DNA of 64,000 nucleotides from Jiangella alba (GTDB taxonomy: Bacteria > Actinomycetota > Actinomycetes > Jiangellales > Jiangellaceae): assembly GCF_900106035.1 (NCBI RefSeq), contig NZ_FNUC01000003.1, positions 1,550,001 through 1,614,000 on the forward strand, read 5' to 3'. This document shows positions 1 through 64,000 of this stretch, piece after piece. Below the pieces are notes generated by a model, which was not told the DNA's origin, did not search any database, and saw only the letters and a program-made list of their open reading frames with translations. The first letter of the stretch is position 1. Each line of letters starts with the position of its first letter. The translations under genes and the position numbers were made by a program.

Positions 1-998
1 GAGATCGCGAACCCGGCCCGGTCCAGCTCGCTGACCAGCGCTTCGCCGTCGAGGTAGAGGCACGAGAAGGTCACCAGGTGCGGGAGCCGCAGCGTCGGAT
101 GGCCGACCACCTCGACGTCGGCCAGCAGCCGCGGGACCTGGGCGCGGACATGGTCGACCAGCTCGCGCTGGCGGGCCGCGACGGCCTCGGCCTCGTCGTG
201 GACCGCGCGCAACGCCGCGGCCGCCGCCAGCGCGGCGGGCACATTCTCGAACCCCGGCGCCCGGCCGCCGCCGCGCTCGTCGTCGGGCAGCGGCGAGCGC
301 CAGCGCACGTTCCGGCGCACCGCGAGGACGCCGACGCCGGCCGGCCCGCCCCACTTGTGCGCGCTGGCCGTCAGCACCGACCAGCGCCGCGGGAGCGCGA
401 CCCGGCCGACCGCCTGCGCGGCGTCGACCAGCAGCGGGACGCCCCGCTCGGCGCAGTGCCCGCCCACCTCGTCGACCGGCTGGACGGTGCCGACCTCGTG
501 GTTGGCCGCCTGCAGGCAGGCCAGCGCGGTGTCGTCGCTGACGGCGCCGGCGAACGCGGCGGCGTCGACCAGGCCGTCGTGGTCGACGCCCACCTCCGTC
601 GTCGTGGTGCCCTCGTGCCTGGCCAGGTGGGCGGCCGACTGCAGCACCGCGGAGTGCTCGACGGCGGACACCGCGACCACCCGCGGGCCGTCACCCTGAC
701 GCCGTCGGGCCAGCGTCGTGCCCAGCACGCCCAGCTGCACCGCCTGCGTCCCGCTGGCCGTGAACGTCACCTCGTCCGGCCGGGCGCCGACCACCGCGGC
801 GACGATCTCGCGGGCGTTGTCCAGCAGCAGCCGGGAGCGACGCGCCGCACCGTACAGGCGGGCCGGATCGGCCCAGCCCTCGTCGGCGGCGGTCAGCAGG
901 ACCTCGCGGGCCGCGGGATGCAGCGGCTCCGTCGAGGCCGCGTCGAAGTACCCCGCCGGAGCGGCCCCGGAGCGCTCCGACACGCCGCGCGTGCTCAT
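1..998 (-). CDS. Cysteine desulfurase / class V aminotransferase (partial)
   Basis: PLP-dependent fold-type I enzyme resembling the NifS/IscS cysteine desulfurases, which move sulfur from cysteine to a carrier. The start is ATG at 998 behind a strong AGGAGGT. The protein opens MSTRGVSERSGAAPAGYFD, and the PLP lysine motif SAHKWGGP with the upstream VDAAQ is seen around residues 175-205. About 332 residues lie inside the window and the C-terminal part is missing. It is transcribed away from the divergent ctaC operon, with 131 bp between the starts. A link to Fe-S or tRNA-thiolation sulfur supply follows from the family. Another class V aminotransferase activity cannot be excluded. Confidence 0.85.
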   Translation of the reverse strand, partial: MSTRGVSERSGAAPAGYFDAASTEPLHPAAREVLLTAADEGWADPARLYGAARRSRLLLDNAREIVAAVVGARPDEVTFTASGTQAVQLGVLGTTLARRRQGDGPRVVAVSAVEHSAVLQSAAHLARHEGTTTTEVGVDHDGLVDAAAFAGAVSDDTALACLQAANHEVGTVQPVDEVGGHCAERGVPLLVDAAQAVGRVALPRRWSVLTASAHKWGGPAGVGVLAVRRNVRWRSPLPDDERGGGRAPGFENVPAALAAAAALRAVHDEAEAVAARQRELVDHVRAQVPRLLADVEVVGHPTLRLPHLVTFSCLYLDGEALVSELDRAGFAI

Positions 999-1129
999 CG
1001 TGTACCTCCTGGAAAGACGGCGAAGGGCTACCGCTAGGGTTGGGCGCGACAGGTGAAGTTTGCTCTCGCCACGGTGCCGGTTGCCAATCCGCCCGCCCTG
1101 GTGAGCGGGTCGAAAGAGAAGGGCGCCTC

Positions 1130-1993
1130 GTGAGTCAGTCTGGCAGGGTCCGACCGGCGCGTCGCCGGGCTGTGACCGCCGCCGTTCTCCTCCTCGGCAC
1201 GATCCTCGTGCTGGGTGGTTGCTCGGCACAGCAGCGCGACGAATGGTCGCGGCTGGCGCTCCCCGAGGGCGCCACCAAAGAGACGCCGCTGATCGGCAAC
1301 CTGTGGATCGGCGCCTGGATCGCCGCGTTCGCGGTCGGCGCCCTGGTCTGGGGCCTGATCATCTGGGCGGTCATCGCCTACCGCCGCCGCGGCGACGAAC
1401 TGCCGAAGCAGACACGGTTCAACATCCCGATCGAGTTCCTCTACACGGTCGCGCCGCTGTTCGTGCTGGTCCCGCTCTTCTACTACACGGCCGACCACCA
1501 GGAACAGCTCACCGACACGTCGCAGGAGCCCGACCTCGTGGTCAACGTCATCGGCCAGCAGTGGTCGTGGACGTTCAACTACATGGACGAAGACGTCCAC
1601 GACGTCGGCACCATCAACGACCGGCCCACGCTGTACCTGCCGGTCAACCAGACCGTCCGTTTCGACCTCGAGTCGCCCGACGTCATCCACTCGTTCTGGG
1701 TCCCGGCGTTCTACATGAAGATGGACGTCATCCCGGGCCACCCGAACGCCTTCCAGGTGACACCCGACCGCGAGGGCTCCTACGCGGGCCGCTGCGCCGA
1801 GCTCTGCGGCGCTTACCACCAGTCCATGCTGTTCAACGTCGAGGTCGTCTCCGAGCAGGAGTACCAGGACCACATCGAGCAGCTGCGCGAGACCGGCCAG
1901 GAGGGCATCATCGAGCCGCCCATCCGCGGCGCCTTCGACGACAAGGTGCTGGACGACAAGAACACCGGCCCCACGGGTGGTGACCACGAGTGA
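1130..1993 (+). CDS. ctaC: Cytochrome c oxidase subunit II
   Basis: CuA-carrying subunit of the aa3 terminal oxidase, which takes electrons from the bc1 complex. The chosen start is GTG 1130 behind GAGAAGGG and gives 287 residues. It begins with an Arg-rich stretch and a lipobox (LVLGGC), so it is probably a lipoprotein. Two transmembrane helices follow (about residues 60-85 and 100-125), then the periplasmic cupredoxin domain. The CuA site is complete: Cys222, Glu224, Cys226, His230 and Met233 in [14 protein letters not shown]. It is the first gene of ctaC-ctaD-ctaF, and its stop overlaps the ctaD start (GTGA). Confidence 0.95.
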
Positions 1994-3711
1994 CGACGTA
2001 TCTCGAGCGCACCGCGGCCGCGGGCGCCGTCGCCCGGCCGAAGCGCAAGGGCAACGTGGTGGTGCGGTGGATCACGTCCACCGACCACAAGATCATCGGG
2101 TACATGTACCTGATCGCGTCGTTCGGGTTCTTCCTGTTCGGCGGCGTGCTGGCGCTGCTCATCCGGGCCGAGCTCTACTCGCCCGGTCGCCAGGTGGTCA
2201 GCGACGAGCTGTACAACCAGCTGTTCACCATGCACGGCACGATCATGCTGCTGCTGTTCGCGACACCGCTGTTCATCGGCTTCGGCAACATCATCGTGCC
2301 GTTGCAGATCGGCGCGCCCGACGTCGCGTTCCCGCGGCTGAACATGTTCAGCTTCTACCTGTTCGTGTTCGGCGGGCTGATCGTCTGCGCCGGCTTCATC
2401 ACCCCGGGCGGTGCGGCCGACTTCGGCTGGTTCGCGTACGCGCCATTGCACAACACCGTCTACAGTCCGAACGTCGGTGGTGACCTCTGGGTCGCCGGCC
2501 TGGCGATGAGCGGTTTCGGCACCATCTTCGGCGCCGTCAACTTCATCACCACCATCGTGTGCATGCGCGCGCCGGGCATGACGATGTTCCGGATGCCGAT
2601 CTTCACCTGGAACATCCTCATCACCAGCATCCTGGTGCTGATCGCGTTCCCGCTGCTCGCGGCCGCGCTGTTCGCGATGTTCGCCGACCGTATCCTCGGC
2701 ACCCACATCTACGATCCCACCGCGGGTGGCGCCGTCCTCTGGCAACACCTGTTCTGGTTCTTCGGCCATCCCGAGGTCTACATCATCGCGTTGCCGTTCT
2801 TCGGCATCATCACCGAGGTCATACCGGTCTTCAGCCGAAAACCCTTGTTCGGTTACAAGGGCCTGGTGTTCGCCACCCTGTCCATCGCCGGTCTGTCCAT
2901 CGCGGTGTGGGCGCACCACATGTACGTCACGGGGGCGGTCAACCTACCCTTCTTCGCGGCGATGACCATGCTCATCGCCATCCCGACCGGGCTGAAGTTC
3001 TTCGCCTGGATCGGCACCATGTGGCGCGGGTCCATCACGTTCGAGACACCCATGCTGTTCGCGCTCGGGTTCCTCGTAACGTTCCTGTTCGGTGGCCTGA
3101 CCGGCGTCATCCTGGCGTCGCCGCCGCTGGACTTCCACGTGTCCGACACCTACTTCGTGGTGGCGCACTTCCACTACGTCGTGTTCGGCACCGTCGTGTT
3201 CGCGATGTTCTCCGGGTTCTACTTCTGGTGGCCCAAGTTCACCGGCCGCATGCTGAACGAACGCCTCGGCAAGATCCATTTCTGGCTGCTGTTCATCGGC
3301 TTCCACGGCACCTTCATGGTGCAGCACTGGCTCGGCGTCGAGGGCTTCCCGCGTCGCTACTCCGACTACGCGCCCGAGGACGGCTTCACCTTCCTCAACC
3401 AGTTCTCGTCGGTGTTCGCGTTCGTCCTGGCCGCGTCGACCCTGCCGTTCCTGTGGAACGTCTGGCAGACCCGCCTCGCGCCGAAGGTCGAGGTCGACGA
3501 CCCCTGGGGCTTCGGCAACTCGCTGGAATGGGCCACCTCCTGCCCGCCGCCCCGGCACAACTTCACCTCCCTGCCGCGGGTGCGCAGCGAGCGGCCGGCG
3601 TTCGACCTCAAGTACCCCGAGGTCGCGGCCATCTCGCAGAAGAAACCGGCACACGCCGGACCACTCACCCAGACACTCGGACCGGCTGACATCGAGGAGG
3701 ACACCAAGTGA
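1990..3711 (+). CDS. ctaD: Cytochrome c oxidase subunit I
   Basis: Catalytic heme-copper subunit of the aa3 oxidase, reducing O2 to water and pumping protons. It has 573 residues with about twelve hydrophobic helices. The ligands are visible: His82 (MHGTIML) for heme a, His260 with Tyr264 in GHPEVY (CuB and the cross-linked tyrosine), His309-His310 for CuB, and His393/His395 in VVAHFHYVV for hemes a3 and a. The GTG start at 1990 overlaps the ctaC stop by four bases, and the 3' end overlaps the ctaF start the same way, so the operon is translationally coupled. It lies some 8 kb from ctaE-qcrCAB, with which it forms a supercomplex in actinobacteria. Confidence 0.97.
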
Positions 3712-4100
3712 AGATCGAAGGCCTGATCTTCGCCATCGTGACGGTGTTCTTCGCGGTGGTCACCCCGATCTACTGGTTCATGTCCAAGGACCCGACCGGC
3801 ACCACGGCGCTCGTCCTCACGTTCGGCCTCGGCGCCATGGTGGCGTTCTACTTCCTGCTGCTGTCGCGGCGCATCGCGCCCCGTCCCGAGGACCGCGACG
3901 GCGAGGTCGAGGAGCTGGCCGGCGAGTACGGCTTCTACAGCCCGCACTCGTGGTGGCCGCTGGCCGCCGCCGGCGCCGTCTCGATGGTGTTCCTCGGGCT
4001 GGTGTTCGCCTGGTTCATCTTCATCATCGGCGTCGCGCTGTCCGCCATGGCCGCCATCGGCTGGGTGTTCGAGTACTACCGGGGCGAATTCGCCCACTGA
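3708..4100 (+). CDS. ctaF: Cytochrome c oxidase subunit IV (actinobacterial)
   Basis: Small membrane subunit found with actinobacterial aa3 oxidases. It has 130 residues with two hydrophobic helices before residue 50 and two more between about residues 82 and 122, joined by an acidic loop ([20 protein letters not shown]). GTG 3708 overlaps the ctaD stop (GTGA). It is the last gene of the operon and is followed within 20 bp by a perfect-stem terminator. Its role is structural or assembly, as known for the family; no catalytic residues are expected. Confidence 0.92.
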
Positions 4101-4116
4101 GGTCCGCTCTTCGGTG

Positions 4117-4148
4117 CCGCCCGCGAGTCCCCGTGGACTCGCGGGCGG
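4117..4148 (+). terminator. Rho-independent-like terminator after ctaCDF
   Basis: A perfect 14-bp stem (CCGCCCGCGAGTCC / GGACTCGCGGGCGG) closes on a CCGT tetraloop and is followed by TTCTGTTTCTG. It starts 17 bp after the ctaF stop and is a convincing end for the oxidase operon. Confidence 0.9.
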
Positions 4149-4268
4149 TTCTGTTTCTGCGGCACGTTCCGCTCGCTGCCCCGCCGCCGGCTTCGACGGG
4201 AGGCGGCTGGTGGTGTAGACCTGAAGGTGGACGTTCGCCCGCCCGACATCCTCTCGGAGGTGGTCGTG

Positions 4269-4472
4269 ATGCCGACTCGCCCCCTCACCACCCAGCTTCG
4301 CCGCGTCGACGACGCCCTCCGCACCCTCGTCGACGAACGCGACCACAGCGACGACCCCGCGGACATCCTGCGCGCAGCCGAGTCCATCGACCACTGGCTC
4401 GACGAACGCCTCGCCCTCATGAAGACCCGCGACGGCGAGTCCGGCTTCGCCACCACCGACCACGCCCACTGA
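4269..4472 (+). CDS. Small conserved-looking hypothetical protein
   Basis: A 67-residue acidic, mostly helical protein beginning MPTRPLTTQLRRVDD. ATG 4269 was chosen because GGAGGT ends eight bases upstream; the reading frame is open further back, to 4227, but without a ribosome site. It contains no cysteines, membrane segment or motif that I recognise. The Arg/Asp/Glu-rich pattern with regular Leu suggests a short helical hairpin. It sits downstream of the ctaF terminator and is followed by a non-coding GC-rich stretch. The function is unknown. Confidence 0.6.
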   Translation: MPTRPLTTQLRRVDDALRTLVDERDHSDDPADILRAAESIDHWLDERLALMKTRDGESGFATTDHAH

Positions 4473-5065
4473 GCCGTCGTCGGACCCCTGCCCGGCCCAG
4501 GCCCTCGCGCCGGTTCGGCCGCTCCCGCACGGTTCCTGCCCACCGCCCTCGCCGCCCCGCCTGCCGTATCGCCGTCCTCGCGCCCCCGCGCCCCCGCATC
4601 GTCGCCGCCCCGCCGCGTTGCTCGCCACACTGCCACCCTCGGCCCTGCACGGTCGCCGCCCCGCCCCGCCGCGTCGCCGGGCCGCTCGCCGCACGGCCAC
4701 CCCCGCACCGTCGCACCCGCCGGGCCGCTCGCCGCACGGCCACCCTCGCGCCCCCGCACCGTCGCCGCCCCCGCCGCCTCGCGCCTAGATCGTCGGCGCC
4801 CCCGCCGCCTCGCGCCTAGATCGTCGCCGCCCGCCCTGCGCATCGCAGCCTCGGGCACGGCCCGCTACCGCCGATCACCGGAGCCGGCCACGTGCGTCCA
4901 GCACCCTCCGAGCGCCGCACCTCGGTGACCCGCCCGCCGCTGCGAACACCGCCGCTACCGACCCGCTGCGCAACAGCGGGCCGATCAGCGCCGTCCACCA
5001 GTACCCGGCCGTGACCGGTGCAACGGCCGGCGCAGCGTGGTCCGGGCTCCGAGGTCAGCTCAGGC
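4473..5065. other. GC-rich low-complexity intergenic region with a short tandem repeat
   Basis: About 590 bp very rich in CGCC/CCGC runs. Reading frames here translate only into Pro/Arg/Ala strings, and I see no believable gene. A 29-nt unit (GCCCCCGCCGCCTCG followed by CGCCTAGATCGTCG) occurs twice with a 31-bp period at 4767-4795 and 4798-4826. No clear terminator was found for the downstream minus-strand gene. Confidence 0.6.
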
Positions 5066-6040
5066 TCAGGGCTCCGGGACCGGCCGCGCGATGTCGTCGC
5101 ACGTCACGTCGAGCGCCTCTCGGGACCGCGACCCGTCGCCCGCCGCCCGATCCGAAGCCGTCGCCGCGGGCACGACCGCCGGCTCCGGCTCCTTGTCCTT
5201 CGACGTCGCCAGCACCGAGCCGATCAGGATCAGCCCGAACCCGACCCCGGTGAACACCGTGATCCGCTCGTCCAGCACCGCGACGCCGAGTAGCAGCGCC
5301 ACCGCCGGGTTCACGTACGTGATGACCGTCGCCCGGCTTGGCCCGACCTCCGCGACCAGCGCGAAGAACACCAGGAACGCCGCCACCGTGCACACGACGC
5401 CGAGGCCGGTGACGCTGAGCCAGACCTCGCCCGACAGCGCCTCGCCCGGCCACTGCGCCAGCCCGAGCGGCAGGTACAGCACCGCCGACGCCGTCAGGGA
5501 GGCCGCCATGACGCCGAGGCCGGGCAGCTGCGACAGCCAGCGCGCCAGGATGATCGGCCCGACGGCGTAACAGACCGCGGTCCCCGCGACCGCCAGGACC
5601 GGCGCCGGACTGCTCGCCTCGACGTCGAAGCCGACGAGGGCCGCGACGCCGGCGAAGCCCACCAGCAAACCGGCCAGCCGCCGCCGTCCCGGCCGCTCCG
5701 TCCCCATCGCCCACACCAGCACGGCGCCGACCAGCGGCACCGCGGCGACCAGCAGACCGGTCAGGGAGCTGGACAGCTCCTGCTCGGCATACCCGAGCAG
5801 ATACCAAGGGATGCAGATCTCGATCAGCGTGAACGCCAGCAGCATCCGCCAGTGGGGGAGCAGCGGACGCAGGTACCCGCGCCGTGCCGCCAGCGGCAGC
5901 AGGAGCGCCGCGCCGATCGCCGTCCGCGCCAGCACGATCGAGGCCGGCGACAGCTCGTCGACGGCGACCTTGATGAGCATGTAGGGGATTCCCCAGATGA
6001 TCCCCAGCGCGACGAAGAGTATCCACCCTCGACGGGACAC
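5066..6040 (-). CDS. EamA/DMT-family transporter
   Basis: Drug/metabolite-transporter superfamily permease of about 324 residues with roughly ten hydrophobic helices in two EamA repeats; typical substrates are amino acids or other metabolites, usually exported. GTG 6040 (VSRRGWILFVALGIIWG) is preferred because AGGAGG lies five bases upstream; an ATG at 6058 in the same frame has no ribosome site. The C-terminal tail is hydrophilic, charged and proline/alanine-rich. It is divergent from the DUF4192 gene across a spacer holding two DnaA boxes. The substrate cannot be read from the sequence. Confidence 0.88.
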   Translation of the reverse strand: MSRRGWILFVALGIIWGIPYMLIKVAVDELSPASIVLARTAIGAALLLPLAARRGYLRPLLPHWRMLLAFTLIEICIPWYLLGYAEQELSSSLTGLLVAAVPLVGAVLVWAMGTERPGRRRLAGLLVGFAGVAALVGFDVEASSPAPVLAVAGTAVCYAVGPIILARWLSQLPGLGVMAASLTASAVLYLPLGLAQWPGEALSGEVWLSVTGLGVVCTVAAFLVFFALVAEVGPSRATVITYVNPAVALLLGVAVLDERITVFTGVGFGLILIGSVLATSKDKEPEPAVVPAATASDRAAGDGSRSREALDVTCDDIARPVPEP

Positions 6041-6079
6041 ACCGGCCTCCTCGACCATCGCGCGCCCCACTGGAACGCG

Positions 6080-6117
6080 TTGTCCACAGCGACTCCTGGC
6101 GGCGGCAGTTGTCCACA
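6080..6117 (+). promoter_or_regulatory. Two DnaA boxes (TTGTCCACA) in direct orientation
   Basis: TTGTCCACA occurs at 6080-6088 and again at 6109-6117, 29 bp apart, in the spacer between the divergent EamA and DUF4192 genes. Both are exact matches to the high-GC actinobacterial form of the DnaA box. No other origin features (dnaN, AT-rich unwinding element, large box cluster) are present, so this looks like a non-origin DnaA binding site. Confidence 0.6.
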
Positions 6118-6169
6118 TTTCAGCGATCGGCGGTTGAGCCGAAGAGCCTCGCAGAGGAGTGTCGCCCCC

Positions 6170-7285
6170 ATGAAGATACGCGAACCCCACAACACCACCG
6201 TCACGGCGGGCAACCCCGGTGAGCTCCTGGCCGCGGTCCCGCACCTCATCGGCTTCACGCCGCAGTCCAGCATGGTCGCGGTCCACGTCGACCTCGAACA
6301 GCAGCGCACCGGCACGCTGTTGCGCTTCGACCTGCCCACCGGCCACTACGACGACTTCGCGGCCGAGGTGGCCAGGCGCATCGAACACGGGCAGCCCGAC
6401 GCCGTCCTCCTTGTCTGCTACGGCGACGGCGGACCGCCGGGTGCCCGGGCGGCGCCGCGGCACCCGCCCGACGACGTATACCTGGGCCCGCTGCCGCATC
6501 AGGAGGTGGTCGACCGCGTGCTGGCCGTGCTGGCCGGCGGCCCGGTCGCGGTCCTGGGGACGGCGTACGTCGACGGCGGGCGGTGGTGGACGTACGACTG
6601 CGACCGTCCGGGCTGCTGCCCAGCCGAGGGCGTGCCGTTGCCCGCTCCCGGCGTCGGTGCGGCGGCCGATCTCGAGGCGTTGATGGCGCTGGCCGGACGG
6701 CGCACGCTCGCGTCGCGACGTGAGCTGGAAGACGCCGTGCGCGGCCCGTCCGGTGCGGACGAGCAGGCGATGGTCGAGGTCTTCGAGCGGGTCGACCGCG
6801 AGCTGGCGGCGGAGGCGCTGACCGAGGGTGTCGAGGCGGTGCGGGGCCGGACGCTGGTGCTCGCGCGGCTGCTACTGGCGCGGACGGCCGAGGGCGGGCC
6901 GGCGCCGACCGATGACGACGTGGCGCGGCTGAGCCTCGGCGCGGCCGACCTCCTCGTGCGCGATCGGTTCCTTGCGTTCGAGGTCGCCGATCCAGTCGCC
7001 TGGCTGGGCCTGCTGACCACGCTGGCCCGGCGCGCCCCCGACTCCCGGGCGGCGCCCATCTGCAGCGTCGTGGCGTGGGTGGCCTACCAGCAGGGCGACG
7101 GCGCGCTGGCGAACGTGGCGCTCGACCGGGTGCAGTTCATCGATCCCCAGCACACCATGGCCCAGCTGCTGCGCGACTGTCTCGAGGGTCAGGTGAGCCC
7201 CGGCCACATCGCCGCCCTGACGCGCGAGGCCGTCGAGGTGGCGGATCGTGCTCGGAGGGAGGTGAGCGGAGCTGGGGCGGCCTAG
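6170..7285 (+). CDS. DUF4192 domain-containing protein
   Basis: A 371-residue cytoplasmic protein of the actinobacterial DUF4192 family, recognised from its N-terminus (NPGELLAAVPHLIGFTPQSSMV) and the C-terminal stretch WVAYQQGDGALANVALDR, which are typical of the family. ATG 6170 follows AGAGGAG. No enzymatic motif is visible and the family function is not established. The upstream spacer shared with the divergent transporter carries two DnaA boxes. The gene is monocistronic here. Confidence 0.88.
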   Translation: MKIREPHNTTVTAGNPGELLAAVPHLIGFTPQSSMVAVHVDLEQQRTGTLLRFDLPTGHYDDFAAEVARRIEHGQPDAVLLVCYGDGGPPGARAAPRHPPDDVYLGPLPHQEVVDRVLAVLAGGPVAVLGTAYVDGGRWWTYDCDRPGCCPAEGVPLPAPGVGAAADLEALMALAGRRTLASRRELEDAVRGPSGADEQAMVEVFERVDRELAAEALTEGVEAVRGRTLVLARLLLARTAEGGPAPTDDDVARLSLGAADLLVRDRFLAFEVADPVAWLGLLTTLARRAPDSRAAPICSVVAWVAYQQGDGALANVALDRVQFIDPQHTMAQLLRDCLEGQVSPGHIAALTREAVEVADRARREVSGAGAA

Positions 7286-7844
7286 AGACGCGGCGTGGGT
7301 CCACGGCGCTGTGTCTTCGTCACCAGCTGGTGGGTGGGCGCGTCGCTCGACGAGACCCGGACGTTCCTGACGTCGCCCGGACAGCGCTGGGTGGACCGGT
7401 GGCCCTGCGGCGGGTGCTCGACGGCTCGACGGCTGGGCGACGGGTGCCGAGCTGCCGGGGGAGAAGCGCCGCGCGCCACCGAACGGCGACGACGCCGACG
7501 CTGGCGACGAGCTGCCTGCGGGTGGCGAGTGGACGCGTCGCAGCACTGGGCGCGGGCTAGGTTGCCGGGCACGTTCCTGCGCGGCCGGATGTGTGACCGC
7601 GTGGCCGCGCCGCAGCGGGTGTGCGGCTGCGCCGGGTACGTTCCTGCGCGGCCGGGTGTGTGCTGCGTGGCCGTGCCGCCACGGGTGTGCGGCTGCGCCG
7701 GGCACGTTCCTGCGCCGAGTACGTTCCTGCGCGGCCGGATGTGTGACCGCGTGCCCGCGCCGCAGCGGGTGCGCGCCGCGTCGCGCACGTTCCTACGCCG
7801 CACCGGGCGCGCCGGCAAAGGGACGCCGCAGGGCGAACGCAGAA
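7286..7844. repeat. Intergenic region with degenerate ~67-bp repeats
   Basis: No supportable gene. From 7568 to about 7800 the string ACGTTCCTGCG(C) recurs near 7570, 7638, 7704 and 7719, with a one-base variant (ACGTTCCTACG) near 7787. The spacing is mostly 67-68 bp, inside a degenerate unit that also carries GCCGCAGCGGGTGTGCGG and GGATGTGTGACCGCGT. The open frames over it are repeat-driven and low complexity. The first 280 bp (7286-7567) show nothing I can name. Confidence 0.65.
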
Positions 7845-7876
7845 CGCCCGGGCCGTCCGTGTGGACGACCCGGGCG
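7845..7876 (-). terminator. Terminator hairpin after qcrB
   Basis: A 14-bp inverted repeat (CGCCCGGGCCGTCC / GGACGACCCGGGCG, one mismatch) with a GTGT loop, beginning about 28 bp beyond the qcrB stop on the minus strand. It is the likely end of the ctaE-qcrCAB transcript. Confidence 0.75.
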
Positions 7877-7903
7877 CTCCGGTGGACCGCGGAACCGAGG
7901 CTG

Positions 7904-9541
7904 CTACTGCTGACCGCTGGGCAGTTCGTCGCGGGCAGAGTCGCCGTGGCCGTCGTGGTGGGCGGCCTCGAGTTCTTCCCGCGTCGGCTTCTGCACGACG
8001 TCGCCGAAGTAGAAGCGGGAGAGGCGGGCCTGGGCACGCTTGGCGCGGTAGTTCGGGTTCGGGATGCCGTTGACGTCCGTCGCGGGGCCGGGGTCGGACG
8101 GCAGCTGCCGCTCGTGCCACGTCAGCTGGTAGGCCTGCGACTGCGACAGCGGAGCGTGCAGCTCCGAGAACTCGCCGTCGGGGCTGACCATGACGATGCC
8201 GGTCTCGCGGCCGTGCATCACCTTGTCGCGATCGCGACGCTGCAGACCCAGGCAGATCCGCTTCGTCAGGAAGAACGCGAGTGGTGGCAGCACGAACACG
8301 CCGACCTGGATGAACCTGGTGATCCAGTTGACCGGGATCTCCAGGATCGTCGCGAAGAAGTCGTTACCACCGGCGATCCACAGCAGGATGTAGAAGACGA
8401 TGAACGCGACACCGAGGCCCGTCCGCACCGGCACGTTGCGCGGCCGGTCCAGCAGGTGGTGCTCCCGGGTGTCGCCGGTCGCCTTCTGCTCGAGCCACGG
8501 GTACAGCGCGAGCGGCGTCAGGATGATGCCGGGCAGCAGGATCGCCGGGATCAGCACGCTCATCGTGACCGGGTGCCCGAAGACGTAGAACTCCCATGGA
8601 GGCATGACACGTAGAGCGCCGTCGAGGAAGCCGACGTACCAGTCGGGCTGGGTGCCGGCCGACACGACCGATGGATCGTACGGGCCCCACAACCAGACCG
8701 GGTTGATCTGGATCGTCGCTGCCAGCAGGACGATGACGCCCATGACGATGAACTGGAAGCCACCGGCCTTGGCCACGTAGATCGGGAAGAACGGCGCGCC
8801 GGCGACGTTGTGGTTCGTCTTGCCGGGGCCGCCCCAGTGGGTGTGCTTCTGGTACCAGAGGATCATCAGGTGCGCCGTCACCAGCGCCAGGATGAGCCCT
8901 GGAACGAGCAGGATGTGCAGGGGATAGAGCCTGGCGATGATGTCGTCGCCCGGATACTCGCCGCCGAACAGGAATGACGACATGTAGGTGCCGACGATCG
9001 GGATGGCGAGCATGCCGCCCTCGATGATCCGCAGGCCGGTGCCCGACAGCAGGTCGTCGGGGAGGGAGTAGCCGGTGAAGCCGGCCGCCACGCCCAGGAC
9101 CAGCAGCACCACACCGATCAGCCAGTTGATCTCACGCGGCTTGCGGAACGCGCCGGTGAAGAACACCCGCAGCATGTGCGCCGACATCGCGGCCAGGAAG
9201 ATCAGCGCGCCCCAGTGGTGCACCTGACGCATCAGCAGGCCGCCGCGCACCTCGAACGACAGCTCCAGTGTCGTCGAGTACGCCTCGGACATGCCGACGC
9301 CGCGCATCGGGAGATAGGCACCCTCGTAGGCGATGTGCGCCATGCTCGGCTTGAACCAGAGCGTCAGGAACACGCCCGACAGCAGGATCATGATGAAGCT
9401 GAACAGCGCGATCTCCCCGAGCAGGAACGACCAGTGGTCGGGGAAGACCTTGCGGATGTTGCGCTTCAGCCAGTTGGACGCGGTGATCCTCTGGTCGACG
9501 AAGTCGACGACCTTGCCGGCACCGTTGACGATGGCGCTCAT
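7904..9541 (-). CDS. qcrB: Cytochrome bc1 complex cytochrome b subunit
   Basis: Membrane subunit of the actinobacterial menaquinol-cytochrome c reductase, 545 residues. ATG 9541 overlaps the qcrA stop (ATGA). The helix-B heme ligands lie in RQVHHWGALIFLAAMSAH (His108/109 region and His122), and the helix-D ligands His209 and His224 are both present in the canonical 15-residue spacing. The quinol-oxidation motif is PDWY (family PEWY). The actinobacterial C-terminal extension with VMHGRETGIV is present. It is the last gene of ctaE-qcrC-qcrA-qcrB. A divergent paralogue lies at 25982-27535 and lacks some of these residues. Confidence 0.96.
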   Translation of the reverse strand: MSAIVNGAGKVVDFVDQRITASNWLKRNIRKVFPDHWSFLLGEIALFSFIMILLSGVFLTLWFKPSMAHIAYEGAYLPMRGVGMSEAYSTTLELSFEVRGGLLMRQVHHWGALIFLAAMSAHMLRVFFTGAFRKPREINWLIGVVLLVLGVAAGFTGYSLPDDLLSGTGLRIIEGGMLAIPIVGTYMSSFLFGGEYPGDDIIARLYPLHILLVPGLILALVTAHLMILWYQKHTHWGGPGKTNHNVAGAPFFPIYVAKAGGFQFIVMGVIVLLAATIQINPVWLWGPYDPSVVSAGTQPDWYVGFLDGALRVMPPWEFYVFGHPVTMSVLIPAILLPGIILTPLALYPWLEQKATGDTREHHLLDRPRNVPVRTGLGVAFIVFYILLWIAGGNDFFATILEIPVNWITRFIQVGVFVLPPLAFFLTKRICLGLQRRDRDKVMHGRETGIVMVSPDGEFSELHAPLSQSQAYQLTWHERQLPSDPGPATDVNGIPNPNYRAKRAQARLSRFYFGDVVQKPTREELEAAHHDGHGDSARDELPSGQQ

Positions 9542-10623
9542 CGCGTGCGCTCCCAGTAGCTCGGCCCCACGGGCTCGGTGAAGTCGCTCTGTGCGATCAG
9601 GTAGCCCTCCGAGTCTACGGCGATCGGCAGCTGCGGGAGGCTCCGCGTCGCCGGGCCGAAGATCACCTTGCCGTTGTCCGATAGATCGAACGTCGACTGG
9701 TGGCACGGGCAGAGCATGTGGTGCGTCGTCTGCTCGTAGAGGCTGATCGGGCAACCGACGTGCGTGCAGATCTTGGAGTACGCGAGGATGCCGTCGACGC
9801 CCCAGTTCTCGCGGCCGGGCGCGATGTGGATGTCCTCGGGCAGCATGCGCACCAGCATGACCGGCGACTTCGCCCGCTCGTTGATGCGCTCGGGCCCGTG
9901 CTCGGGGAGGTCCTCGAACGTCGCCGGCATGGCGTTGACCAGCTGGCCGATCTCGAGGTCGGCGGCCCGGATGGGCATGAACGTGACGTCGGTGAGGACG
10001 CGCACGCCCTCGGCCCAGATGGTGTGCTCCTTGCGCTGGGCCGGCGTCCCGCCGGTGTTGGGACCGAGGTCGCGCAGCATGATCACCGCGGGCAGCGGCA
10101 GCAGCGCCAGCGCGCCCAGCAGCGAGTTGCGGATCAGCTTGCGCCGGCCGAAGCCGGTCTCCTCGGTGCCGACCTCGAAGTCGTTCAGCGCGGCCGCGCG
10201 GGTCTCGTCGTCGCTGCGCAGCTCGTGCCGCTCGTGCACGACCTCGGGGGACGTCATCAGCGACCGCGCCCATTGGACGGCGCCGGCGCCGACGAGGAAC
10301 AGCGCGAGGCCCAGCGTGAGCCCGAGCGTCAGGTTCGACACCTGGACGTCGCCGAGGTTCACACCGTTCTCGGGGTCGTCGGGGTGGATCCCGACGACCA
10401 CGTAGAAGACGATGAACGCGACGGTCAGCAGCGCGGCCAGCGTGAACATGCCGGCGACCTGCCGCTCGGCGCGCCGCTCGGCCTTGTCGTCGACGTCGGT
10501 GAGCCGGGTGTCGTCGTGGTGGAGTCCGGGATCGGCGATCGGGTCGGCCGGCACCACGGCGTGCTCGCCGTGCGGAACGACCGCGTGCTCGTCACCGTTG
10601 GGGTTCACGTTGTGCGTGCTCAT
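9538..10623 (-). CDS. qcrA: Cytochrome bc1 complex Rieske iron-sulfur subunit
   Basis: A 361-residue Rieske protein with the actinobacterial architecture: a charged His/Asp-rich N-terminus, three transmembrane helices (near residues 65-85, 105-125 and 180-200) and a C-terminal Rieske domain. The 2Fe-2S ligands are in CTHVGC and CPCHQS. ATG 10623 overlaps the qcrC stop, and its own stop overlaps qcrB, giving tight translational coupling. It carries electrons from menaquinol to the diheme QcrC. Confidence 0.96.
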   Translation of the reverse strand: MSTHNVNPNGDEHAVVPHGEHAVVPADPIADPGLHHDDTRLTDVDDKAERRAERQVAGMFTLAALLTVAFIVFYVVVGIHPDDPENGVNLGDVQVSNLTLGLTLGLALFLVGAGAVQWARSLMTSPEVVHERHELRSDDETRAAALNDFEVGTEETGFGRRKLIRNSLLGALALLPLPAVIMLRDLGPNTGGTPAQRKEHTIWAEGVRVLTDVTFMPIRAADLEIGQLVNAMPATFEDLPEHGPERINERAKSPVMLVRMLPEDIHIAPGRENWGVDGILAYSKICTHVGCPISLYEQTTHHMLCPCHQSTFDLSDNGKVIFGPATRSLPQLPIAVDSEGYLIAQSDFTEPVGPSYWERTR

Positions 10624-11471
10624 GCCTTCGACGACCTCGTCACGATCCAGGTGGCCATGCCGATCAGCAGGCCGATACCGACCAGCCACGCCCAGAGACC
10701 TTCGGCGACCGGGCCGGCCCGGCCGATGGCGAGGCCACCCGGGTCCGCCTCGTTCTGCACGCTGTCGAGGAACGCGATGATGTCGCGCTTGTCCTCGGGG
10801 GTGACCGTCGCGTCGTTGAACACCGGCATGGCCTGCGGGCCGGTGAGCATGGCTTCGTAGATGTGCCTCGGCTCGACGCCGGTGAGGTTCGGCGCGAACT
10901 GGCCCATCGTCAGCGCACCACCCTGACCGGTGGTGTTGTGGCACTGGGAGCAGTTGGTGCGGAACAGCTCGCCGCCGCGCGCGACGTCGCCCTGGGACGG
11001 GTCGAGGTACTGCTCGTCGGGCTCGGCCGGGCCGGGCGCCAGCGAGGCGACGAACGCGGCGAGCGCGTCGATCTGGTCCTGCGTGTACGAGACCGGCTTG
11101 CGGATGGCCTGCGCGGACGGCGCGGCCAGCGGCATGCGGCCGGTGCCGACCTGGAAGTCGACGGAGGCGGCGCCGACGCCGATCAGCGACGGGCCGAGCA
11201 CGTCGCCGTTGGCGTTGATCTGGCCCTCACCGTTCAGGCCGTGGCAGGAGGAACAGCCGATGGCGAACAGCTGCCGGCCCTCTTCGATCTGCGTGGAGGA
11301 GGCGGCCTGGACGTTCTGCGACGTCGACGGCGCCAGCGCGGCGTACGCGCCGCCGGCGGTGAACAGGACGGCCACCAGCACGGCGATCGCGGCGAGCGGG
11401 TGCCGGCGCCGGGTGGACAGCAGCCGCCCGATCCGCGAGCCGCGGGGTCGGCCGGGCAACGATCTGGGCAC
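10620..11471 (-). CDS. qcrC: Cytochrome bc1 complex diheme cytochrome c subunit
   Basis: Diheme cytochrome c of the bc1-aa3 supercomplex, replacing a soluble cytochrome c. The 283-residue protein has an N-terminal hydrophobic segment ([21 protein letters not shown]), two c-type heme motifs (CSSCH and CSQCH) with matching Met-containing loops, and a C-terminal anchor ([20 protein letters not shown]). GTG 11471 is preferred because GAGGAG lies just upstream. A GTG at 11486 in the same frame would overlap the ctaE stop as GTGA but has no ribosome site. Confidence 0.95.
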
Positions 11472-11482
11472 GTCTCTCCTCG

Positions 11483-12130
11483 TCACTTGACCACGTAGAT
11501 GGTGAGGAACAGGGCGATCCAGACGACGTCGACGAAGTGCCAGTAGTAGGACACGACGATCGTGCTGGTGGCCTGTTCGTGGGTGAACCGGCGCGTCATG
11601 AAGGTGCGACCCAGCAGGAACAGGAACGCGATGAGGCCGAGCGTGACGTGGATGCCGTGGAACCCGGTGGCCAGGTAGAAGATGGAGCCGTACGGGTCGC
11701 TGGACAACGTCAGGCCCTCGTGCAGCGCCAGCTCGGCGTACTCGAACACCTGGCCGCCGATGAAGAAGGCGCCCATGAGGAACGTCAGCACGAACCACTC
11801 GCGCATGCCCCACTTGCCCACCTGCCAGAGGCTGCCCAAGCGGCCGACCTGGCCTCGCTCGGCCCGCAACACGCCCAACTGGCAGGTGACCGAAGACAGC
11901 ACCAGAACGGTGGTGTTCACCAGCGAGAAGGGGACGTTGAGCAGCTCGGACTGCTGTTCCCAGAGGGCAGGGGCGTTGGACCGGAGCGTGAAGTAGATCG
12001 CGAACAGGGCCGCGAAGAACATCAGCTCACTGGACAGCCACACGATGACCCCGACGGCGACGAGATTCGGTCGCTCGGGTTGCCTCGTGTGGGCAGCGTC
12101 GACGGCGGTTGCAGAAGCCACGCCCGTCAT
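11483..12130 (-). CDS. ctaE: Cytochrome c oxidase subunit III
   Basis: A 215-residue membrane subunit of the aa3 oxidase with five to six helices and family motifs such as [27 protein letters not shown] and [16 protein letters not shown] 12130 is the only reasonable start and no Shine-Dalgarno sequence is visible. It heads the ctaE-qcrC-qcrA-qcrB operon, the standard actinobacterial order. A sequence resembling a DtxR/IdeR iron box lies about 90 bp upstream, in the spacer shared with the receiver-trpD pair. Confidence 0.96.
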
Positions 12131-12217
12131 TATGTCGGTCGCAGTTCGCGAGCACGACAGGACCCCGGGGTTGAGAGTTCCCGGCGTGTCCCTTCCATCC
12201 TGCGCGGTCGCAGAAAG

Positions 12218-12236
12218 TTAAGCAAGCCTTACCTCA
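12218..12236. promoter_or_regulatory. Candidate DtxR/IdeR-type iron box
   Basis: TTAAGCAAGCCTTACCTCA matches the 19-bp iron-box consensus TTAGGTTAGCCTAACCTAA at 14 positions, including the central AGCCT and the ACCT arm. It lies 88 bp upstream of ctaE (minus) and 103 bp upstream of the receiver gene (plus). Iron-responsive repression or activation of the heme- and Fe-S-rich respiratory operon would make sense, but this is inference from a single site. Confidence 0.45.
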
Positions 12237-12338
12237 GTGATCGGACGGCGAGATGGTCCTCGCCGCGCGGCGGGCGCGCACCGGTACCATCGTCTCGACC
12301 AGCCAGCCAGCCGAGAGATCCCAGCGAGGACCCGCAGG

Positions 12339-12758
12339 ATGAGCAGCACCGAGCCGACCACGACGATCCTCGTCTACAGCGACGACCGCACCACGCGCGA
12401 GCAGGTGCGGCTGGCCATCGGCCGGCGTCCGGCCGCGGACCTGCCGAAGGTCGAGTTCGTCGAGGTCGCCACGCCAGCCGTCGCCATGCGGACGCTCGAC
12501 GCCGGCGGCATCGACATCGCCGTGCTCGACGGCGAGGCCGTCCCGGCCGGCGGCATGGGCCTGGCCCGCACCATCAAGGAGGAGATCTACAACGCTCCGC
12601 CCGTGCTGGTGCTGATCGGCCGCCCGCAGGACGCCTGGCTGGCGACGTGGTCGCGGGCCGAGGCGGTCGTGTCGCACCCGCTCGACCCCATCGCCGTCGC
12701 GTCGGCCGTGGCCGGCCTCATGCGGCGCCGCGCGTCCGACGTCACCGCCACCTCATGA
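12339..12758 (+). CDS. Degenerate receiver-domain protein
   Basis: A 139-residue single-domain protein with the response-regulator receiver layout: strand ILVYSDD with acidic Asp15-Asp16, a phospho-acceptor-position Asp64 in AVLDGEA, and the final strand-loop VVSHPLDP. The conserved Lys of active receivers is His113 and the Thr/Ser position is Gly94 (VLIGRP), so normal phosphotransfer is doubtful. ATG 12339 follows GCGAGG. Its stop overlaps the trpD start (ATGA). There is no output domain. It probably acts by protein interaction; the partner is unknown. Confidence 0.72.
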
Positions 12759-13792
12759 GCGAGACGCAGCAGACCTGGCCCGCCGTCCTGACGGCGCTGG
12801 TCGCGGGCGACGACCTCTCCACCGAGGCGGCCGCCTGGGCGATGGGCGAGATCATGCGCGGCGAGGCGACGCCGGTGCAGATCGCCGGGTTCGCGGTCGC
12901 GCTGCGTGCCAAGGGTGAGACCGTCACCGAGCTCGAGGGTCTGGTCCGGGCCATGTACGAGGTCGCGACGCCGTTCCCCGACCCCGGTCCCGCCCTGGAC
13001 ATCGTCGGCACCGGCGGCGACCGCGCGCACACCGTCAACATCTCCACCATGGCGGCCATCGCCGCGGCTGGGGCCGGTGCGCGCGTCGTCAAGCACGGCA
13101 ACCGTGCGGCGTCCTCGCTGTGCGGGTCGGCCGACCTGCTGGAGGGGCTCGGCGTCCGGCTCGATCTCCCGGCCGCGCGGGTGGCCGAGATCGCCGTCGA
13201 GGCCGGCATCACGTTCTGCTTCGCCCCGGCGTTCCACCCGTCGCTGCGGCACGCGTCGACGGCGCGCGCCGAGCTGGGCATCCAGACGACGTTCAACATG
13301 CTCGGCCCGATGGCCAACCCGGCCCGGCCCAGCGCCCAGGCCGTCGGCGTGGCCGACCCGCGGGTGGCGGCGCTGATCGCCGGCGTGCTGGCCGGACGCG
13401 GCACGTCCGCCCTGGTCTTCCGCGGCGACGACGGCCTCGACGAACTGACCACCACGACGACGTCGCGGGTATGGGTCGTGCGCGACGGCGACGTGACGGA
13501 AGAGCGGTTCGACCCGACGTCGCTGGGCATCGCGCCGGTGCCGGCCGAGGCCCTGCGCGGCGGCGACGTCGCCTACAACGTCGGCGTGGCCCGGCGGTTC
13601 GTCGGCGGCGAGAAGGGTCCGGTGCGTGACGCGGTGCTGCTCAACGCCGCGGCGGGGCTGGCGGCCTACGACGCACTGGACGGGTCGCTGACCGACCGGC
13701 TGGCGGCGGGCCTGGAGAAGGCCACAGCAGCCATCGACTCCGGCGCGGCCCAGCAGGTGCTGGACCGCTGGGTGGCCGCCGCCTCCGCCTGA
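12755..13792 (+). CDS. trpD: Anthranilate phosphoribosyltransferase
   Basis: Second step of tryptophan synthesis: anthranilate plus PRPP gives phosphoribosylanthranilate. The protein has 345 residues with the glycine-rich PRPP site GTGGD (residues 84-88), the following NISTM, the KHGNRAASS loop and the GPMANPARP segment near residue 190. ATG 12755 overlaps the stop of the receiver gene. No other trp gene lies in the window, so it stands outside a trp operon, a common actinobacterial arrangement. Confidence 0.96.
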
Positions 13793-14224
13793 CGCCGGGC
13801 GCTTCTGGCGCTGGTGAGCCGGGAACCGCTGGTCAGCGGGAACCACCGGTGAGCCGGGAACCGCTGGTCAGCCGGATTTCCGCCGAGTCTGTCGGTGCCC
13901 GCCCCTAGGGTGGGCCCCACCCGGGCCGGGCGGGTCATGCCTACCACGCTCGACTTGCACCGGCCACGCGCTCACGACGGCTCGAACCCCGGCGGCTGAG
14001 CCGTGTCGGCTTCAACCCGGCGGACGAACGCGTCGGCGCGGAGTGGCCGGCTGCGCACCGGTGACTGGCCGCGACCAGCTGCGCGCCGGTGACCGGCCAT
14101 CCGGCCGCGACCGGCGGCCCAGCGGCGACCGGCTGCTCGGCGGCGACCGGCTGCTCGGCGGCGACCAACTGCGCGCCGGCGACCGGCCGCTCGGCGGCGA
14201 CCGGCCGCCCAGCGGCGGACCTCG
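13793..14224. repeat. Intergenic region with two families of short tandem repeats
   Basis: No gene. A 25-nt unit GGTGAGCCGGGAACCGCTGG+TCAGC is repeated at 13813-13837 and 13848-13872. From about 14059 to 14220 an 18-nt unit (GGCGACCGGCTGCTCGGC and variants ending CGCGCCGGT or GCCCAGC) recurs about eight times, ending directly at the stop codon of the Lrp-like gene. Either array could form G/C-rich structures at the gene ends. Confidence 0.7.
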
Positions 14225-14506
14225 TCAGTCCTCGGCGCCGAGGGCGAACGCGGCCTCGAGGTCGTGCTTGGAGTAGGTGCGGAAGGCGATGTGCGTCTCG
14301 GTGTTGAGCACGCCGTCGACCTTGTTGAGGCGGTCGGCGACGACCTCGGCGATGGCGTCGTGGGTGCGCACCCGGACCAGGGCGACGAGGTCGATGTCGC
14401 CGGTGACCGAGTAGACCTCGCTGACGCCGTCGAGGGCGGCGATCTCCGTCGCGACCTCCGGGATGCGCGCGACGTCGGCCTGAATGAACACGATGGCGGT
14501 GATCAC
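14225..14506 (-). CDS. Stand-alone Lrp/AsnC ligand-binding (RAM) domain protein
   Basis: A 93-residue protein matching only the effector-binding domain of Lrp/AsnC regulators (ITAIVFIQADVARIPEVATEIAALDGVSEVYSVTGDIDLVALVRV). There is no helix-turn-helix, as in the small SraM-like RAM proteins. GTG 14506 follows GAGGAG with proper spacing. It is likely an octameric amino-acid sensor or modulator. It lies just after the DnaQ-UvrC fusion gene on the same strand (44 bp gap) and the two may be cotranscribed. The ligand is unknown. Confidence 0.88.
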   Translation of the reverse strand: MITAIVFIQADVARIPEVATEIAALDGVSEVYSVTGDIDLVALVRVRTHDAIAEVVADRLNKVDGVLNTETHIAFRTYSKHDLEAAFALGAED

Positions 14507-14550
14507 GTGATGTCTCCTCGGGGTGTACCGGTACGGCGCCGACACTACCG

Positions 14551-16293
14551 CTAGCGCAGCGGCCGCAGGGGACGCCGGTCGGCGAACGGGCGGGCGGCGC
14601 GTTGATCGTCCTCGCGGGCGTCGGCGACGGCGGTGTAGGCGCCCGCGCCGGGCCAGGGGAGCGTCCAGACGCCGTCGACGCGGACGAGGCGGGTGCCGGG
14701 GGTCTCGAGCCAGCGCAGCACGCACTCAGTCTCCTCGGCGGTGGCGGCGGGCAGCGGCGACGGCGCCGGCTGCACCGTCTCGGCCGTCGCGACGAGGGCC
14801 TCGACGGCCGGGCGTGGGTCGACGCCGGGCGGGGTGACCTCGGCGCCGGCCAGCCGGCCGTGCCGGATGACGTGCAGCTCCCACCCACCCACCTCACGTC
14901 GGCGAGCCGCCACCAGTTGCGGCACCGACGCCAGCGACGCCATGCGCTGCGACCGCACGAGGGACCGCACCAGCGTGGCCAGCCGGTCGCGCCGGACCGC
15001 GGCCTCCTCGTAGCGTTCCTGGCCGGCGAGCGCCGTGATGCGCTCCAGCAGCCGGCGCACCAGCGGGCCGGGGTCGCCGGTGAACGCCTCGCGCACCTGG
15101 TCGACGTGCACCGCGTACTCCGCCGCCGACTCGGCACCCGTGCACGGCGCGCCGCAGCGGCCCATGTCGGCCAGGATGCACGCCGCCGACGACGGCGACG
15201 CGGACAGCCGTTGCGTGCACTGGCGGATCGGCACCGCCTCGTGGATGGCCGTCATGGCCGCCTCGGCGATGCGCCGCGACCCGAATGGCCCGAGGTAGGC
15301 CGAGCCGTCGTCGCGGACCTGCCGGACCAGCGACAGCCGCGGGAACGCCTCGACGGTGAGCTTGAGCCAGCTGCCGCGTTCGGGGAACCGCGACCGCCGG
15401 TTGTACCGGGGCTTGCGCTCGGCGATGAGCCGCAGCTCGCGGACCTCGGCCTCCAGCGGCGTGGCGCACTGGATGCCCGTGACGCCGGTGGCGATGGAGA
15501 CCATCTCGGTCATGCGCGGCCGGGTCTCGGACGCCGTGAAGTAGGTGCGCACGCGGGTGCGCATGTCCTTGCTCTTGCCGACGTAGAGGGTCTCGCCGTC
15601 GGGCGCGGTGAACATGTAGACGCCGGGCGCGTGCGGCAGTTGCTCGGACAGGTGCCGCTTCTGCCGCTGCGCCACCGTGACCTTGCTCTGCCAGAGCGCC
15701 AGCTCTTCGACGGTGTGCACGCCGACGTTGCCGAGCCGCTCCAGCAGCCCGTGCAGCACGTCGACCGTGGCCCGGGCGTCGGCCAGCGCCCGGTGGTTGG
15801 GCGTGGTGGAGGCGTGGAACAGCCGGGCCAGCGTGGACAGCTTGCAGTCGCGGGCTTCGTCGCGCGAGAGCACCCGGCGGGCCAGCCGCGCGGTGTCGAG
15901 CACCTGGAACGTGGGCCAGAGGGTGCCGGTGACCTCGCACGCGGCCTTGAGGAACCCGACGTCGAACGGCGCGTTGTGCGCGACGAGGACGCTGCCGCGG
16001 GCGAACTCGAGGAAGGCCGGGAGCGCTGACTGGATGCGCGGCGCGCCGGCCACCATGTAGTCGGTGATGCCGGTGAGCACGGCGATGAACGGCGGGATGG
16101 ACGACGCCGGGCGGACGAGCGTGTCGAACTCGCCGACGACCTCGCCGCCACGGACCTTCACCGCCCCGATCTCGGTGATCTCGTTGCCGTCGGGCCCGCC
16201 GCCCGTGGTCTCGAGGTCGACCACGACGAACGTGGTGGAGACCAGCGGCATGCCGATCTCGTCGAGCGTGCCCTGGATGGCCACGGCCGTCAT
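14551..16293 (-). CDS. DEDDh exonuclease-GIY-YIG (DnaQ-UvrC/Cho-like) fusion protein
   Basis: A 580-residue nuclease fusion. Residues 20-190 form a DnaQ-type DEDDh 3'-5' exonuclease with Asp26 and Glu28 in VVDLETTG, the middle HNAPFDVGF motif and HRALADARATVD. Residues about 215-300 form a GIY-YIG endonuclease (GVYMF ... LYVGKS, with Arg and the late Glu), followed by UvrC-like sequence including a cysteine cluster (CTQR, CILADMGRCGAPC) and a UVR-like segment (RYEEAAVRRDRLATL). The layout equals the mycobacterial Rv2191 group, assigned to DNA repair by homology. ATG 16293 follows GAGAGGGG. The gene is divergent from the zinc-ribbon gene. Confidence 0.9.
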   Translation of the reverse strand: MTAVAIQGTLDEIGMPLVSTTFVVVDLETTGGGPDGNEITEIGAVKVRGGEVVGEFDTLVRPASSIPPFIAVLTGITDYMVAGAPRIQSALPAFLEFARGSVLVAHNAPFDVGFLKAACEVTGTLWPTFQVLDTARLARRVLSRDEARDCKLSTLARLFHASTTPNHRALADARATVDVLHGLLERLGNVGVHTVEELALWQSKVTVAQRQKRHLSEQLPHAPGVYMFTAPDGETLYVGKSKDMRTRVRTYFTASETRPRMTEMVSIATGVTGIQCATPLEAEVRELRLIAERKPRYNRRSRFPERGSWLKLTVEAFPRLSLVRQVRDDGSAYLGPFGSRRIAEAAMTAIHEAVPIRQCTQRLSASPSSAACILADMGRCGAPCTGAESAAEYAVHVDQVREAFTGDPGPLVRRLLERITALAGQERYEEAAVRRDRLATLVRSLVRSQRMASLASVPQLVAARRREVGGWELHVIRHGRLAGAEVTPPGVDPRPAVEALVATAETVQPAPSPLPAATAEETECVLRWLETPGTRLVRVDGVWTLPWPGAGAYTAVADAREDDQRAARPFADRRPLRPLR

Positions 16294-16431
16294 GTCGCAC
16301 CCCTCTCGGTCGGTCGGCCACCTGATGCGCACAGTAGGCACCGGCACTGACAATCTCCGGGCACGACCCGCCGTCGGACGGCCTACGCTGGGCGGGAACA
16401 CGTCCGACGACCCGACGCCGAGGAGCAGCCC

Positions 16432-16668
16432 ATGCCCGTTCCCCAGCCGTCCGAGACCACTCGGTGGCGCTGCGCGCAGTGCGGCAACCTGACCCGGTTC
16501 GACGTCGTGCGATCCAGCCGCGTGCGCGAGTTCGTCCACGTCGACCTCGCCGGCGACCCGAAGGTCGAGGAGACCGACGTGCTCGCCGAGTCCGTCGAGC
16601 GGGTGGTCTGCCGGTGGTGCGGTGGTGAGGGAACGGTGGAGCTCGTCGCGCGCCCAGATTCCGCGTGA
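16432..16668 (+). CDS. Small zinc-ribbon protein
   Basis: A 78-residue protein with two CxxC knuckles (WRCAQCGN at residues 14-17 and VVCRWCGGEG at 63-66) separated by an acidic linker, a typical zinc-ribbon pair. ATG 16432 follows GAGGAG. Its stop overlaps the GTG of the NYN-domain gene, so the two are translationally coupled and may act together in RNA metabolism (inferred from the neighbour). No catalytic motif. Confidence 0.82.
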   Translation: MPVPQPSETTRWRCAQCGNLTRFDVVRSSRVREFVHVDLAGDPKVEETDVLAESVERVVCRWCGGEGTVELVARPDSA

Positions 16669-17957
16669 GCACCCTGCCCGACTCGGTGCGATCGCGGCTG
16701 GTCGCACTGGGGTCGGACGTGCTGGGCGCGCTGCCCGCGGGTGACGTGCCGGGGGTGCTGCGGCCGGTCGCGAAGTTCGCGGCGGCCAAACGGGCTCGCC
16801 TCGGCGGCAGCGCCATCGCGTCGGCCCTCGACACCGAGCCGGGGTTTCGCCGCCGTGTCCTCGACACCGCGTCCGCCGCCGACCCCGCCCTCGCCAAGGC
16901 GCTGGAGTCGGGTACGGCGCCGGCCGCCGCCGACCCCGTCGACGTCGCCGTCCTCGCCTATCTGCTGCGGCCGGACGGCTGGGAGGCGATGGTCGAGTCC
17001 GCCGCCGCCTCCGTCCGTCACGGCGACGACGCCGCCCGGCTCACCCGCGAGGCGGCCGCGGCCGAGCGGCTGCGCGAACAGCTCGACGCGGCCCGCGCGG
17101 CCACGCGGGAGTTGCGCACGACCATGCGGGCCGAGATCGACCGCGTCAAGGCCGAGAACACCATGCTGCGGCGGCGCATCCAGGAGACCCGCGAACGCCT
17201 GAGCGAGGCCCGTCAGCAGGAACGCGACGAACAGCAGGACGCCGGCCGCGAACTGTCCGACGCCCGCGCCGCCCTCCGCGCCGCCGAGACCGAGGTCCGC
17301 CGGCTGCGCACCCGCCTGTCCGACGCCGAGGCCGCCCTCGAAGCGGCCCGCCGCAGCGGCCGGGCCGAACGCGGCCTCGGCACCGCCCGCCTGGCGCTCT
17401 TACTCGACACCCTCGGCGACGCCGCGGCGGGCCTGCGCCGCGAGCTGGCGCTACCGGCCTCCACGCTGGCGCCCGCCGACACCGTCGAGGCGGTCATCCC
17501 CGGCAGCCCTCTGGACGGCGGCGCGGTCGGCCGCGCCCGGGCGGCCGACGAGCCCGGCTACCTCGACGAGCTGCTGTCCTTGCCGCGCGTCCACCTCGTC
17601 GTCGACGGCTACAACGTCACCAAGGCCGCCTGGCCGACCATGCCGCTGGACTCCCAGCGCTCCCGGCTCGCGCAGGGGCTGGCGGCGGTGTCGGCGCGGA
17701 CGGGCGCCGAGGTCACCCTGGTCTTCGACGGCGCGGACGTGACGGTGCCGCCGCCGGTCGCGGGGACGGGGATCCGGGTGCGGTTCAGCCCGGTGGGGCA
17801 GACGGCGGACGAGCTGATCCGGCGCCTGGTGCGGGCCGAGCCGCAGGGCCGCCCGGTCATCGTGGTCTCGTCCGACCGCGAGATCGCCGACGGCGTCCGC
17901 CGCCCCGGCGTACGTAGCGTCGAAGCGGTAGCGCTGATCGGCCTGCTCCGGCAGTGA
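16665..17957 (+). CDS. NYN-domain (PIN-like) predicted RNA-binding protein
   Basis: A 430-residue protein. Residues about 120-240 form a long Arg/Glu/Ala-rich coiled coil. The C-terminal 130 residues are a YacP-like NYN domain with acidic active-site residues in HLVVDGYNVTK, TLVFDGAD and VVSSDREIADG. NYN domains are PIN-like metal-dependent ribonuclease folds, so RNA binding or cleavage is expected. GTG 16665 overlaps the zinc-ribbon stop (GTGA). The N-terminus (ALPAGDVPGVLRPVAKFA) matches the actinobacterial form of this family. It is the last gene before a 1.2-kb repeat-rich non-coding stretch. Confidence 0.88.
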   Translation: MSTLPDSVRSRLVALGSDVLGALPAGDVPGVLRPVAKFAAAKRARLGGSAIASALDTEPGFRRRVLDTASAADPALAKALESGTAPAAADPVDVAVLAYLLRPDGWEAMVESAAASVRHGDDAARLTREAAAAERLREQLDAARAATRELRTTMRAEIDRVKAENTMLRRRIQETRERLSEARQQERDEQQDAGRELSDARAALRAAETEVRRLRTRLSDAEAALEAARRSGRAERGLGTARLALLLDTLGDAAAGLRRELALPASTLAPADTVEAVIPGSPLDGGAVGRARAADEPGYLDELLSLPRVHLVVDGYNVTKAAWPTMPLDSQRSRLAQGLAAVSARTGAEVTLVFDGADVTVPPPVAGTGIRVRFSPVGQTADELIRRLVRAEPQGRPVIVVSSDREIADGVRRPGVRSVEAVALIGLLRQ

Positions 17958-18390
17958 GCGCGCCGCCGCGGTCAGTGAACGGCCAGCGAACCGGGACCAA
18001 CAGCGGTGTCACCCGCCACGTCGGATGACGACGTCGGCGTCATGGTGGTGACGACGAAGCCGGTCTGCTCGTCGGCGACGTCGCTGTGCCGACGTGATCG
18101 TGATCCGGCCTGGAGAGGTGACATGGGCCTGGGACGTGAGGGCAGGCCAGGACCGTGGCGCCCGGGAAACCGGCGCACGCCCCGGAAACCGGCGCTTACG
18201 CCCCGGAAACGGGGTCTATCCGCCGGTCGCCGGGGCGTGCGACGGCTTCCCGGGCGTCAGCGATCGGTGGGCCGGCCAGCGGGCGGACGGGAGATCGCGA
18301 GGCACCCGACCGTCCCGGCACCGTGACGACGTCGCCGCCACCGCGCCGGCCCACGCCCCGCCTGGCCAGCGTGCTCTCAGTGGACCAGGA

Positions 18391-18798
18391 CCAACAGCGG
18401 AGCCGGTGGCCGTGCGCGAAGCGAACCCGTGAGCGGCCGACGGACCGCGGCCAACAGCGGAGCCGGTGGCCGTGCGCGAAGCGAACCCGTGAGCGGCCGA
18501 CGGACCGCGGCCAACAGCGGAGCCGGTGGCCGTGCGCGAAGCGAACCCGTGAGCGGCCGACGGACCGCGGCCAACAGCGGAGCCGGTGGCCGTGCGCGAA
18601 GCGAACCCGTGAGCGGCCGACGGACCGCGGCCAACAGCGGAGCCGGTGGCCGTGCGCGAAGCGAACCCGTGAGCGGCCGACGGACCGCGGCCAACAGCGG
18701 AGCCGGTGGCCGTGCGCGAAGCGAACCCGTGAGCGGCCGACGGACCGCGGCCAACAGCGGAGCCGGTGGCCGTGCGCGAAGCGAACCCGTGAGCGGCC
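18391..18798. repeat. Perfect 60-bp tandem repeat array (6.8 copies)
   Basis: Six complete identical 60-bp units followed by a 48-bp partial one. The unit starts CCAACAGCGGAGCCGGTGGC and ends GGCCGACGGACCGCGG. There are no sequence differences between copies, so expansion is recent or homogenisation is active. Sixty is a multiple of three, so frames stay open through the array on both strands, but the flanks do not support a protein. A degenerate form of the same unit is found at about 36831-36965. Confidence 0.97.
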
Positions 18799-18828
18799 AG
18801 CGAACCAGAAGACCAGCAGACCTAGAAG

Positions 18829-19041
18829 CCCGGGCCCATTGTTCGGCCGGCCCCCTGACGCTGCTTTCACGGGGGCGCGGGCGGCCGGGTCAAGCGGTCC
18901 TCCGACCGCGCGAAGCGCCAACAAAGAGGTCCGCTTGAGGCGGCCTCCCGCGCCCTCGACAATCGAGAGCAGCAGGGGGCAGGCCAGCGCGGCAGACCCA
19001 GCCAACGAGAGCCCGGCAAACCGAAACCGGCCAACCGAAAC
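18829..19041. repeat. Dispersed hairpin-bearing repeat, copy A
   Basis: About 210 bp strongly similar to 36994-37200. The core is a 30-bp inverted repeat (18873-18902 with 18926-18955, 26 of 30 positions pairing) around a 23-nt loop that contains GCGCGAAGCGC. Shared flanks include GGGCCCATTGTTCGGCCGGCC upstream (in copy B the T of ATTG is G) and ATCGAGAGCAGCAGGGGGC downstream. No transposase or target duplication was recognised. Confidence 0.85.
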
Positions 19042-19195
19042 CCCAGCCACCAGGAACCCCAGAAACCACTCTGGCAACACCGACCCCACCTGCGCATACT
19101 CCGGTCGCCCACCGACTTTGTCGGACCCTGCCCCTAACGTTCTTGATCAGCGGGGAGGACGGCTCGCCGCGGAAGGCGCGAAAGGGAGGGACGTC

Positions 19196-19438
19196 ATGCA
19201 CATCGACTGCGACCGCTGCGAGATGCGGGGCCTGGCGTGTTCTGACTGCGTGGTCTCGGTGCTCCTGGGGCCCATCGACAACGAGTTGGGTGGTGAGGAG
19301 CGTCAGGCGCTCGGTGTGCTCGCCGACGCCGGGCTGGTACCTCCGTTGCGTCTGGTCGTGACAGAGAGTGACATCGCGGCGAGAAATTCCGCCGAAACCC
19401 CCGCCAGGGATTTGCGGGAGGCGCGTGAGGCTGGCTAG
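19196..19438 (+). CDS. Small Cys-rich hypothetical protein
   Basis: An 80-residue protein whose N-terminus carries CDRCEMRGLACSDC (two CxxC pairs six residues apart), a likely metal site, followed by a helical acidic domain (GPIDNELGGEERQALGVLADAGLVPPLRL). ATG 19196 follows AAAGGGAGGG. It lies 45 bp upstream of the NlpC/P60 gene on the same strand and may be in its operon. I recognise a pattern seen in actinobacteria but cannot assign a function. Confidence 0.75.
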   Translation: MHIDCDRCEMRGLACSDCVVSVLLGPIDNELGGEERQALGVLADAGLVPPLRLVVTESDIAARNSAETPARDLREAREAG

Positions 19439-19483
19439 GCTCCCGGCCCAGGTGCCTGTATCCCGCCCCGAGGAAGGACCAGA

Positions 19484-20548
19484 GTGCCTGAGCCAGGTGG
19501 TCACCCCCGCCGTCCGCGCCGCGCGCTAGTCGTGCTGTGCACCACCGCGGTCAGCGTCGCTGGGGGCATGGCCTTCATCAACCAGAGCAACGCCGATCCG
19601 AAGCCGACGATCTCCGAGGTCAGGGAACAGGTCGACAGCCTGTACCACCAGGCGGAGCAGGCGACGGAGCGGTACAACGCCGCTACTGACGAGCTCACCG
19701 AGGTGAAGCGCCGCATCGAGCGGGCGCAGGCGTCGGTCGAGCGGCAACAGGCGGCGGTCGACGCCGTGCGGGCGCAGATCGGCGCGTATGCCGCGGCCAC
19801 GTACCGGTCCGGCGGCATCGTCGACCCCACGCTGCAGACGCTGCTGGCCGAGAGCCCCGAAGACTTCCTCGCGCAGTCGTCGGTCATGAACGCGTTCGCC
19901 GGTCAGCAGGCCGAGAGCCTGGCCAGCGCCGCCGACGTGAGCCGCAGCTACGAGACGGCCCGCCTCATGGCCGACGAAGAGCTGACCCGCCAGCAGGCCG
20001 TCGAGGCCACGCTGAAGTCGGAGCAGGCGACCGTCGAGGGGCTGCTGGCCGACGCGCAGGAGATTCTCGACCAGCTCGAGGCCGAAGAGCTCGAGCAGCT
20101 GGAAGAGGACCGCGAGGAGAACGCCGAGGTCCCCGACCGCGGCGAGGACGACGAGACCGACGAGGACGAAGACACCCCGACCGACCCGCCGCCGGTGTCC
20201 GGCCGCGCGGGCGTCGTGGTCGAGTTCGCGATGGCGCAGGTCGGCGAGCCCTACGCGTGGGGCGGCAACGGCCCGAACAGCTGGGACTGCTCCGGTCTGA
20301 CGTCCGCCGCCTGGGCCGAGGCCGGGGTGAGCCTGCCGCGCTCGTCCGGCTCCCAGATCAACGTCGGCACCCGCGTCTCGAAGAGCCAGCTCGAGCCCGG
20401 CGACCTCGTCTTCTACTACAGCCCCATCAGCCACGTCGGCATCTACATCGGCGGCGGCGAGATCGTGCACGCCACCCACCCGGGTGACGTCGTGAGCGTC
20501 GACGACGTCGACCTCATGCCGTTCGCGGGCGCCACTCGGCCGGGCTGA
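19484..20548 (+). CDS. Secreted NlpC/P60 peptidoglycan endopeptidase
   Basis: A 354-residue cell-wall hydrolase of the RipA type. A signal segment (residues about 14-37, ALVVLCTTAVSVAGGMAF) is followed by a long coiled coil (45-205), an Asp/Glu-rich linker with DRGEDDETDEDED and a C-terminal NlpC/P60 domain (about 240-354). Catalytic Cys269 lies in SWDCSGL and the His in SHVGIYIGGG. It should cleave D-Glu-meso-DAP bonds during cell division. The GTG start at 19484 follows AGGAAGG. A strong terminator follows. Confidence 0.94.
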   Translation: MPEPGGHPRRPRRALVVLCTTAVSVAGGMAFINQSNADPKPTISEVREQVDSLYHQAEQATERYNAATDELTEVKRRIERAQASVERQQAAVDAVRAQIGAYAAATYRSGGIVDPTLQTLLAESPEDFLAQSSVMNAFAGQQAESLASAADVSRSYETARLMADEELTRQQAVEATLKSEQATVEGLLADAQEILDQLEAEELEQLEEDREENAEVPDRGEDDETDEDEDTPTDPPPVSGRAGVVVEFAMAQVGEPYAWGGNGPNSWDCSGLTSAAWAEAGVSLPRSSGSQINVGTRVSKSQLEPGDLVFYYSPISHVGIYIGGGEIVHATHPGDVVSVDDVDLMPFAGATRPG

Positions 20549-20570
20549 CCGAGCATACCCAGACGCAGCG

Positions 20571-20602
20571 AGAGCCGGGCGCCCCCAGGGGCGTCCGGCT
20601 CT
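20571..20602 (+). terminator. Terminator after the NlpC/P60 gene
   Basis: A 14-15-bp stem (AGAGCCGGGCGCCCC / GGGGCGTCCGGCTCT with one G-T pair) followed by ATTCGTT, 22 bp after the stop codon. Confidence 0.88.
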
Positions 20603-20639
20603 ATTCGTTCCCAGGCTCAGAGGATCGGACGAGACACCC

Positions 20640-20655
20640 GTGACGCCGTTGTCAC
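20640..20655. promoter_or_regulatory. Inverted GTGAC-N6-GTCAC site
   Basis: GTGAC (20640-20644) and GTCAC (20651-20655) form the arms of an 8-bp palindrome (CCCGTGAC/GTCACGGG, 20637-20658). It lies beyond the 3' end of the 44-residue membrane protein gene. It could be a terminator for that gene or another copy of the GTCAC motif that clusters at 20976-21051. Confidence 0.45.
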
Positions 20656-20708
20656 GGGCGCTCGCTCCACCGGTTGCTCTCGCGGTGCAACCGCTGATCG
20701 ATGCGACG

Positions 20709-20843
20709 TCAGCCGACGCTGATGGCGTGCGCCAACTGCCAGCTGATGAACCACGTGCCGGCCAGGATCACAGCGAACACGGCCAGCCGCATCAGAGCGC
20801 TCTCGATGCGCAGAGAACTCTGTTGCCGTAGTGCGTCACGCAT
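20709..20843 (-). CDS. 44-residue single-pass membrane protein
   Basis: A short open frame from ATG 20843 to TGA 20709-20711. It has a charged amphipathic N-terminus (MRDALRQQSSLRIESALMR) followed by one hydrophobic helix (LAVFAVILAGTWFISWQLA) and a short tail. GGGGGTG lies eight bases upstream. A TATAGA on the minus strand (20889-20884) is a possible -10. It lies downstream of the two-component genes on the same strand. The upstream DNA is crowded with GTCAC motifs, suggesting that it is a regulated target. Function unknown. Confidence 0.6.
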   Translation of the reverse strand: MRDALRQQSSLRIESALMRLAVFAVILAGTWFISWQLAHAISVG

Positions 20844-20975
20844 GGTCGATCACCCCCGGACTTCTCAACCTCAAACCGGCAGGTCTATACCGGCCTGCAT
20901 CAAGGATGAGGTCAGATGACTTCGGGGTCGATGGAGCGAGCGTCTACTTACGTATCGACCGAACGGAGGACGTCC

Positions 20976-21051
20976 GTCACAGTCGGTGACTGCGCGTCAC
21001 GGAGTGTCACAAGAACCGCCTCGATGTCACGGAAGCGCGTCCTGGTGTCAC
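20976..21051. promoter_or_regulatory. Helically phased GTCAC motif cluster
   Basis: GTCAC or its complement begins at 20976, 20986 (inverted), 20996, 21006, 21026 and 21047. The first four are exactly 10 bp apart, i.e. on one DNA face. The cluster sits between the response-regulator gene and the small membrane-protein gene, in the position of an upstream activator site for the latter. Similar GTGAC motifs occur at 23390, 23411 and 23419 upstream of the sensor kinase. Confidence 0.55.
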
Positions 21052-21052
21052 A

Positions 21053-21700
21053 TTACCCCGGTTGCGCCTCTTCACCATGGCTCAACAGCCCAGCTCTCAC
21101 GGCGGCCATGATCGCCTGGGCCCGGTTGGACGCGTTGAGCTTGTCGTAGAGCTTCGAGACGTGGGTCTTCGTGGTCGATTCACTGATGTACAGCTTGCGG
21201 GCGATGCTCGACACGCCGAGGCCGTCGGCGAGGAGGTCGAGCACCTCGCGCTCGCGCCGGGTCAGCTGCGGCCCGGTGGGGTGCAGCCGGCGCTGCATGG
21301 CCTCGGCCAGGCCGTCGGCGACGAAGGCGGACGGGGTGGCGGCGGCGTGGCGGGCGGCGGCGACGACGTCGTCGCTGGGCGAGCTCTTCGGCACGAACGC
21401 CGAGGCGCCCGCGTCGAGGGCGCCGAACAGGTGGTCGTCCCCGGCGTACATGGTGAGGATGACCAGGCCGATGTCGCCGCGGGTCTCCCGGAGCCGTTGA
21501 GCCAGCTCCAGGCCGCTGCCATCGGGCAGCCGGATGTCGATGACCGCCACCGTGGGTTGGGTGGCCTCGGCGAGCTTCGCCGCCTCGGCGACGGTGGCCG
21601 CCTCGCCGACCACGGTGAACCCGGCGTCTCGCTCGAAGGCGCGGCGCAGGCCTTGGCGGATGAGCTCATGGTCGTCCACGAGCATGACCGACATGGGCAC
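21053..21700 (-). CDS. NarL/LuxR-family response regulator
   Basis: A 215-residue DNA-binding response regulator. The receiver (residues 4-120) has the acidic pair Asp9-Asp10, phospho-acceptor Asp55 (VAVIDIRLPDG), Thr in ILTMYAG and Lys in FVPKSS. The LuxR-type HTH follows (LTRREREVLDLLADG ... SESTTKTHVSKLYDKL). GTG 21700 follows GGAGAGGGG at good spacing; ATG 21694 is an alternative. It starts five bases after the stop of the sensor kinase, so the pair is an operon. GTCAC clusters on both sides of the locus may be its binding sites (inference). Confidence 0.93.
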   Translation of the reverse strand: MPMSVMLVDDHELIRQGLRRAFERDAGFTVVGEAATVAEAAKLAEATQPTVAVIDIRLPDGSGLELAQRLRETRGDIGLVILTMYAGDDHLFGALDAGASAFVPKSSPSDDVVAAARHAAATPSAFVADGLAEAMQRRLHPTGPQLTRREREVLDLLADGLGVSSIARKLYISESTTKTHVSKLYDKLNASNRAQAIMAAVRAGLLSHGEEAQPG

Positions 21701-21705
21701 GGTTG

Positions 21706-23277
21706 TTACCCCTCTCCGGAAACGTTGCCGAGGGATACGTCGACGACCGTACCGCTCTCGGGCCTGTCTGTGATCTCGAGCTTTGCGCCGACTCGCCGGG
21801 CCCGCTCGGCCATGATCTCCAGACCGTAGCGGCCACGTGGCTGCTCTCGCATGCCCATGCCGTCATCGACGACGCGAATCTGCGCATTGGGCGGGCTGAC
21901 CGCGACGGTCACCCACAGGTTCTTCGCCTTGGCGTGTTTGCGGACGTTGGTGATGGCCTCCTGGCCGATGCGCAGCAGCTCGGCCTCGACCTCGGGACGC
22001 AGGCGGTCGTGCTCTTCCTGGTGCACGAGGTGGACCTTCAGCCCGGCCTGGGCGCCCACCTGGCGGGCGTAGGCCGACAGCGACGTGCCGAGGCCGCCGT
22101 CGTGGTCGAGGTCGCTGCGCAGGTCGAAGATCGAGTGCCGCAGGTTCGACAGGATGCGGGTGAGCTCCTGTCGCAGGGTGGTCGACAGCGACTTCGCGTC
22201 GGCGTCGGTGGTGCGTGCGATGAGGTCGTCGACGAGGTAGCCCAGCGAGGTCAGCTCCTGGGCGATGCCGTCGTGGATCTCCCGAGCCAGCCGGCGCCGC
22301 TCCTCGCGGGTGGCCAGCTCGCGCACCTCGTCGAAGAGCAGCGCGGTCTCGAGCCGCAGCGCGCCCTCATCGGTGGACCCGACGAGCACCTGCAGCTCGT
22401 CGGACGAGACCTGGTCGGGCACGTCGGCGACGATGACGCCCATGGTGCGCGACCCGACCCGCAGCGGCAGCACGACGCGGTAGCCGCGGCGGCCGTTGGG
22501 GGTCCAGGCGGGTGTCTCGCTGCTCCACGCCTCGAGGACGACGGGGTCGCGCTCGGCGCCGAGCAGCCAGCCGTCGTCCTCGCCGCGGTGGGCGAGCGGG
22601 AACAGGTTGCCGCCCTCGCGCCGCACCAGCAGGGCGGCCCGACGGACCGCGAGCGGCCCGGCGACGTTGTCGAGCAGTCCCTCCGCCAGCGTGCCCGGGT
22701 CGAGGCCGACGGAGAGCCGGCGCGACACCACCCGCAGCTCGGACAACAGGCGGTACGCGGCGGCGTAACGCCCGCCGTCGGCGACCTGGATGCTGTCGAG
22801 CCGCAGCACCCACGCACCGATGGCGCCGGTGGCGAAGATGATGACGACCCAGACGGAGACGCTGCCGAACGTGGGCAGCTCGATCAGGTTGCCGCCGGCC
22901 AGCACGTTGCCGATGGCCAGGCCGATCGCGCCGGTGAGCGTGGTGATGGCGGTGCCCATGATGCTGCCGGCCAGTCCGGCGGCGAACGCCGGCACCAGCA
23001 GGTAGGGGAGGGCGAGGTAGGCCTCGGGCAGGCCGAGTCCGACGATGATCGACGCGAGCGCCATCTCCGCGGCCACGCGCACGCGGGTGCGCGGCAGGAT
23101 GCGCTCGGAGATGGCCGCCGCCAGCGCGACGAGGGCCAGCGCGCCCAGCCACCACCAGTCGGTGACGACGCTGCGGGCCGATCCGGTGAGGGCGATGACG
23201 AGTGCGAGCATGCCGGGGCGCGCGACGGCCACGCCATGCCAATGACGCTGGACGGAATCGGGGGCCCACACACTCAC
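21706..23277 (-). CDS. Sensor histidine kinase (HisKA_3 type) with GAF-like domain
   Basis: Membrane sensor of about 523 residues. Several N-terminal hydrophobic helices (residues about 20-175) are followed by a GAF-like region and the HisKA_3 domain with the phosphorylated His in LAREIHDGIAQEL. The HATPase domain has N-box sequence EAITNVRKHAKAK and the G-box VVDDGMGM. The start is uncertain: GTG 23277 (VSVWAPDSV) is given because it sits just before the first helix, but the frame is open to 23448 and none of the starts has a good ribosome site. The stop TAA is followed after five bases by the response-regulator start. The signal sensed is unknown. Confidence 0.88.
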   Translation of the reverse strand: MSVWAPDSVQRHWHGVAVARPGMLALVIALTGSARSVVTDWWWLGALALVALAAAISERILPRTRVRVAAEMALASIIVGLGLPEAYLALPYLLVPAFAAGLAGSIMGTAITTLTGAIGLAIGNVLAGGNLIELPTFGSVSVWVVIIFATGAIGAWVLRLDSIQVADGGRYAAAYRLLSELRVVSRRLSVGLDPGTLAEGLLDNVAGPLAVRRAALLVRREGGNLFPLAHRGEDDGWLLGAERDPVVLEAWSSETPAWTPNGRRGYRVVLPLRVGSRTMGVIVADVPDQVSSDELQVLVGSTDEGALRLETALLFDEVRELATREERRRLAREIHDGIAQELTSLGYLVDDLIARTTDADAKSLSTTLRQELTRILSNLRHSIFDLRSDLDHDGGLGTSLSAYARQVGAQAGLKVHLVHQEEHDRLRPEVEAELLRIGQEAITNVRKHAKAKNLWVTVAVSPPNAQIRVVDDGMGMREQPRGRYGLEIMAERARRVGAKLEITDRPESGTVVDVSLGNVSGEG

Positions 23278-23389
23278 AGGCGGCAGTTTGCCGTAAAACT
23301 TCGATCCACGAGTTCCGAATCGCGGCATGTGCCCGTAGTTCGAGACGGCAAAAACGTGATCCGGGCCACAGGGCCGTTCGTTACTGGCA

Positions 23390-23423
23390 GTGACGGGTCG
23401 GAAACGGACTGTGACGCTGTGAC
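23390..23423. promoter_or_regulatory. GTGAC motif group upstream of the sensor kinase
   Basis: GTGAC occurs at 23390, 23411 and 23419 (GTCAC on the kinase strand), 113-146 bp upstream of the chosen kinase start. The motif is the same as in the phased cluster at 20976-21051, which suggests a shared regulator, most simply the response regulator of this locus. Confidence 0.45.
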
Positions 23424-23510
23424 GCCGTCTTCGCTTCGGGTCGCGCACCCGCCGGAAGTACGTTATAGGCCCGATTCGGGCGGTGCGATTTCCGCCGCCG
23501 AAACGGACAT

Positions 23511-23625
23511 CGCGGCCTCAGCCGCGCGGGTCGGTCACCGCGCCGAGGAAGACGATGGCGCCGGTCTGGGTGTCGGAGATGGTGAACGCGAACGGACGGT
23601 CGGCGCGGAAGCTCTGGCCGGCCGA
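23511..23625. repeat. 115-bp perfect direct repeat, copy 1 (serpin 3' ends)
   Basis: Identical to 24673-24787 over 115 bp, covering the last codons of each serpin gene, the stop and about seven bases beyond. The identity stops exactly where the codons of the reactive-centre loop begin. The period is 1162 bp, one serpin gene length. Confidence 0.95.
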
Positions 23626-24522
23626 CTCCAGCATCACCCCGCCGGTGACGGCGGCCGCCTCGGTGCCGGCCTCGTCGACCCGGAGGTACGTCTTCTGCAC
23701 GACCGGCCCGAGGAACGGGTTCTCCGGCGACATCGGGGTGAAGTCACCGCCGTCGAACGCGCTGTTCATGCCGAGCGCACGGAGCGGGTCGTTGAGGTCG
23801 GCCTTCCATTGCAGCTCGAACCGGGGCAGCGCGAGGTCGCCGATCTTCGCCGGCTGGAGCGCGGCGACGGCGTCGGCCCACTCCACGGCGTCCAGCGACC
23901 CGAGCAGCCGCGGCAGCGGCACGTCCTCGTCGGGGAGCAGGATCTCCATGGCGTAGCGTTCGTCCTCGCCGTAGGGCAGCCGGAGCATGCGGTAGCCGTC
24001 GCGCTGGACGACGGGGACGGAGACCTCGGTGCGGTGCATGAGCGGCACCGTCGCCGTGCTCCCGTCAGAGAGCCGGAAACCGCCGTCGCGGGTGTCGGCG
24101 GGGTCGAACTGCGTGGTCCAGGTACCGAGGAAGTAAACGGCGTTCAGCAGCACCAGGACGGCGTCGCCGCTGGGCAGTCCGAGGTCGGCGGCGATGCCGT
24201 CGATGCGGTCCTCGGTCTGTTCGCGTACCCAGGAGTCGATCTCGTCGGCCGTCTCCTGGGACCCGAGGTCGGCGTCGTCGACGGTGGCGCCGAAGGAGTC
24301 GCGGGCGAAGGCGAGGTAGTTCGCCTCGAACGGGTACCCGTCGCGCGCCCACAGCGCGTTGGCGACGGACAGTGTGACGTCGTCGGTGTCGGCCAGGTCG
24401 CGCAGCAGGGCGCCGACCCGGACGTCGCGGGAGTCGTCGAGGTGCAGGACGGCGGCCATCTCGTCCGCCGTCCGGCCGCCGGCCCCGGCCAGCACCATGG
24501 CCAGCAGCGCGGCCGCCGACAC
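23518..24522 (-). CDS. Serpin paralogue lacking N-terminus (tandem duplicate)
   Basis: Serpin-fold protease inhibitor of at least 334 residues. The family patterns NAVYFLGTWTTQFDPADT, the inhibitory hinge GTEAAAVTGGV and the C-terminal FRADRPFAFTISD are intact. The first normal start is GTG 24522, but similarity to the upstream serpin continues in frame back to about 24639 (LVTELDPADTGAVASSVNQF) with no ATG/GTG/TTG there, and the signal peptide is missing. Its last 115 bp are identical to the end of the upstream serpin gene, marking a tandem duplication. It may be translated by reinitiation, or be non-functional. The reactive loop (VMLESAGQS) differs from that of the first copy. Confidence 0.75.
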   Translation of the reverse strand: MSAAALLAMVLAGAGGRTADEMAAVLHLDDSRDVRVGALLRDLADTDDVTLSVANALWARDGYPFEANYLAFARDSFGATVDDADLGSQETADEIDSWVREQTEDRIDGIAADLGLPSGDAVLVLLNAVYFLGTWTTQFDPADTRDGGFRLSDGSTATVPLMHRTEVSVPVVQRDGYRMLRLPYGEDERYAMEILLPDEDVPLPRLLGSLDAVEWADAVAALQPAKIGDLALPRFELQWKADLNDPLRALGMNSAFDGGDFTPMSPENPFLGPVVQKTYLRVDEAGTEAAAVTGGVMLESAGQSFRADRPFAFTISDTQTGAIVFLGAVTDPRG

Positions 24523-24672
24523 CGGCGACGTGACGGTGTTCTGGGTGCCGTCGCCGACCTGGGCCAGCAGGTCGAAGCCGAACTGGTTGACCGACGACGC
24601 GACGGCGCCGGTGTCGGCCGGGTCGAGCTCGGTGACCAGTCGCAGCGACGCGGGTCGCCGGTGGGCTCGGGT

Positions 24673-24787
24673 CGCGGCCTCAGCCGCGCGGGTCGGTCAC
24701 CGCGCCGAGGAAGACGATGGCGCCGGTCTGGGTGTCGGAGATGGTGAACGCGAACGGACGGTCGGCGCGGAAGCTCTGGCCGGCCGA
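24673..24787. repeat. 115-bp perfect direct repeat, copy 2 (serpin 3' ends)
   Basis: Second copy of the identity block at 23511-23625. It covers the C-terminal FRADRPFAFTISD-coding end of the lipoprotein serpin and its stop codon. It is the likely crossover or conversion point that produced the serpin pair. Confidence 0.95.
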
Positions 24788-25960
24788 GCTGCGGGTGACG
24801 CCGCCGGTGACGGCCGCGGCCTCGGTGCCGGCTTCGTCGACCCGGATGTAGGTCTTGTGCACGACGGAGTCGAGCGTCTGCGGGTACGCCGACATCGGCC
24901 GGAAGTCGGCGTTCTGGAAGGCGGGGCCCATGCCGAGCGCCGTCAGCGCGTCGCCGAGGTCGGCGTCCCACTCGAGCTCGAACTTCGGCACCGCGACGGT
25001 CTGCAGCTCCTGCGGCGCCAGCGCGCCCACGGCGGCCGACCACTCGGCGGCGTCGAGGGACGAGAGCAGCTGCGGCAGGCCGGCGGGGTCGTCGGGGAGC
25101 AGGATCTCCATGCCGTAGCGGCCGTCGGCGCCGTAGGGCAGCCGAAGCACGGAGTAGCCGTCGCGCTGGGCGAACGGCAGCGTCTGCTCGCGCAGGAACA
25201 TCAGCGGCACGTCGGCCGTGCTGGCGTCGGGCAGCGTGAACGCCTGCGTCTGGGTGTCGGCGGGGTCGAACTGCGTGGTCCACGTGCCGAGGAAGTAGAC
25301 CGCGTTGACGAGCACCAGCGCCGCGTCGGGGTCGGGCAGCCCGAGGTCGGCGGCGATGCCGTCGATGCGGTCCTCGGTGGCGTCGCGCACCCAGGCATCG
25401 ATGTCGTCGGCGGTGGACTGCGACCCGAGGTCGGCTTCGTCGATGGTCGCGCCGAAGGAGTCGCGGACGAACGACAGGTAGTCGGCCTCGAACGGGACGC
25501 CCTGCTGCGTCCACAGCGCGTTGGCCGGCGCCAGCGTGACGTCGGTGGTGTCGGCCAGCTGGTCGAGCAGCGCACCGACCCGGACGTCGCGAGGGTCGTC
25601 GAGGTGCAGTGTCGCCGCCATGGCGGAGGCGGTGTCGCCGCCGGCCCCGGCCAGCACCATGGCCAGCAGCGACGCCACCGAGACGGGGGAGGTGACGGTG
25701 TTCTCGGTGCCGTCGCTCAGCTGCCCGAGCAGGTCGAAGCCGAACTGGTTGACCGACGCCGCGACGGTGCCGGCGTCGGCCGGCGCGAGGTCGGCGACGA
25801 CGTCGATGCGCGGCGCCGGCCCCGGGTCGGCGGTGCGGGTGCTCGTGGGTGCGGCGTCCGCCCCGCCGGAGCCGTCAGCCCCGTCGTCAGCCGCGGAACC
25901 GCAGCCGGCCAGCAGCAACGCGCTGGCGAGCGCCGCGCCGGCCACGCGGGGCAGGGACAT
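24680..25960 (-). CDS. Lipoprotein serpin (serine protease inhibitor)
   Basis: A 426-residue serpin with a lipoprotein signal (ALASALLLAGCGS, Cys20) and a Ser/Asp/Ala-rich spacer, so it is displayed on the outer face of the membrane. Serpin patterns NAVYFLGTWTTQFDPADT, YIRVDEAGTEAAAVTGGV (inhibitory hinge) and SFRADRPFAF are present. Serpins trap target proteases by cleavage of the reactive loop; here the loop reads VTRSSAGQS. ATG 25960 follows CGGAGGTG. It begins 21 bp after the stop of the cytochrome b paralogue, so the two are very probably cotranscribed. Serpins are uncommon in bacteria. Confidence 0.92.
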   Translation of the reverse strand: MSLPRVAGAALASALLLAGCGSAADDGADGSGGADAAPTSTRTADPGPAPRIDVVADLAPADAGTVAASVNQFGFDLLGQLSDGTENTVTSPVSVASLLAMVLAGAGGDTASAMAATLHLDDPRDVRVGALLDQLADTTDVTLAPANALWTQQGVPFEADYLSFVRDSFGATIDEADLGSQSTADDIDAWVRDATEDRIDGIAADLGLPDPDAALVLVNAVYFLGTWTTQFDPADTQTQAFTLPDASTADVPLMFLREQTLPFAQRDGYSVLRLPYGADGRYGMEILLPDDPAGLPQLLSSLDAAEWSAAVGALAPQELQTVAVPKFELEWDADLGDALTALGMGPAFQNADFRPMSAYPQTLDSVVHKTYIRVDEAGTEAAAVTGGVTRSSAGQSFRADRPFAFTISDTQTGAIVFLGAVTDPRG

Positions 25961-25981
25961 GAGCGCACCTCCGGGAACGAG

Positions 25982-27535
25982 TCAACCATGCTCCTTCACT
26001 TGGACGTCGCCGGAGACGGGTCGGTTGCCGGGAAGATCGGCGAAGTAGAACCGCGACGCGAGCGCCCGGGGCCGGTCGGCGCGGTAGCGCGGGTTCGGGA
26101 CGCCGTTGTCGTCGGAGGCCGCGACGGCGCCGGCCGGCACCAGCGCCTCGCGTGGCGCTCGCCGCTGCGCCTCCTGTGCCGTCAGCGGCCGGTGCAGCTC
26201 GCTGAACCCGCCCTCGGGGCTGACGACGACGATGCCGGTGGCGTGCCCGTGCCGCAGCTCGTCCAGGTCGCGCAGCCGCAGCCCCAGCAGGATCCGCTTC
26301 GTCACCCAGAACGCCAGCGGCGGCACGACCACGACGGCCACCTGCAGGAACCGGACCAGCGGGTCGAGCGGGACGTGCAGCAGCGTGGCGACGACGTCGG
26401 TGGCGCCGGCGATCCACAGCACCAGGTAGAACGCGACGAACGCCGCCACCAGGGCCGTGCGCACCGGCAGGTCGCGGGGCCGGTCGAGGACGTCGGGGTC
26501 GCGGCGGTCGCGGGTGGCCCACTGCTCGAACCACGGGTACAGCGCGAGCGTCCCCATCAGGATCCCGGGCAGCACCATGACCGGGATCAGGACGCTCAGC
26601 GTCAGCGTGTAGCCGAACACGTCCACCTCCCACGGCGGCATCAGCCGCACCGCGCCGTCGAGGAACCCGAGGTACCACGGCGGACGGCTGCCGGCCGGCG
26701 CCTGCGAGGCGTCGAACGGCCCCCACAGCCAGACCGGGTTGACCTGCACGAGCGCCGACATCGCGACGATCGCGCCGGAGACCAGCAGCGCCAGCCCGCC
26801 CATGCGGACGGCGTACCGGCGCGGCGGGTCGCCGTCGACGGGCGGTGCGGCCCGCCACCGCCGGTACGCCAGCAGCGCCCAGGCGGCGCCCAGGCCCACG
26901 ATCAGCACCGGCAGCACCCACACGTGCATCGTGTTCAGCCGCCCGATGATCTGGTCGCCGGGGAACTCGTCGCCGAACACCAGCCACGACAGCCAGGTGC
27001 CCACGACCGGCGTGGCCAGCAGGTACCCCTCGGTGACCCGCAGGCCGGTGCCGGACTGCAGGTCGTCCGGCAGCGAGTGGCCGAGGTACGCCTCGGCGAT
27101 GCTCAGCACCAGCAGCGCCAGCAGGATCAGCCAGACGAGGCGCCGGTAGCCGCGGAACGCGCCGGCCAGGAACACCCGCAGCAGGTGCGCCGACAACGCC
27201 GCGATGAACACCAGCGACGCCCAGTGGTGCACCTGGCGGACCAGCAGGCCGCCCGGCACCTCCATCGAGATGCGCACCGTCGACGCGTACGCCTCGGACA
27301 TCGTCACGCCGCGCAGCGGTGCGTAGTCGCCGGCGTAGACGACCGGCCGCATGGACGGCTCGAACCAGAACGCCAGCAGCACTCCGGACACCAGCACCAG
27401 CAGGAAGCTGACCACGGCCAGGGGGACGAACAGGTCCGTCCACCGCCGTGGTCCGCGGATCCGGGCCGGTCGTCCGTGCCGGTCGGCCAGGCCGACCACC
27501 GCGGTGACCAGCCGGTGTCTCGTCAGGTCGGGCAT
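25982..27535 (-). CDS. Divergent cytochrome b (QcrB) paralogue
   Basis: A 517-residue homologue of the QcrB encoded at 7904-9541, with the same helices and C-terminal extension (GHATGIVVVSPEGGFSELH). Helix B keeps His103/104 and the distal His (RQVHHWASLVFIAALSAH) and helix D keeps His204. However, the partner His, 15 residues on in QcrB (His224), is Trp219 here, and the quinol motif PDWY has become PPWY. Its high-potential heme site and Qo chemistry are therefore probably altered or lost. No Rieske or cytochrome c gene accompanies it; two serpins follow instead. ATG 27535 follows GAGGAG. Confidence 0.9.
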   Translation of the reverse strand: MPDLTRHRLVTAVVGLADRHGRPARIRGPRRWTDLFVPLAVVSFLLVLVSGVLLAFWFEPSMRPVVYAGDYAPLRGVTMSEAYASTVRISMEVPGGLLVRQVHHWASLVFIAALSAHLLRVFLAGAFRGYRRLVWLILLALLVLSIAEAYLGHSLPDDLQSGTGLRVTEGYLLATPVVGTWLSWLVFGDEFPGDQIIGRLNTMHVWVLPVLIVGLGAAWALLAYRRWRAAPPVDGDPPRRYAVRMGGLALLVSGAIVAMSALVQVNPVWLWGPFDASQAPAGSRPPWYLGFLDGAVRLMPPWEVDVFGYTLTLSVLIPVMVLPGILMGTLALYPWFEQWATRDRRDPDVLDRPRDLPVRTALVAAFVAFYLVLWIAGATDVVATLLHVPLDPLVRFLQVAVVVVPPLAFWVTKRILLGLRLRDLDELRHGHATGIVVVSPEGGFSELHRPLTAQEAQRRAPREALVPAGAVAASDDNGVPNPRYRADRPRALASRFYFADLPGNRPVSGDVQVKEHG

Positions 27536-27555
27536 GTCGCACTCCTCGCGATCGC

Positions 27556-27569
27556 TCCTACTACTAGGA
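27556..27569. promoter_or_regulatory. Palindrome TCCTA-CTAC-TAGGA in divergent promoter
   Basis: A 14-bp inverted repeat lies 21 bp upstream of the cytochrome b paralogue start and 56 bp upstream of the divergent SRPBCC gene. It could be an operator for the cytochrome b-serpin operon. The assignment is positional only. Confidence 0.35.
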
Positions 27570-27624
27570 CCGATGCGCGGCGCGGATTGTGACATGACCT
27601 CCATCACGTCCGTAGGCTGCGCTG

Positions 27625-28008
27625 ATGGCTCCGGCGATCGATCTCGTGGACGACACGTTCGTGGTCGCCGAGCGGGCCGAGCTGGCCGCGTACGTCCGCG
27701 ACCCCGCCGTCGCGCGCGCCTGGTGGCCGCGCCTGACGCTCGCCGTCCAGCAGGACCGCGGCCTCGAGGGCGTGCGCTGGACGATCGGCGGTGAGCTGGC
27801 CGGCAGCACCGAGCTGTGGCTGGAACGGTACGGCGACGGCGTCCTGGTGCACTGGTTCCTGCGCGCCGACCCGACGTCGCCGCGGGCCCGGCCGGACCGC
27901 CTGGCCCGCCGCTACACCGTCGCCTTCAAGACCCGCATCCACGAGCTGAAGGACCGGCTGGAGCACGGACGACCGGCCGGCGTGCCGCGGCTGCCCCCGG
28001 CTCGATAG
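27625..28008 (+). CDS. SRPBCC-like hypothetical protein
   Basis: A 127-residue protein with the alternating strands of a START/polyketide-cyclase-like fold (VRWTIGGELAGSTELWLERYGDGVLVHWFLRAD) and a C-terminal amphipathic helix (YTVAFKTRIHELKDRLEHG). TAGGCT ends six bases before ATG 27625, the pattern expected of a leaderless mRNA. It stands 41 bp upstream of another SRPBCC gene. The ligand is unknown. Confidence 0.72.
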   Translation: MAPAIDLVDDTFVVAERAELAAYVRDPAVARAWWPRLTLAVQQDRGLEGVRWTIGGELAGSTELWLERYGDGVLVHWFLRADPTSPRARPDRLARRYTVAFKTRIHELKDRLEHGRPAGVPRLPPAR

Positions 28009-28049
28009 TCTGCGATCTCCGCCGTCCGGCTGATGGGACACTTTCACAC

Positions 28050-28496
28050 ATGGCTGCGCAGACCACGTCGAGCATCGTCGTCGCCGCGACCCCGGCCGCG
28101 ATCATGGCCGTGATCGCCGACCTCGAGGCGTACCCGGAATGGACCGCGTCGGTCCGCGAGGTCGAGGTGCTGACGGTCTACGAGGACACCGGGCGGCCGG
28201 GCGAGGCGAAGTTCGTCCTCGACGCCGGCCCCATCAAGGACCGCTACACGCTGTCCTACGAGTGGGACGGCGACGACGAGGTCCGGTGGACGCTGGTCGA
28301 GGGCGGGCTGATCCGCGAGCTGGACGGCTCGTACGCGCTGGCCGCCGTCGACGACGCGACCACCGAGGTGACGTACCAGCTGACGGTCGACGTCTCGATC
28401 CCGATGCTCGGGCTGATGAAGCGCAAGGCGGAGAAGGTCATCATCGACACGGCTCTGAAAGAGCTGAAGAAGCGGGTCGAGGGAGTGGACGAGTGA
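28050..28496 (+). CDS. SRPBCC (polyketide cyclase/START-like) family protein
   Basis: A 148-residue small hydrophobic-ligand binding fold with the typical opening SIVVAATPAAIMAVIADLEAYPEWTASVREVEVL and a long C-terminal helix ending KAEKVIIDTALKELKKRVEG. ATG 28050. The stop overlaps the start of the ROK kinase (GTGA), a pairing I would expect in actinobacteria. No catalytic residues can be assigned; it is a lipid or metabolite binding protein by family. Confidence 0.88.
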   Translation: MAAQTTSSIVVAATPAAIMAVIADLEAYPEWTASVREVEVLTVYEDTGRPGEAKFVLDAGPIKDRYTLSYEWDGDDEVRWTLVEGGLIRELDGSYALAAVDDATTEVTYQLTVDVSIPMLGLMKRKAEKVIIDTALKELKKRVEGVDE

Positions 28497-29428
28497 GCCT
28501 CACCATCGGGGTCGATGTCGGCGGCACCAAGATCGCGGCCGGCGTCGTGGACGAGAAGGGCGTCATCGGGACGCGGGCACGGCGCGAGACGCCGTCGCAC
28601 GATCCCGGGGCGATCGTCGAGACGATCATCGAGGTGACCAAGGAGCTGGCCGCCCAGCACGACGTCGACGCCGTCGGCGTCGGGTCGGCCGGGTTCGTCG
28701 ACTCCGCCCGCTCCCGCGTGCTGTTCGCGCCGAACCTCGCCTGGCGCGACATCCCGGTCCGCGACCAGGTCGCCACCGCGACCGGACTCCCGACCGTCGT
28801 CGAGAACGACGCCAACGCGGCCGCCTGGGGCGAATTCCGCTTCGGCGCCGCCGAGGACGTCGACGACATGATCCTGCTGACCATCGGCACCGGCGTCGGC
28901 GGCGGCGTGGTGCTCGACGGCAAGATCTACCGCGGCGCGCACGGCATCGCGGCCGAGCTCGGGCACATGCGGCTGGTGCCCGACGGCCACCTCTGCGGCT
29001 GCGGGCTGCGCGGCTGCATCGAGGCGTACGCCAGCGGCACCGCGCTGGTCCGCGAGGCGCGCGAGGCGGCCAGCCTGCCGTCGGCCGAGCGGCTGCTGGA
29101 GCGGGCCGGCGGCGACGTCCAGCGCATCACCGGCCCCATGGTCACCGAGCTGGCCCAGGCCGGCGACGAGCTGGCGATCGTGCTGATCGCGGAGGTCGGG
29201 CGCTGGCTGGGCGAGGCGATGGGCTCGTTCACGGCGGTCTTCGACCCGGCGACGTTCGTCATCGGCGGCGGCGTGTCCGCGGCCGGCGACCTCCTGCTCA
29301 GCCCGGCCGTCGAGGCGCTGCGCAAGAACACCACCGGCGCCGGTCACCGGCCGGAGCCGGAGGTGCGGGTGGCGACGCTCGGCAACGACGCCGGCGTCAT
29401 CGGCGCGGCCGACCTCGCCCGGGTGTGA
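28493..29428 (+). CDS. glk: ROK-family glucokinase
   Basis: A 311-residue sugar kinase. The ATP phosphate motif DVGGTK is at the N-terminus, the catalytic Asp is in VVENDANAAAWGE, the glycine-rich ATPase motif is TIGTGVGGGVV, and the ROK zinc site is formed by GH...HLCGCGLRGCIE. Glucose is the likely substrate, giving glucose 6-phosphate for glycolysis. GTG 28493 overlaps the preceding stop and its own stop overlaps the EEP gene (GTGA both times). No HTH is present, so it is the kinase and not a ROK repressor. Confidence 0.93.
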   Translation: MSLTIGVDVGGTKIAAGVVDEKGVIGTRARRETPSHDPGAIVETIIEVTKELAAQHDVDAVGVGSAGFVDSARSRVLFAPNLAWRDIPVRDQVATATGLPTVVENDANAAAWGEFRFGAAEDVDDMILLTIGTGVGGGVVLDGKIYRGAHGIAAELGHMRLVPDGHLCGCGLRGCIEAYASGTALVREAREAASLPSAERLLERAGGDVQRITGPMVTELAQAGDELAIVLIAEVGRWLGEAMGSFTAVFDPATFVIGGGVSAAGDLLLSPAVEALRKNTTGAGHRPEPEVRVATLGNDAGVIGAADLARV

Positions 29429-30102
29429 CCGGCATCGAGCTGCGGGTCGTCAGCTACAACGTCCGCGGGCTGCGCAACGACGGCGCCGCCGTCGCGCGGG
29501 TGCTGCGGGAGCTGGACCCGGATGTCGTCTTCATCCAGGAGCTGCCCCGGGTCGTGCTGTGGCGCGGCCGGGCGGCGTCGTTCGCCCGCCGGGCCGACCT
29601 GCTGTACGCGGCTGGCGGCGGCTCGACCGGCGGGACGGCGCTGTTCACCGCCGTGCGGGTGGACCTGCGCGAGGTGCAGGAACACCGGCTGCGGCGCACG
29701 CCCGGCCTGACCCGCCGCGGCGTGGTGCTGGCCCGCCTGGAGAAGGACGGCGTCGCGTTCGGGGCCGGCTCGCTGCACCTCGGCCTGGACGCCGGCGAGC
29801 GGGCCCGGCACCTGACCGACCTCACCGGCCTGGTCAACCGCCTAGACCTGCCGGCGACGGTGCTCGGCGGCGGCCTCAACGAGCCGCCCGAGGCGTCGAC
29901 GTGGACCCGGCTGGCCTCGCAGTACGCCGACGCGGGCGCCTCGGACCCGACGCCGACGTACTCGGTGGCGCGGCCGCGGCGGCGCGTCGACGGCATCTTC
30001 GTCCGCGGCGCCGAGGTGACCTCCTACCGCGTCGTCGACACCCCGGACGTGCGGGCGGCGAGCGATCACTTCCCGGTGGTGGCGGAGCTTCGGCTCGCCT
30101 GA
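29425..30102 (+). CDS. Endonuclease/exonuclease/phosphatase (EEP) family protein
   Basis: A 225-residue protein with the EEP fold markers SYNVRGLRND (metal-site Asn), DVVFIQEL (metal Glu), SLHLGLD, YADAG and the C-terminal ASDHFPVVAEL (catalytic His). The usual GDxN motif reads GGGLN here, so the conserved Asp is replaced by Gly and activity may be reduced or changed. GTG 29425 overlaps the glucokinase stop. The codons for VRAASDHFPVVAELRLA are copied, with decay, twice in the 560 bp downstream. Confidence 0.85.
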   Translation: MTGIELRVVSYNVRGLRNDGAAVARVLRELDPDVVFIQELPRVVLWRGRAASFARRADLLYAAGGGSTGGTALFTAVRVDLREVQEHRLRRTPGLTRRGVVLARLEKDGVAFGAGSLHLGLDAGERARHLTDLTGLVNRLDLPATVLGGGLNEPPEASTWTRLASQYADAGASDPTPTYSVARPRRRVDGIFVRGAEVTSYRVVDTPDVRAASDHFPVVAELRLA

Positions 30103-30640
30103 CGGTGGTGGCGGGTCCGCGGGGCCGGGTGGAGTCGGTTCGTGGGGGTTGACCTGGGTGCCAACTGTTGGCCGTGGTGTCAACATGCGAGCACGGTTGT
30201 CGGGCTGGGCCGGGCCGAGGTGGCCTTCTCACGCGATGTCGGCACCCGGGATGTGCGGGCAGCGAGCGACCATTTCGCGGTGGTGGCGGTTCCGCGGGGC
30301 CGGGTGGAGTCGGTTCGTGGGGGTTGACCTGGGTGCCAACTGTTGGCCGTGGTGTCAACACGCGAACGCGGTTGTCGGGTTGGGTCGGGCCGAGGTGGCC
30401 TTCTCACGCGTTGTCGGCACCCGGGATGTGCGGGCGGCGAGCGACCGCTTTCCGGTGGTGGCGGAGCTTCGGCTCGCCTGACGGGGGTGGCGGTTCCGCG
30501 GGGCCGGGTGGAGTCGGTTCGTGGGTGTTGACCTGGGTGCCAACCGTTGGCGGTGGTGTCAACACGCGAACACGGTTGTCAGGCTGGGCGGTCGTGGCGG
30601 AGTTTCGGCTCGCCTGACGGGTGGCGGTTCCGCGGGGCCG
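30103..30640. repeat. Decayed tandem copies of the EEP gene 3' end with nested hairpins
   Basis: A unit of about 175-180 bp repeats from the EEP gene tail (GCGGGCGGCGAGCGA... GCTTCGGCTCGCCTGAC) through GGGGCCGGGTGGAGTCGGTTCG and a GTTGAC...GTCAAC stem-loop. Three stem-loops occur at 30148-30184, 30323-30359 and 30527-30563. Each has an outer GTTGAC/GTCAAC stem and an inner GCCAA(C)/(G)TTGGC stem. Frames inside are remnants, not genes. Confidence 0.85.
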
Positions 30641-30663
30641 GGACGCTGCCGCGCTAGATCGCG

Positions 30664-31161
30664 CTAGATGACGGCGCCGTCGTCGGGGTCGTTGGGGTGG
30701 TGGCCGCGCATGCGGGCGACCAGCGTGACGAAACCGGCGACGAACGCGACGACGGCGAGGAAGACGATCTCGTCGGACGGGCGCCAGGACATGATCGCGA
30801 CGATGATCAGCGCGATGGGCGGCGTGATGACCGCCGCCCAGGCCAGCTGCTGGACGCGGTCGCCGCGGGGGATCGGGGCCGGCGGCGGCGGGACGAAGTG
30901 GTTGGCCGCCTCCTCGGCGGTGGCGTCGTCGATGCCGGGCGCGGGCGCCGCCGGATCGGGGTCGGGACCGGGGCCGCCGCGCCCACCGGCCAGCGGGCCG
31001 AGCGTGACGGAGGCGTCGCGGAAGTCGTCGGGGCGTGGCTCGTCGAGACGTTCGTCCGGGCCCAGCTCCTCGGCCGCCGGCCACGGCTGGTCGCCGTCGG
31101 TGGGGGAGGCGTGGAACGAGTCGATCAGCTCGGCCCAGGTCTGGTCGTCGTCTCGGCTCAT
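30664..31161 (-). CDS. Hypothetical two-helix membrane protein
   Basis: A 165-residue protein with a long acidic, Pro/Gly-rich cytoplasmic-type N-terminus (about 100 residues) followed by two transmembrane helices (LAWAAVITPPIALIIVAIMSW and EIVFLAVVAFVAGFVTLVA) and a short His/Asp tail. ATG 31161 overlaps the stop of the upstream carboxylesterase gene (ATGA), so the two are coupled. I do not recognise a named family. Its position suggests an envelope-linked role with the lipid-active neighbours. Confidence 0.75.
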   Translation of the reverse strand: MSRDDDQTWAELIDSFHASPTDGDQPWPAAEELGPDERLDEPRPDDFRDASVTLGPLAGGRGGPGPDPDPAAPAPGIDDATAEEAANHFVPPPPAPIPRGDRVQQLAWAAVITPPIALIIVAIMSWRPSDEIVFLAVVAFVAGFVTLVARMRGHHPNDPDDGAVI

Positions 31162-31940
31162 CGCGGCAGGCCTCGGTTCCTCTTCGACGTCACTCTGTCG
31201 ACGAACGCCGCGGCGCCGGAGAAGATTTCCGGCGCGTCGTAATCGAGGGTGGCGACGTGGTAGCTGCGGCGCAGGACGACCTCGGCGACATCGGTGGACG
31301 AGACGCCGGAGAGGATGACCGGCGCGCTGGTGGCGTCGACGACGTGGTCGTCGGCGCTGCGGTAGAGCAGCAGCGGCTGGGTGATCATGGCGAGGTCGCG
31401 GCGGACCAGCTGCCACAGCTTCGTCTGCGACCACAGCGCCTGCAGCGGGGTGCGGTCGTAGGCCCGCTCGTCCTGACCGGGCATCGCGATGTCGCCGGAC
31501 AGCCCCGCCGCCGACGGGCGCAGCAGCCGCAGCAACGGCAGCGCCAGCAGCCGCTTGTCGGCGCTGGTGACGACCGGGTTGACCAGGACCAGCCCCTGCA
31601 CCAGCGGGCCGTGCTCCTGCGCCAGCCGCAGCGCCAGGCAGCCGCCCATCGACAGGCCGGCGACGACGACCTGCTCGCACCGCTCGGCGAGGTCGAGCAG
31701 CGACCGCTCGACCCGGCGGTACCAGTCGGGCCAGCCGGTGACGTTGAGGTCCTGCCAGGTGGTGCCGTGGCCGGGCAGCCGCGGCAGCTCGACGCTGTAC
31801 CCGAGCCCGGCCAGCTGCTCGGCCCAGGGGCGCAGGGAGGCCGGCGAGCCGGTGAAGCCGTGGCAGAGCAGCACGCCGACGGGGCCGGCGTCGTGCCGGT
31901 ACGGCTCGATCGAGTCGACCGCCTCGCCTTCAGAGAGCAT
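31158..31940 (-). CDS. Alpha/beta hydrolase (carboxylesterase)
   Basis: A 260-residue serine hydrolase resembling bacterial carboxylesterases and monoacylglycerol lipases. The oxyanion HGF is near residue 30, the nucleophile elbow GLSMGG near residue 95, the acid in SADDHVV and the His in RSYHVATLDYD. ATG 31940 follows GGGAGGG. It is divergent from plsC, the acyltransferase of phospholipid synthesis, with 107 bp between starts, which hints at lipid turnover. The substrate cannot be deduced. Confidence 0.9.
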   Translation of the reverse strand: MLSEGEAVDSIEPYRHDAGPVGVLLCHGFTGSPASLRPWAEQLAGLGYSVELPRLPGHGTTWQDLNVTGWPDWYRRVERSLLDLAERCEQVVVAGLSMGGCLALRLAQEHGPLVQGLVLVNPVVTSADKRLLALPLLRLLRPSAAGLSGDIAMPGQDERAYDRTPLQALWSQTKLWQLVRRDLAMITQPLLLYRSADDHVVDATSAPVILSGVSSTDVAEVVLRRSYHVATLDYDAPEIFSGAAAFVDRVTSKRNRGLPR

Positions 31941-32047
31941 CGCGTCCCTCCCTTTCCCACTCGCAACCAGCATCGTCGCATGCGCCCGATCCGTCCGCGC
32001 GGGCGAGGCCCGTCGTTCGCCGCGCGCTTTGGCGGTAGTGTTCCGAC

Positions 32048-32740
32048 GTGTTCTATTGGCTGATGAAGAGCGTCTTCCTCGGGCCGATCCTGCGGTTGAT
32101 CTATCGGCCCTGGGCTGAGGGTGTGGAGCACGTCCCCGCCGAGGGCGGCGCGATCCTCGCGGGCAACCACCTCACCGTCGTCGACTCCTTCTTCATGCCG
32201 CTCGTTCTCGACCGTAAGGTCAGTTTCCTCGCCAAGAGCGACTATTTCACCGAACGCGGTGTCAAAGGGTGGTTCAAGCGCGTGTTCTTCGGCGGGATGG
32301 GCAATGTGCCGGTCGACCGCTCCGGCGGGCGGGCCAGCGAGGCGGCGCTGCGCACGGCCGTCCAGATCCTCGAGAGCGGCGAGCTGCTCGGCATCTACCC
32401 CGAGGGCACCCGCTCACCCGACGGCCGGCTCTACCGCGGCAAGACCGGCGTCGCCCGCATGGCGCTGGAGGCCCGCGTCCCCGTCGTCCCGGTGGCGATG
32501 ATCGGGACGGCGGAGATGCAGCCGGCCGGGCGGATCATCCCCAAGCGCATGCGCCCGGGCATCAAGTTCGGGCCGCCGCTGGACTTCAGCCGCTACTACG
32601 GCATGGAGACCGACCGCCACGTGCTGCGGTCGGTCACCGACGAGATCATGTACGCGCTGATGGAGCTGTCCGGCCAGGAGTACGTCGACGTCTACGCGGC
32701 GACGGTGAAGGCGCGGGCCGCCGACGCGAAGGACGCCTGA
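32048..32740 (+). CDS. plsC: 1-acyl-sn-glycerol-3-phosphate acyltransferase
   Basis: A 230-residue membrane-associated acyltransferase making phosphatidic acid from lysophosphatidic acid. The catalytic NHLTVVDS (His41-x4-Asp46) and the substrate motif YPEGTRS are present, and the N-terminus is hydrophobic. TAGTGT ends six bases before GTG 32048 and there is no ribosome site, indicating leaderless translation. Many actinobacteria carry several PlsC paralogues, so the acyl or head-group preference is open. Confidence 0.92.
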   Translation: MFYWLMKSVFLGPILRLIYRPWAEGVEHVPAEGGAILAGNHLTVVDSFFMPLVLDRKVSFLAKSDYFTERGVKGWFKRVFFGGMGNVPVDRSGGRASEAALRTAVQILESGELLGIYPEGTRSPDGRLYRGKTGVARMALEARVPVVPVAMIGTAEMQPAGRIIPKRMRPGIKFGPPLDFSRYYGMETDRHVLRSVTDEIMYALMELSGQEYVDVYAATVKARAADAKDA

Positions 32741-32750
32741 CGCCGCCGGC

Positions 32751-33917
32751 TCAGTGCCGGCCGGGGTAGCGGTCGGGCTCGGGCTCGGCCGGCTGCACGC
32801 TGTGGCTGGGGAAGTCGGCCAGCGCGCCGGTGGGGCGGTCGTCCCACTCGCTGAACGTCAGCGGGCTGGTGAGGTACGCCGTCAGCAGCTCGGCCGTGCG
32901 CCTGATGCCGTCGAGGTGGGTGCGCTCGTGGCCGTGGCTGGAGTCGACGCCGAAGCCGATCAGCGCGGTGCGGCACTCCAGGCCCGACTCGATGGCCGGC
33001 GCGGCGTCGGAGCGGTAGAAGCGGTAGACGTCGCGGCGGAACGGCAGCTCGTTGCTCTCGCACAGCCCGATCAGCCGCCGCGTCAGGTGGTAGTCGAACG
33101 GGCCGGTGGAGTCGAGCATGCCGATGTTGACGGTGTCCTCGCGCGACTCCTGCCCCTCGCTGACCACGGCGTTGTCGACGGCGACCAGCTCGGCCACGTA
33201 CTCGTCGAGGCCGTGCGTGGCGCCCATGCCGACCTCCTCGCCGATGGTCACCAGCAGGTGCGCCGTGACCGGGCGGGTGCGGCCGTCGTCGAGGAGGGCC
33301 TTGACGGCGGCCAGGCAGGCGGCGACGCCGGCCTTGTCGTCGAGGTGCCGCGCCTTGACGTAGCCGTTGGGGGTGATCTGCGGCGCGGCGTCGAGCGCCA
33401 CGAAGTCGCCGACGGACAGGCCGAGGTCGAGGAGGTCCTGCCGGCTCCCGACCGGCTCGTCCAGCCGCACCTCGACCTGGTGCCAGCCGACGCCCTGGGT
33501 GTCGACGGCGTCGCCGAAGTTGTGCCCGCTGGACATCAGCGGCAGCACCGTGCCGGTGTGCAGGTTGCTGAGGTCGTCGGTGAAGACGGTGACGTGGGCG
33601 CCCTCGGCGAACCGGGCGCTGTGCGTGCCGACCGGCACGACCTCGAGCCGGCCGTTCTCCTTGAGCCGCTTCACCATGCAGCCGATGGTGTCGGCGTGCA
33701 CGACGACCGCCCGGCTCGCCCCGCCGACCGCGCCCTCGCCGGGCAGCGTCACTCGCAGCACGCCGCGGCGGGTCAGCCGGATGCGGACGCCGAGATCGGT
33801 CAGGCGGTCGCCGACGACCTGCATGACGGCGTCGGTGCGGCCCGACGGGCTCGGCGTGCGCAGCAGCTCGAGCAGGACGTCGCGCAGGTACTCCTCGTCG
33901 ATGGGCAGCGTCTTCAT
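32751..33917 (-). CDS. M42-family peptidase of the NAGGN osmoprotectant system
   Basis: A 388-residue metallo-aminopeptidase of the M42/glutamyl aminopeptidase type, closest by memory to the subgroup always linked to N-acetylglutaminylglutamine amide. Metal ligands are visible in VVHADTIGC, ARHLDDKAGVAA, IGEEVGMG and the late GVDSSHGHERTH. It probably processes or degrades the osmolyte or its precursors. ATG 33917 is divergent from the DUF885 gene across 38 bp. The synthetase and amidotransferase of the pathway lie 3.3 kb away at 37216-40769, so the cluster is interrupted. Confidence 0.85.
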   Translation of the reverse strand: MKTLPIDEEYLRDVLLELLRTPSPSGRTDAVMQVVGDRLTDLGVRIRLTRRGVLRVTLPGEGAVGGASRAVVVHADTIGCMVKRLKENGRLEVVPVGTHSARFAEGAHVTVFTDDLSNLHTGTVLPLMSSGHNFGDAVDTQGVGWHQVEVRLDEPVGSRQDLLDLGLSVGDFVALDAAPQITPNGYVKARHLDDKAGVAACLAAVKALLDDGRTRPVTAHLLVTIGEEVGMGATHGLDEYVAELVAVDNAVVSEGQESREDTVNIGMLDSTGPFDYHLTRRLIGLCESNELPFRRDVYRFYRSDAAPAIESGLECRTALIGFGVDSSHGHERTHLDGIRRTAELLTAYLTSPLTFSEWDDRPTGALADFPSHSVQPAEPEPDRYPGRH

Positions 33918-33955
33918 GGCTCTACCCTGACATGCCGGGCCGGTAGCCTGCCGGG

Positions 33956-35572
33956 GTGCCCGCGAACGACGTGACCCAGGTGGCCGACGACTACCTCCGC
34001 GACCTCGCCGAGCTCGACCCGTACGCCGCGCAGGCGCTGGGCCGCACCTCGTCGTCGCTGATCGAGGACCTCTCGCCCGACGCGTTCGCGCGGCGGCACG
34101 CGGTGACGGCGCGGGCGGCGGCCCGGCTGGCCGCGGCCGAGCCGTCCGGGTTCCGGGAGCGTGTGCTGCGCGAGGCGCTGGCCGAGCGGCTGGCCAGCGA
34201 CGTCGCGCTGTACGAGGCCGGCTTCACGACGGCGCTGCTGGCGCCGCTGGCGACGCCGGTGCACTGGGTCCGGCAGACGTTCGACGACCTGCCGGGCGAC
34301 GACTGGGACGCGATCGGCCGCGAGCTGGCCCGGGTGCCGGTGGCGCTGCGGGAGTACGCGGCGACGCTGACGGCGTCGGCGGATCGCGGGCACGTGGCGG
34401 CCCGCCGGCAGGTGCTGGCCGTGGCCGCGCAGTGCGACGGCTGGGTGCGTGACGGTTTCTACCCGTCCCTGGTGACCGCGCAGCCGGCACTGGCCGGGCC
34501 GGCCGCCGCGGCGGCGGAGGCGACGGCGGGGTTCGCGGCGTTCCTGCGCGACGACCTGCTGCCGCGGGCCGGGACCCGCGACGGCGTCGGGCGCGAGCGG
34601 TACGAGGTGACGTCGGCGGCGTTCCTCGGCGCGCGGATCGACGTCGAGGAGACCTACGCGTGGGGCTGGTCCGAGCTGGCCGCGCTGACGGCCCGGGCGC
34701 GCGCCGTCGCCGCGTCCATCGTCGCCTCCGGTGACGTTGACGACGCGGTGCGGGCGCTGGACGCCGACCCGTCCGGTGTCATCGACGGCGTGCCCGCCCT
34801 GGAGGCGTGGCTCCAGCAGCGCGTCGACGAGACCATGGACGCCGTCGCCGGCACCCACTTCGACGTCCCGGACCGCACCCGCCGCGTGGAGTGCCGCGTC
34901 ACCCCGTCCGCGTCGGGCGTCATGTACTACGTGCCGGCCGACCCGGGGCTGACCCGGCCCGGGCGGGTCTGGTGGACGCTGCCGGACGGCGTCACGCGGG
35001 CGCACACGTGGCGCGAGGTGTCGACGCTGCACCACGAGGGCGTCCCGGGGCACCACCTGCAGCACGCCGTCACGCTGGGGCTCGACGACCTGCATCCGTG
35101 GCAGCGGTCGCTGTGCCACGTGCACGGCTACGCCGAGGGCTGGGCGCACTACGCCGAGGAGCTGGCCGACGAGCTGGGGCTGGTGCGGACGCCGGGCGAG
35201 CGGCTCGGGATGATCTTCGCGCAGCTCTGGCGCGCCGTCCGCGTCGTCGTCGATCTGGGGCTGCACCTGGACCTCCCGATCCCGCGTGGCAACGGGCTGG
35301 TCGACGGCGAGCGGTGGACGCCGGAGCTGGGCGCCCGCCTGCTGGTGGACGTCGCGCGGGTGGACCCGCGGACGGCGGCGTTCGAGGTCGACCGGTACCT
35401 CGGCTGGCCGGGCCAGGCGCTGGCGTTCCGGGTCGGGGCCCGGCTGTGGCGCGATGCCCGCGCTTCGTCGTCGCTGGACCCGCGCCGCTTCCACGCCGCC
35501 GCGCTGGGGCTCGGGCCGGTGGGGCTCGGCCCGCTGCGGACGCTGCTCAGCGACCTGCCACCAGCTCCGTGA
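33956..35572 (+). CDS. DUF885 family (HExxH-type) protein
   Basis: A 538-residue mainly helical protein with the metallopeptidase-like motif HHEGVPGHHLQ (around residue 361) followed by a conserved Glu in GYAEGWAHYAEEL, the M3-like zincin pattern of the DUF885 family. No signal peptide is seen, so it is cytoplasmic. TAGCCT ends six bases before GTG 33956, as in leaderless genes. Its last 26 bases overlap the end of the convergent TetR gene. The substrate is unknown; peptides are likely. Confidence 0.88.
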   Translation: MPANDVTQVADDYLRDLAELDPYAAQALGRTSSSLIEDLSPDAFARRHAVTARAAARLAAAEPSGFRERVLREALAERLASDVALYEAGFTTALLAPLATPVHWVRQTFDDLPGDDWDAIGRELARVPVALREYAATLTASADRGHVAARRQVLAVAAQCDGWVRDGFYPSLVTAQPALAGPAAAAAEATAGFAAFLRDDLLPRAGTRDGVGRERYEVTSAAFLGARIDVEETYAWGWSELAALTARARAVAASIVASGDVDDAVRALDADPSGVIDGVPALEAWLQQRVDETMDAVAGTHFDVPDRTRRVECRVTPSASGVMYYVPADPGLTRPGRVWWTLPDGVTRAHTWREVSTLHHEGVPGHHLQHAVTLGLDDLHPWQRSLCHVHGYAEGWAHYAEELADELGLVRTPGERLGMIFAQLWRAVRVVVDLGLHLDLPIPRGNGLVDGERWTPELGARLLVDVARVDPRTAAFEVDRYLGWPGQALAFRVGARLWRDARASSSLDPRRFHAAALGLGPVGLGPLRTLLSDLPPAP

Positions 35573-36125
35573 GCGCGCCGATCAGCCCGTCGGCGTCGTA
35601 GCCGTCCAGCACCCCGGGCAGGGTGAGGTTCTCGACGATCAGCCAGCTCAGCGCCAGGTACAGCAGCACGACGGTGGTGTCGTCGCCGGGCAGCCCCGAC
35701 TCCCGGTGCGCGGCGATGTTCTGCTCGAGGTTGTCGCGCATGGTCGCCGTCAGGGACGCGCGGATCTCCGGACGGCGGATCGCCTCCAGCCGCAGTTCGA
35801 GCAGCGCCAGGTACTCCGTCCGTTCCGCTGACAGCCGGTGGTACATCGCCGTGAGCTCGTGCCGCAGCACGCCGGGGGAGGGCTCGGGCCGGGTGCGCAG
35901 CATCTCGGCGACCGTCGCGTCGTCGGGGCGGAGCCGGACGTGGATACGCTCGGCGGCCTGCCCCAGCAGCGCGTTCCGGTTCGCGAAGTAGTTCGACGCC
36001 GTGCCCGCCGGCACCCCCGCCGCCCCGTCGACCGCGCGGAACGTCAGCCCCCGTGCGCCGTCGCGGGCCAGCACCTCGATCGCGGCGTCCACCAACGCCG
36101 TCCGTCGTTCCGGGTTCTGCGCCAT
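35547..36125 (-). CDS. TetR-family transcriptional regulator
   Basis: A 192-residue regulator with an N-terminal HTH (RRTALVDAAIEVLARDGARGLTFRAVDGAAGVPAGTASNYFANRNALL) and a C-terminal helical ligand domain. It is divergent from the reductase-like gene at 36204, with palindromes between the two starts that overlap the -10 region, the classic layout of autorepression plus control of the neighbour. The inducer is unknown. Confidence 0.92.
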   Translation of the reverse strand: MAQNPERRTALVDAAIEVLARDGARGLTFRAVDGAAGVPAGTASNYFANRNALLGQAAERIHVRLRPDDATVAEMLRTRPEPSPGVLRHELTAMYHRLSAERTEYLALLELRLEAIRRPEIRASLTATMRDNLEQNIAAHRESGLPGDDTTVVLLYLALSWLIVENLTLPGVLDGYDADGLIGALTELVAGR

Positions 36126-36140
36126 GATCTCCCCTCGGAC

Positions 36141-36183
36141 TTGACAACCACTACGCCTAGAGTACTACAACTGAAGTAGTTGT
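36141..36183 (+). promoter_or_regulatory. Promoter with TetR-type operator
   Basis: TTGACA at 36141-36146 serves as a good -35, with the -10 region 17 bp downstream. Two overlapping inverted repeats cover the -10: ACTAC-N7-GTAGT (36164-36180) and ACAACT-N5-AGTTGT (36167-36183). Binding of the adjacent TetR protein there would block transcription of the reductase gene. Confidence 0.7.
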
Positions 36184-36203
36184 TGCTGACTTCAGGAGGA
36201 ACC

Positions 36204-36806
36204 ATGCGATCGCTCGTCTACTACGTCGCCTCGACCATCGACGGCTTCATCGCCGGCCCCGGCTCCGAGGTCGACTTCTTCTCCGCCGACGGCGACCACG
36301 TGGCCGCCATCGGCGAGGAGTACCCGGAGACCATCCCGGTGCACTTTCGCTCCGTGCTCGGCATCGACCCGCCGAACCGCACCATCGACACCGTCCTCGA
36401 AGGCCGCGGCTCCTACCAGTTCGGCCTCGACGACGGTGTCGCGAACGCCTACCCGCACCTGCGCCACCTGGTGTTCTCCCGAACCCTCGGGACCGCCCCC
36501 GACCCAGCCGTCGAGGTGGTCGCGACCGACCCGGTGGCGCGGGTGCGCGCCCTGAAACGTGAGCCCGGCGGGCGCATCTGGCTCTGCGGCGGCGGTGAGA
36601 TCGCCGGCGTGCTGCGCGACGAGATCGACGAGCTGGCGATCAAGATCTACCCGGTCGCGATCGGCTCCGGCCGCCCCCTCTTCGGCGCGGCCGGCTTCGC
36701 GCCGCACCAGTTCCGGGTCGCCTCCAGCCGCACCTTCGACGACGGTGTCGTCTTCGTCCACTACGCCCGCCAGCCCGCCCATGATCATCCAGGATTTGGG
36801 GCGTGA
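36204..36806 (+). CDS. Dihydrofolate reductase-like (RibD C-terminal) family protein
   Basis: A 200-residue protein of the RibD_C/YyaP-YwjB type. It opens MRSLVYYVASTIDGFIAGP and contains the NADPH-binding-like GGRIWLCGGGEIAGVL and the final IGSGRPLFG. ATG 36204 follows AGGAGG. It is controlled, by layout, by the divergent TetR regulator. NAD(P)H-dependent reductase activity is inferred from the fold; the substrate is unknown. Its last codons overlap a 48-bp palindrome that may act as terminator. Confidence 0.88.
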   Translation: MRSLVYYVASTIDGFIAGPGSEVDFFSADGDHVAAIGEEYPETIPVHFRSVLGIDPPNRTIDTVLEGRGSYQFGLDDGVANAYPHLRHLVFSRTLGTAPDPAVEVVATDPVARVRALKREPGGRIWLCGGGEIAGVLRDEIDELAIKIYPVAIGSGRPLFGAAGFAPHQFRVASSRTFDDGVVFVHYARQPAHDHPGFGA

Positions 36807-36830
36807 TCACACCCCGAAACCTGGACGATC
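36783..36830. terminator. 48-bp palindrome at the end of the reductase gene
   Basis: GATCaTCCAGG ... CCTGGAcGATC form outer arms. Inside, GGGG pairs with CCCC around a self-complementary GTGATCAC. The element spans the last eight codons and the 24 bp after the stop. It could be a terminator or a protein binding site; no T-run follows. Confidence 0.6.
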
Positions 36831-37215
36831 TTGGAGCGGCAGCGGCCAGCGAACACCAAGCCGAGCGGAGCCGGTAGCCACACCCGAAGTGGCCAGTGAG
36901 CGGCCAGCGAACGGCGACCCACAGCGGAGTCGGTCGCCGGAACCCCACCCAGCAAGGGCGAGCGGCCAGCGGACCAGGAGCACAGCGGGCAGGGGAGCCG
37001 GGCCCATGGTTCGGCCGGCCCCTTGACGCTGCTTGAACCGGGGGCGCGGGCGGCCGGGTCAAGCGGTCCTCCGCCGCGCGAAGCGCCAAGCAAGAGGTCC
37101 GCTTGAGGCGGCCTCCTGCGCCCCCGACCATCGAGAGCAGCAGGGGGCTGGCCCACGCGGCAGACCCAGCCAACGCGAGCCCGGCGAACCCGAGCCCGGC
37201 GACCCCGGCCAACCG
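36831..37215. repeat. Dispersed hairpin-bearing repeat, copy B, with degenerate 60-bp units
   Basis: A non-coding stretch. The first 135 bp hold two to three degenerate units related to the 18391-18798 array (GGCCAGCGAAC, AGCGGAG(C/T)CGGT and GAGCGGCCAGCG recur). From 36994 to 37200 the sequence closely matches 18829-19041. The 30-bp inverted repeat lies at 37042-37071 / 37094-37123, and one base change against copy A turns a G-C pair into a G-U pair, keeping the stem. Confidence 0.85.
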
Positions 37216-38976
37216 CTACGGCTGAGGAACAGGCGGCGGCTGCCACGCCCTCGGCGTCGTCCGGGTGGCGGGGAAGAGGAGGTCGACGAAGCGGGCGGCG
37301 GTGGGTTGGGGCTCGTGGTTGGCGAGGCCGGGCCGCTCGTTCGCCTCGATCAGCACGTACTCCTCGCCCTCCGGGCTGGGCACGATCATGTCCAGCCCGG
37401 TCACCGGGATGTCGATCGCCTCGCTGGCCGCCACCGCGGCCGCCGCGAGCGTCGGGTGCAGCGACGCCGTCACGTCGTGGATCGTCCCGCCGGTGTGCAG
37501 GTTGGCCGTGCGCCGGACCCGCAGCGCCACGCCCTCGGGCAGCACGTCGCCCAGTCCGTACCCGGCGGCGCGCAGGGTCTCCACCGTCGTGTCGTCCACC
37601 GGCACCCGGGACTCGCCGCCGGTCGCGGCGGAGCGGCGCCGGCTGTGTGCGTCGATCAGGTCGGCGACGGTCTGCCGGCCGGTGCCGTACACCGTCGCGG
37701 GGCGGCGGACGGCGGCGGCGACGACCTCGTGGCCGATGACGACGATGCGCAGGTCCTCGCCGTCGACGCACTCCTCGATGAGGACGTCGGGGCAGAACGT
37801 CTGGGCCAGCGACACCGCCGAGGCGAGCGCGGCCGGGGACGTCACCCCGACGGTGATGCCGCGGCCCTGCTCGCCGCGGACCGGCTTGACCACCGCCTCG
37901 CCGACCTCGGCGAGGAACGCGGCGTCGGCCTCGGCGGAGGAGGCGCTGACGCCGCGCGGCACCGACAGCCCGGCCCGTTGGAAGATCCGCCGGGTCAGCT
38001 GCTTGTCGTCGCAGCGGCTCATCGCGACCGCCGTCGTCAGCTCGGACAGCGACTCGCGGGTGACGATGCGCCGCCCGCCGTGCGACAGCCGCAGCTCGCC
38101 GCTCTCGGCGTCGGTGATCTCGACCAGGATGCCGCGCCGCCGCGCCTCGTCGGCGATGATCTTCGCGTACGGGTTCAGCTCCGTCTCCGCGGGCCCGGCC
38201 ACGTACAGCGGCTCGTTGATCGGGTTCTTCCGCTTCACCGCGAACACCGGCACCCGCTGGAACCCGAGCCTGGTGTACAGCCTGATCGCCGGGTCGTTGT
38301 CGTGCAGGACGGAGAGGTCGAGGTGGTCGCGGCCGCGGCCGATGTACCGCTCGGCCAGCACCCGCACCAGCGCCTCCCCGACGCCGGGGATGGTGCTCTG
38401 CGGGTCGACGGCGAGGCTCCACAGGCTGGCGCCGTTGTCGGGGTCGTCGAACGCGCGGACGTGGTCGACGCCGGTGACGGTGCCGACGACGGCGCCGGTG
38501 CGCTCGTCCTGCGCCACCAGGTAGGTGAACGTCGGCGTGCGCTGGTTGCCCCACATGAGCGCGGTGTCGCCGGTGACCATGCCGCGGCCCGCGTACAGCC
38601 GGTTGATCTCCTCGGCGTCGGCCAGTTCGCTCATCTTGCGGACGAACACGCCGGAGACGGGGTTGCGCCGCGGCCGGTAGCGGTGCAGCTCCAGCCGGTA
38701 CGTCAGCGACGGGTCGATGAACAGCTCACCGGGCGCGTGTGACACCAGCACGTGCGGGTCGGCGACGTACATGGCGATGTCGCGGCGGCCCTCCTCCTCG
38801 GCCCGGAGCAGGTCGATGACGTGCCGCGGGTCGTCGAAGGTCTGCGCGAACACCAGCCGGCCCCACGCGAGGTCGACCAGGACGTCGCGCTTCATGTCCC
38901 GGACGAGGTGTTCCGGCGCCTCTTTCCACGGCGTGCTCCACAGCGAATGCTGGCCCCTTCGCCGGGGATCGGTCAC
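37216..38976 (-). CDS. ngg: N-acetylglutaminylglutamine synthetase (GNAT plus ATP-grasp)
   Basis: A 586-residue two-domain enzyme of the NAGGN osmolyte pathway. A GNAT acetyltransferase domain occupies about residues 95-250 (VVGTVTGVDH, SLAVDPQSTIPGVGEALVRVLAERY), and an ATP-grasp ligase about 280-575 (VVKPVRGEQGRGITVGV, YVLIEANERPGLANHEP). It acetylates glutamine and joins it to a second glutamine. GTG 38976 overlaps the stop of the amidotransferase (GTGA), so the two are coupled. The C-terminus is proline-rich and runs up to repeat copy B. Confidence 0.9.
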   Translation of the reverse strand: MTDPRRRGQHSLWSTPWKEAPEHLVRDMKRDVLVDLAWGRLVFAQTFDDPRHVIDLLRAEEEGRRDIAMYVADPHVLVSHAPGELFIDPSLTYRLELHRYRPRRNPVSGVFVRKMSELADAEEINRLYAGRGMVTGDTALMWGNQRTPTFTYLVAQDERTGAVVGTVTGVDHVRAFDDPDNGASLWSLAVDPQSTIPGVGEALVRVLAERYIGRGRDHLDLSVLHDNDPAIRLYTRLGFQRVPVFAVKRKNPINEPLYVAGPAETELNPYAKIIADEARRRGILVEITDAESGELRLSHGGRRIVTRESLSELTTAVAMSRCDDKQLTRRIFQRAGLSVPRGVSASSAEADAAFLAEVGEAVVKPVRGEQGRGITVGVTSPAALASAVSLAQTFCPDVLIEECVDGEDLRIVVIGHEVVAAAVRRPATVYGTGRQTVADLIDAHSRRRSAATGGESRVPVDDTTVETLRAAGYGLGDVLPEGVALRVRRTANLHTGGTIHDVTASLHPTLAAAAVAASEAIDIPVTGLDMIVPSPEGEEYVLIEANERPGLANHEPQPTAARFVDLLFPATRTTPRAWQPPPVPQP

Positions 38977-40769
38977 CGGGTCACGCCCTCGCCGGGCAGC
39001 TGCGTCTGCAGCCACAGCTCGAGCAGGCCCAGCTGCCACAGCCGGTTCCCGCGCAGGGGAGTGAGGTCGGCGTTCGGATCCTGCCGCAGCCGGTCGACGT
39101 ACTCGGGCCGGAACAGGCCGCGGTCGCGGGCGGCGGCGGAGTGCAGGGCGTCCTCGACGAGCTCGAGGTACGGGCCCTGCAGGTACTTCAGCGCCGGCAC
39201 CGGGAAGTAGCCCTTCGGCCGGTCGATCACCTCGTGCGGGATGACCCGGCGGGCGGCCTCCTTCAGCACGCCCTTGCCCTCCTGCGCCAGCTTCAGCTCC
39301 GGCGGGCACTGCGCGGCCAGCTCGACCAGCTCGTGGTCGAGGAACGGCACCCGCGCCTCCAGCCCCCACGCCATGGTCATGTTGTCGACCCGCTTGACCG
39401 GGTCGTCGGTGAGCATGATCTGGGTGTCCAGCCGCAGCGCCGCGTCGACGGCGGTCTCGGCGCCGTCGCGGGTGAAGTGCTCGCGGACGAAGTCGAGGCT
39501 GACGGCGCCGTCGGTGAGGTAGGCGGGCGCGACGACCTCGGCCATCGCGGCGTGGTCGCGGTCGAGGAACGCCTTCGCGTAGGTGCCGACGGCGTCGGCG
39601 CGGCCGACACCGGCCAGCGGCGGGTACCAGTGGTAGCCGGCGAACACCTCGTCGGCGCCCTGCCCGGACTGCACCACCTTGACGTGCCGGCTGACCTCCT
39701 TGCTGAGCAGGTAGAACGCGACGGCGTCGTGGCTGACCATCGGCTCGCTCATGGCGGCGATCGCGTCGCCCAGCGACGGCAGCAGGTCGGCGCCGACGCG
39801 GATGCGGTGGTGGTCGGTGGCGAACTCGCGGGCGATGACGTCGGAGTACTTGAACTCGTCGCCCTCCTCGCCGCCGACCGCGTCGAACCCGATGCTGAAC
39901 GTGTTGAGGCCGGTCTGGCCCTCCTGCGCGAGCAGCCCCACCACCAGGCTGGAGTCGAGGCCGCCGGAGAGCAGCACGCCGACCGGGACGTCGGCGACCA
40001 GGCGACGACGGACAGCGACACGGAGGCTTTCCAGGACGGCCTCCTCCCAGTCGGTGTCCGACCAGGCGGCCTTCGCGGGGTCGCGGGTGAAGGACGGGTC
40101 CCAGTAGACCCGTTCGCGGCTGGCGCCGCCGGGCTCGACGACGCGGACGGTGGCGGGCGGCAGCTTGCGGACGCCGGCGAGGATCGTGTGCGGTGCGGGG
40201 ACGACGGCGTGCCAGGACAGGTAGTGGTGCAGCGCGACCGGGTCGATGGAGGTGTCGACGCCGCCGGCCCGGACCAGCGCCGGCAGCGTGCTGGCGAAGC
40301 GCAGCCGCTCGGGCGTCTCGGCGAGGTACAGCGGCTTGATGCCGAGGCGGTCGCGGGCCAGCACCAGCCGGCCGGTGTCGCGCTCGTGGATCGCCAGCGC
40401 GAACATGCCGATGAGGTGGTCGACGAAGTCCTCGCCCCAGCGGTGGTACGCCTTGCCGATGACCTCGGTGTCGGACGTGGAGAAGAACCGGTAGCCGTGC
40501 CCGCTCAGCTCGTCGCGCAGCTCACGGTAGTTGTAGATGCAGCCGTTGAAGACGACGGCCAGGCCCAGCTCGGCGTCGATCATCGGCTGGTGGCCGTGTG
40601 GGGAGAGGTCGATGATGGACAGCCGGCGATGGCCCAGCGCCAGCGACCCGTGCGCGTAGGCGCCGGAGTCGTCGGGCCCTCGGGCCACCATGGCGTCGCA
40701 CATGAGGCCGACCGAGGCGAGGTCGGCGGGGCGGTTGTCGAACCTGAATTCTCCGGTGAGACCGCACAT
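38973..40769 (-). CDS. asnO: N-acetylglutaminylglutamine amidotransferase (asparagine synthetase-like)
   Basis: A 598-residue class II glutamine amidotransferase. Cys2 is the nucleophile, GHRRLSIIDL and FNGCIYNYRELRDEL belong to the glutaminase domain, and the synthetase domain has the PP-loop motif LLSGGLDSS. The product of the synthetase is amidated to N-acetylglutaminylglutamine amide, a compatible solute. ATG 40769. It is the first gene of the two-gene operon. Plain asparagine synthetase is the alternative, but the coupled GNAT/ATP-grasp gene argues for NAGGN. Confidence 0.92.
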   Translation of the reverse strand: MCGLTGEFRFDNRPADLASVGLMCDAMVARGPDDSGAYAHGSLALGHRRLSIIDLSPHGHQPMIDAELGLAVVFNGCIYNYRELRDELSGHGYRFFSTSDTEVIGKAYHRWGEDFVDHLIGMFALAIHERDTGRLVLARDRLGIKPLYLAETPERLRFASTLPALVRAGGVDTSIDPVALHHYLSWHAVVPAPHTILAGVRKLPPATVRVVEPGGASRERVYWDPSFTRDPAKAAWSDTDWEEAVLESLRVAVRRRLVADVPVGVLLSGGLDSSLVVGLLAQEGQTGLNTFSIGFDAVGGEEGDEFKYSDVIAREFATDHHRIRVGADLLPSLGDAIAAMSEPMVSHDAVAFYLLSKEVSRHVKVVQSGQGADEVFAGYHWYPPLAGVGRADAVGTYAKAFLDRDHAAMAEVVAPAYLTDGAVSLDFVREHFTRDGAETAVDAALRLDTQIMLTDDPVKRVDNMTMAWGLEARVPFLDHELVELAAQCPPELKLAQEGKGVLKEAARRVIPHEVIDRPKGYFPVPALKYLQGPYLELVEDALHSAAARDRGLFRPEYVDRLRQDPNADLTPLRGNRLWQLGLLELWLQTQLPGEGVTR

Positions 40770-40870
40770 GTGTTTCGAGCCTACCCACCCTTCCGTTCCC
40801 GGGCGCGGGGAACGGGCGCCCCCGATTCCCTTCTGGTGAGGGGTACCCCCAGTTCACGCCCCGAAACGCA

Positions 40871-40912
40871 GTTCGGCGGCGGCGCTCTCCGTGAGATGCG
40901 CCACCGCCGAAC
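40871..40912 (-). terminator. Hairpin terminator after the trypsin-like protease gene
   Basis: A 15-bp stem (GTTCGGCGGCGGCGC / GCGCCACCGCCGAAC, one mismatch) with a 12-nt loop, starting 34 bp beyond the protease stop on the minus strand. It also insulates the asnO promoter further on. Confidence 0.75.
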
Positions 40913-40946
40913 CGGTGGATCTGTGCTACCTAGCCAGGTGCTCGGC

Positions 40947-42295
40947 TCAGACGTTCGAGCCGTTCACACGGCGGCGGGCCGCGAAGGCCGCACCGGCGCC
41001 ACCAGCGGCCAGCAGCATGGCCAGGCCGATCATGGTGGTGGTGTTCGAACCGGTGTCGGGCAGCTCCTCGCCGTCGTCGTCACCCGGGTCCTCGGTGGGC
41101 GTCGCGGACGGGGTCTCGCTCGGCTCCTCGGTCGGGGTCTCGGTCGGCGTCGGGGTGGGCTCCTCGGCCTCCGTCACCGTGATGGTGACGGTGGCGGGGA
41201 TGCCGTCGGTGTGGCCGTCGTTGGCGAGGTACAGGAAGGTGTCCTCACCGGTGAAGCCCTCGGCCGGGGTGTAGACCAGCGTCGTGAGGGTCTCGTCGTC
41301 GGTGGTCAGCGAGCCGGACTCGGCCTCGCTCACCTTGAACGTGACGTCGTCGCCGTCGGCGTCGTCGGCCGTCAGCGTGATCTCGACCGGCTCGCCGGCG
41401 GTGGTCTCGATCTGGACGTCGGCGACCTCGGCCGAAGCGTTGCCGTCGAGGACGGCGGCGATGCTGTCGGTGACGGCGCTCAGCTGGGTGTAGACACCCG
41501 GGATGCCCGGGCGGGCGCAGCCCTCGCCCCAGCTCACGACGCCGACCTGGAGGTACTCGCCGTTCTCCTCGACGAGCAGCGGGCCACCGGAGTCGCCCTG
41601 GCAGCTGTCGACGCCGCCCTGCTCGAGGTCACCGGCGCACAGCTCGACCTCGGGGCTGGTCTGGATGCCGATGGCCTCGTAGGCCGCGACGCACTCGTCG
41701 TCGCTGACGCCCGGCACGTCGACCTCGAGCAGCACGTCGCTGGCGTCGCCGCCCTCGGACGTGGCGCCCCAGCCGATGACGCGGAAGGTCTCGGACGCGT
41801 CGAACGAGTCGTCGGAGACGATGTCGACCGGGGTGGCGACCTCGGCCGGCACCTCTTCGCTCAGCTGGACCAGCGCCCAGTCGTTCGGGATGCCGGAGAT
41901 GTTGCCCGAGCTCACGGACTCGGACGTGAACGTCTGGATGTCGGGGCTGGTGAGGTCGACCGAGCCGAAGTGCGCGACGATGCCGTCGGTCGGGCCGGAG
42001 CCGTTGACGCAGTGCGCGGCGGTGAGGATGACGTCAGGCTCGATCAGCGAGCCGCCACAGGCGAACTGGTCGTCGATGACGAGGTACGTGACGAACGGGT
42101 ACTCGCCCTCGGGGCGGGAGCGCCGCCGACGATCTTCGTCTCGAAGTCGGCGGGAGAGCTCTGGACGATGAGGGACTCCTGCGGAATCTCCTCGGCCGCG
42201 GCTGCGGTGCCGGCGGCGCTCATGACGGTGAGGCCCGTGACCAGGGCCGCCGTCAGCGCGCCCGCAGCGCGGACGCGCGCGCGGAAGGTAGTCAC
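40947..42295 (-). CDS. Secreted, sortase-anchored trypsin-like protease (frameshifted)
   Basis: An S1-family serine protease with signal peptide (GTG 42295 after GGAGA; ALTAALVTGLTVMSAAGTAAA), propeptide and mature start KIVGG. The catalytic triad is His in TAAHC, Asp in NDWALVQL and Ser in GDSGGPLL. After it come a cadherin-like beta domain (ITLTADDADGDDVTFKV), a Pro/Thr linker and an LPDTG sorting signal with hydrophobic tail and RRR, so it is cell-wall linked. One base is missing near 42111-42118 (CCCGCCCC run): the signal peptide/IVGG part and the rest are in different frames. This is either a sequencing error or a recent pseudogene. Confidence 0.85.
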
Positions 42296-42673
42296 ACTGT
42301 CTCCAATTCACATGAATGTCAGTTCAGCATCGAGCCCCCCGTCTCCGCGCGTGCCCGCGGACGACAGGAGGGCCCGAAATGCTGGGAATGCTACACGAGG
42401 CAGGGATCCGCGGGAACCAACGGGGGGTGAATCGCGTCTAACGCGTTTCCGGCCCCCCGGAAGCCCCTGCCGATCGGTGCCACGCAGGGCCGGATCGCAC
42501 CGTCGCCGCACTGTCAGTGCAGGTCAGGGGCGTGTTCCGGGCCGGGTGACGGCCACGACCGACACGACCGGCAGGAGAAGGATGGCATGAATTGCCGCCA
42601 TGCCGGGCGTGTCGCGCCGGGATCGGCGCGGAAAATCGCCCGATGGCACCCGGGTGCCGCCGCTAGTGTCGGA
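42296..42673. other. Intergenic region between protease and valS
   Basis: A 378-bp divergent spacer. Apart from the protease ribosome site (42296-42312) and a TAGTGT -10 element for valS at 42664-42669, I see no clear gene, hairpin or tRNA-sensing leader. No T-box elements (specifier loop or TGGN antiterminator sequence) are recognisable. Confidence 0.5.
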
Positions 42674-45235
42674 ATGGTGACCGACATCTCGCGCACCCAT
42701 CCCGTCATCCCCGAGCGGCCCACCGTCGACGGGCTGGACGAGGTATGGGCGGCGCGCTGGGAGCGCGACGGCGTCTACCGGTTCGACCGCACCCGCCCGC
42801 GTGCCGAGGTGTTCTCCATCGACACCCCGCCGCCCACGGTGAGCGGCTCGCTGCACGTCGGGCACGTCTTCTCGTACACGCACACCGACGTCGTCGCGCG
42901 CTACCAGCGCATGCGTGGCAAGGCGGTCTTCTACCCGATGGGGTGGGACGACAACGGCCTGCCGACCGAGCGGCGGGTGCAGAACCACTTCGGCGTGCGC
43001 TGCGACCCGTCGCTGCCGTACGTCCCCGGCTTCGAGCCGCCGGCCGACGGCGCCGGGCGCGCGGCGAAGGACCAGCTGCCGGTGTCGCGGCGCAACTTCA
43101 TCGAGTTGTGCGAGCGGCTGACGGCCGACGACGAGCGCGTGTTCGAGCAGCTGTGGCGCCGGCTCGGGCTGTCCGTCGACTGGTCGCACGGTTACCAGAC
43201 CATCGACGCCGCGGCCCGGCGGGCGTCGCAGCGGGCGTTCCTGCGCAACCTCGCCCGCGACGAGGCGTACCTCGCCGAGGCGCCCACGTTGTGGGACGTC
43301 ACGTTCCGCACGGCGGTCGCGCAGGCCGAGCTGGAGGACCGCGAGCGTCCCGGCGCCTACCACGAACTCGCCTTCGCCCGGGCCGGTGGCGAGCCGCTGC
43401 TCATCGCGACGACCCGCCCCGAGCTGTTGCCGGCCTGCGTCGCCGTCGTCGTGCACCCCGACGACGAGCGGTACGCCGCGCTGGTCGGCAGCACCGTCCG
43501 CACGCCGCTGTTCGGCGTCGAGGTCCCCGTGGTGGCGCACCGGCTGGCCGACCCGGAGAAGGGCACCGGCGCGGCGATGATCTGCACGTTCGGCGACACC
43601 GCCGACGTCACCTGGTGGCGCGAGCTGGCGCTGCCCACCCGTCCCGTCGTCGGCCGCGACGGCCGCATGATGCGCGACGTCCCGCCGTGGCTCGCCGACC
43701 CCGCCGGGCGCACGGCGTACGAGCAGCTGGCCGGCGCGACCATGCACACCGCCCGGGAGCGGGTGGCCGCTCTGCTGCGCGACGGCGGCGGCCTCGTCGG
43801 CGAGCCGCGGCCCATCACCCACCCGGTGAAGTTCTACGAGAAGGGCGACCGCCCGCTCGAGATCGTCACCACCCGGCAGTGGTACCTGCGCAACGGCGGC
43901 CGCGACGACGAGCTGCGCGCGGCGCTGCTCGAGCGCGGCCGCGAGCTGAGCTGGCACCCCGAGCACATGCGGGTGCGGTACGAGAACTGGGTCGGCGGGC
44001 TGAACGGCGACTGGCTGGTCAGCCGGCAGCGGTTCTTCGGCGTGCCGATCCCGCTCTGGTACCCGCTCGACGACGCCGGCGAGCCGGTGTACGACGCGCC
44101 GATCGTGCCCGACGAGGCCGCCCTGCCGGTCGACCCGTCCTCCGACGCCCCGCCCGGATACGCCGAGGAACGGCGCGGCGTGCCCGGCGGCTTCACCGGC
44201 GACCCCGACGTCATGGACACCTGGGCGACGTCGTCGCTGACGCCGCAGATCGCCGGCGGCTGGGAGGCCGACGACGACCTGTTCGCGCGGGTGTTCCCGA
44301 TGGACCTGCGGCCGCAGGCGCACGAGATCATCCGCACCTGGTTGTTCGCCAGCGTCGTCCGGGCCCACCTCGAGAACGGCGTGCTGCCGTGGCGGCACGC
44401 GGCCATATCCGGCTGGATCATCGACCCCGACCGCAAGAAGATGTCGAAGTCGGTCGGCAACGTCGTCACCCCGCTGGACCTCCTCGACCAGTACGGCTCC
44501 GACGGCGTGCGCTACTGGGCCGCGAACGGCCGGCCCGGCGCCGACACCGTGTTCGACCCCGGCCAGATGAAGATCGGCCGGCGGCTGGCGATGAAGATCC
44601 TCAACGTCAGCCGGTTCGTGCTGGGTCTCGGGCCGGTGGCCGGCGACGCCGAGGTCACCGCGCCGCTGGACCGCGCCGTCCTGGCCGCGCTCGACGACAC
44701 CGTCGCGGCCGCCACTCGCGCCCTCGACGACTTCGACCACACGCGCGCGCTCGAGGTCACCGAGCGGTTCTTCTGGGACTTCTGCGACGACTACGTCGAG
44801 CTGGTGAAGGCCCGCGCCTACGGCGACTCCGGCGACGACGCGGGCGCGGCGTCGGCTCGGGCGGCGCTGCGGCAGGCGCTGGCGGCGCTCCTGCGGCTGC
44901 TCGCGCCGTTCCTGCCGTTCGTCACCGAGGAGGTCTGGTCGTGGTGGCGCGACGGCTCGGTGCACCGGGCGCCGTGGCCGGAGGTCACCGCCGCCGGTGG
45001 CGACGCGGAGCTGTTCGCGACGGCGTCAGCGCTGATCGGGGCGGTGCGCAAGGCGAAGTCGGAGGCGCGGCTGTCGTTGCGGACCGAGGTGCCGCGGGCG
45101 GTCGCGCGGGTGCTGCCGGGCGATGCCGAGGCGGCCGGCGCGCTGCTCGGCGACGTCAGCGCGGCCGGCCGCATCGCCGTCCTCGACGTCGAGCCCGACC
45201 CCGGCGCCGACACGGTCACCGTCGCGTTCACCTGA
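42674..45235 (+). CDS. valS: Valyl-tRNA synthetase
   Basis: Class I aminoacyl-tRNA synthetase charging tRNA-Val, about 853 residues. It has the HIGH-type motif [12 protein letters not shown] near residue 57 and the KMSKS motif ([11 protein letters not shown]) near residue 582; the CP1 editing domain contains [15 protein letters not shown]. The sequence TFDTWATSS-like part reads [19 protein letters not shown] lies just upstream with no ribosome site, so translation is probably leaderless from ATG 42674 or GTG 42677. It is the shorter form without an obvious long C-terminal arm. It may be the only or one of two ValRS genes. Confidence 0.95.
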
Positions 45236-45240
45236 ATAGG

Positions 45241-45259
45241 AATACCCCTAGGGGGTATT
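45241..45259. promoter_or_regulatory. CsoR-type copper operator
   Basis: AATACCCCTAGGGGGTATT is a near-perfect G/C-tract inverted repeat of the type bound by the Cu(I) repressor CsoR. It lies 40 bp upstream of the copper ATPase start and directly after valS. Cu(I) would release CsoR and induce the ATPase. No csoR gene is in the window. Confidence 0.75.
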
Positions 45260-45298
45260 TTGGTTGCATGGTCTGAGGCAACGAGAGGTGAAGCGACC

Positions 45299-47392
45299 AT
45301 GGAACAGCACGAGCACGCCGTCGCGACGGAGCATCACGGTGCCCACGATCACGCCGGTCACGCGGGTGCGCCCGCGGGGCACGCCGGTGGGCACTCCGCG
45401 CACTCCGGACACGACAAGCACGCCGGGCACGGCGACGGCAGCATGTTCCGGGACAAGTTCTGGGTGAGCCTGATCCTGGCCGTCCCCGTGGTCGGCTTCA
45501 GCACGATGTTCGCCGACCTGATCGGGTACGAGGTGCCCGGCTGGTCGACGTGGATCCCGCCGGTCCTCGGCACGTTCCTGTTCTTCTACGGCGGCTGGCC
45601 GTTCCTCGCCGGCGCCAAGGCCGAGCTCGCCGACCGGCTGCCCGGCATGATGACGCTGATCTCGCTGGCCATCACCGTCGCGTTCGTCGCGAGCGGGCTG
45701 ACCACGCTGGAGATCGGCAGCCTCGACCTCGACTTCTGGTGGGAGCTGGCGCTCCTGATCGTCGTCATGCTGCTCGGCCACTGGCTGGAGATGCGTGCCC
45801 TCGGTCAGGCGTCCGGGGCGCTGCAGGCGCTGGCCGAACTGCTGCCCGACACCGCCGAGCGGGTCGGCCCCGACGGCGCCGTGACGGAGGTGCCGCTGGC
45901 CGAGCTGGCCGTCGGCGACGTCGTCCTGGTCCGCTCCGGCGGCCGGGTGCCCGCCGACGGCGTCGTCGCCGAGGGCACCGCGGAGGTCGACGAGTCCACC
46001 GTCACCGGCGAGTCCAAGACCGTCACCCGCGGGCCGGGCGACCGCGTCGTCGCCGGCACCGTCGCCACCGACACCGCCGTCCGCATCGAGGTCAACGCCG
46101 TCGGCGACGACACCGCGCTGGCCGGCATCCAGCGTCTGGTGGCCGACGCGCAGGCGTCCAGCTCGCGGGCGCAGGCCCTGGCCGACCGCGCCGCCGCGTG
46201 GCTGTTCTGGTTCGCCCTCGGCGTCGGCGCCCTGACGTTCGTCGTGTGGGCGCTGCTGGGCGAGGCGTCGGACGCGGTCGAACGCACCGTGACGGTGCTG
46301 GTCATCGCCTGCCCCCACGCTCTCGGGCTGGCCATCCCGCTGGTGATCGCGATCTCCACGGCGATGTCCGCCCGGGCCGGCATCCTGGTCAAGGACCGGC
46401 TGGCGCTGGAGCGCATGCGCCAGGTCGACGCCGTCCTGTTCGACAAGACCGGCACGCTGACGATGGGCCGCCCGGCGGTCTCCGGCGTCGCGGCCGCCGG
46501 TCCGGTGAGCGAGGACGAGCTGCTGGCGCTGGCCGCCGCGGCCGAGCGCGACTCCGAGCACCCGCTGGCCAAGGCCGTCGTCGCGGCGGCATCCGGCCCG
46601 GTGCCGGTGGCGACCGAGTTCCGCTCGCTGACCGGCAAGGGCGTCCGTGCGGTCGTCGACGGCGCGCAGGTCTCGGTCGGCGGACCCGGCCTGCTGCGCG
46701 ACCTGTCGCTGGCGGCGCCGTCGTCGATCGCCTCGTCCGTCGACGAGTGGGCCGCGGCCGGCTCGACCGTCCTCTACGTCGTCCGCGACGGCGACGTGCT
46801 GGGCGCGCTGGCGCTGGCCGACGAGATCCGGCCCGAGTCGCGCGAGGCGGTGGCGCTGCTGCGTGCGGAGAAGGTGCACACGGTGATGATCACCGGCGAC
46901 GCCCGCAACGTGGCGGAGTCGGTGGCGGCGAAGGTCGGCATCGACGAGGTGTTCGCCGAGGTGCTGCCGGAGGACAAGGACGCCGCGGTGGCGTCGCTGC
47001 AGCAGCGCGGCCTGTCGGTCGCCATGGTCGGCGACGGCGTCAACGACGCGCCCGCGCTGGCCCGCGCCGACGTGGGTGTCGCGATCGGCGCCGGAACGGA
47101 CGTCGCGGTCGAGTCCGCCGGCGTCGTCCTGGCCTCCGACGACCCCCGCGGCGTCGTCTCGGCCCGCCGGCTGTCGACGGCCAGCTACCGGAAGATGGTG
47201 CAGAACCTGGTGTGGGCGACGGGGTACAACCTGCTGTCCGTGCCGCTCGCGGCCGGCGTGCTCGCGCCGATCGGGTTCGTGCTCCCGCCGGCGGCCGCCG
47301 CCGTCGCCATGACCGCGTCGACGGTCATCGTCGCGGCCAACGCCCAGCTGCTGCGCCGCCTCGACCTCCGCCCCGACCGCCTCGCGCGCTGA
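45299..47392 (+). CDS. copB: CPH-type copper/silver-translocating P1B ATPase
   Basis: A 697-residue P-type ATPase exporting copper. The N-terminal 50 residues hold 13 His and no CxxC metal domain. The transmembrane metal motif is CPH (VIACPHALGLA), the signature of the CopB subgroup rather than CPC CopA. The phosphorylation site DKTGTLT, the actuator TGES, the HP motif SEHPLAKA and the hinge MVGDGVNDAPAL are present. ATG 45299 follows GAGAGGTG. It is controlled, by sequence, through the CsoR-like operator upstream. It ends just before a 52-bp palindrome. Confidence 0.94.
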   Translation: MEQHEHAVATEHHGAHDHAGHAGAPAGHAGGHSAHSGHDKHAGHGDGSMFRDKFWVSLILAVPVVGFSTMFADLIGYEVPGWSTWIPPVLGTFLFFYGGWPFLAGAKAELADRLPGMMTLISLAITVAFVASGLTTLEIGSLDLDFWWELALLIVVMLLGHWLEMRALGQASGALQALAELLPDTAERVGPDGAVTEVPLAELAVGDVVLVRSGGRVPADGVVAEGTAEVDESTVTGESKTVTRGPGDRVVAGTVATDTAVRIEVNAVGDDTALAGIQRLVADAQASSSRAQALADRAAAWLFWFALGVGALTFVVWALLGEASDAVERTVTVLVIACPHALGLAIPLVIAISTAMSARAGILVKDRLALERMRQVDAVLFDKTGTLTMGRPAVSGVAAAGPVSEDELLALAAAAERDSEHPLAKAVVAAASGPVPVATEFRSLTGKGVRAVVDGAQVSVGGPGLLRDLSLAAPSSIASSVDEWAAAGSTVLYVVRDGDVLGALALADEIRPESREAVALLRAEKVHTVMITGDARNVAESVAAKVGIDEVFAEVLPEDKDAAVASLQQRGLSVAMVGDGVNDAPALARADVGVAIGAGTDVAVESAGVVLASDDPRGVVSARRLSTASYRKMVQNLVWATGYNLLSVPLAAGVLAPIGFVLPPAAAAVAMTASTVIVAANAQLLRRLDLRPDRLAR

Positions 47393-47406
47393 CCGTGTCA
47401 CCCCGC

Positions 47407-47458
47407 CTTTGCAATGAGCACCTATATGCACCGGTGCGTATGGGTGCTCATTGCAAAG
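47407..47458. terminator. 52-bp near-perfect palindrome between convergent genes
   Basis: Each half is 26 bp: CTTTGCAATGAGCACC is matched exactly by GGTGCTCATTGCAAAG, and the centre TATATGCACC/GGTGCGTATG differs at only two positions. It lies 15 bp after the copB stop and overlaps the last codons of the convergent CGNR gene, so it can end transcription in both directions. Its length is unusual for a simple terminator. Confidence 0.7.
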
Positions 47459-47972
47459 CGGAGCGGTGGGCCCGGTGGCGGCGGACGGCCTGGCGGTTGG
47501 CGCAGCGGGGCGAGCAGTAGCGCTGCCGCCCGTTGCGGGTGACGTCGGCGAACGCGACGTCGCAGTCGGGGGCGGCGCAGCGGCCCAGCCGGTGCAGCCC
47601 GCGCTGGGTGAGGAACCACGCCAGCCCGAACGCCGTGATCGCCGCGAACTGCCGTTCCGGCGGCACGTCGTCGGGGCGGAAGTGCACGTGCGGCGGGCCG
47701 TTGTGCAGGCTGATCCGCGGGTGCGCGGTGCCGCGGGCGAGCAGCCGGTTCAGCGCCTCGATGCGCTCACCGGACGTCGGCGCGTCGACGACGCGGGCCA
47801 GCTCCGTGCGCCAGCGCCGCAGTCCGGCGACGTCCTCGGCGGTGGGTGAGCGCTCCAGCAGCAGGTAGTGCTCGGCCGCCAGCGCGACGATGTCGGCGGG
47901 GGAGTCGAGGCGGGCGTTCACCACGGCGGCGGCGAGCTGCGCGCCCTCGTCGCTGTAATGGTTGAAATGCAC
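47448..47972 (-). CDS. CGNR zinc-finger (ABATE-domain) protein
   Basis: A 174-residue protein with an N-terminal ABATE/DUF1470 domain (FNHYSDEGAQLAAAVVNARL opening) and a C-terminal CGNR-type zinc finger (CAAPDCDVAFADVTRNGRQRYCSPRCANRQAVRRHRAH), where the usual CGNR reads CANR. Members are thought to be stress- or antibiotic-related regulators. GTG 47972 fits the family N-terminus; ATG 47999 in the same frame is possible but overlaps the start of the divergent small zinc-ribbon gene. Its 3' end lies inside the 52-bp palindrome. Confidence 0.85.
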   Translation of the reverse strand: MHFNHYSDEGAQLAAAVVNARLDSPADIVALAAEHYLLLERSPTAEDVAGLRRWRTELARVVDAPTSGERIEALNRLLARGTAHPRISLHNGPPHVHFRPDDVPPERQFAAITAFGLAWFLTQRGLHRLGRCAAPDCDVAFADVTRNGRQRYCSPRCANRQAVRRHRAHRSALQ

Positions 47973-47997
47973 AATGCCATGACAGCACGCTGGACGC

Positions 47998-48153
47998 ATG
48001 AAGGAAAGAGCAGTGGAAGTGGTCCGCGCCTGCGGCCGGTGCGGCGCCACCGTCCGGCCGGACCGCGTGACGTCCTGGCACCGCACCGGCGACGGGTTCG
48101 TCGGCTACGCCCGCTGCGGCTGCGGCGGCCTGGTGGTGGTGCGCCCCGGGTAG
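47998..48153 (+). CDS. 51-residue zinc-ribbon-like protein
   Basis: A short protein (MKERAVEVVRACGRCG...) with a CxxC knuckle in ACGRCG and a second CxC in YARCGCGG, consistent with a mini zinc ribbon. ATG 47998 lies only 25 bp from the divergent CGNR start. A GTG at 48013 after AAGGAAAG is an alternative start. No known function; regulation shared with the CGNR gene is likely. Confidence 0.5.
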   Translation: MKERAVEVVRACGRCGATVRPDRVTSWHRTGDGFVGYARCGCGGLVVVRPG

Positions 48154-48209
48154 CGCGCCGCACGTCGCAGCGGGGGAGAATCGTCGGATCGCGTCGCCGA
48201 GGAGGATCC

Positions 48210-48389
48210 ATGGGCTCGAGCAGCCACCGCATGACCGCGCAGGTCGCCGTCACCGACATGACCCGGGCGACGGAGTTCTACGAGGGACGGCTCGGTCTCT
48301 CCGCGACACGGACCGACGCCGACGGCAGCAAGGGCGTGCTCGAGAGCGGCTTCGACTACGGGACCTTCTCCATCGAGGGCGACCGCTAG
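48210..48389 (+). pseudogene. Truncated VOC/glyoxalase-family fragment
   Basis: A 59-residue frame starting at ATG 48210 behind GAGGAGG. It matches only the first beta-alpha-beta-beta part of a VOC protein (MTAQVAVTDMTRATEFYEGRLGLSATRTDADGSKGVLESGFDYGTFSIEGDR). A full VOC domain needs about 115-130 residues. The stop overlaps the stop of the convergent serine hydrolase gene, so the 3' half was probably lost when that gene came to lie there. Confidence 0.6.
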
Positions 48390-49306
48390 CGTCGCAGCAC
48401 GTCGAGCGCGGCGCGGGCGGCCCGCCCGATCGCACGGTCGGCCTCCGGCTGCGACCGGGCCGCGACGGTCGAGGCGGTGAGCGCGGCCACGGCGATGCGG
48501 TCGCCGGTCGACGTGGTGACCATGCCGGCCTCGTGCCGCAGGTTGAGGAACGTGCCGGTCTTGCTGCTGACGGTGACGGCGTCGGCGGCCAGCTCGGCGC
48601 CCATCCGCTGGCGCACCTGGTGGCCCAGCAGCTCGCGCAGCCGCGCCGTCGCCGCAGGGACGCTGACGTCGTCGGTCCAGACGCGCTCGACCAGCGCCAC
48701 CAGCCCGGCCGCCGTGCCGCTCGTGGCCGCGGCGACGTCCAGCGTCGGCAGCACGTGCCCGCCGCCGTCGGTGGTCGCGCGCACCGCCAGCTCCAGCGCC
48801 AGCACGGGATCGTCCGGCGCGACCGCCGCCGCGGCCTCGTACAGCCGCCGCATCGGGTGCCGCACCACGATGCCGTCGCACCCCCAGCCCTGCAGCGTCG
48901 CCGTGACCCGCTCCGGCGGCACCAGCGCGAACACGGCGTCGGCGGCGGCGTTGTCGCTCACCGACAGCATGAGCAGCAGCAGGTCCTCCAGCGCGACGCG
49001 GCTCGGGTGCCGGAACAGCGCGGCGCCGGTCGGGCCGGGTGTCATGGCGCCGGGGACGAGGTCGACGGGGTGCGCGGGGTCCAGCTCGCCGGCGGCGACT
49101 AGGTCGAGCACGACCAGCGCCAGCGGCAGCTTGCTCACCGACGCCAGTGCGTACGGCGCGTGCACGTCGAAGCCGAGATCCTCGCCGGTGTCGACGTTGC
49201 GGGCGTACAGGGCGCCGCGCAGCCCGGTGGCGGCCCAGTCGGCGCGGATGTCGTGTGCCGTGCGCACCGCCTCGCCGGAGAACCCGAACGCCTCGGACGT
49301 CGTCAC
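48386..49306 (-). CDS. Class A beta-lactamase-like serine hydrolase
   Basis: A 306-residue penicillin-recognising enzyme with the three core motifs: SVSK (nucleophile Ser and Lys), SDN, and KTG in VSSKTGTFLN. The omega-loop ExELN that carries the deacylating Glu166 in true class A enzymes is not seen (RRLYEAAAAVAPDD in that region), and no signal peptide is visible. Hydrolysis of beta-lactams is therefore uncertain; a carboxypeptidase/esterase-like role is possible. GTG 49306 after GGAGGAG overlaps the stop of the LysR gene, so the two are one operon. Confidence 0.85.
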   Translation of the reverse strand: MTTSEAFGFSGEAVRTAHDIRADWAATGLRGALYARNVDTGEDLGFDVHAPYALASVSKLPLALVVLDLVAAGELDPAHPVDLVPGAMTPGPTGAALFRHPSRVALEDLLLLMLSVSDNAAADAVFALVPPERVTATLQGWGCDGIVVRHPMRRLYEAAAAVAPDDPVLALELAVRATTDGGGHVLPTLDVAAATSGTAAGLVALVERVWTDDVSVPAATARLRELLGHQVRQRMGAELAADAVTVSSKTGTFLNLRHEAGMVTTSTGDRIAVAALTASTVAARSQPEADRAIGRAARAALDVLRR

Positions 49307-50193
49307 CGCGGCTCCTCCGGGTCGGTGACCAGCCCGGCCGCACGGGCCAGCGCCGGCAGGACGGTGCCGACCAGCTCGCGCGGCACCTGCGCCCGGCCGG
49401 CGACGGCGTACGTGCGGCGCACCGCGACGTCGCCGAGCGGGCGCCAGCGCAGCCGGTGCGCCGCGGCCCACGCGGGCGTGCACAGGACCGCGTCGCCGTA
49501 TTCGAGCGCGCAGGTCAGCGCCTCGGTGTCGGGGGTGCCGACGCGCAGTTGGCCGTCCAGCAGCCCGGCCAGCCGGGCGGCGCGGCGCACCGGGTCGCGG
49601 ACCCACGGCACGTCGTCCTCGGCGGACAGGTGCAGCGCCCGCGGCCGGCCGTCGTCGCCGCCGGAACGGCGCAGCTGGTCCAGGTGCAGCCGCCGCCCGC
49701 GCAGGTCGTCGGTCGCGGTGCCCCCGCCCAGCTCGGCGCCGGTCTCCTCCTCGTCCGGCGGGCAGGGCAGCAGCGCGACGTCGAGCCGGCCGCGGCGGAC
49801 GAGCGCGGCCCGCTCCGCGGCGGGCTGCTCGGCGAACGTCAGCGTGACGCCGGCCGCGGCGGCCAGCCGGCGGGCCGCCACCAGCGCCCGCGGGTCGGGC
49901 CCGGACGGGATGCCGGCGCTCAGGCCGGCGGCTCGGGCCGCGGCGGCCAGTTCGCGGAAGTGCCCGGCCCGGGCGACGAGGTCGGCGGCGTGGGGGAGCA
50001 GCGTGCGCCCGGCGTCGGTCAGCTCGACCTGCCGGGACGAGCGGTGCAGCAGCGTGCTGCCGAGGTCGCGCTCCAGCGCCGCGACCCGCCGGCTGACCAC
50101 CGGCTGCGGTGCGCCGCAGAGGTCGGCGCCGCGGGTGAAACTGCGGGCCTCGGCCACCGCGACGAACGCCTCCAGGTGCCGTAACAGATCCAC
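49303..50193 (-). CDS. LysR-family regulator (AmpR-like position)
   Basis: A 296-residue LysR protein: N-terminal winged HTH (LEAFVAVAEARSFTRGADLCGAPQPVVSRRVAALERDLGSTLLHR) followed by a periplasmic-binding-like effector domain. GTG 50193 has no clear ribosome site. It is cotranscribed with the beta-lactamase-like gene downstream and divergent from a true class A beta-lactamase gene, an arrangement like ampR-ampC. A T-N11-A palindrome sits in the divergent spacer. The effector would be a muropeptide or beta-lactam signal by analogy only. Confidence 0.9.
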   Translation of the reverse strand: MDLLRHLEAFVAVAEARSFTRGADLCGAPQPVVSRRVAALERDLGSTLLHRSSRQVELTDAGRTLLPHAADLVARAGHFRELAAAARAAGLSAGIPSGPDPRALVAARRLAAAAGVTLTFAEQPAAERAALVRRGRLDVALLPCPPDEEETGAELGGGTATDDLRGRRLHLDQLRRSGGDDGRPRALHLSAEDDVPWVRDPVRRAARLAGLLDGQLRVGTPDTEALTCALEYGDAVLCTPAWAAAHRLRWRPLGDVAVRRTYAVAGRAQVPRELVGTVLPALARAAGLVTDPEEPR

Positions 50194-50204
50194 GGGCAGC
50201 CACC

Positions 50205-50219
50205 ATACCCATTCGGCAT
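50205..50219. promoter_or_regulatory. LysR-type T-N11-A operator
   Basis: ATACC-CATTC-GGCAT is a five-base-arm imperfect palindrome with the T-N11-A pattern of LysR sites. It is 12 bp upstream of the LysR start and 86 bp upstream of the divergent beta-lactamase, the expected place for an autoregulating activator. Confidence 0.5.
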
Positions 50220-50304
50220 GGATCGGTGGCGGTTGCGTCTTGGACATCGGTCCGGCCGCCTTGCGACGGTGACGGCGTTGGCGCACCGCCTCGAGGAGGA
50301 ACCC

Positions 50305-51192
50305 ATGACCCGTTCGCTCAGCCGCCGCGCCGTTCTGCGGGCCGGCCTCGCCGTCCCGCTGGCCGCGTCGGCCGGCCTGCTCGCCACCGGCGGCGCCGGG
50401 GCGGCCGGCTCCGGTCCGGACCCGGCGGTCCGCGAGTTGGAGCGCGCCCACGACGTCACGCTCGGCGTGAGCGCGACGAACCTCGCGACCGGCACCCGGC
50501 TCGCGCACCGGTCCGGCGACCGGTTCCCGATCCTGTCGGTGTTCAAGTCGATCGCCGCGGCCGCCGTCCTACGCGACCTCGACGAGTCGCGGCTGGAGCA
50601 CCGCGTCTGGTACCCGCCGGCCGACATCCTGCTGAACTCGGCGATCACCGCCGAGCACGTCGACACCGGCATGACCGTCGCGGAACTGTGCGACGCCGCG
50701 ATCCGCTTCAGCGACAACGCCGCCGGGAACCTGCTGCTGCGCGAGATCGGCGGCCCGCGCGGCCTGACCGCGTTCGCCCGGTCGACCGGCGACGACGCGA
50801 CCCGGCTGGACCGCTGGGAGATCGAGCTGAACACGGCCGAGCCGGGCGACGTGCGCGACACCTCGACGCCCGCGGCGCTGGCCCGCACGTTCGCCGGCCT
50901 GCTCGTCGGCGACCTGCTGCGGCCGCGGGACCGGCGGCGGCTGCGCGACTGGATGCTGGCGAACACGACCTCCGGTCCGCGCTTCCGCGACGCGCTGCCG
51001 GACGGCTGGCGGCTGGCCGACAAGACCGGCGCCGGCGACTACGGCGCCAACAACGACGCCGGGGTGGCATGGAACCCGGCGGGCCAGCCGATCGTCATCG
51101 TTGCCATGAGCCGCCGCGCCGAGCGCGACGCCCCGCGCGTCGACGCCGCCCTGGCCGACGTGGCCCGGCTGGTGGTGCGGCGGCTCGGCTGA
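50305..51192 (+). CDS. Class A beta-lactamase
   Basis: A 295-residue secreted enzyme. The N-terminus RRAVLRAGLAVPLAASAGLLATGGAGA looks like a Tat or twin-Arg type signal. All class A elements are present: SVFK (Ser70, Lys73), SDN (130-132), RWEIELN (Glu166, Asn170) and KTGAGDYG (234-236). It hydrolyses penicillins and related drugs. ATG 50305 follows GAGGAGG. It is divergent from the LysR regulator and followed 59 bp later by a penicillin-binding protein gene. Confidence 0.95.
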   Translation: MTRSLSRRAVLRAGLAVPLAASAGLLATGGAGAAGSGPDPAVRELERAHDVTLGVSATNLATGTRLAHRSGDRFPILSVFKSIAAAAVLRDLDESRLEHRVWYPPADILLNSAITAEHVDTGMTVAELCDAAIRFSDNAAGNLLLREIGGPRGLTAFARSTGDDATRLDRWEIELNTAEPGDVRDTSTPAALARTFAGLLVGDLLRPRDRRRLRDWMLANTTSGPRFRDALPDGWRLADKTGAGDYGANNDAGVAWNPAGQPIVIVAMSRRAERDAPRVDAALADVARLVVRRLG

Positions 51193-51251
51193 CCGGGGGC
51201 GATGTGCATTGGCGCTAGGGTATGCGGGACGACGGTGAGGAACGGGGAACA

Positions 51252-53270
51252 ATGATCAGGACGCGGCGAACTCTCGCGGCCATGGCCGGTGGCGTGTTGG
51301 TGGCGACGGCGGCGGGGTGCAGCAGCGACGATCCGCCCGACGCCACGCCGGTGGCCGAGCAGCTGGCCGACGCGGTCGCGTCCGGCGACTTCACCGGCGT
51401 CCCGCTCGGCGACGCCGGTGCCGAGGACGCGAACGCGGCCGTCGAGGCCATGGTCGCCGGCATGGGGGCGGCCACCCGCACCGTCACCGTCGCCGACCTC
51501 GCGCAGACCGACGACGAGAACACCCGCGAGGTCACCCTCGACGTCGGCTGGGACCTCGACGGCTCCGCCGCGTCGCCCGCGGAGGGGACGGAGACGCCGG
51601 CGGAGACGCCCGCGGCCACCTCCGCGACCCCGGACACCCCCGACTGGACCTATCAGACGACCGCCACGCTGCGGGTCGCCGACGACACCGAGGCCGGCTG
51701 GACGGTCGACTGGTCGCCCGCGGTCCTGCACCCGCAGCTCACCGACGGCGCCACGCTCGACCTCTCGCGCACGCAGGCGCCGCGCGCGGACATCCTGGGC
51801 GCCGGCGGCGCGGTCGTCGTCACCGAGCGGCCCGTGTACCGCATCGGCATCGACAAGACCCGCGTCGACGCCGCGCTGGCGCCCGCGTCCGCCGCGTCGC
51901 TGGCCGAGCTGGTGGGCGTCGACCCGGCCGGGTTCACCGAGCGCGTCCAGGGCGCGGGGGAGCGGGCCTTCGTCGACGCCATCACGCTGCGCGAGGGCGA
52001 CGCCGCGCCGCTGCTGGACCAGATCGCGGCCATCGAGGGCGCCGTCGCCATCGACGACACGCTCGCGCTGGCCCCGACCCGCGACTTCGCCCGGCCCGTC
52101 CTCGGCACCGTCGGCGACGCCACGGCCGAACTGGTCGAGGAGTCCGGCGGGCGCATCGTCGCCGGTGACGTCGTCGGGCTGTCCGGGCTGCAGGCGCAGT
52201 ACGACGAGCAGCTCGGCGGCACGCCCGGGCTGGCCGTCGAGCTGGTGCCGCCGGCGCCGGCCGACGACCCCACCGCCACCGCGTCCCCCGCCGCGGACGC
52301 GCCCGCGGACGAGTCCGCGCCGGCCGAGCCGGAGGTGCTGTTCGAGCGCGAGCCGGTGGCCGGCACCCCGCTGGCGACGACGCTCGACATCGACCTGCAG
52401 ACCCGCGCCGAGACCATCCTCGCCGACGTCGGCCCGGCCAGCGCCATCGTCGCGGTCCAGCCGTCCACCGGCGCCGTCCTGGCCGCGGCCAGCGGGCCCG
52501 GCGGCGAGGGCTACTCGACGGCGACGCTCGGCCAGTACGCGCCCGGCTCGACGTTCAAGGTGGTGACGTCGCTGGCGCTGCTGCGCGCCGGGCTGACCGC
52601 CGAGTCCACGGTGCCGTGCACCCCGACGGTCACCGTCGACGGCCGCGCGTTCGAGAACTACGACGACTACCCGTCCGGCGCCCTCGGCGACATCACCCTG
52701 CGCCAGGCCGTCGCGAACTCCTGCAACACCGCGTTCATCAGCCAGAACGGTGTCGCCGACCAGGCCGCGCTGGCGCAGGCCGCGGCGTCGCTGGGGCTCG
52801 GCGCCGAGTACCAGGCCGGCGCGCCGGCCTTCCTCGGCGCGGTCCCGGCCGAGGCCGACGGCACCGCGCACGCCGCGTCGATGATCGGCCAGGGCGAGGT
52901 GCTGGCGTCGCCGCTGGCCATGGCCACGGTGGCCGCCTCGGTCGCCGCCGGGCACACGGTGGCGCCGACGCTGGTCGACCCGCCCGCCGCGGCGCCCGAG
53001 AGCACCCTGACCGCCGACGAGGCGGCCGTCCTGCAGGACCTCATGCGCGCCGTGGTCGAGGACGGCAGCGGCGCGTTCCTCGGCGACGTCCCCGGCGACC
53101 CCGTCGGCGCGAAGACCGGCACCGCCGAGTACGAGGCCGACGGCGAGGTCCGGTTGCACGCCTGGATGATCGCGACGCAGGGCGACCTCGCCGTCGCGGT
53201 GTTCGTCGAGGACGGCGAGTCCGGCTCGCGCACCGCCGGCCCGCTGCTGGAAGCCTTCCTAGGCGGCTGA
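51252..53270 (+). CDS. Lipoprotein class B penicillin-binding protein (transpeptidase)
   Basis: A 672-residue peptidoglycan transpeptidase with a lipobox N-terminus (VLVATAAGCSS), an NTF2-like MecA_N domain, a dimerisation region and a C-terminal transpeptidase domain. Motifs: STFK (nucleophile), SCN in VANSCNTAF, and KTGTAE. The linker between residues about 340 and 375 is Pro/Ala/Asp-rich. The MecA_N layout resembles low-affinity PBPs. It is adjacent to two beta-lactamase-family genes, and a role in beta-lactam tolerance is inferred. ATG 51252. It overlaps the convergent acyltransferase gene by 12 bp. Confidence 0.92.
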   Translation: MIRTRRTLAAMAGGVLVATAAGCSSDDPPDATPVAEQLADAVASGDFTGVPLGDAGAEDANAAVEAMVAGMGAATRTVTVADLAQTDDENTREVTLDVGWDLDGSAASPAEGTETPAETPAATSATPDTPDWTYQTTATLRVADDTEAGWTVDWSPAVLHPQLTDGATLDLSRTQAPRADILGAGGAVVVTERPVYRIGIDKTRVDAALAPASAASLAELVGVDPAGFTERVQGAGERAFVDAITLREGDAAPLLDQIAAIEGAVAIDDTLALAPTRDFARPVLGTVGDATAELVEESGGRIVAGDVVGLSGLQAQYDEQLGGTPGLAVELVPPAPADDPTATASPAADAPADESAPAEPEVLFEREPVAGTPLATTLDIDLQTRAETILADVGPASAIVAVQPSTGAVLAAASGPGGEGYSTATLGQYAPGSTFKVVTSLALLRAGLTAESTVPCTPTVTVDGRAFENYDDYPSGALGDITLRQAVANSCNTAFISQNGVADQAALAQAAASLGLGAEYQAGAPAFLGAVPAEADGTAHAASMIGQGEVLASPLAMATVAASVAAGHTVAPTLVDPPAAAPESTLTADEAAVLQDLMRAVVEDGSGAFLGDVPGDPVGAKTGTAEYEADGEVRLHAWMIATQGDLAVAVFVEDGESGSRTAGPLLEAFLGG

Positions 53271-55352
53271 CCGGCGGGCCGCGGCGAGGTACGGGCGCAG
53301 CTGCGTCTCCAGGTGCGAGGCGAGGCTGCGCGCGTACGTCGCGGTGAGGTGGTGGTCGTCGCGCCAGACCACCACGTTGCCGATGACCGCGGGGCACTCG
53401 TCGGTCGGGCAGATGGCCCGGTTGAGGTCGACGACGTCGACGTCGCCCAGCTCGCCGGCGGCCACCCGCTGCTCGTCGCCGGCCTTCTCGACGGCGTCGG
53501 CGCGCGGCTGGGCGCACTCGGTGAGGCGGTCCGGGTTCGCGCTGACGCACTCGGCCGGGTCCTGGTCGAGCCACGGCGTGTTCTCCAGCACCACCAGCTC
53601 GACCCCGGCGTCGCGCACCGCCTGCCAGCTGTCGCGCAGCCCGTCGGCCAGCCGCTCGGCACTGGCGTCGTCGCCCAGCTCGCGGCCGTCCTCCCACACC
53701 CGGTACGAGTTGCTGCCCGACGTCACCACCAGCTCCGGCTTGTCCGGGCCGGTCAGGCGGTCCAGCAGCGCCTCGTTCCAGTCGTGGCAGGACGTGTACG
53801 GCGCACCGGCCGCGGTCGTGACCTCGACGGAGAAGAACCCGCAGGACGACTTCGTGTACGTCTCGATGCGCCAGCCGTACCGCTCGCCCAGCACGTCCAG
53901 CGCGGGCTGCCACTGCGCCGCGTGCGAGTCGCCGGCCAGCGCGATGACGCGGCCGGCGTCGAGGTCGCCGTACGCGCAGCTGGCGAGGTCGGCGTCCTCG
54001 GCGTTCTGCTGGCAGCCGTCGGGGTAGATGTCCGGGTTGTCCTCGGGGACGTCGATCGGGTCCGGCGTCATCGCGGGCACCTGGTCGACGGGGACGCCGT
54101 CGGGGTCGCCGGCCGGGTCGGGTGCGAGGACGGCGGCGCCCGGCGCGGCGTCGGCGGTCGCGTACTCCGGGACCGCCTTGACCGTGACCAGCGCGGCCAG
54201 CAGCGCCGTCGCCGTCGCCGCCACCCCGACGGCGAACGCCCGCCGCGGCCGGACGGCGAGCACGCGGGCGTGGTGGATCGGCGCCTCGACCAGCCGGTGC
54301 GTGAGCCAGGCCGGCACGAACGCGGCCAGCACCACCAGCGTCCCCTGCTGCGGCGACAGCGCGCCCCACACCGCACCGGCCGTCAGCAGCAGCGGCCAGT
54401 GCCACAGGTACAGCGAGTACGACAACCCGCCCACCCACCGCATCGGGGCGCTCCCGAGCAGCCGCCCCGGCGTCGTCCGCACCGTCGAAACGCCCGCCGC
54501 GATCACCGCGGCCGTCCCGAGCACCGGCAGCAGCGCCGCCGCGCCGGGGAACGCCGTCGCAGCGTCGTAGGTCAGGGCCGCCCAGCCGACGGCCGCCAGT
54601 CCGCCGCCGGCCAGCGCGCCGGCCACCCACGCCGGCAGCCGTTCCAGCCGCCGCGCGCCGATCGCCACCGCCGCACCGGCCGCCAGCTCCCACGCCCGCG
54701 TCGTCGACACGAAGTACGCCGCGCCCGGCGACGCCGCCGTCAGGTGCACCGACCACGCGAACGACGGCACCGCGACCGCCGCGAGCCCGGCCAGCAGCGT
54801 CCGCCGCACCGACCCGCCGCGGCGGCGCCGGCACCACCACACCAGCGCGAGGATCAGCACCGGCCAGAGCAGGTAGAACTGCTCCTCGACGGCCAGTGAC
54901 CAGAAGTGCTGCACGGGGCTGGGCGCGTCGCCCGCGGCCAGGTAGTCGACCGAGTCGGCGGCCAGGGTCCAGTTGACCACGTACGTCGCCGACGCCGCGA
55001 TGTCGCCGGCCACCGACGGCCAGCGCAGCGGCGGGAGCAGCAGCAACGTCAGCCCGGCCGTCGCGGCCAGCACGACCGCCGTCGCCGGGAGCAGCCGGCG
55101 GATCCGGCGGGCGTAGAAGCGGCCCAGCCGCAGTCGCCCGGTCGATTCGACCTCGCGCAGGATCAGCCCGGTGATGAGGAAGCCGGAGATGACGAAGAAC
55201 ACGTCCACGCCGACGAACCCGCCGCTGACCAGCGGCAGGCCCGCGTGATAGGCGAGCACGAGCAGCACCGCGACGGCGCGCAGGCCCTCGACGTCCGGCC
55301 GGAACCGAGGACGGGCCTCGGCTCCGGCTGTCGCCGTGGTGGCGGAAGTCAG
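53259..55352 (-). CDS. OafA/YrhL-type acyltransferase with C-terminal SGNH domain
   Basis: A membrane acyltransferase-3 protein of about 697 residues. It starts near FRPDVEGLRAVAVLLVLAYHAG (catalytic His) and has about ten helices; the motif YSLYLWHWPLL lies near residue 330. The extracytoplasmic SGNH part contains ALAGDSHAAQWQPAL and DDHHLTATYAR. Such enzymes O-acylate cell-wall or exopolysaccharide sugars. No ATG, GTG or TTG is available; the likely start is CTG 55352, overlapping the stop of the phosphofructokinase gene as CTGA. The true start is therefore uncertain. Confidence 0.88.
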   Translation of the reverse strand: MTSATTATAGAEARPRFRPDVEGLRAVAVLLVLAYHAGLPLVSGGFVGVDVFFVISGFLITGLILREVESTGRLRLGRFYARRIRRLLPATAVVLAATAGLTLLLLPPLRWPSVAGDIAASATYVVNWTLAADSVDYLAAGDAPSPVQHFWSLAVEEQFYLLWPVLILALVWWCRRRRGGSVRRTLLAGLAAVAVPSFAWSVHLTAASPGAAYFVSTTRAWELAAGAAVAIGARRLERLPAWVAGALAGGGLAAVGWAALTYDAATAFPGAAALLPVLGTAAVIAAGVSTVRTTPGRLLGSAPMRWVGGLSYSLYLWHWPLLLTAGAVWGALSPQQGTLVVLAAFVPAWLTHRLVEAPIHHARVLAVRPRRAFAVGVAATATALLAALVTVKAVPEYATADAAPGAAVLAPDPAGDPDGVPVDQVPAMTPDPIDVPEDNPDIYPDGCQQNAEDADLASCAYGDLDAGRVIALAGDSHAAQWQPALDVLGERYGWRIETYTKSSCGFFSVEVTTAAGAPYTSCHDWNEALLDRLTGPDKPELVVTSGSNSYRVWEDGRELGDDASAERLADGLRDSWQAVRDAGVELVVLENTPWLDQDPAECVSANPDRLTECAQPRADAVEKAGDEQRVAAGELGDVDVVDLNRAICPTDECPAVIGNVVVWRDDHHLTATYARSLASHLETQLRPYLAAARRSAA

Positions 55353-56563
55353 GCCGGCTGCCCGATCGCCCCGATCAGGTCGGCGAACCAGGGCGTGGAC
55401 GGGTCGAACTCCTTGCCGCCCTTGATGCGGTCGAACTCGATGGCGCGCAGCCGGCCGCCGCGCTCCTCGTCGTGGCCGATCAGCCCGCCCTCGTGCCGCA
55501 GCGCGCACTCGACGGCGAGGTCGGTGCAGCTCTTGATGAGGCGCAGGTCGTCGGAGTTGGCGGCGGCGGAGCGGCTGAAGTAGCCGCTCTTCTGCACCAT
55601 GACCTTCTCGGCGCCGACCCGGGCGGCGAACTGCTTCGCGAACCAGGCGCCGGGGTTGATCTTGTCGATCTTGACGTGGCCGAACGGGTCGCGGGGGACC
55701 TCTTCGCCGGCCGCCTCGAGCTCGCCGACGATGGCGTCGACACCGGCGCCCTCGGACAGGAAGATGTTGACGCAGCCCAGGTCGTCCATCAGCGAGCGCA
55801 GCCGGCCGGCCTCGGCGTCGAGGTCGAGCTTCTGCTCGGGCACGTACACGGCGTGGACGTCCCAGCGGCGAGGGTCGACGCCCAGCTCGGGCGCCCATTC
55901 CTGGGCGGCCAGCCACTTGCGGTAGGCGCGTGCCGTGGCGGCCGTCAGCCAGCCGCAGTGCCGGCCCATGACCTCGTGCACGATGAGCATGCGCGGGTTG
56001 GAGGAGTGCTCGGCGATGATGTTGCGGGCATAGACCGAGCCCTGCTCGGCGGCCGTCCAGGCGCCCAGGCTCTGCCGCACCGGCACGATGTCGTTGTCGA
56101 CGGTCTTCGGCAGCCCGACGACGGTCAGCTCGTAGTCGTTCGTCGCGAGGTAGGCGGCGAGGTCGGCGGCCGTGGTGTTGGTGTCGTCGCCGCCGATGGT
56201 GTGCAGCACGTCGACGCCGTCGCGGGTGAGCTGCTCGGCGGCCACGTGCAGCGGGTCCTGGCCCTCCTGGACCAGCCCGCGCTTCACGCAGTCGGCGACG
56301 TTGGTCAGCTTGACCCGGCTGTTGCCGATGGGGGAGCCGCCGAACCGGTGCAGCCGCGACGCCGTGGCCCGCATCTCGGGCGTGACGGTGATGGAGCGGC
56401 CGGTCAGCAGGCCCGCGTAGCCGTCGAGATAAGCGATGATCTCGACCTCGGGCGCGATCTCGGTGTACCGCTCGATCAGGCCGCCGACGGCCGACGACAG
56501 GCACGGCGCCAGGCCGCCGGCCGTGAGCATCGCGACCTTGCGCACCGGTGTGCTCTCGGGCAT
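55349..56563 (-). CDS. pfp: Pyrophosphate-dependent phosphofructokinase
   Basis: A 404-residue enzyme converting fructose 6-phosphate and PPi to fructose 1,6-bisphosphate, reversibly. PPi use is read from GGDDTN (Asp where ATP enzymes have Gly) and PKTVDND (Lys in place of Gly). The substrate motif MGRHCGWL is present. ATG 56563 follows AGAAGG. A TAGGGT on the minus strand (56608-56603) is a likely -10. Glycolysis/gluconeogenesis. It is divergent from the DAHP synthase gene. Confidence 0.94.
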   Translation of the reverse strand: MPESTPVRKVAMLTAGGLAPCLSSAVGGLIERYTEIAPEVEIIAYLDGYAGLLTGRSITVTPEMRATASRLHRFGGSPIGNSRVKLTNVADCVKRGLVQEGQDPLHVAAEQLTRDGVDVLHTIGGDDTNTTAADLAAYLATNDYELTVVGLPKTVDNDIVPVRQSLGAWTAAEQGSVYARNIIAEHSSNPRMLIVHEVMGRHCGWLTAATARAYRKWLAAQEWAPELGVDPRRWDVHAVYVPEQKLDLDAEAGRLRSLMDDLGCVNIFLSEGAGVDAIVGELEAAGEEVPRDPFGHVKIDKINPGAWFAKQFAARVGAEKVMVQKSGYFSRSAAANSDDLRLIKSCTDLAVECALRHEGGLIGHDEERGGRLRAIEFDRIKGGKEFDPSTPWFADLIGAIGQPA

Positions 56564-56682
56564 GTGAGGTGACCTTCTGTCGGAGGGGACGGATCGCCTG
56601 ACACCCTACCTTCGGCACCTGAGACCGCCAGGCGAGCTGTCCGGGGTATGGGCGTTCGCGGCGGGCGCGACGCGGCGCGGCC

Positions 56683-56688
56683 TACCCT
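56683..56688 (+). promoter_or_regulatory. -10 element of a leaderless DAHP synthase mRNA
   Basis: TACCCT is followed by exactly seven bases and then the GTG start codon at 56696, so transcription should begin at or next to the start codon. There is no Shine-Dalgarno sequence. Confidence 0.6.
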
Positions 56689-56695
56689 GTCAGGT

Positions 56696-58057
56696 GTGAA
56701 CTCCCCGGAGGACCTTGCGCTGTACACCGAGCTGACTGAGGCGGTCGGCGCGCTGCCGGCCGGCCAGCAGCCCGAGTGGCCCGACCCCGCCGCCGTCCAC
56801 GACGCCGTCGCGCAGCTGCGCGCCATGCCGCCGCTGGTGTTCGCCGGCGAGTGCGACGTGCTGCGCGAGCGGCTGGCCGCCGTGTCCCGCGGCGAGGCGT
56901 TCGTCCTGCAGGGCGGCGACTGCGCCGAGACCTTCGCCGGGGTCAGCGCCGACAACGTGCGCAACAAGCTCAAGACGCTCCTGCAGATGGCGGTCGTGCT
57001 CACCTACGCCGCCAGCGTCCCGGTCGTGAAGATCGCCCGGCTGGCCGGCCAGTACGCGAAGCCGCGGTCGAAGTCCACCGAGACCCGCGACGGCGTCACG
57101 CTGCCCGCCTTCCGCGGCGACATCGTCAACGACTTCGAGTTCACGCCCGGCGCGCGGGTGCCCGACCCGCACCGCATGGTGCGCGCCTACCACGCGTCGT
57201 CGGCCACGCTGAACCTCACCCGCGCGTTCGTCGGCGGCGGGTTCGCCGACCTCCACCAGGTGCACGCCTGGAACACCGACTTCGTCCGCACGTCGCCGGC
57301 CGGGCAGCGCTACGAGCGACTCGCGCGGCGGCTCGACCAGGCGCTGAAGTTCATGCGCGCCATCGAGATCGACACCGACCAGCTGCGCACCGTCGAGCTG
57401 TACTCCAGCCACGAGGCGCTGCTGCTCGACTACGAGCTGGCGCTGACCCGCGTCGACTCCCGCACCGGCGCGCCCTACGACGTGTCCGGCCACTACGTGT
57501 GGATCGGCGAGCGGACCCGCCAGCTCGACGGCGCCCACCTGGAGTTCGCGGCGCGCATCCGCAACCCCATCGGCGTCAAGGTCGGCCCCACCACCACGCC
57601 CGACCAGCTGCTGGCGCTGGCCGAGAAGCTCGACCCGCAGCGCGAGCCGGGCCGCCTGACGTTCGTCACCCGCATGGGCGCCGGGAAGATCCGCGAGGCG
57701 CTGCCGGCGCTGGTCCAGAAGGCGGCAGCCGACGGCCTGGTCGCGTCCTGGATCTGCGACCCGATGCACGGCAACACCTACGAGGCCGCCAGCGGCCACA
57801 AGACCCGCCGCTTCGACGACGTCGTCGACGAAGTGCGCGGCTTCTTCGAAGTGCACCGTGCGCTGGGCACCCACCCCGGCGGCATCCACGTCGAGCTCAC
57901 CGGCGACGACGTCACCGAGTGCGTCGGCGGCGGCGACCCCATCGCCGAGGACGGCCTGGGCAGCCGCTACGAGACCGTCTGCGACCCGCGGCTCAACCGC
58001 ACGCAGTCGCTGGAGCTGGCCTTCCTCGTCGCGGAGCTGCTCGAGTCCTCGAACTAG
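56696..58057 (+). CDS. Class II DAHP synthase
   Basis: First enzyme of the shikimate pathway, condensing phosphoenolpyruvate and erythrose 4-phosphate. The 453-residue protein shows the class II sequences VLQGGDCAETF (metal Cys), GQYAKPRSK, ETRDGVTLPAFRGD, RMGAGKIREALP, DPMHGNTYEA and GGIHVELTG. GTG 56696 is the start, with a leaderless-type promoter. Compared with trpD at 12755 it is the other aromatic-pathway gene in the window. Its stop overlaps the convergent VOC gene by four bases. Confidence 0.96.
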   Translation: MNSPEDLALYTELTEAVGALPAGQQPEWPDPAAVHDAVAQLRAMPPLVFAGECDVLRERLAAVSRGEAFVLQGGDCAETFAGVSADNVRNKLKTLLQMAVVLTYAASVPVVKIARLAGQYAKPRSKSTETRDGVTLPAFRGDIVNDFEFTPGARVPDPHRMVRAYHASSATLNLTRAFVGGGFADLHQVHAWNTDFVRTSPAGQRYERLARRLDQALKFMRAIEIDTDQLRTVELYSSHEALLLDYELALTRVDSRTGAPYDVSGHYVWIGERTRQLDGAHLEFAARIRNPIGVKVGPTTTPDQLLALAEKLDPQREPGRLTFVTRMGAGKIREALPALVQKAAADGLVASWICDPMHGNTYEAASGHKTRRFDDVVDEVRGFFEVHRALGTHPGGIHVELTGDDVTECVGGGDPIAEDGLGSRYETVCDPRLNRTQSLELAFLVAELLESSN

Positions 58058-58647
58058 GACTCCCACCGGAACCCGTCGGGGTCGGTGAAGGCGCCGTCCG
58101 CACCGCCGATGACGACGCCGTGCGCGTCGGAGCCGTCCGGGTCGACGCCGGCGACCTTGGCCAGCGACTTGCGCCGGTTGAGGGTCAGCGTGACGGCGCC
58201 GGTGTCGAACTCGACGTACTTGCGGCCGAAGCTCTTCGCGACGGTGAAGCCGTGGTCCGCGTAGAACTGCCGGCTCGCGGCCACGTCGTCGACGCCCAGC
58301 TGGAGCACGACGTCGTCGACCTGCCGGGTGGCCGGGCCGGTGTCCTTCTTCGACGACGACGCGAACGTCACGATCGTCCCGTCCGGGGCCGTCACGACCC
58401 CGCCGTAGCCCCACAGCGACTTCGAGGCGGGCTTCAGCACGGTGGCGCCGGCTTCGACGGCGGCGGCGACGAGCGCGTCGACGGTGCTCGGCTGGGACGC
58501 GACGAGCGACAGCGTGAACCCGCTGAAGCCGGTCGCCGGCGCGCCGGACCGGACCCGGACCCGCTCTTCCAGGCCGAGTGACGCGTAGAAGCCGGCGGCG
58601 GCCGCGGGGTCGGCCACCTCGAGGGTGACGTGGTCGATGGTGGTCAT
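58054..58647 (-). CDS. Two-domain VOC (glyoxalase/bleomycin-resistance-like) protein
   Basis: A 197-residue protein with two VOC modules: residues about 1-95 (IDHVTLEVADPAAAAGFYASLGLEER) and 105-197 (DDVVLQLGVDDVAASRQFYADHGF). It is followed in the same direction, upstream, by a single-domain VOC gene 33 bp away. VOC proteins bind metals or small molecules (glyoxalases, dioxygenases, antibiotic sequestration); the substrate here is unknown. ATG 58647. Confidence 0.88.
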   Translation of the reverse strand: MTTIDHVTLEVADPAAAAGFYASLGLEERVRVRSGAPATGFSGFTLSLVASQPSTVDALVAAAVEAGATVLKPASKSLWGYGGVVTAPDGTIVTFASSSKKDTGPATRQVDDVVLQLGVDDVAASRQFYADHGFTVAKSFGRKYVEFDTGAVTLTLNRRKSLAKVAGVDPDGSDAHGVVIGGADGAFTDPDGFRWES

Positions 58648-58680
58648 GATGGGTTTCCTTCGGTTGTGGGGTTCGGGTGG

Positions 58681-59022
58681 TCAGCGCTGGAGGAAGCCGA
58701 GCAGATTGCCGCTGGCGTCCTCGACGACGGCGGCCAGCTGCCCGGCGCCGACGTCCTTGACGTCCTGACGGACGCGCCAGCCGGCCTCGACCGCCCGGCG
58801 CAGGGCCGCGGCGGCGTCGGCCACGTGGCAGTAGCCGACGGGGCCGGTCATGCCGTGGCCGTGGCCGTTCGGGTCCAGCCCGATCTCCTGGTCGCCGACC
58901 CGGAACCCGACGTAGTAGGGCTCGTCGGCGTAGGGCGGCACGCCCAGGACGCTCCCGTAGAGCGCCCGGGCTCGGCCCAGGTCGCGGACCGGGACGATGA
59001 TGGTCTTGATGCCGTGGCTCAC
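58681..59022 (-). CDS. Single-domain VOC protein
   Basis: A 113-residue VOC-fold protein (IKTIIVPVRDLGRARALYGSVLG ... LAAVVEDASGNLLGFLQR) keeping the terminal D-x-x-GN-x-(I/L)-xF pattern. GTG 59022 follows GAGGAGG. It forms a likely two-gene operon with the downstream VOC gene. It is divergent from the large LuxR-type regulator, which could control it. Confidence 0.88.
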   Translation of the reverse strand: MSHGIKTIIVPVRDLGRARALYGSVLGVPPYADEPYYVGFRVGDQEIGLDPNGHGHGMTGPVGYCHVADAAAALRRAVEAGWRVRQDVKDVGAGQLAAVVEDASGNLLGFLQR

Positions 59023-59137
59023 GGCTGCCTCCTCGGTGGATCGGGCCTGCCGAACCAGCCTCCCGCCGGGCCGGGTGCGCTCGCATCCGTGCCGAGCACG
59101 GGTCTGGTCACGGAGCCCGTACGGAATACTGGGCGAG

Positions 59138-61918
59138 GTGTCGAAGCAGGCGGCCACCACGGCCATCTCGGCGCGCGAGGCCGAGGTCCTGGCGCTGGTC
59201 GGCGACCACCGCAGCAACGCCGAGATCGCCGCGCAGCTGGTCATCTCGGTGCGCACGGTCGAGACCCACGTGTCGTCGCTGCTGCGCAAGCTCGGGGCGC
59301 CCGACCGCCGGGCGCTGGCCGCGCTCGCGGCCGAGGCCGCCCACGCCGAGCGGACCAGCCAGGCGCTGGCCGGGCTCCCGGCGCCGCTGAACCCGTTCAT
59401 CGGCCGCGACGAGGAACGCCGTGAGCTGCGCGCGGCCGTCGGCGCGCACCGTCAGGTCAGCGCCGTCGGACCGGGCGGCGTCGGCAAGACCCGGCTGGCG
59501 CTGGCCGTCGCAGCCGGCCTCGCCGCCGACTTCGCCGACGGCGTGTGGTTCGTCGACCTCGTGCCGGTCACCGATCCCGCGATGGTCGGCTCCGCCGTGG
59601 CGGCCGCCCTCGGCGTCGGCGAGCAGCAGGGCCGCGGCATCGACGATTCGGTGACGGCCGCCCTGGCCGACCGGCGCGCCCTGCTGGTGCTGGACAACTG
59701 CGAGCACCTGCCCGGCGGCGTGGCCCCGTTCGTCGAACGGCTACTGGCGCGCTGCCCGTCGGTGCACGTGCTGACCACCAGCCGGGCCCGGCTCTCGGTG
59801 CCGTTCGAACGCGTCTACTCGGTGCCGCCGCTGTCGCTGGACGGCGACTCCGACGCCGTCGCCCTGTTCGCCGACCGTGCCGCGGCCGTGGGCTGGACCG
59901 TCGAGGCTGCGGACCTGGACCAGGTCGCCGACGTGTGCCGCAAGCTCGACGGGGTGGCGCTGGCCATCGAGCTGGCCGCCGCCCGCCTGCCCGCGCTGGG
60001 GTTCGACGGGCTGGCCGCGGGGCTCTCCGATCACCTGCGGCTGCTGGTCGGCGGCTACCGGGCCGACGACCGGCACCGTTCGGTGCGGGCCGTGCTGGAC
60101 TGGAGCCAGGCGCTGCTGGCCGAGCCCGACCTCGCGTTGCTGCGGCGGGTCTCGGTGTTCGTCGCACCGTTCACCGCCGCGGCCGCCGAGACTGTGGCCG
60201 GGTTCGCTCCGCTCGAGGCCGGCGAGGTCGTCGACGGGCTGGCCCGGCTGGCCGACCAGCACCTGCTGAGCGTCACGGCGTCGGCCGGGGCCACCCGGTA
60301 CCGGACGGCGGAGACCATCCGCCAGTACGGCGCCGAACGGCTCGCCGCGTCCGGCGACGAGGACGCCACCCGGACCCGGCAGCTGCGCTGGTGCCTGGCC
60401 GTGGCCGGGGAGTTGGCCGCCGACCCGGCGCCGCTGACCGGTGACTGGCGGGCCCGGTTCGACGCGGTCGCCGACGACCTGCGCGCCACCCTCGGCTGGG
60501 CGGCGCGGGACGCCGGACCGCGGGCCGGCGCGCACCCGCTGGCCCTGCTGCTGGCCCGGCTGGCCTTCACCCGCAACCTGCTCGGCGAGTCCCAGCTGCG
60601 CTACGAGCAGGCGGCGGCGCTCGCCGACGACCCGGCCGCGCTGCGATCGGCCGCGAGTGTCGCCGCGTGCCGGGCGCTCGGCGACGACACCTACCGTCTC
60701 TGGCAGGCCGCCGGCGACGCCGCGCTCGCCGCCGGCGACTCGGCGGCCGCGGCCCGTGACCTCGCCACGGCCGCCACCACGTCGTACCGGAAGGCCGCGA
60801 CGTTCGCCCGGCGGCCCGCGCGCGACGAGCCGGCCGCGCTGCTCGTTCGGGCCCGCGAGCTGGCCGGCGACGACCCCGCCGCGCTGGCCGCCGTGGCCCT
60901 GGCCGAGTGCGACGCGCTCGGCTACGCGTTCTTCGCCGAACGGGACCGGCCCGCGCCGTCGGCCGCCGAGCTGACCGCGCTGGCCGAACGCGCGGTCGAG
61001 CTGGCCCGCCGGCTCGGCGACCCGCTGGCCGAGAGCGCCGCCCTGCAGGCGCTGACCGCCGCGCAGCGCCGGGCCGGCGACACCGTCGCCGCCGCGGCCA
61101 CCGCTGACCGCCGCGTCGCCCGGCTCGACGCGGTCCCGGTCACGCCCGCCGCCACCGACGAGCTGATCGACGCGCTCCAGATCGCCACGGCGACCAGCAT
61201 CGGCGTCGGCGACCTGCCGGCGGCGCGACGGCAAGGGCGGCAGCTGCGCGACCTGCCGCCGCTGGCCGAGACCGGCCACGTCGCCACGTCCCGGCTGATC
61301 ATGGCCGACGCCCTCGCCGGCCACGGCACTGACGTCATCGCCGCGGCCGGCCGGTTCCTCGACGGCTGGACCCGGGCCGGCCGGCCACCGGGCCGCGGCT
61401 TCGGGCCGGTCGCCGCGGGCGTGGCGATGATCCACGGGCTGCGCGGCGACGCCGCCGCCCGGGCCGAGTGGCTGGCCGTCCTCGACCAGCTGGGCGTGAC
61501 CGCCGAGGACCGGGCCGGCTACAGCCCCGTCTTCGACGCGATCGTCCTGCTGCACGACGGCCGGGCCGGCGCCGCGTTCGACCTGCTCGACCCCGGCGAC
61601 GGGGAGCCGGGCCCGTGGCGCACCGGGATCCTGCTGCACTGGCACGCCGCGCTGGCCGCCGAGGCAGCGGTGCTGGCCGGCCGGGCCGACGCCGCCGGCC
61701 GGCTGGCCGCCGCCCGCCCCGTCGTCGACGGCAATCCGGTCGCCGGCGCGCTGCTGGACCGCGCCGCCGCCCTCGTCGACGACGACCCCGAGCGCCTGCT
61801 CGCCACCGCCGCCGCATTCGAGGCGGCTGGCTGCCCCTACCAGCAGGCCAGGACGCTCCTCCTCGCCGGCGCGGCGCCGGCCGGGGACGCCGTCCTGGCC
61901 GAGCTCGGCCTCGCCTAA
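59138..61918 (+). CDS. Large ATP-binding LuxR-type regulator with N-terminal HTH
   Basis: A 926-residue regulator. A LuxR-type HTH is at the very N-terminus (residues 10-55: SAREAEVLALVGDHRSNAEIAAQLVISVRTVETHVSSLLRKL), followed by a P-loop NTPase (GPGGVGKT at 111-118, LLVLDNCEH as Walker B) and a long Ala/Arg-rich helical, TPR-like region to the C-terminus. Classical LAL proteins carry the HTH at the C-terminus; this reversed order is seen in a subset of actinobacterial regulators. AATACT ends seven bases before GTG 59138, so it is probably leaderless. It is divergent from the VOC pair and overlaps the FMN reductase gene by four bases. Confidence 0.9.
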   Translation: MSKQAATTAISAREAEVLALVGDHRSNAEIAAQLVISVRTVETHVSSLLRKLGAPDRRALAALAAEAAHAERTSQALAGLPAPLNPFIGRDEERRELRAAVGAHRQVSAVGPGGVGKTRLALAVAAGLAADFADGVWFVDLVPVTDPAMVGSAVAAALGVGEQQGRGIDDSVTAALADRRALLVLDNCEHLPGGVAPFVERLLARCPSVHVLTTSRARLSVPFERVYSVPPLSLDGDSDAVALFADRAAAVGWTVEAADLDQVADVCRKLDGVALAIELAAARLPALGFDGLAAGLSDHLRLLVGGYRADDRHRSVRAVLDWSQALLAEPDLALLRRVSVFVAPFTAAAAETVAGFAPLEAGEVVDGLARLADQHLLSVTASAGATRYRTAETIRQYGAERLAASGDEDATRTRQLRWCLAVAGELAADPAPLTGDWRARFDAVADDLRATLGWAARDAGPRAGAHPLALLLARLAFTRNLLGESQLRYEQAAALADDPAALRSAASVAACRALGDDTYRLWQAAGDAALAAGDSAAAARDLATAATTSYRKAATFARRPARDEPAALLVRARELAGDDPAALAAVALAECDALGYAFFAERDRPAPSAAELTALAERAVELARRLGDPLAESAALQALTAAQRRAGDTVAAAATADRRVARLDAVPVTPAATDELIDALQIATATSIGVGDLPAARRQGRQLRDLPPLAETGHVATSRLIMADALAGHGTDVIAAAGRFLDGWTRAGRPPGRGFGPVAAGVAMIHGLRGDAAARAEWLAVLDQLGVTAEDRAGYSPVFDAIVLLHDGRAGAAFDLLDPGDGEPGPWRTGILLHWHAALAAEAAVLAGRADAAGRLAAARPVVDGNPVAGALLDRAAALVDDDPERLLATAAAFEAAGCPYQQARTLLLAGAAPAGDAVLAELGLA

Positions 61919-62430
61919 ACGGCGGCCAGGGCGCCGGCCGTCGCGGCCAGGACGGGGCCGTGGCCGGTGGCCCAGCGCTCGGCCAGCGCCAGCAGGTCCG
62001 GCAGCTCCCGCTCCTCCACCACGAACGACGGCACCGGCAGGGTGGCGCCCAGCTCGGCGAGGACGGGGCGCAGCTGCAGGTCGGCGACGAACCGGTGGGT
62101 CGGCGCGGCGGCCACTGTCACGGGCACGGCGACGGTCCCGCGCAGCGCGCCGCCGGGCAGCCGGTCGAGGAACGCCTTGAGCAGCCCGGTGTAGCTGGCC
62201 TTGTACGTCGGTGTGGCCACGACCAGCACCGACGCCTCGGCCGCCACGGCGAGCGCCGACTCTCCGTCGGACGCCAGGTCGCCCAGCCACTGCCCGCCGA
62301 ACCCGGCCAGGTCGAAGACCGGGCCCTCCGGCAGGCCGGCACGGGCGGCGACGGCCGACGACAGCGCCGTCGCCACCCCCAGCGTGCGCGACCCCGGCCG
62401 CGGGTTGCCGACCACTGTCACGATGCTCAT
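61915..62430 (-). CDS. NAD(P)H-dependent FMN reductase
   Basis: A 171-residue flavodoxin-like reductase of the SsuE/MsuE type, with the N-terminal phosphate loop [11 protein letters not shown] and [18 protein letters not shown]. It supplies reduced FMN to monooxygenases. ATG 62430 overlaps the cysA stop (ATGA), so it is in the sulfate-uptake operon, which supports a role in sulfur assimilation (for example with an alkanesulfonate monooxygenase elsewhere). Confidence 0.9.
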
Positions 62431-63428
62431 CTCGCGGGAACCTCCAGACCCGATCGAACGACAGAACCCCGCACCGGCACGACGGGCGCACCGGGCACCA
62501 CCCGCACGGACACCGTCGCGCCGACGCCGATGCCCAGGCGCAGGAACTCGGTGCGGGTCAGGGTGGCCAGCACGACCTGGTCGCCGGTGCTGATCTCGAC
62601 CCGCACCTCGAAGCCGACCCGCACCACTCGCGCGACCCGCCCGGCGACCGCGTCCGGGTCGTCCGCGCCCGGCGCCAGTGCGACGTCGTGCGGACGGACC
62701 AGCAGGTCGCCCAGCTGCGTCACCGGCCCGAGGAAGCGCATGACGAAGTCGTTGGCCGGCTCGTCGTAGAGCTGGTCGGGGGTGCCGATCTGCTCCACCC
62801 GGCCCTCGTTGACCACGACGATCTCGTCCGCCACCTCCAGCGCCTCCTCCTGGTCGTGCGTGACGAAGACGGTGGTGACGTGCACCTCGTCATGCAGCCG
62901 GCGCAGCCATTCGCGCAGCTCCTTGCGGACCTTCGCGTCCAGCGCGCCGAACGGCTCGTCCAGCAGCAGCACCTTCGGCTCGACGGCGAGCGCGCGGGCC
63001 AGCGCCATGCGCTGGCGCTGGCCGCCGGACAGCTGCGCCGGCAGCCGCTCGGCGAACTGCTCCAGGTGCACCAGCGCCAGCAGCTCGTCCACCCGGCGGC
63101 GGATCTCGTCCTTCGGCCGCTTGCGGATCTCCAGCCCGAACGCGATGTTGCGCCGCACGGTGAGGTGCTTGAACGCGGCGTAGTGCTGGAAGACGAAACC
63201 GACGCCGCGCTTGCGGGCCGGCAGCGCGGTGGCGTCCAGGCCCTCGATGCCGACGGCGCCGGCGTCGGCGTACTCCAGCCCGGCGATGATCCGCAGCAGC
63301 GTCGACTTGCCGCCGCCGGACGGGCCGAGCAGCGCGGTGAGCTGACCGGACGGGATGCTGACGGAGACGTCCTCCAGCGCCACGAAGTCGCCGAAGCGCT
63401 TGGTCACGCCGGTGATCTCGATGCTCAA
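62427..63428 (-). CDS. cysA: Sulfate ABC transporter ATP-binding protein
   Basis: A 333-residue ABC ATPase with Walker [10 protein letters not shown], signature [15 protein letters not shown], Walker B VLLLDEPF and switch His in FVTHDQEEA. The C-terminal regulatory (TOBE-like) domain follows from residue 240. The permease gene upstream is CysW-like, so sulfate/thiosulfate is the likely substrate. ATG 63428 overlaps the cysW stop, and its own stop overlaps the FMN reductase start. Confidence 0.93.
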
Positions 63429-64000
63429 CGGGGATCCTCCTTCGGCCGGATGACGGACACGACGACGATGCAGGCGACGGCGACCAGCGCGAGCAGGAAC
63501 GCGGTGGCGTAGGCGCCGCCCTGATCGAAGTTCAGGTACTTCTCCTCGACGACGAGCGTGGCGGTGCGGGTCTCGCCGAGGACGTTGCCGGAGACGACCT
63601 TGACAGCGCCGAACTCGCCCAGCGACCGCGCCAGGCTGAGCACCACGCCGTACGTGACGCCCCAGCGGATCGCCGGCAGCGTGATGCGGCGGAACGTCTG
63701 CGCGGCCGTCGCGCCGAGGCTCTGCGCCGCCTGCTCCTGCTCGGTGCCGATCTCCTCGAGGACGGGCACCACCTCGCGGATCACCAGTGGCAACGCGACG
63801 AACGTCGTCGCCAGCACGATGCCCGGCGTGGAGAAGATCACCTGCAGCCCGGCGGACTCCAGCGCCGGCCCGAACCAGCCGGACCGCCCGCCGTAGACCA
63901 GCACCAGTGCCAGCCCGACCACGATCGGCGACACCGACAGAGGCACGTCCAGCAGCGCGTTCAGCAGCCGCTTCCCGGGGAACGCGTAGCGCACGACGAG
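63425..64000 (-). CDS. cysW: Sulfate ABC transporter permease (partial)
   Basis: C-terminal 191 residues of a binding-protein-dependent permease; the start lies beyond the window edge. The EAA loop ([30 protein letters not shown]) identifies the family, and [22 protein letters not shown] is the last helix. [18 protein letters not shown]-like sequence ([18 protein letters not shown]) is typical of CysW/CysT. Cotranscribed with cysA. Confidence 0.9.

Follow-up and report, generated by a model that had tools for sequence, protein, structure and literature searches.

Gene conversion among REPs, the closest described counterparts of the elements reported here, was reportedly proposed in a 1988 review. 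Integron attC sites are imperfect palindromes that act as a folded single strand and keep their structure more than their sequence. REPs, as one survey portrays them, are dispersed extragenic palindromes that often occur as inverted pairs and lie a short distance past stop codons, for the most part between convergent or tandem genes; where that survey names Mycobacterium tuberculosis, it does so for untagged repeats only (PMC3733652). RepRanger, as its description gives it, works with a default palindrome ceiling of 32 nt, and because of this ceiling it would report the family described below at best in pieces (PMC12306157).

Here we follow up an earlier note on a 64,000-nucleotide stretch of the Jiangella alba genome (the whole stretch is hereafter the window), in which a dispersed structured repeat had been noticed. 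We give a probability of roughly 45% to the reading that the repeat belongs to a REP-like, strand-specific family of large extragenic foldback elements which has no RAYT and is homogenised by exchange between copies, the exchange being a mechanism that we infer.

Two Near Copies in the Window

The earlier note had described segments 18829-19041 and 36994-37200 as near copies, and both are present in the sequence as claimed: 36998-37200 aligns with positions 2-203 of the 213-nt query 18829-19041 at 91% identity, and the two copies constitute the window repeat family D10. The inverted repeat with its apical GCGCGAAGCGC is likewise there (18908-18918 in copy 1 and 37076-37086 in copy 2, both on the + strand), and the C-to-T difference between the right arms (CCTCCCGCG to CCTCCTGCG) does keep its partner as a G-U pair. 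Folded as RNA, the 213-nt segment reached a z of -6.3 on the + strand and -3.9 on the - strand, and none of 200 shuffles was as stable on either strand. The stem proved longer than the 30 bp noted earlier; according to the covariance model R1, the whole hairpins, both complete and of subfamily A, extend over 18844-18984 (+ strand; C3:1568844-1568984, 121.5 bits) and 37012-37152 (+ strand; C3:1587012-1587152, 116.3 bits). The apical mini-hairpins of both copies were read from the sequence, and that of copy 1 is GCGC-GAA-GCGC, with a C(GNA)G triloop of the kind tallied below. It is framed on the + strand by a 5' core, GGG-TCAAG (18887-18894), and a 3' core, CTTGA-GGC (18934-18941). The own genome contributes 27 rows to A1, collected through DNA similarity without recourse to a motif; all of them have GGGTCAAG (27/27) and AGGC, the GGC of the 3' core never varies and its CTTGA hardly does.

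Upstream, copy 1 is abutted by a tandem array of about seven 60-nt units (18322-18866, + strand; repeat family D1) with seven register positions, five of them at 97% or more, and these units are related to the upstream flank of 25 subfamily A copies. Tandem amplification similar to D1 was also observed at some other copies, e.g., L214, and at L017 from shifted self-like matches. The gene downstream of copy 1 (19484-20548, + strand) has orthologs in 12/12 genomes and served as the basis for the cross-species comparison of this site. Copy 2 is flanked by two genes predicted from codon usage, an upstream convergent gene (36204-36806, + strand) and a gene on the - strand (37216-38895) to which copy 2 is antisense; the stop codon of this second gene is about 60 nt past the copy, and orthologs of the gene are present in 12/12 Jiangella genomes. 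A second palindrome, with ATCATCCAGG-type arms, lies at about 36783-36833, close to the stop codon that ends the convergent gene; long palindromes like it recur in other Jiangella convergent gaps, and they may be bidirectional terminators. Elsewhere in the window, a 201-nt repeat occurs in three copies at 30010-30589 (64-91% identity; D2), and two direct repeats, 23510-24389 and 24672-25551, have a constant spacing of 1162 nt and are 82% identical in two stretches of 300 nt (D3, D4); they may be duplicated genes lying side by side.

A Family of Covarying Foldbacks

Used as a DNA query, 18829-19041 gave 59 matches in its own genome at E ≤ 0.001, 25 of which are long forward copies, and weaker matches led to a subfamily B, from which 14 further copies were used as full. 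In the genome of 7.68 Mb, model R1, built on 14 + 14 hairpins, detected 39 full-length copies, each about 140 nt long, together with a shortened copy and a diverged one; its other matches in the genome are weaker readings of these hairpins on the opposite strand. The 39 copies are scattered along four contigs rather than placed terminally as in telomeres of the Streptomyces type, and the similarity among copies reaches into the flanks on both sides.

Read on the + strand from the outside in, the element has a C-rich/G-rich helix at its base, then a short bulge and a long stem (17 pairs, variable), followed by an internal loop GGG/GGC, invariant in Jiangella, and by the TCAAG/CTTGA helix, whose extension is variable; the apex bears one mini-hairpin in Jiangella and mostly two to three in other genera (26 distinct non-Jiangella elements carry two GNA mini-hairpins in 14 cases, three in 10 and one in 2). 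Pairing is maintained through changes on both sides of the stem. In A2, comprising 28 rows from the own genome, 95.7% of the cells pair and both-sided changes occur in 17/41 pairs, a result equalled by 0/500 shuffles, and sliding the partner by 1-3 columns lowers pairing to 38-50%. Across genera (A3, 27 rows), 90.8% of the cells are paired, the score is 0.536 vs 0.130 (0/500 shuffles), and all 12 outer-stem pairs show both-sided changes; the invariance of GGGTCAAG, CGCGAAGCG and CTTGAGGC in A3 is partly selection, since some of its rows were picked by a core pattern that demands them. A class scan in which the core was not required yielded 15 readable loci, three with the exact GGGTCAAG ... 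CTTGAGGC and 12 with the TCAAG/CTTGA helix or a close variant and other loop letters, i.e., the invariance of the GGG/GGC loop does not extend to the wider family.

The description of a dispersed, structured repeat outside genes has held up, given 39 copies, strong covariation and no copy inside a gene call, and the proposed check with a covariance model was carried out with the outcome that pairing is kept by both-sided changes (0/500 shuffles in A2) and that the family occurs in other Actinomycetes. The loss of pairing in further copies, which had been thought to speak against such a repeat, was encountered as well, mainly in the form of internally deleted remnants at some sites.

Distribution Among Genomes, Plasmids and Phages

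At E ≤ 1e-5, R1 found the family in 10/12 Jiangella genomes and in 0/10 other genomes of the order, one of which gave a single match at E 4.9e-4 (L071). The two Jiangella genomes lacking the family are the most diverged at both compared genes (84% at gene 37216-38895, 76% and 79% at gene 19484-20548). Since these 2/12 genomes are without it, spread or wholesale loss of the family must happen somehow. The exact core pattern was present in at least 120 stretches, which belong to at least six Jiangella species, Nocardioides lijunqiniae, Amycolatopsis sp. GM8, A. bartoniae and A. iheyensis and, among the matches listed, also to Labedaea rhizosphaerae and a Pseudonocardiaceae bacterium. With a second model, R2, and 11 candidates scored per genome, the family was detected at E ≤ 1e-5 in at least 27/393 genomes of the class and at least 12/123 genera; one locus was taken from each of 17 non-Jiangella R2 genomes, and apart from two cut by contig ends all (15) showed the same layout. 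At 1e-6, a phylum sample gave matches in 2/396 genomes, namely the own genome and one of another class with an intact core. Beyond Jiangella, the family is sparse in Actinomycetes. Similar copies occur on seven Streptomyces plasmids, two Nocardia plasmids and one Mycobacterium plasmid; the window copy matched no plasmid, a Streptomyces-like copy matched no phage, and the exact core pattern was found in none of the viral contigs searched. A copy from genome G137 matches a Streptomyces plasmid at 87%, which suggests that G137 is a Streptomyces.

Jiangella Copies Near Stop Codons

The neighbours of the copies were called with a home-made codon-usage gene finder trained on Jiangella-rich loci, which may err in other genera. 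None of the copies examined lies inside a gene call (0/35 in the own genome, 0/169 in the Jiangella set, which includes a few Nocardioides and Amycolatopsis, and 0/11 elsewhere). Both neighbours were called for 142 Jiangella copies, with 69 copies in convergent gaps, 18 in divergent gaps and the rest in tandem ones (30 in one arrangement, 25 in the other). In most of them the + strand runs antisense to the gene that ends next to the element: the 3'-side gene is antisense in 94/142, at a median distance of 44.5 nt from its stop codon and within 60 nt in 55/94, vs a median of 183.5 nt and two copies within 60 nt for the 48/142 with a sense 3'-side gene. The own genome is similar (15/35 convergent; 24/35 with an antisense 3'-side gene, median 50 nt). 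Among Jiangella gaps of at least 60 bp, the convergent ones make up 34/85 with an element vs 15/223 without (Fisher p 2e-11). Several Jiangella loci hold an inverted pair in which each copy adjoins one stop codon, and in several gaps such pairs flank a central long palindrome. Outside Jiangella, convergent placement is mixed. In one other-genus sample of 15 fetched copies, 12 had both neighbours called and 9/12 were convergent (4/5 in G137, 3/3 in G139, 2/2 in G228 and 0/2 elsewhere); in further samples convergent gaps held 1/7 other-genus copies, 2/6 further class-scan loci and 1/5 plasmid loci, where H1 is convergent, H2, H8 and H9 lie between divergent genes, and H5 overlaps a degraded IS.

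The position of the copies fits an RNA element of gene ends. Transcription that reads through from the convergent neighbour would then yield + strand RNA, whose hairpin would stop or trim the transcript before it ran antisense into the next gene, and paired copies in one gap would protect both genes. The excess of convergent gaps, the antisense 3'-side genes with their nearby stop codons, the inverted pairs and the 9/12 convergent copies of one other-genus sample are what such a structured RNA would lead one to expect, and it would have company, as convergent transcripts that overlap are described from Streptomyces as 'cutoRNAs' (PMC3765725) and, in the S. clavuligerus data reported, U-tract-free structured 3' ends are common (353/535 structured ends; PMC8269248). 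We nevertheless consider this explanation somewhat unlikely, because in 43/142 Jiangella copies the 5'-side gene points away and neither neighbour transcribes the + strand, because convergent placement is not general (the 1/7, 2/6 and 1/5 above), because the strand that is sense for the adjacent gene yields a less well paired hairpin, and because it is absent or lost at 10 resolved sites of the sister species G014 (see below); the bearing of loops and wobble pairs is discussed with the folding strand.

The convergent location in Jiangella and the conserved core would also suit a site in duplex DNA, or a cruciform, for a nucleoid or topology protein that acts between converging polymerases. Gyrase, for example, is reported for the BIMEs of E. 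coli. Such a site need not keep its pairing amid stem changes or show the one-stranded preference for G-T over A-C that the stems have, and we regard it as improbable.

The + Strand Is Kept Foldable

In the 12 stem pairs next to the loop, 206 Jiangella rows (210 minus four Nocardioides/Amycolatopsis loci) contain 2119 Watson-Crick pairs, 197 G-T/T-G, 15 A-C/C-A and 141 other combinations, and 119 distinct Jiangella stems still give 125 G-T/T-G vs 10 A-C/C-A. Strand-symmetric mutation alone predicts equal numbers; hence, the + strand is the strand that is kept foldable. By DNA energies, the + strand folds better in 153/210 Jiangella rows (the four Nocardioides/Amycolatopsis rows included) and in 23/29 other rows (near-duplicates included; p 6.6e-5), and RNA energies favour it in 144/210 and 15/29 (p 0.15), respectively. 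The tandem wobble 5'UG3'/3'GU5' was counted 44 vs 1.

The apical loops bear on the nature of the folding molecule. On the + strand of the 26 distinct non-Jiangella elements, C(GNA)G accounts for 60/67 triloop hairpins, and each of the four bases occurs at N (GAA 41, GCA 13, GTA 4, GGA 2). Half of these elements, 13, were retrieved with a pattern requiring one CGCGAAGCG; among the 13 that model R2 alone detected, its training rows having carried that hairpin, 30/32 triloops are C(GNA)G. GNA loops are described as the rule for extraordinarily stable DNA mini-hairpins in work that uses CGCGAAGCG itself and gives GCGAAGC a melting point of 78°C (PMC4686876). GNRA and UNCG tetraloops are scarce: 128 Jiangella tetraloop hairpins (rows including a few Nocardioides/Amycolatopsis) comprise two of the former and five of the latter, and neither type is among the tetraloops listed for the 26 non-Jiangella elements. 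The C(GNA)G triloops make us lean towards single-stranded DNA rather than RNA. Neither the GNA triloops nor the G-T pairs amount to proof of DNA, as G-U is a standard RNA pair, RNA energies favour the + strand in Jiangella as well, and the wobble tandem suits RNA too. For the structured RNA, the 197:15 excess of G-U over A-C is accordingly a point in favour, to be weighed against the rarity of GNRA and UNCG loops and against the non-Jiangella rows, in which DNA energies show a strand preference and RNA energies no clear one.

The paired changes could in principle have arisen by mutation, without selection, if template switching in a long quasi-palindrome copied one arm onto the other. Template-switch correction is known for quasi-palindromes, and the arms are long and GC-rich. 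Such copying would erase persisting mismatches, whereas the GGG/GGC mismatch loop is present in 27/27 own-genome A1 rows, and it would yield no bias of G-T over A-C; we consider it very improbable.

Transposon, Rfam and REP Membership

The Y1_Tnp domain (PF01797) of RAYT and IS200/IS605 transposases was found in 0/1 own genome and 0/12 Jiangella genomes, with controls matching in 5/14 genomes; no RAYT as sought for a REP or REPIN was found in the genome or in the 12 of its genus, and the genome gave no Y1 transposase that would make the repeat an IS200/IS605 end. The hairpin of about 140 nt is no palindrome of 20-40 bp with a GTAG or CGTC tag either; B copies have CGTC just 5' of the stem, inside a C-rich run, and this was not counted as a REP tag. 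In extragenic location, placement at gene 3' ends and in convergent gaps, and inverted pairing, the Jiangella copies do agree with REPs and REPINs, and copies in other genera give a mixed picture. Rfam at gathering score returned no match in the window, and at E ≤ 1 three matches in 10 other-genus loci, none of them at the element.

The earlier note had allowed for the segment being the end of a known transposon. We reject this, as no transposon was found to end in the segment and the 12 Jiangella genomes contain no Y1_Tnp. Judged by first residues, no transposase-like cluster is present among 16 of the larger clusters of the 151 non-Jiangella proteins near copies or 22 of the larger clusters of the 812 proteins of the Jiangella set. 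In locus L323 (1453-2880) of a Streptomyces plasmid, an ORF annotated as an IS110 transposase extends across one copy of the element; its domain is truncated and the element match lies behind the domain, so we read this as an ORF running into the element and dismiss a link with IS110.

A MITE of a now-absent DDE or HUH transposon would explain why the family is dispersed, has no gene call inside its copies and is present in some species and absent from others, with shared sites due to descent and the rest to decay. Target duplications are not evident at the sites compared, where empty sites are not clean, Y1_Tnp is absent from 12/12 genomes, no transposase-like neighbour recurs among these larger protein clusters, and descent alone predicts that orthologs are closer than paralogs, which is not seen (see below). 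A MITE origin therefore appears quite unlikely. What survives of the suggested 'mobile non-autonomous element' is a REP-like spread in a weak sense, visible as presence or absence between species and exchange among copies; a target duplication at the compared sites and a parent transposase, which the stronger sense would entail, were not found.

Shared Sites and Scrambled Hairpins

The site of copy 1 is occupied, across 12 genomes, by a subfamily A copy, another type, an inverted copy, an internally deleted copy or none, and the site of copy 2 has an A copy in the own genome and G009, B copies (one internally deleted) in G013 and none seen in nine. The closest relative of the own genome, by orthologs of genes 37216-38895 and 19484-20548, is G014. 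Flanking DNA assigns 18 same-orientation shared sites to the 39 own elements and the 29 of G014, the remaining 15/33 listed pairs being short repeat matches or opposite-orientation partners; we estimate that chance would give well under one shared site if the sites were drawn from several thousand gene ends. In 0/17 tested pairs was the ortholog the nearest relative (the 18th, L013/L272, is split by the subfamily rule and was left out). Ortholog identity of the hairpins is 0.908 vs 0.892 for cross non-orthologs in subfamily A (n 11, permutation p 0.14) and 0.818 vs 0.787 in subfamily B (n 6, permutation p 0.08), values at which a weak ortholog signal may remain. The nearest relative resides in the same genome for 28/39 own elements and 20/29 elements of G014. 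The copies keep their genomic places while the hairpin sequence is scrambled among them.

Some copies have been lost through deletion of the inner palindrome. The 21 own elements without a G014 partner were queried, and for 11 of them, at 10 sites, both flanks could be resolved; G014 has a remnant or an altered copy between persisting flanks at five of the 10 sites (L004, L006, L016, L019 and L040), and at the other five the element is missing. In G137, five dispersed copies (L308-L312) have exactly the same hairpin sequence, but 60-160 nt upstream their identity is 0.74-0.90. Both this pattern and the scrambled orthologs of the own genome and G014 are explained by homogenisation centred on the hairpin. 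Repeated re-insertion at the same places is an alternative and would look alike.

Discussion

For the REP-like family of foldbacks that we favour, we propose the following course of events. When the + strand becomes single-stranded, on the lagging strand or during repair, the hairpin would form and be bound or cut; a break would then be repaired from a copy elsewhere, whose hairpin would thereby be copied into the site by ectopic gene conversion. Such repair would keep all copies within one structure and would occasionally leave only a remnant, and the family would need no transposase of its own. For gene conversion between 140-bp repeats that are about 90% alike, the expected outcome is seen; the process itself we infer. 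The position next to stop codons may reflect, as for REPs, where an insert does least harm, although copies keep closer to the stop codon (median 44.5 nt, 55/94 within 60 nt) than would perhaps follow from tolerance alone.

The family may further represent an undescribed actinobacterial class of elements that work as folded single-stranded DNA, whose core and ultra-stable GNA mini-hairpins are cut or bound when exposed and in which repair from other copies homogenises the family at fixed sites without a transposase; this wider claim is possible but doubtful. If it is true, a dispersed repeat can hold its structure and sites while its sequence circulates among the copies, and hairpin-provoked gene conversion becomes directly testable in a bacterium. 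Moreover, Actinomycetes would gain a large structure-conserved non-coding family that Rfam does not match in the window and the loci searched, and a natural test of GNA mini-hairpins acting as DNA in cells.

We found no description of the family in the open PubMed Central literature. With attC sites, it has in common the imperfect palindrome and a structure kept more than the sequence, the core being a different one. Like the Tap-bound palindromes of Streptomyces telomeres, as these are presented, it would form single-strand foldbacks with small GCA triloop hairpins and sheared G:A closing (PMC4513846), but it is internal, dispersed and intergenic. The I-shaped (U-less) intrinsic terminators reported from GC-rich bacteria resemble it in placing a strong hairpin just behind stop codons (PMC8269248), whereas the Jiangella family prefers the strand antisense to the adjacent gene and has a core conserved across genera. 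Its closest likeness is to REPs, BIMEs and REPINs, with which it shares location, inverted pairing and extragenic habit, as the survey describes them (PMC3733652), and, as REPINs are portrayed, a population-like behaviour (PMC8049555). It differs from REPs in its length (about 140 nt instead of 20-40), in its apex of one to three mini-hairpins and in its conserved TCAAG/CTTGA core. GTAG REPs go with RAYT genes, none of which was found for the Jiangella family, and CGTC REPs are likewise without a dedicated transposase in that account (PMC3733652). The family also occurs in Actinomycetes, which are omitted from the phyla that the survey gives for tagged REPs (PMC3733652). Taken together, the family is REP-like in habit and, as far as our literature search showed, new in anatomy and host range.
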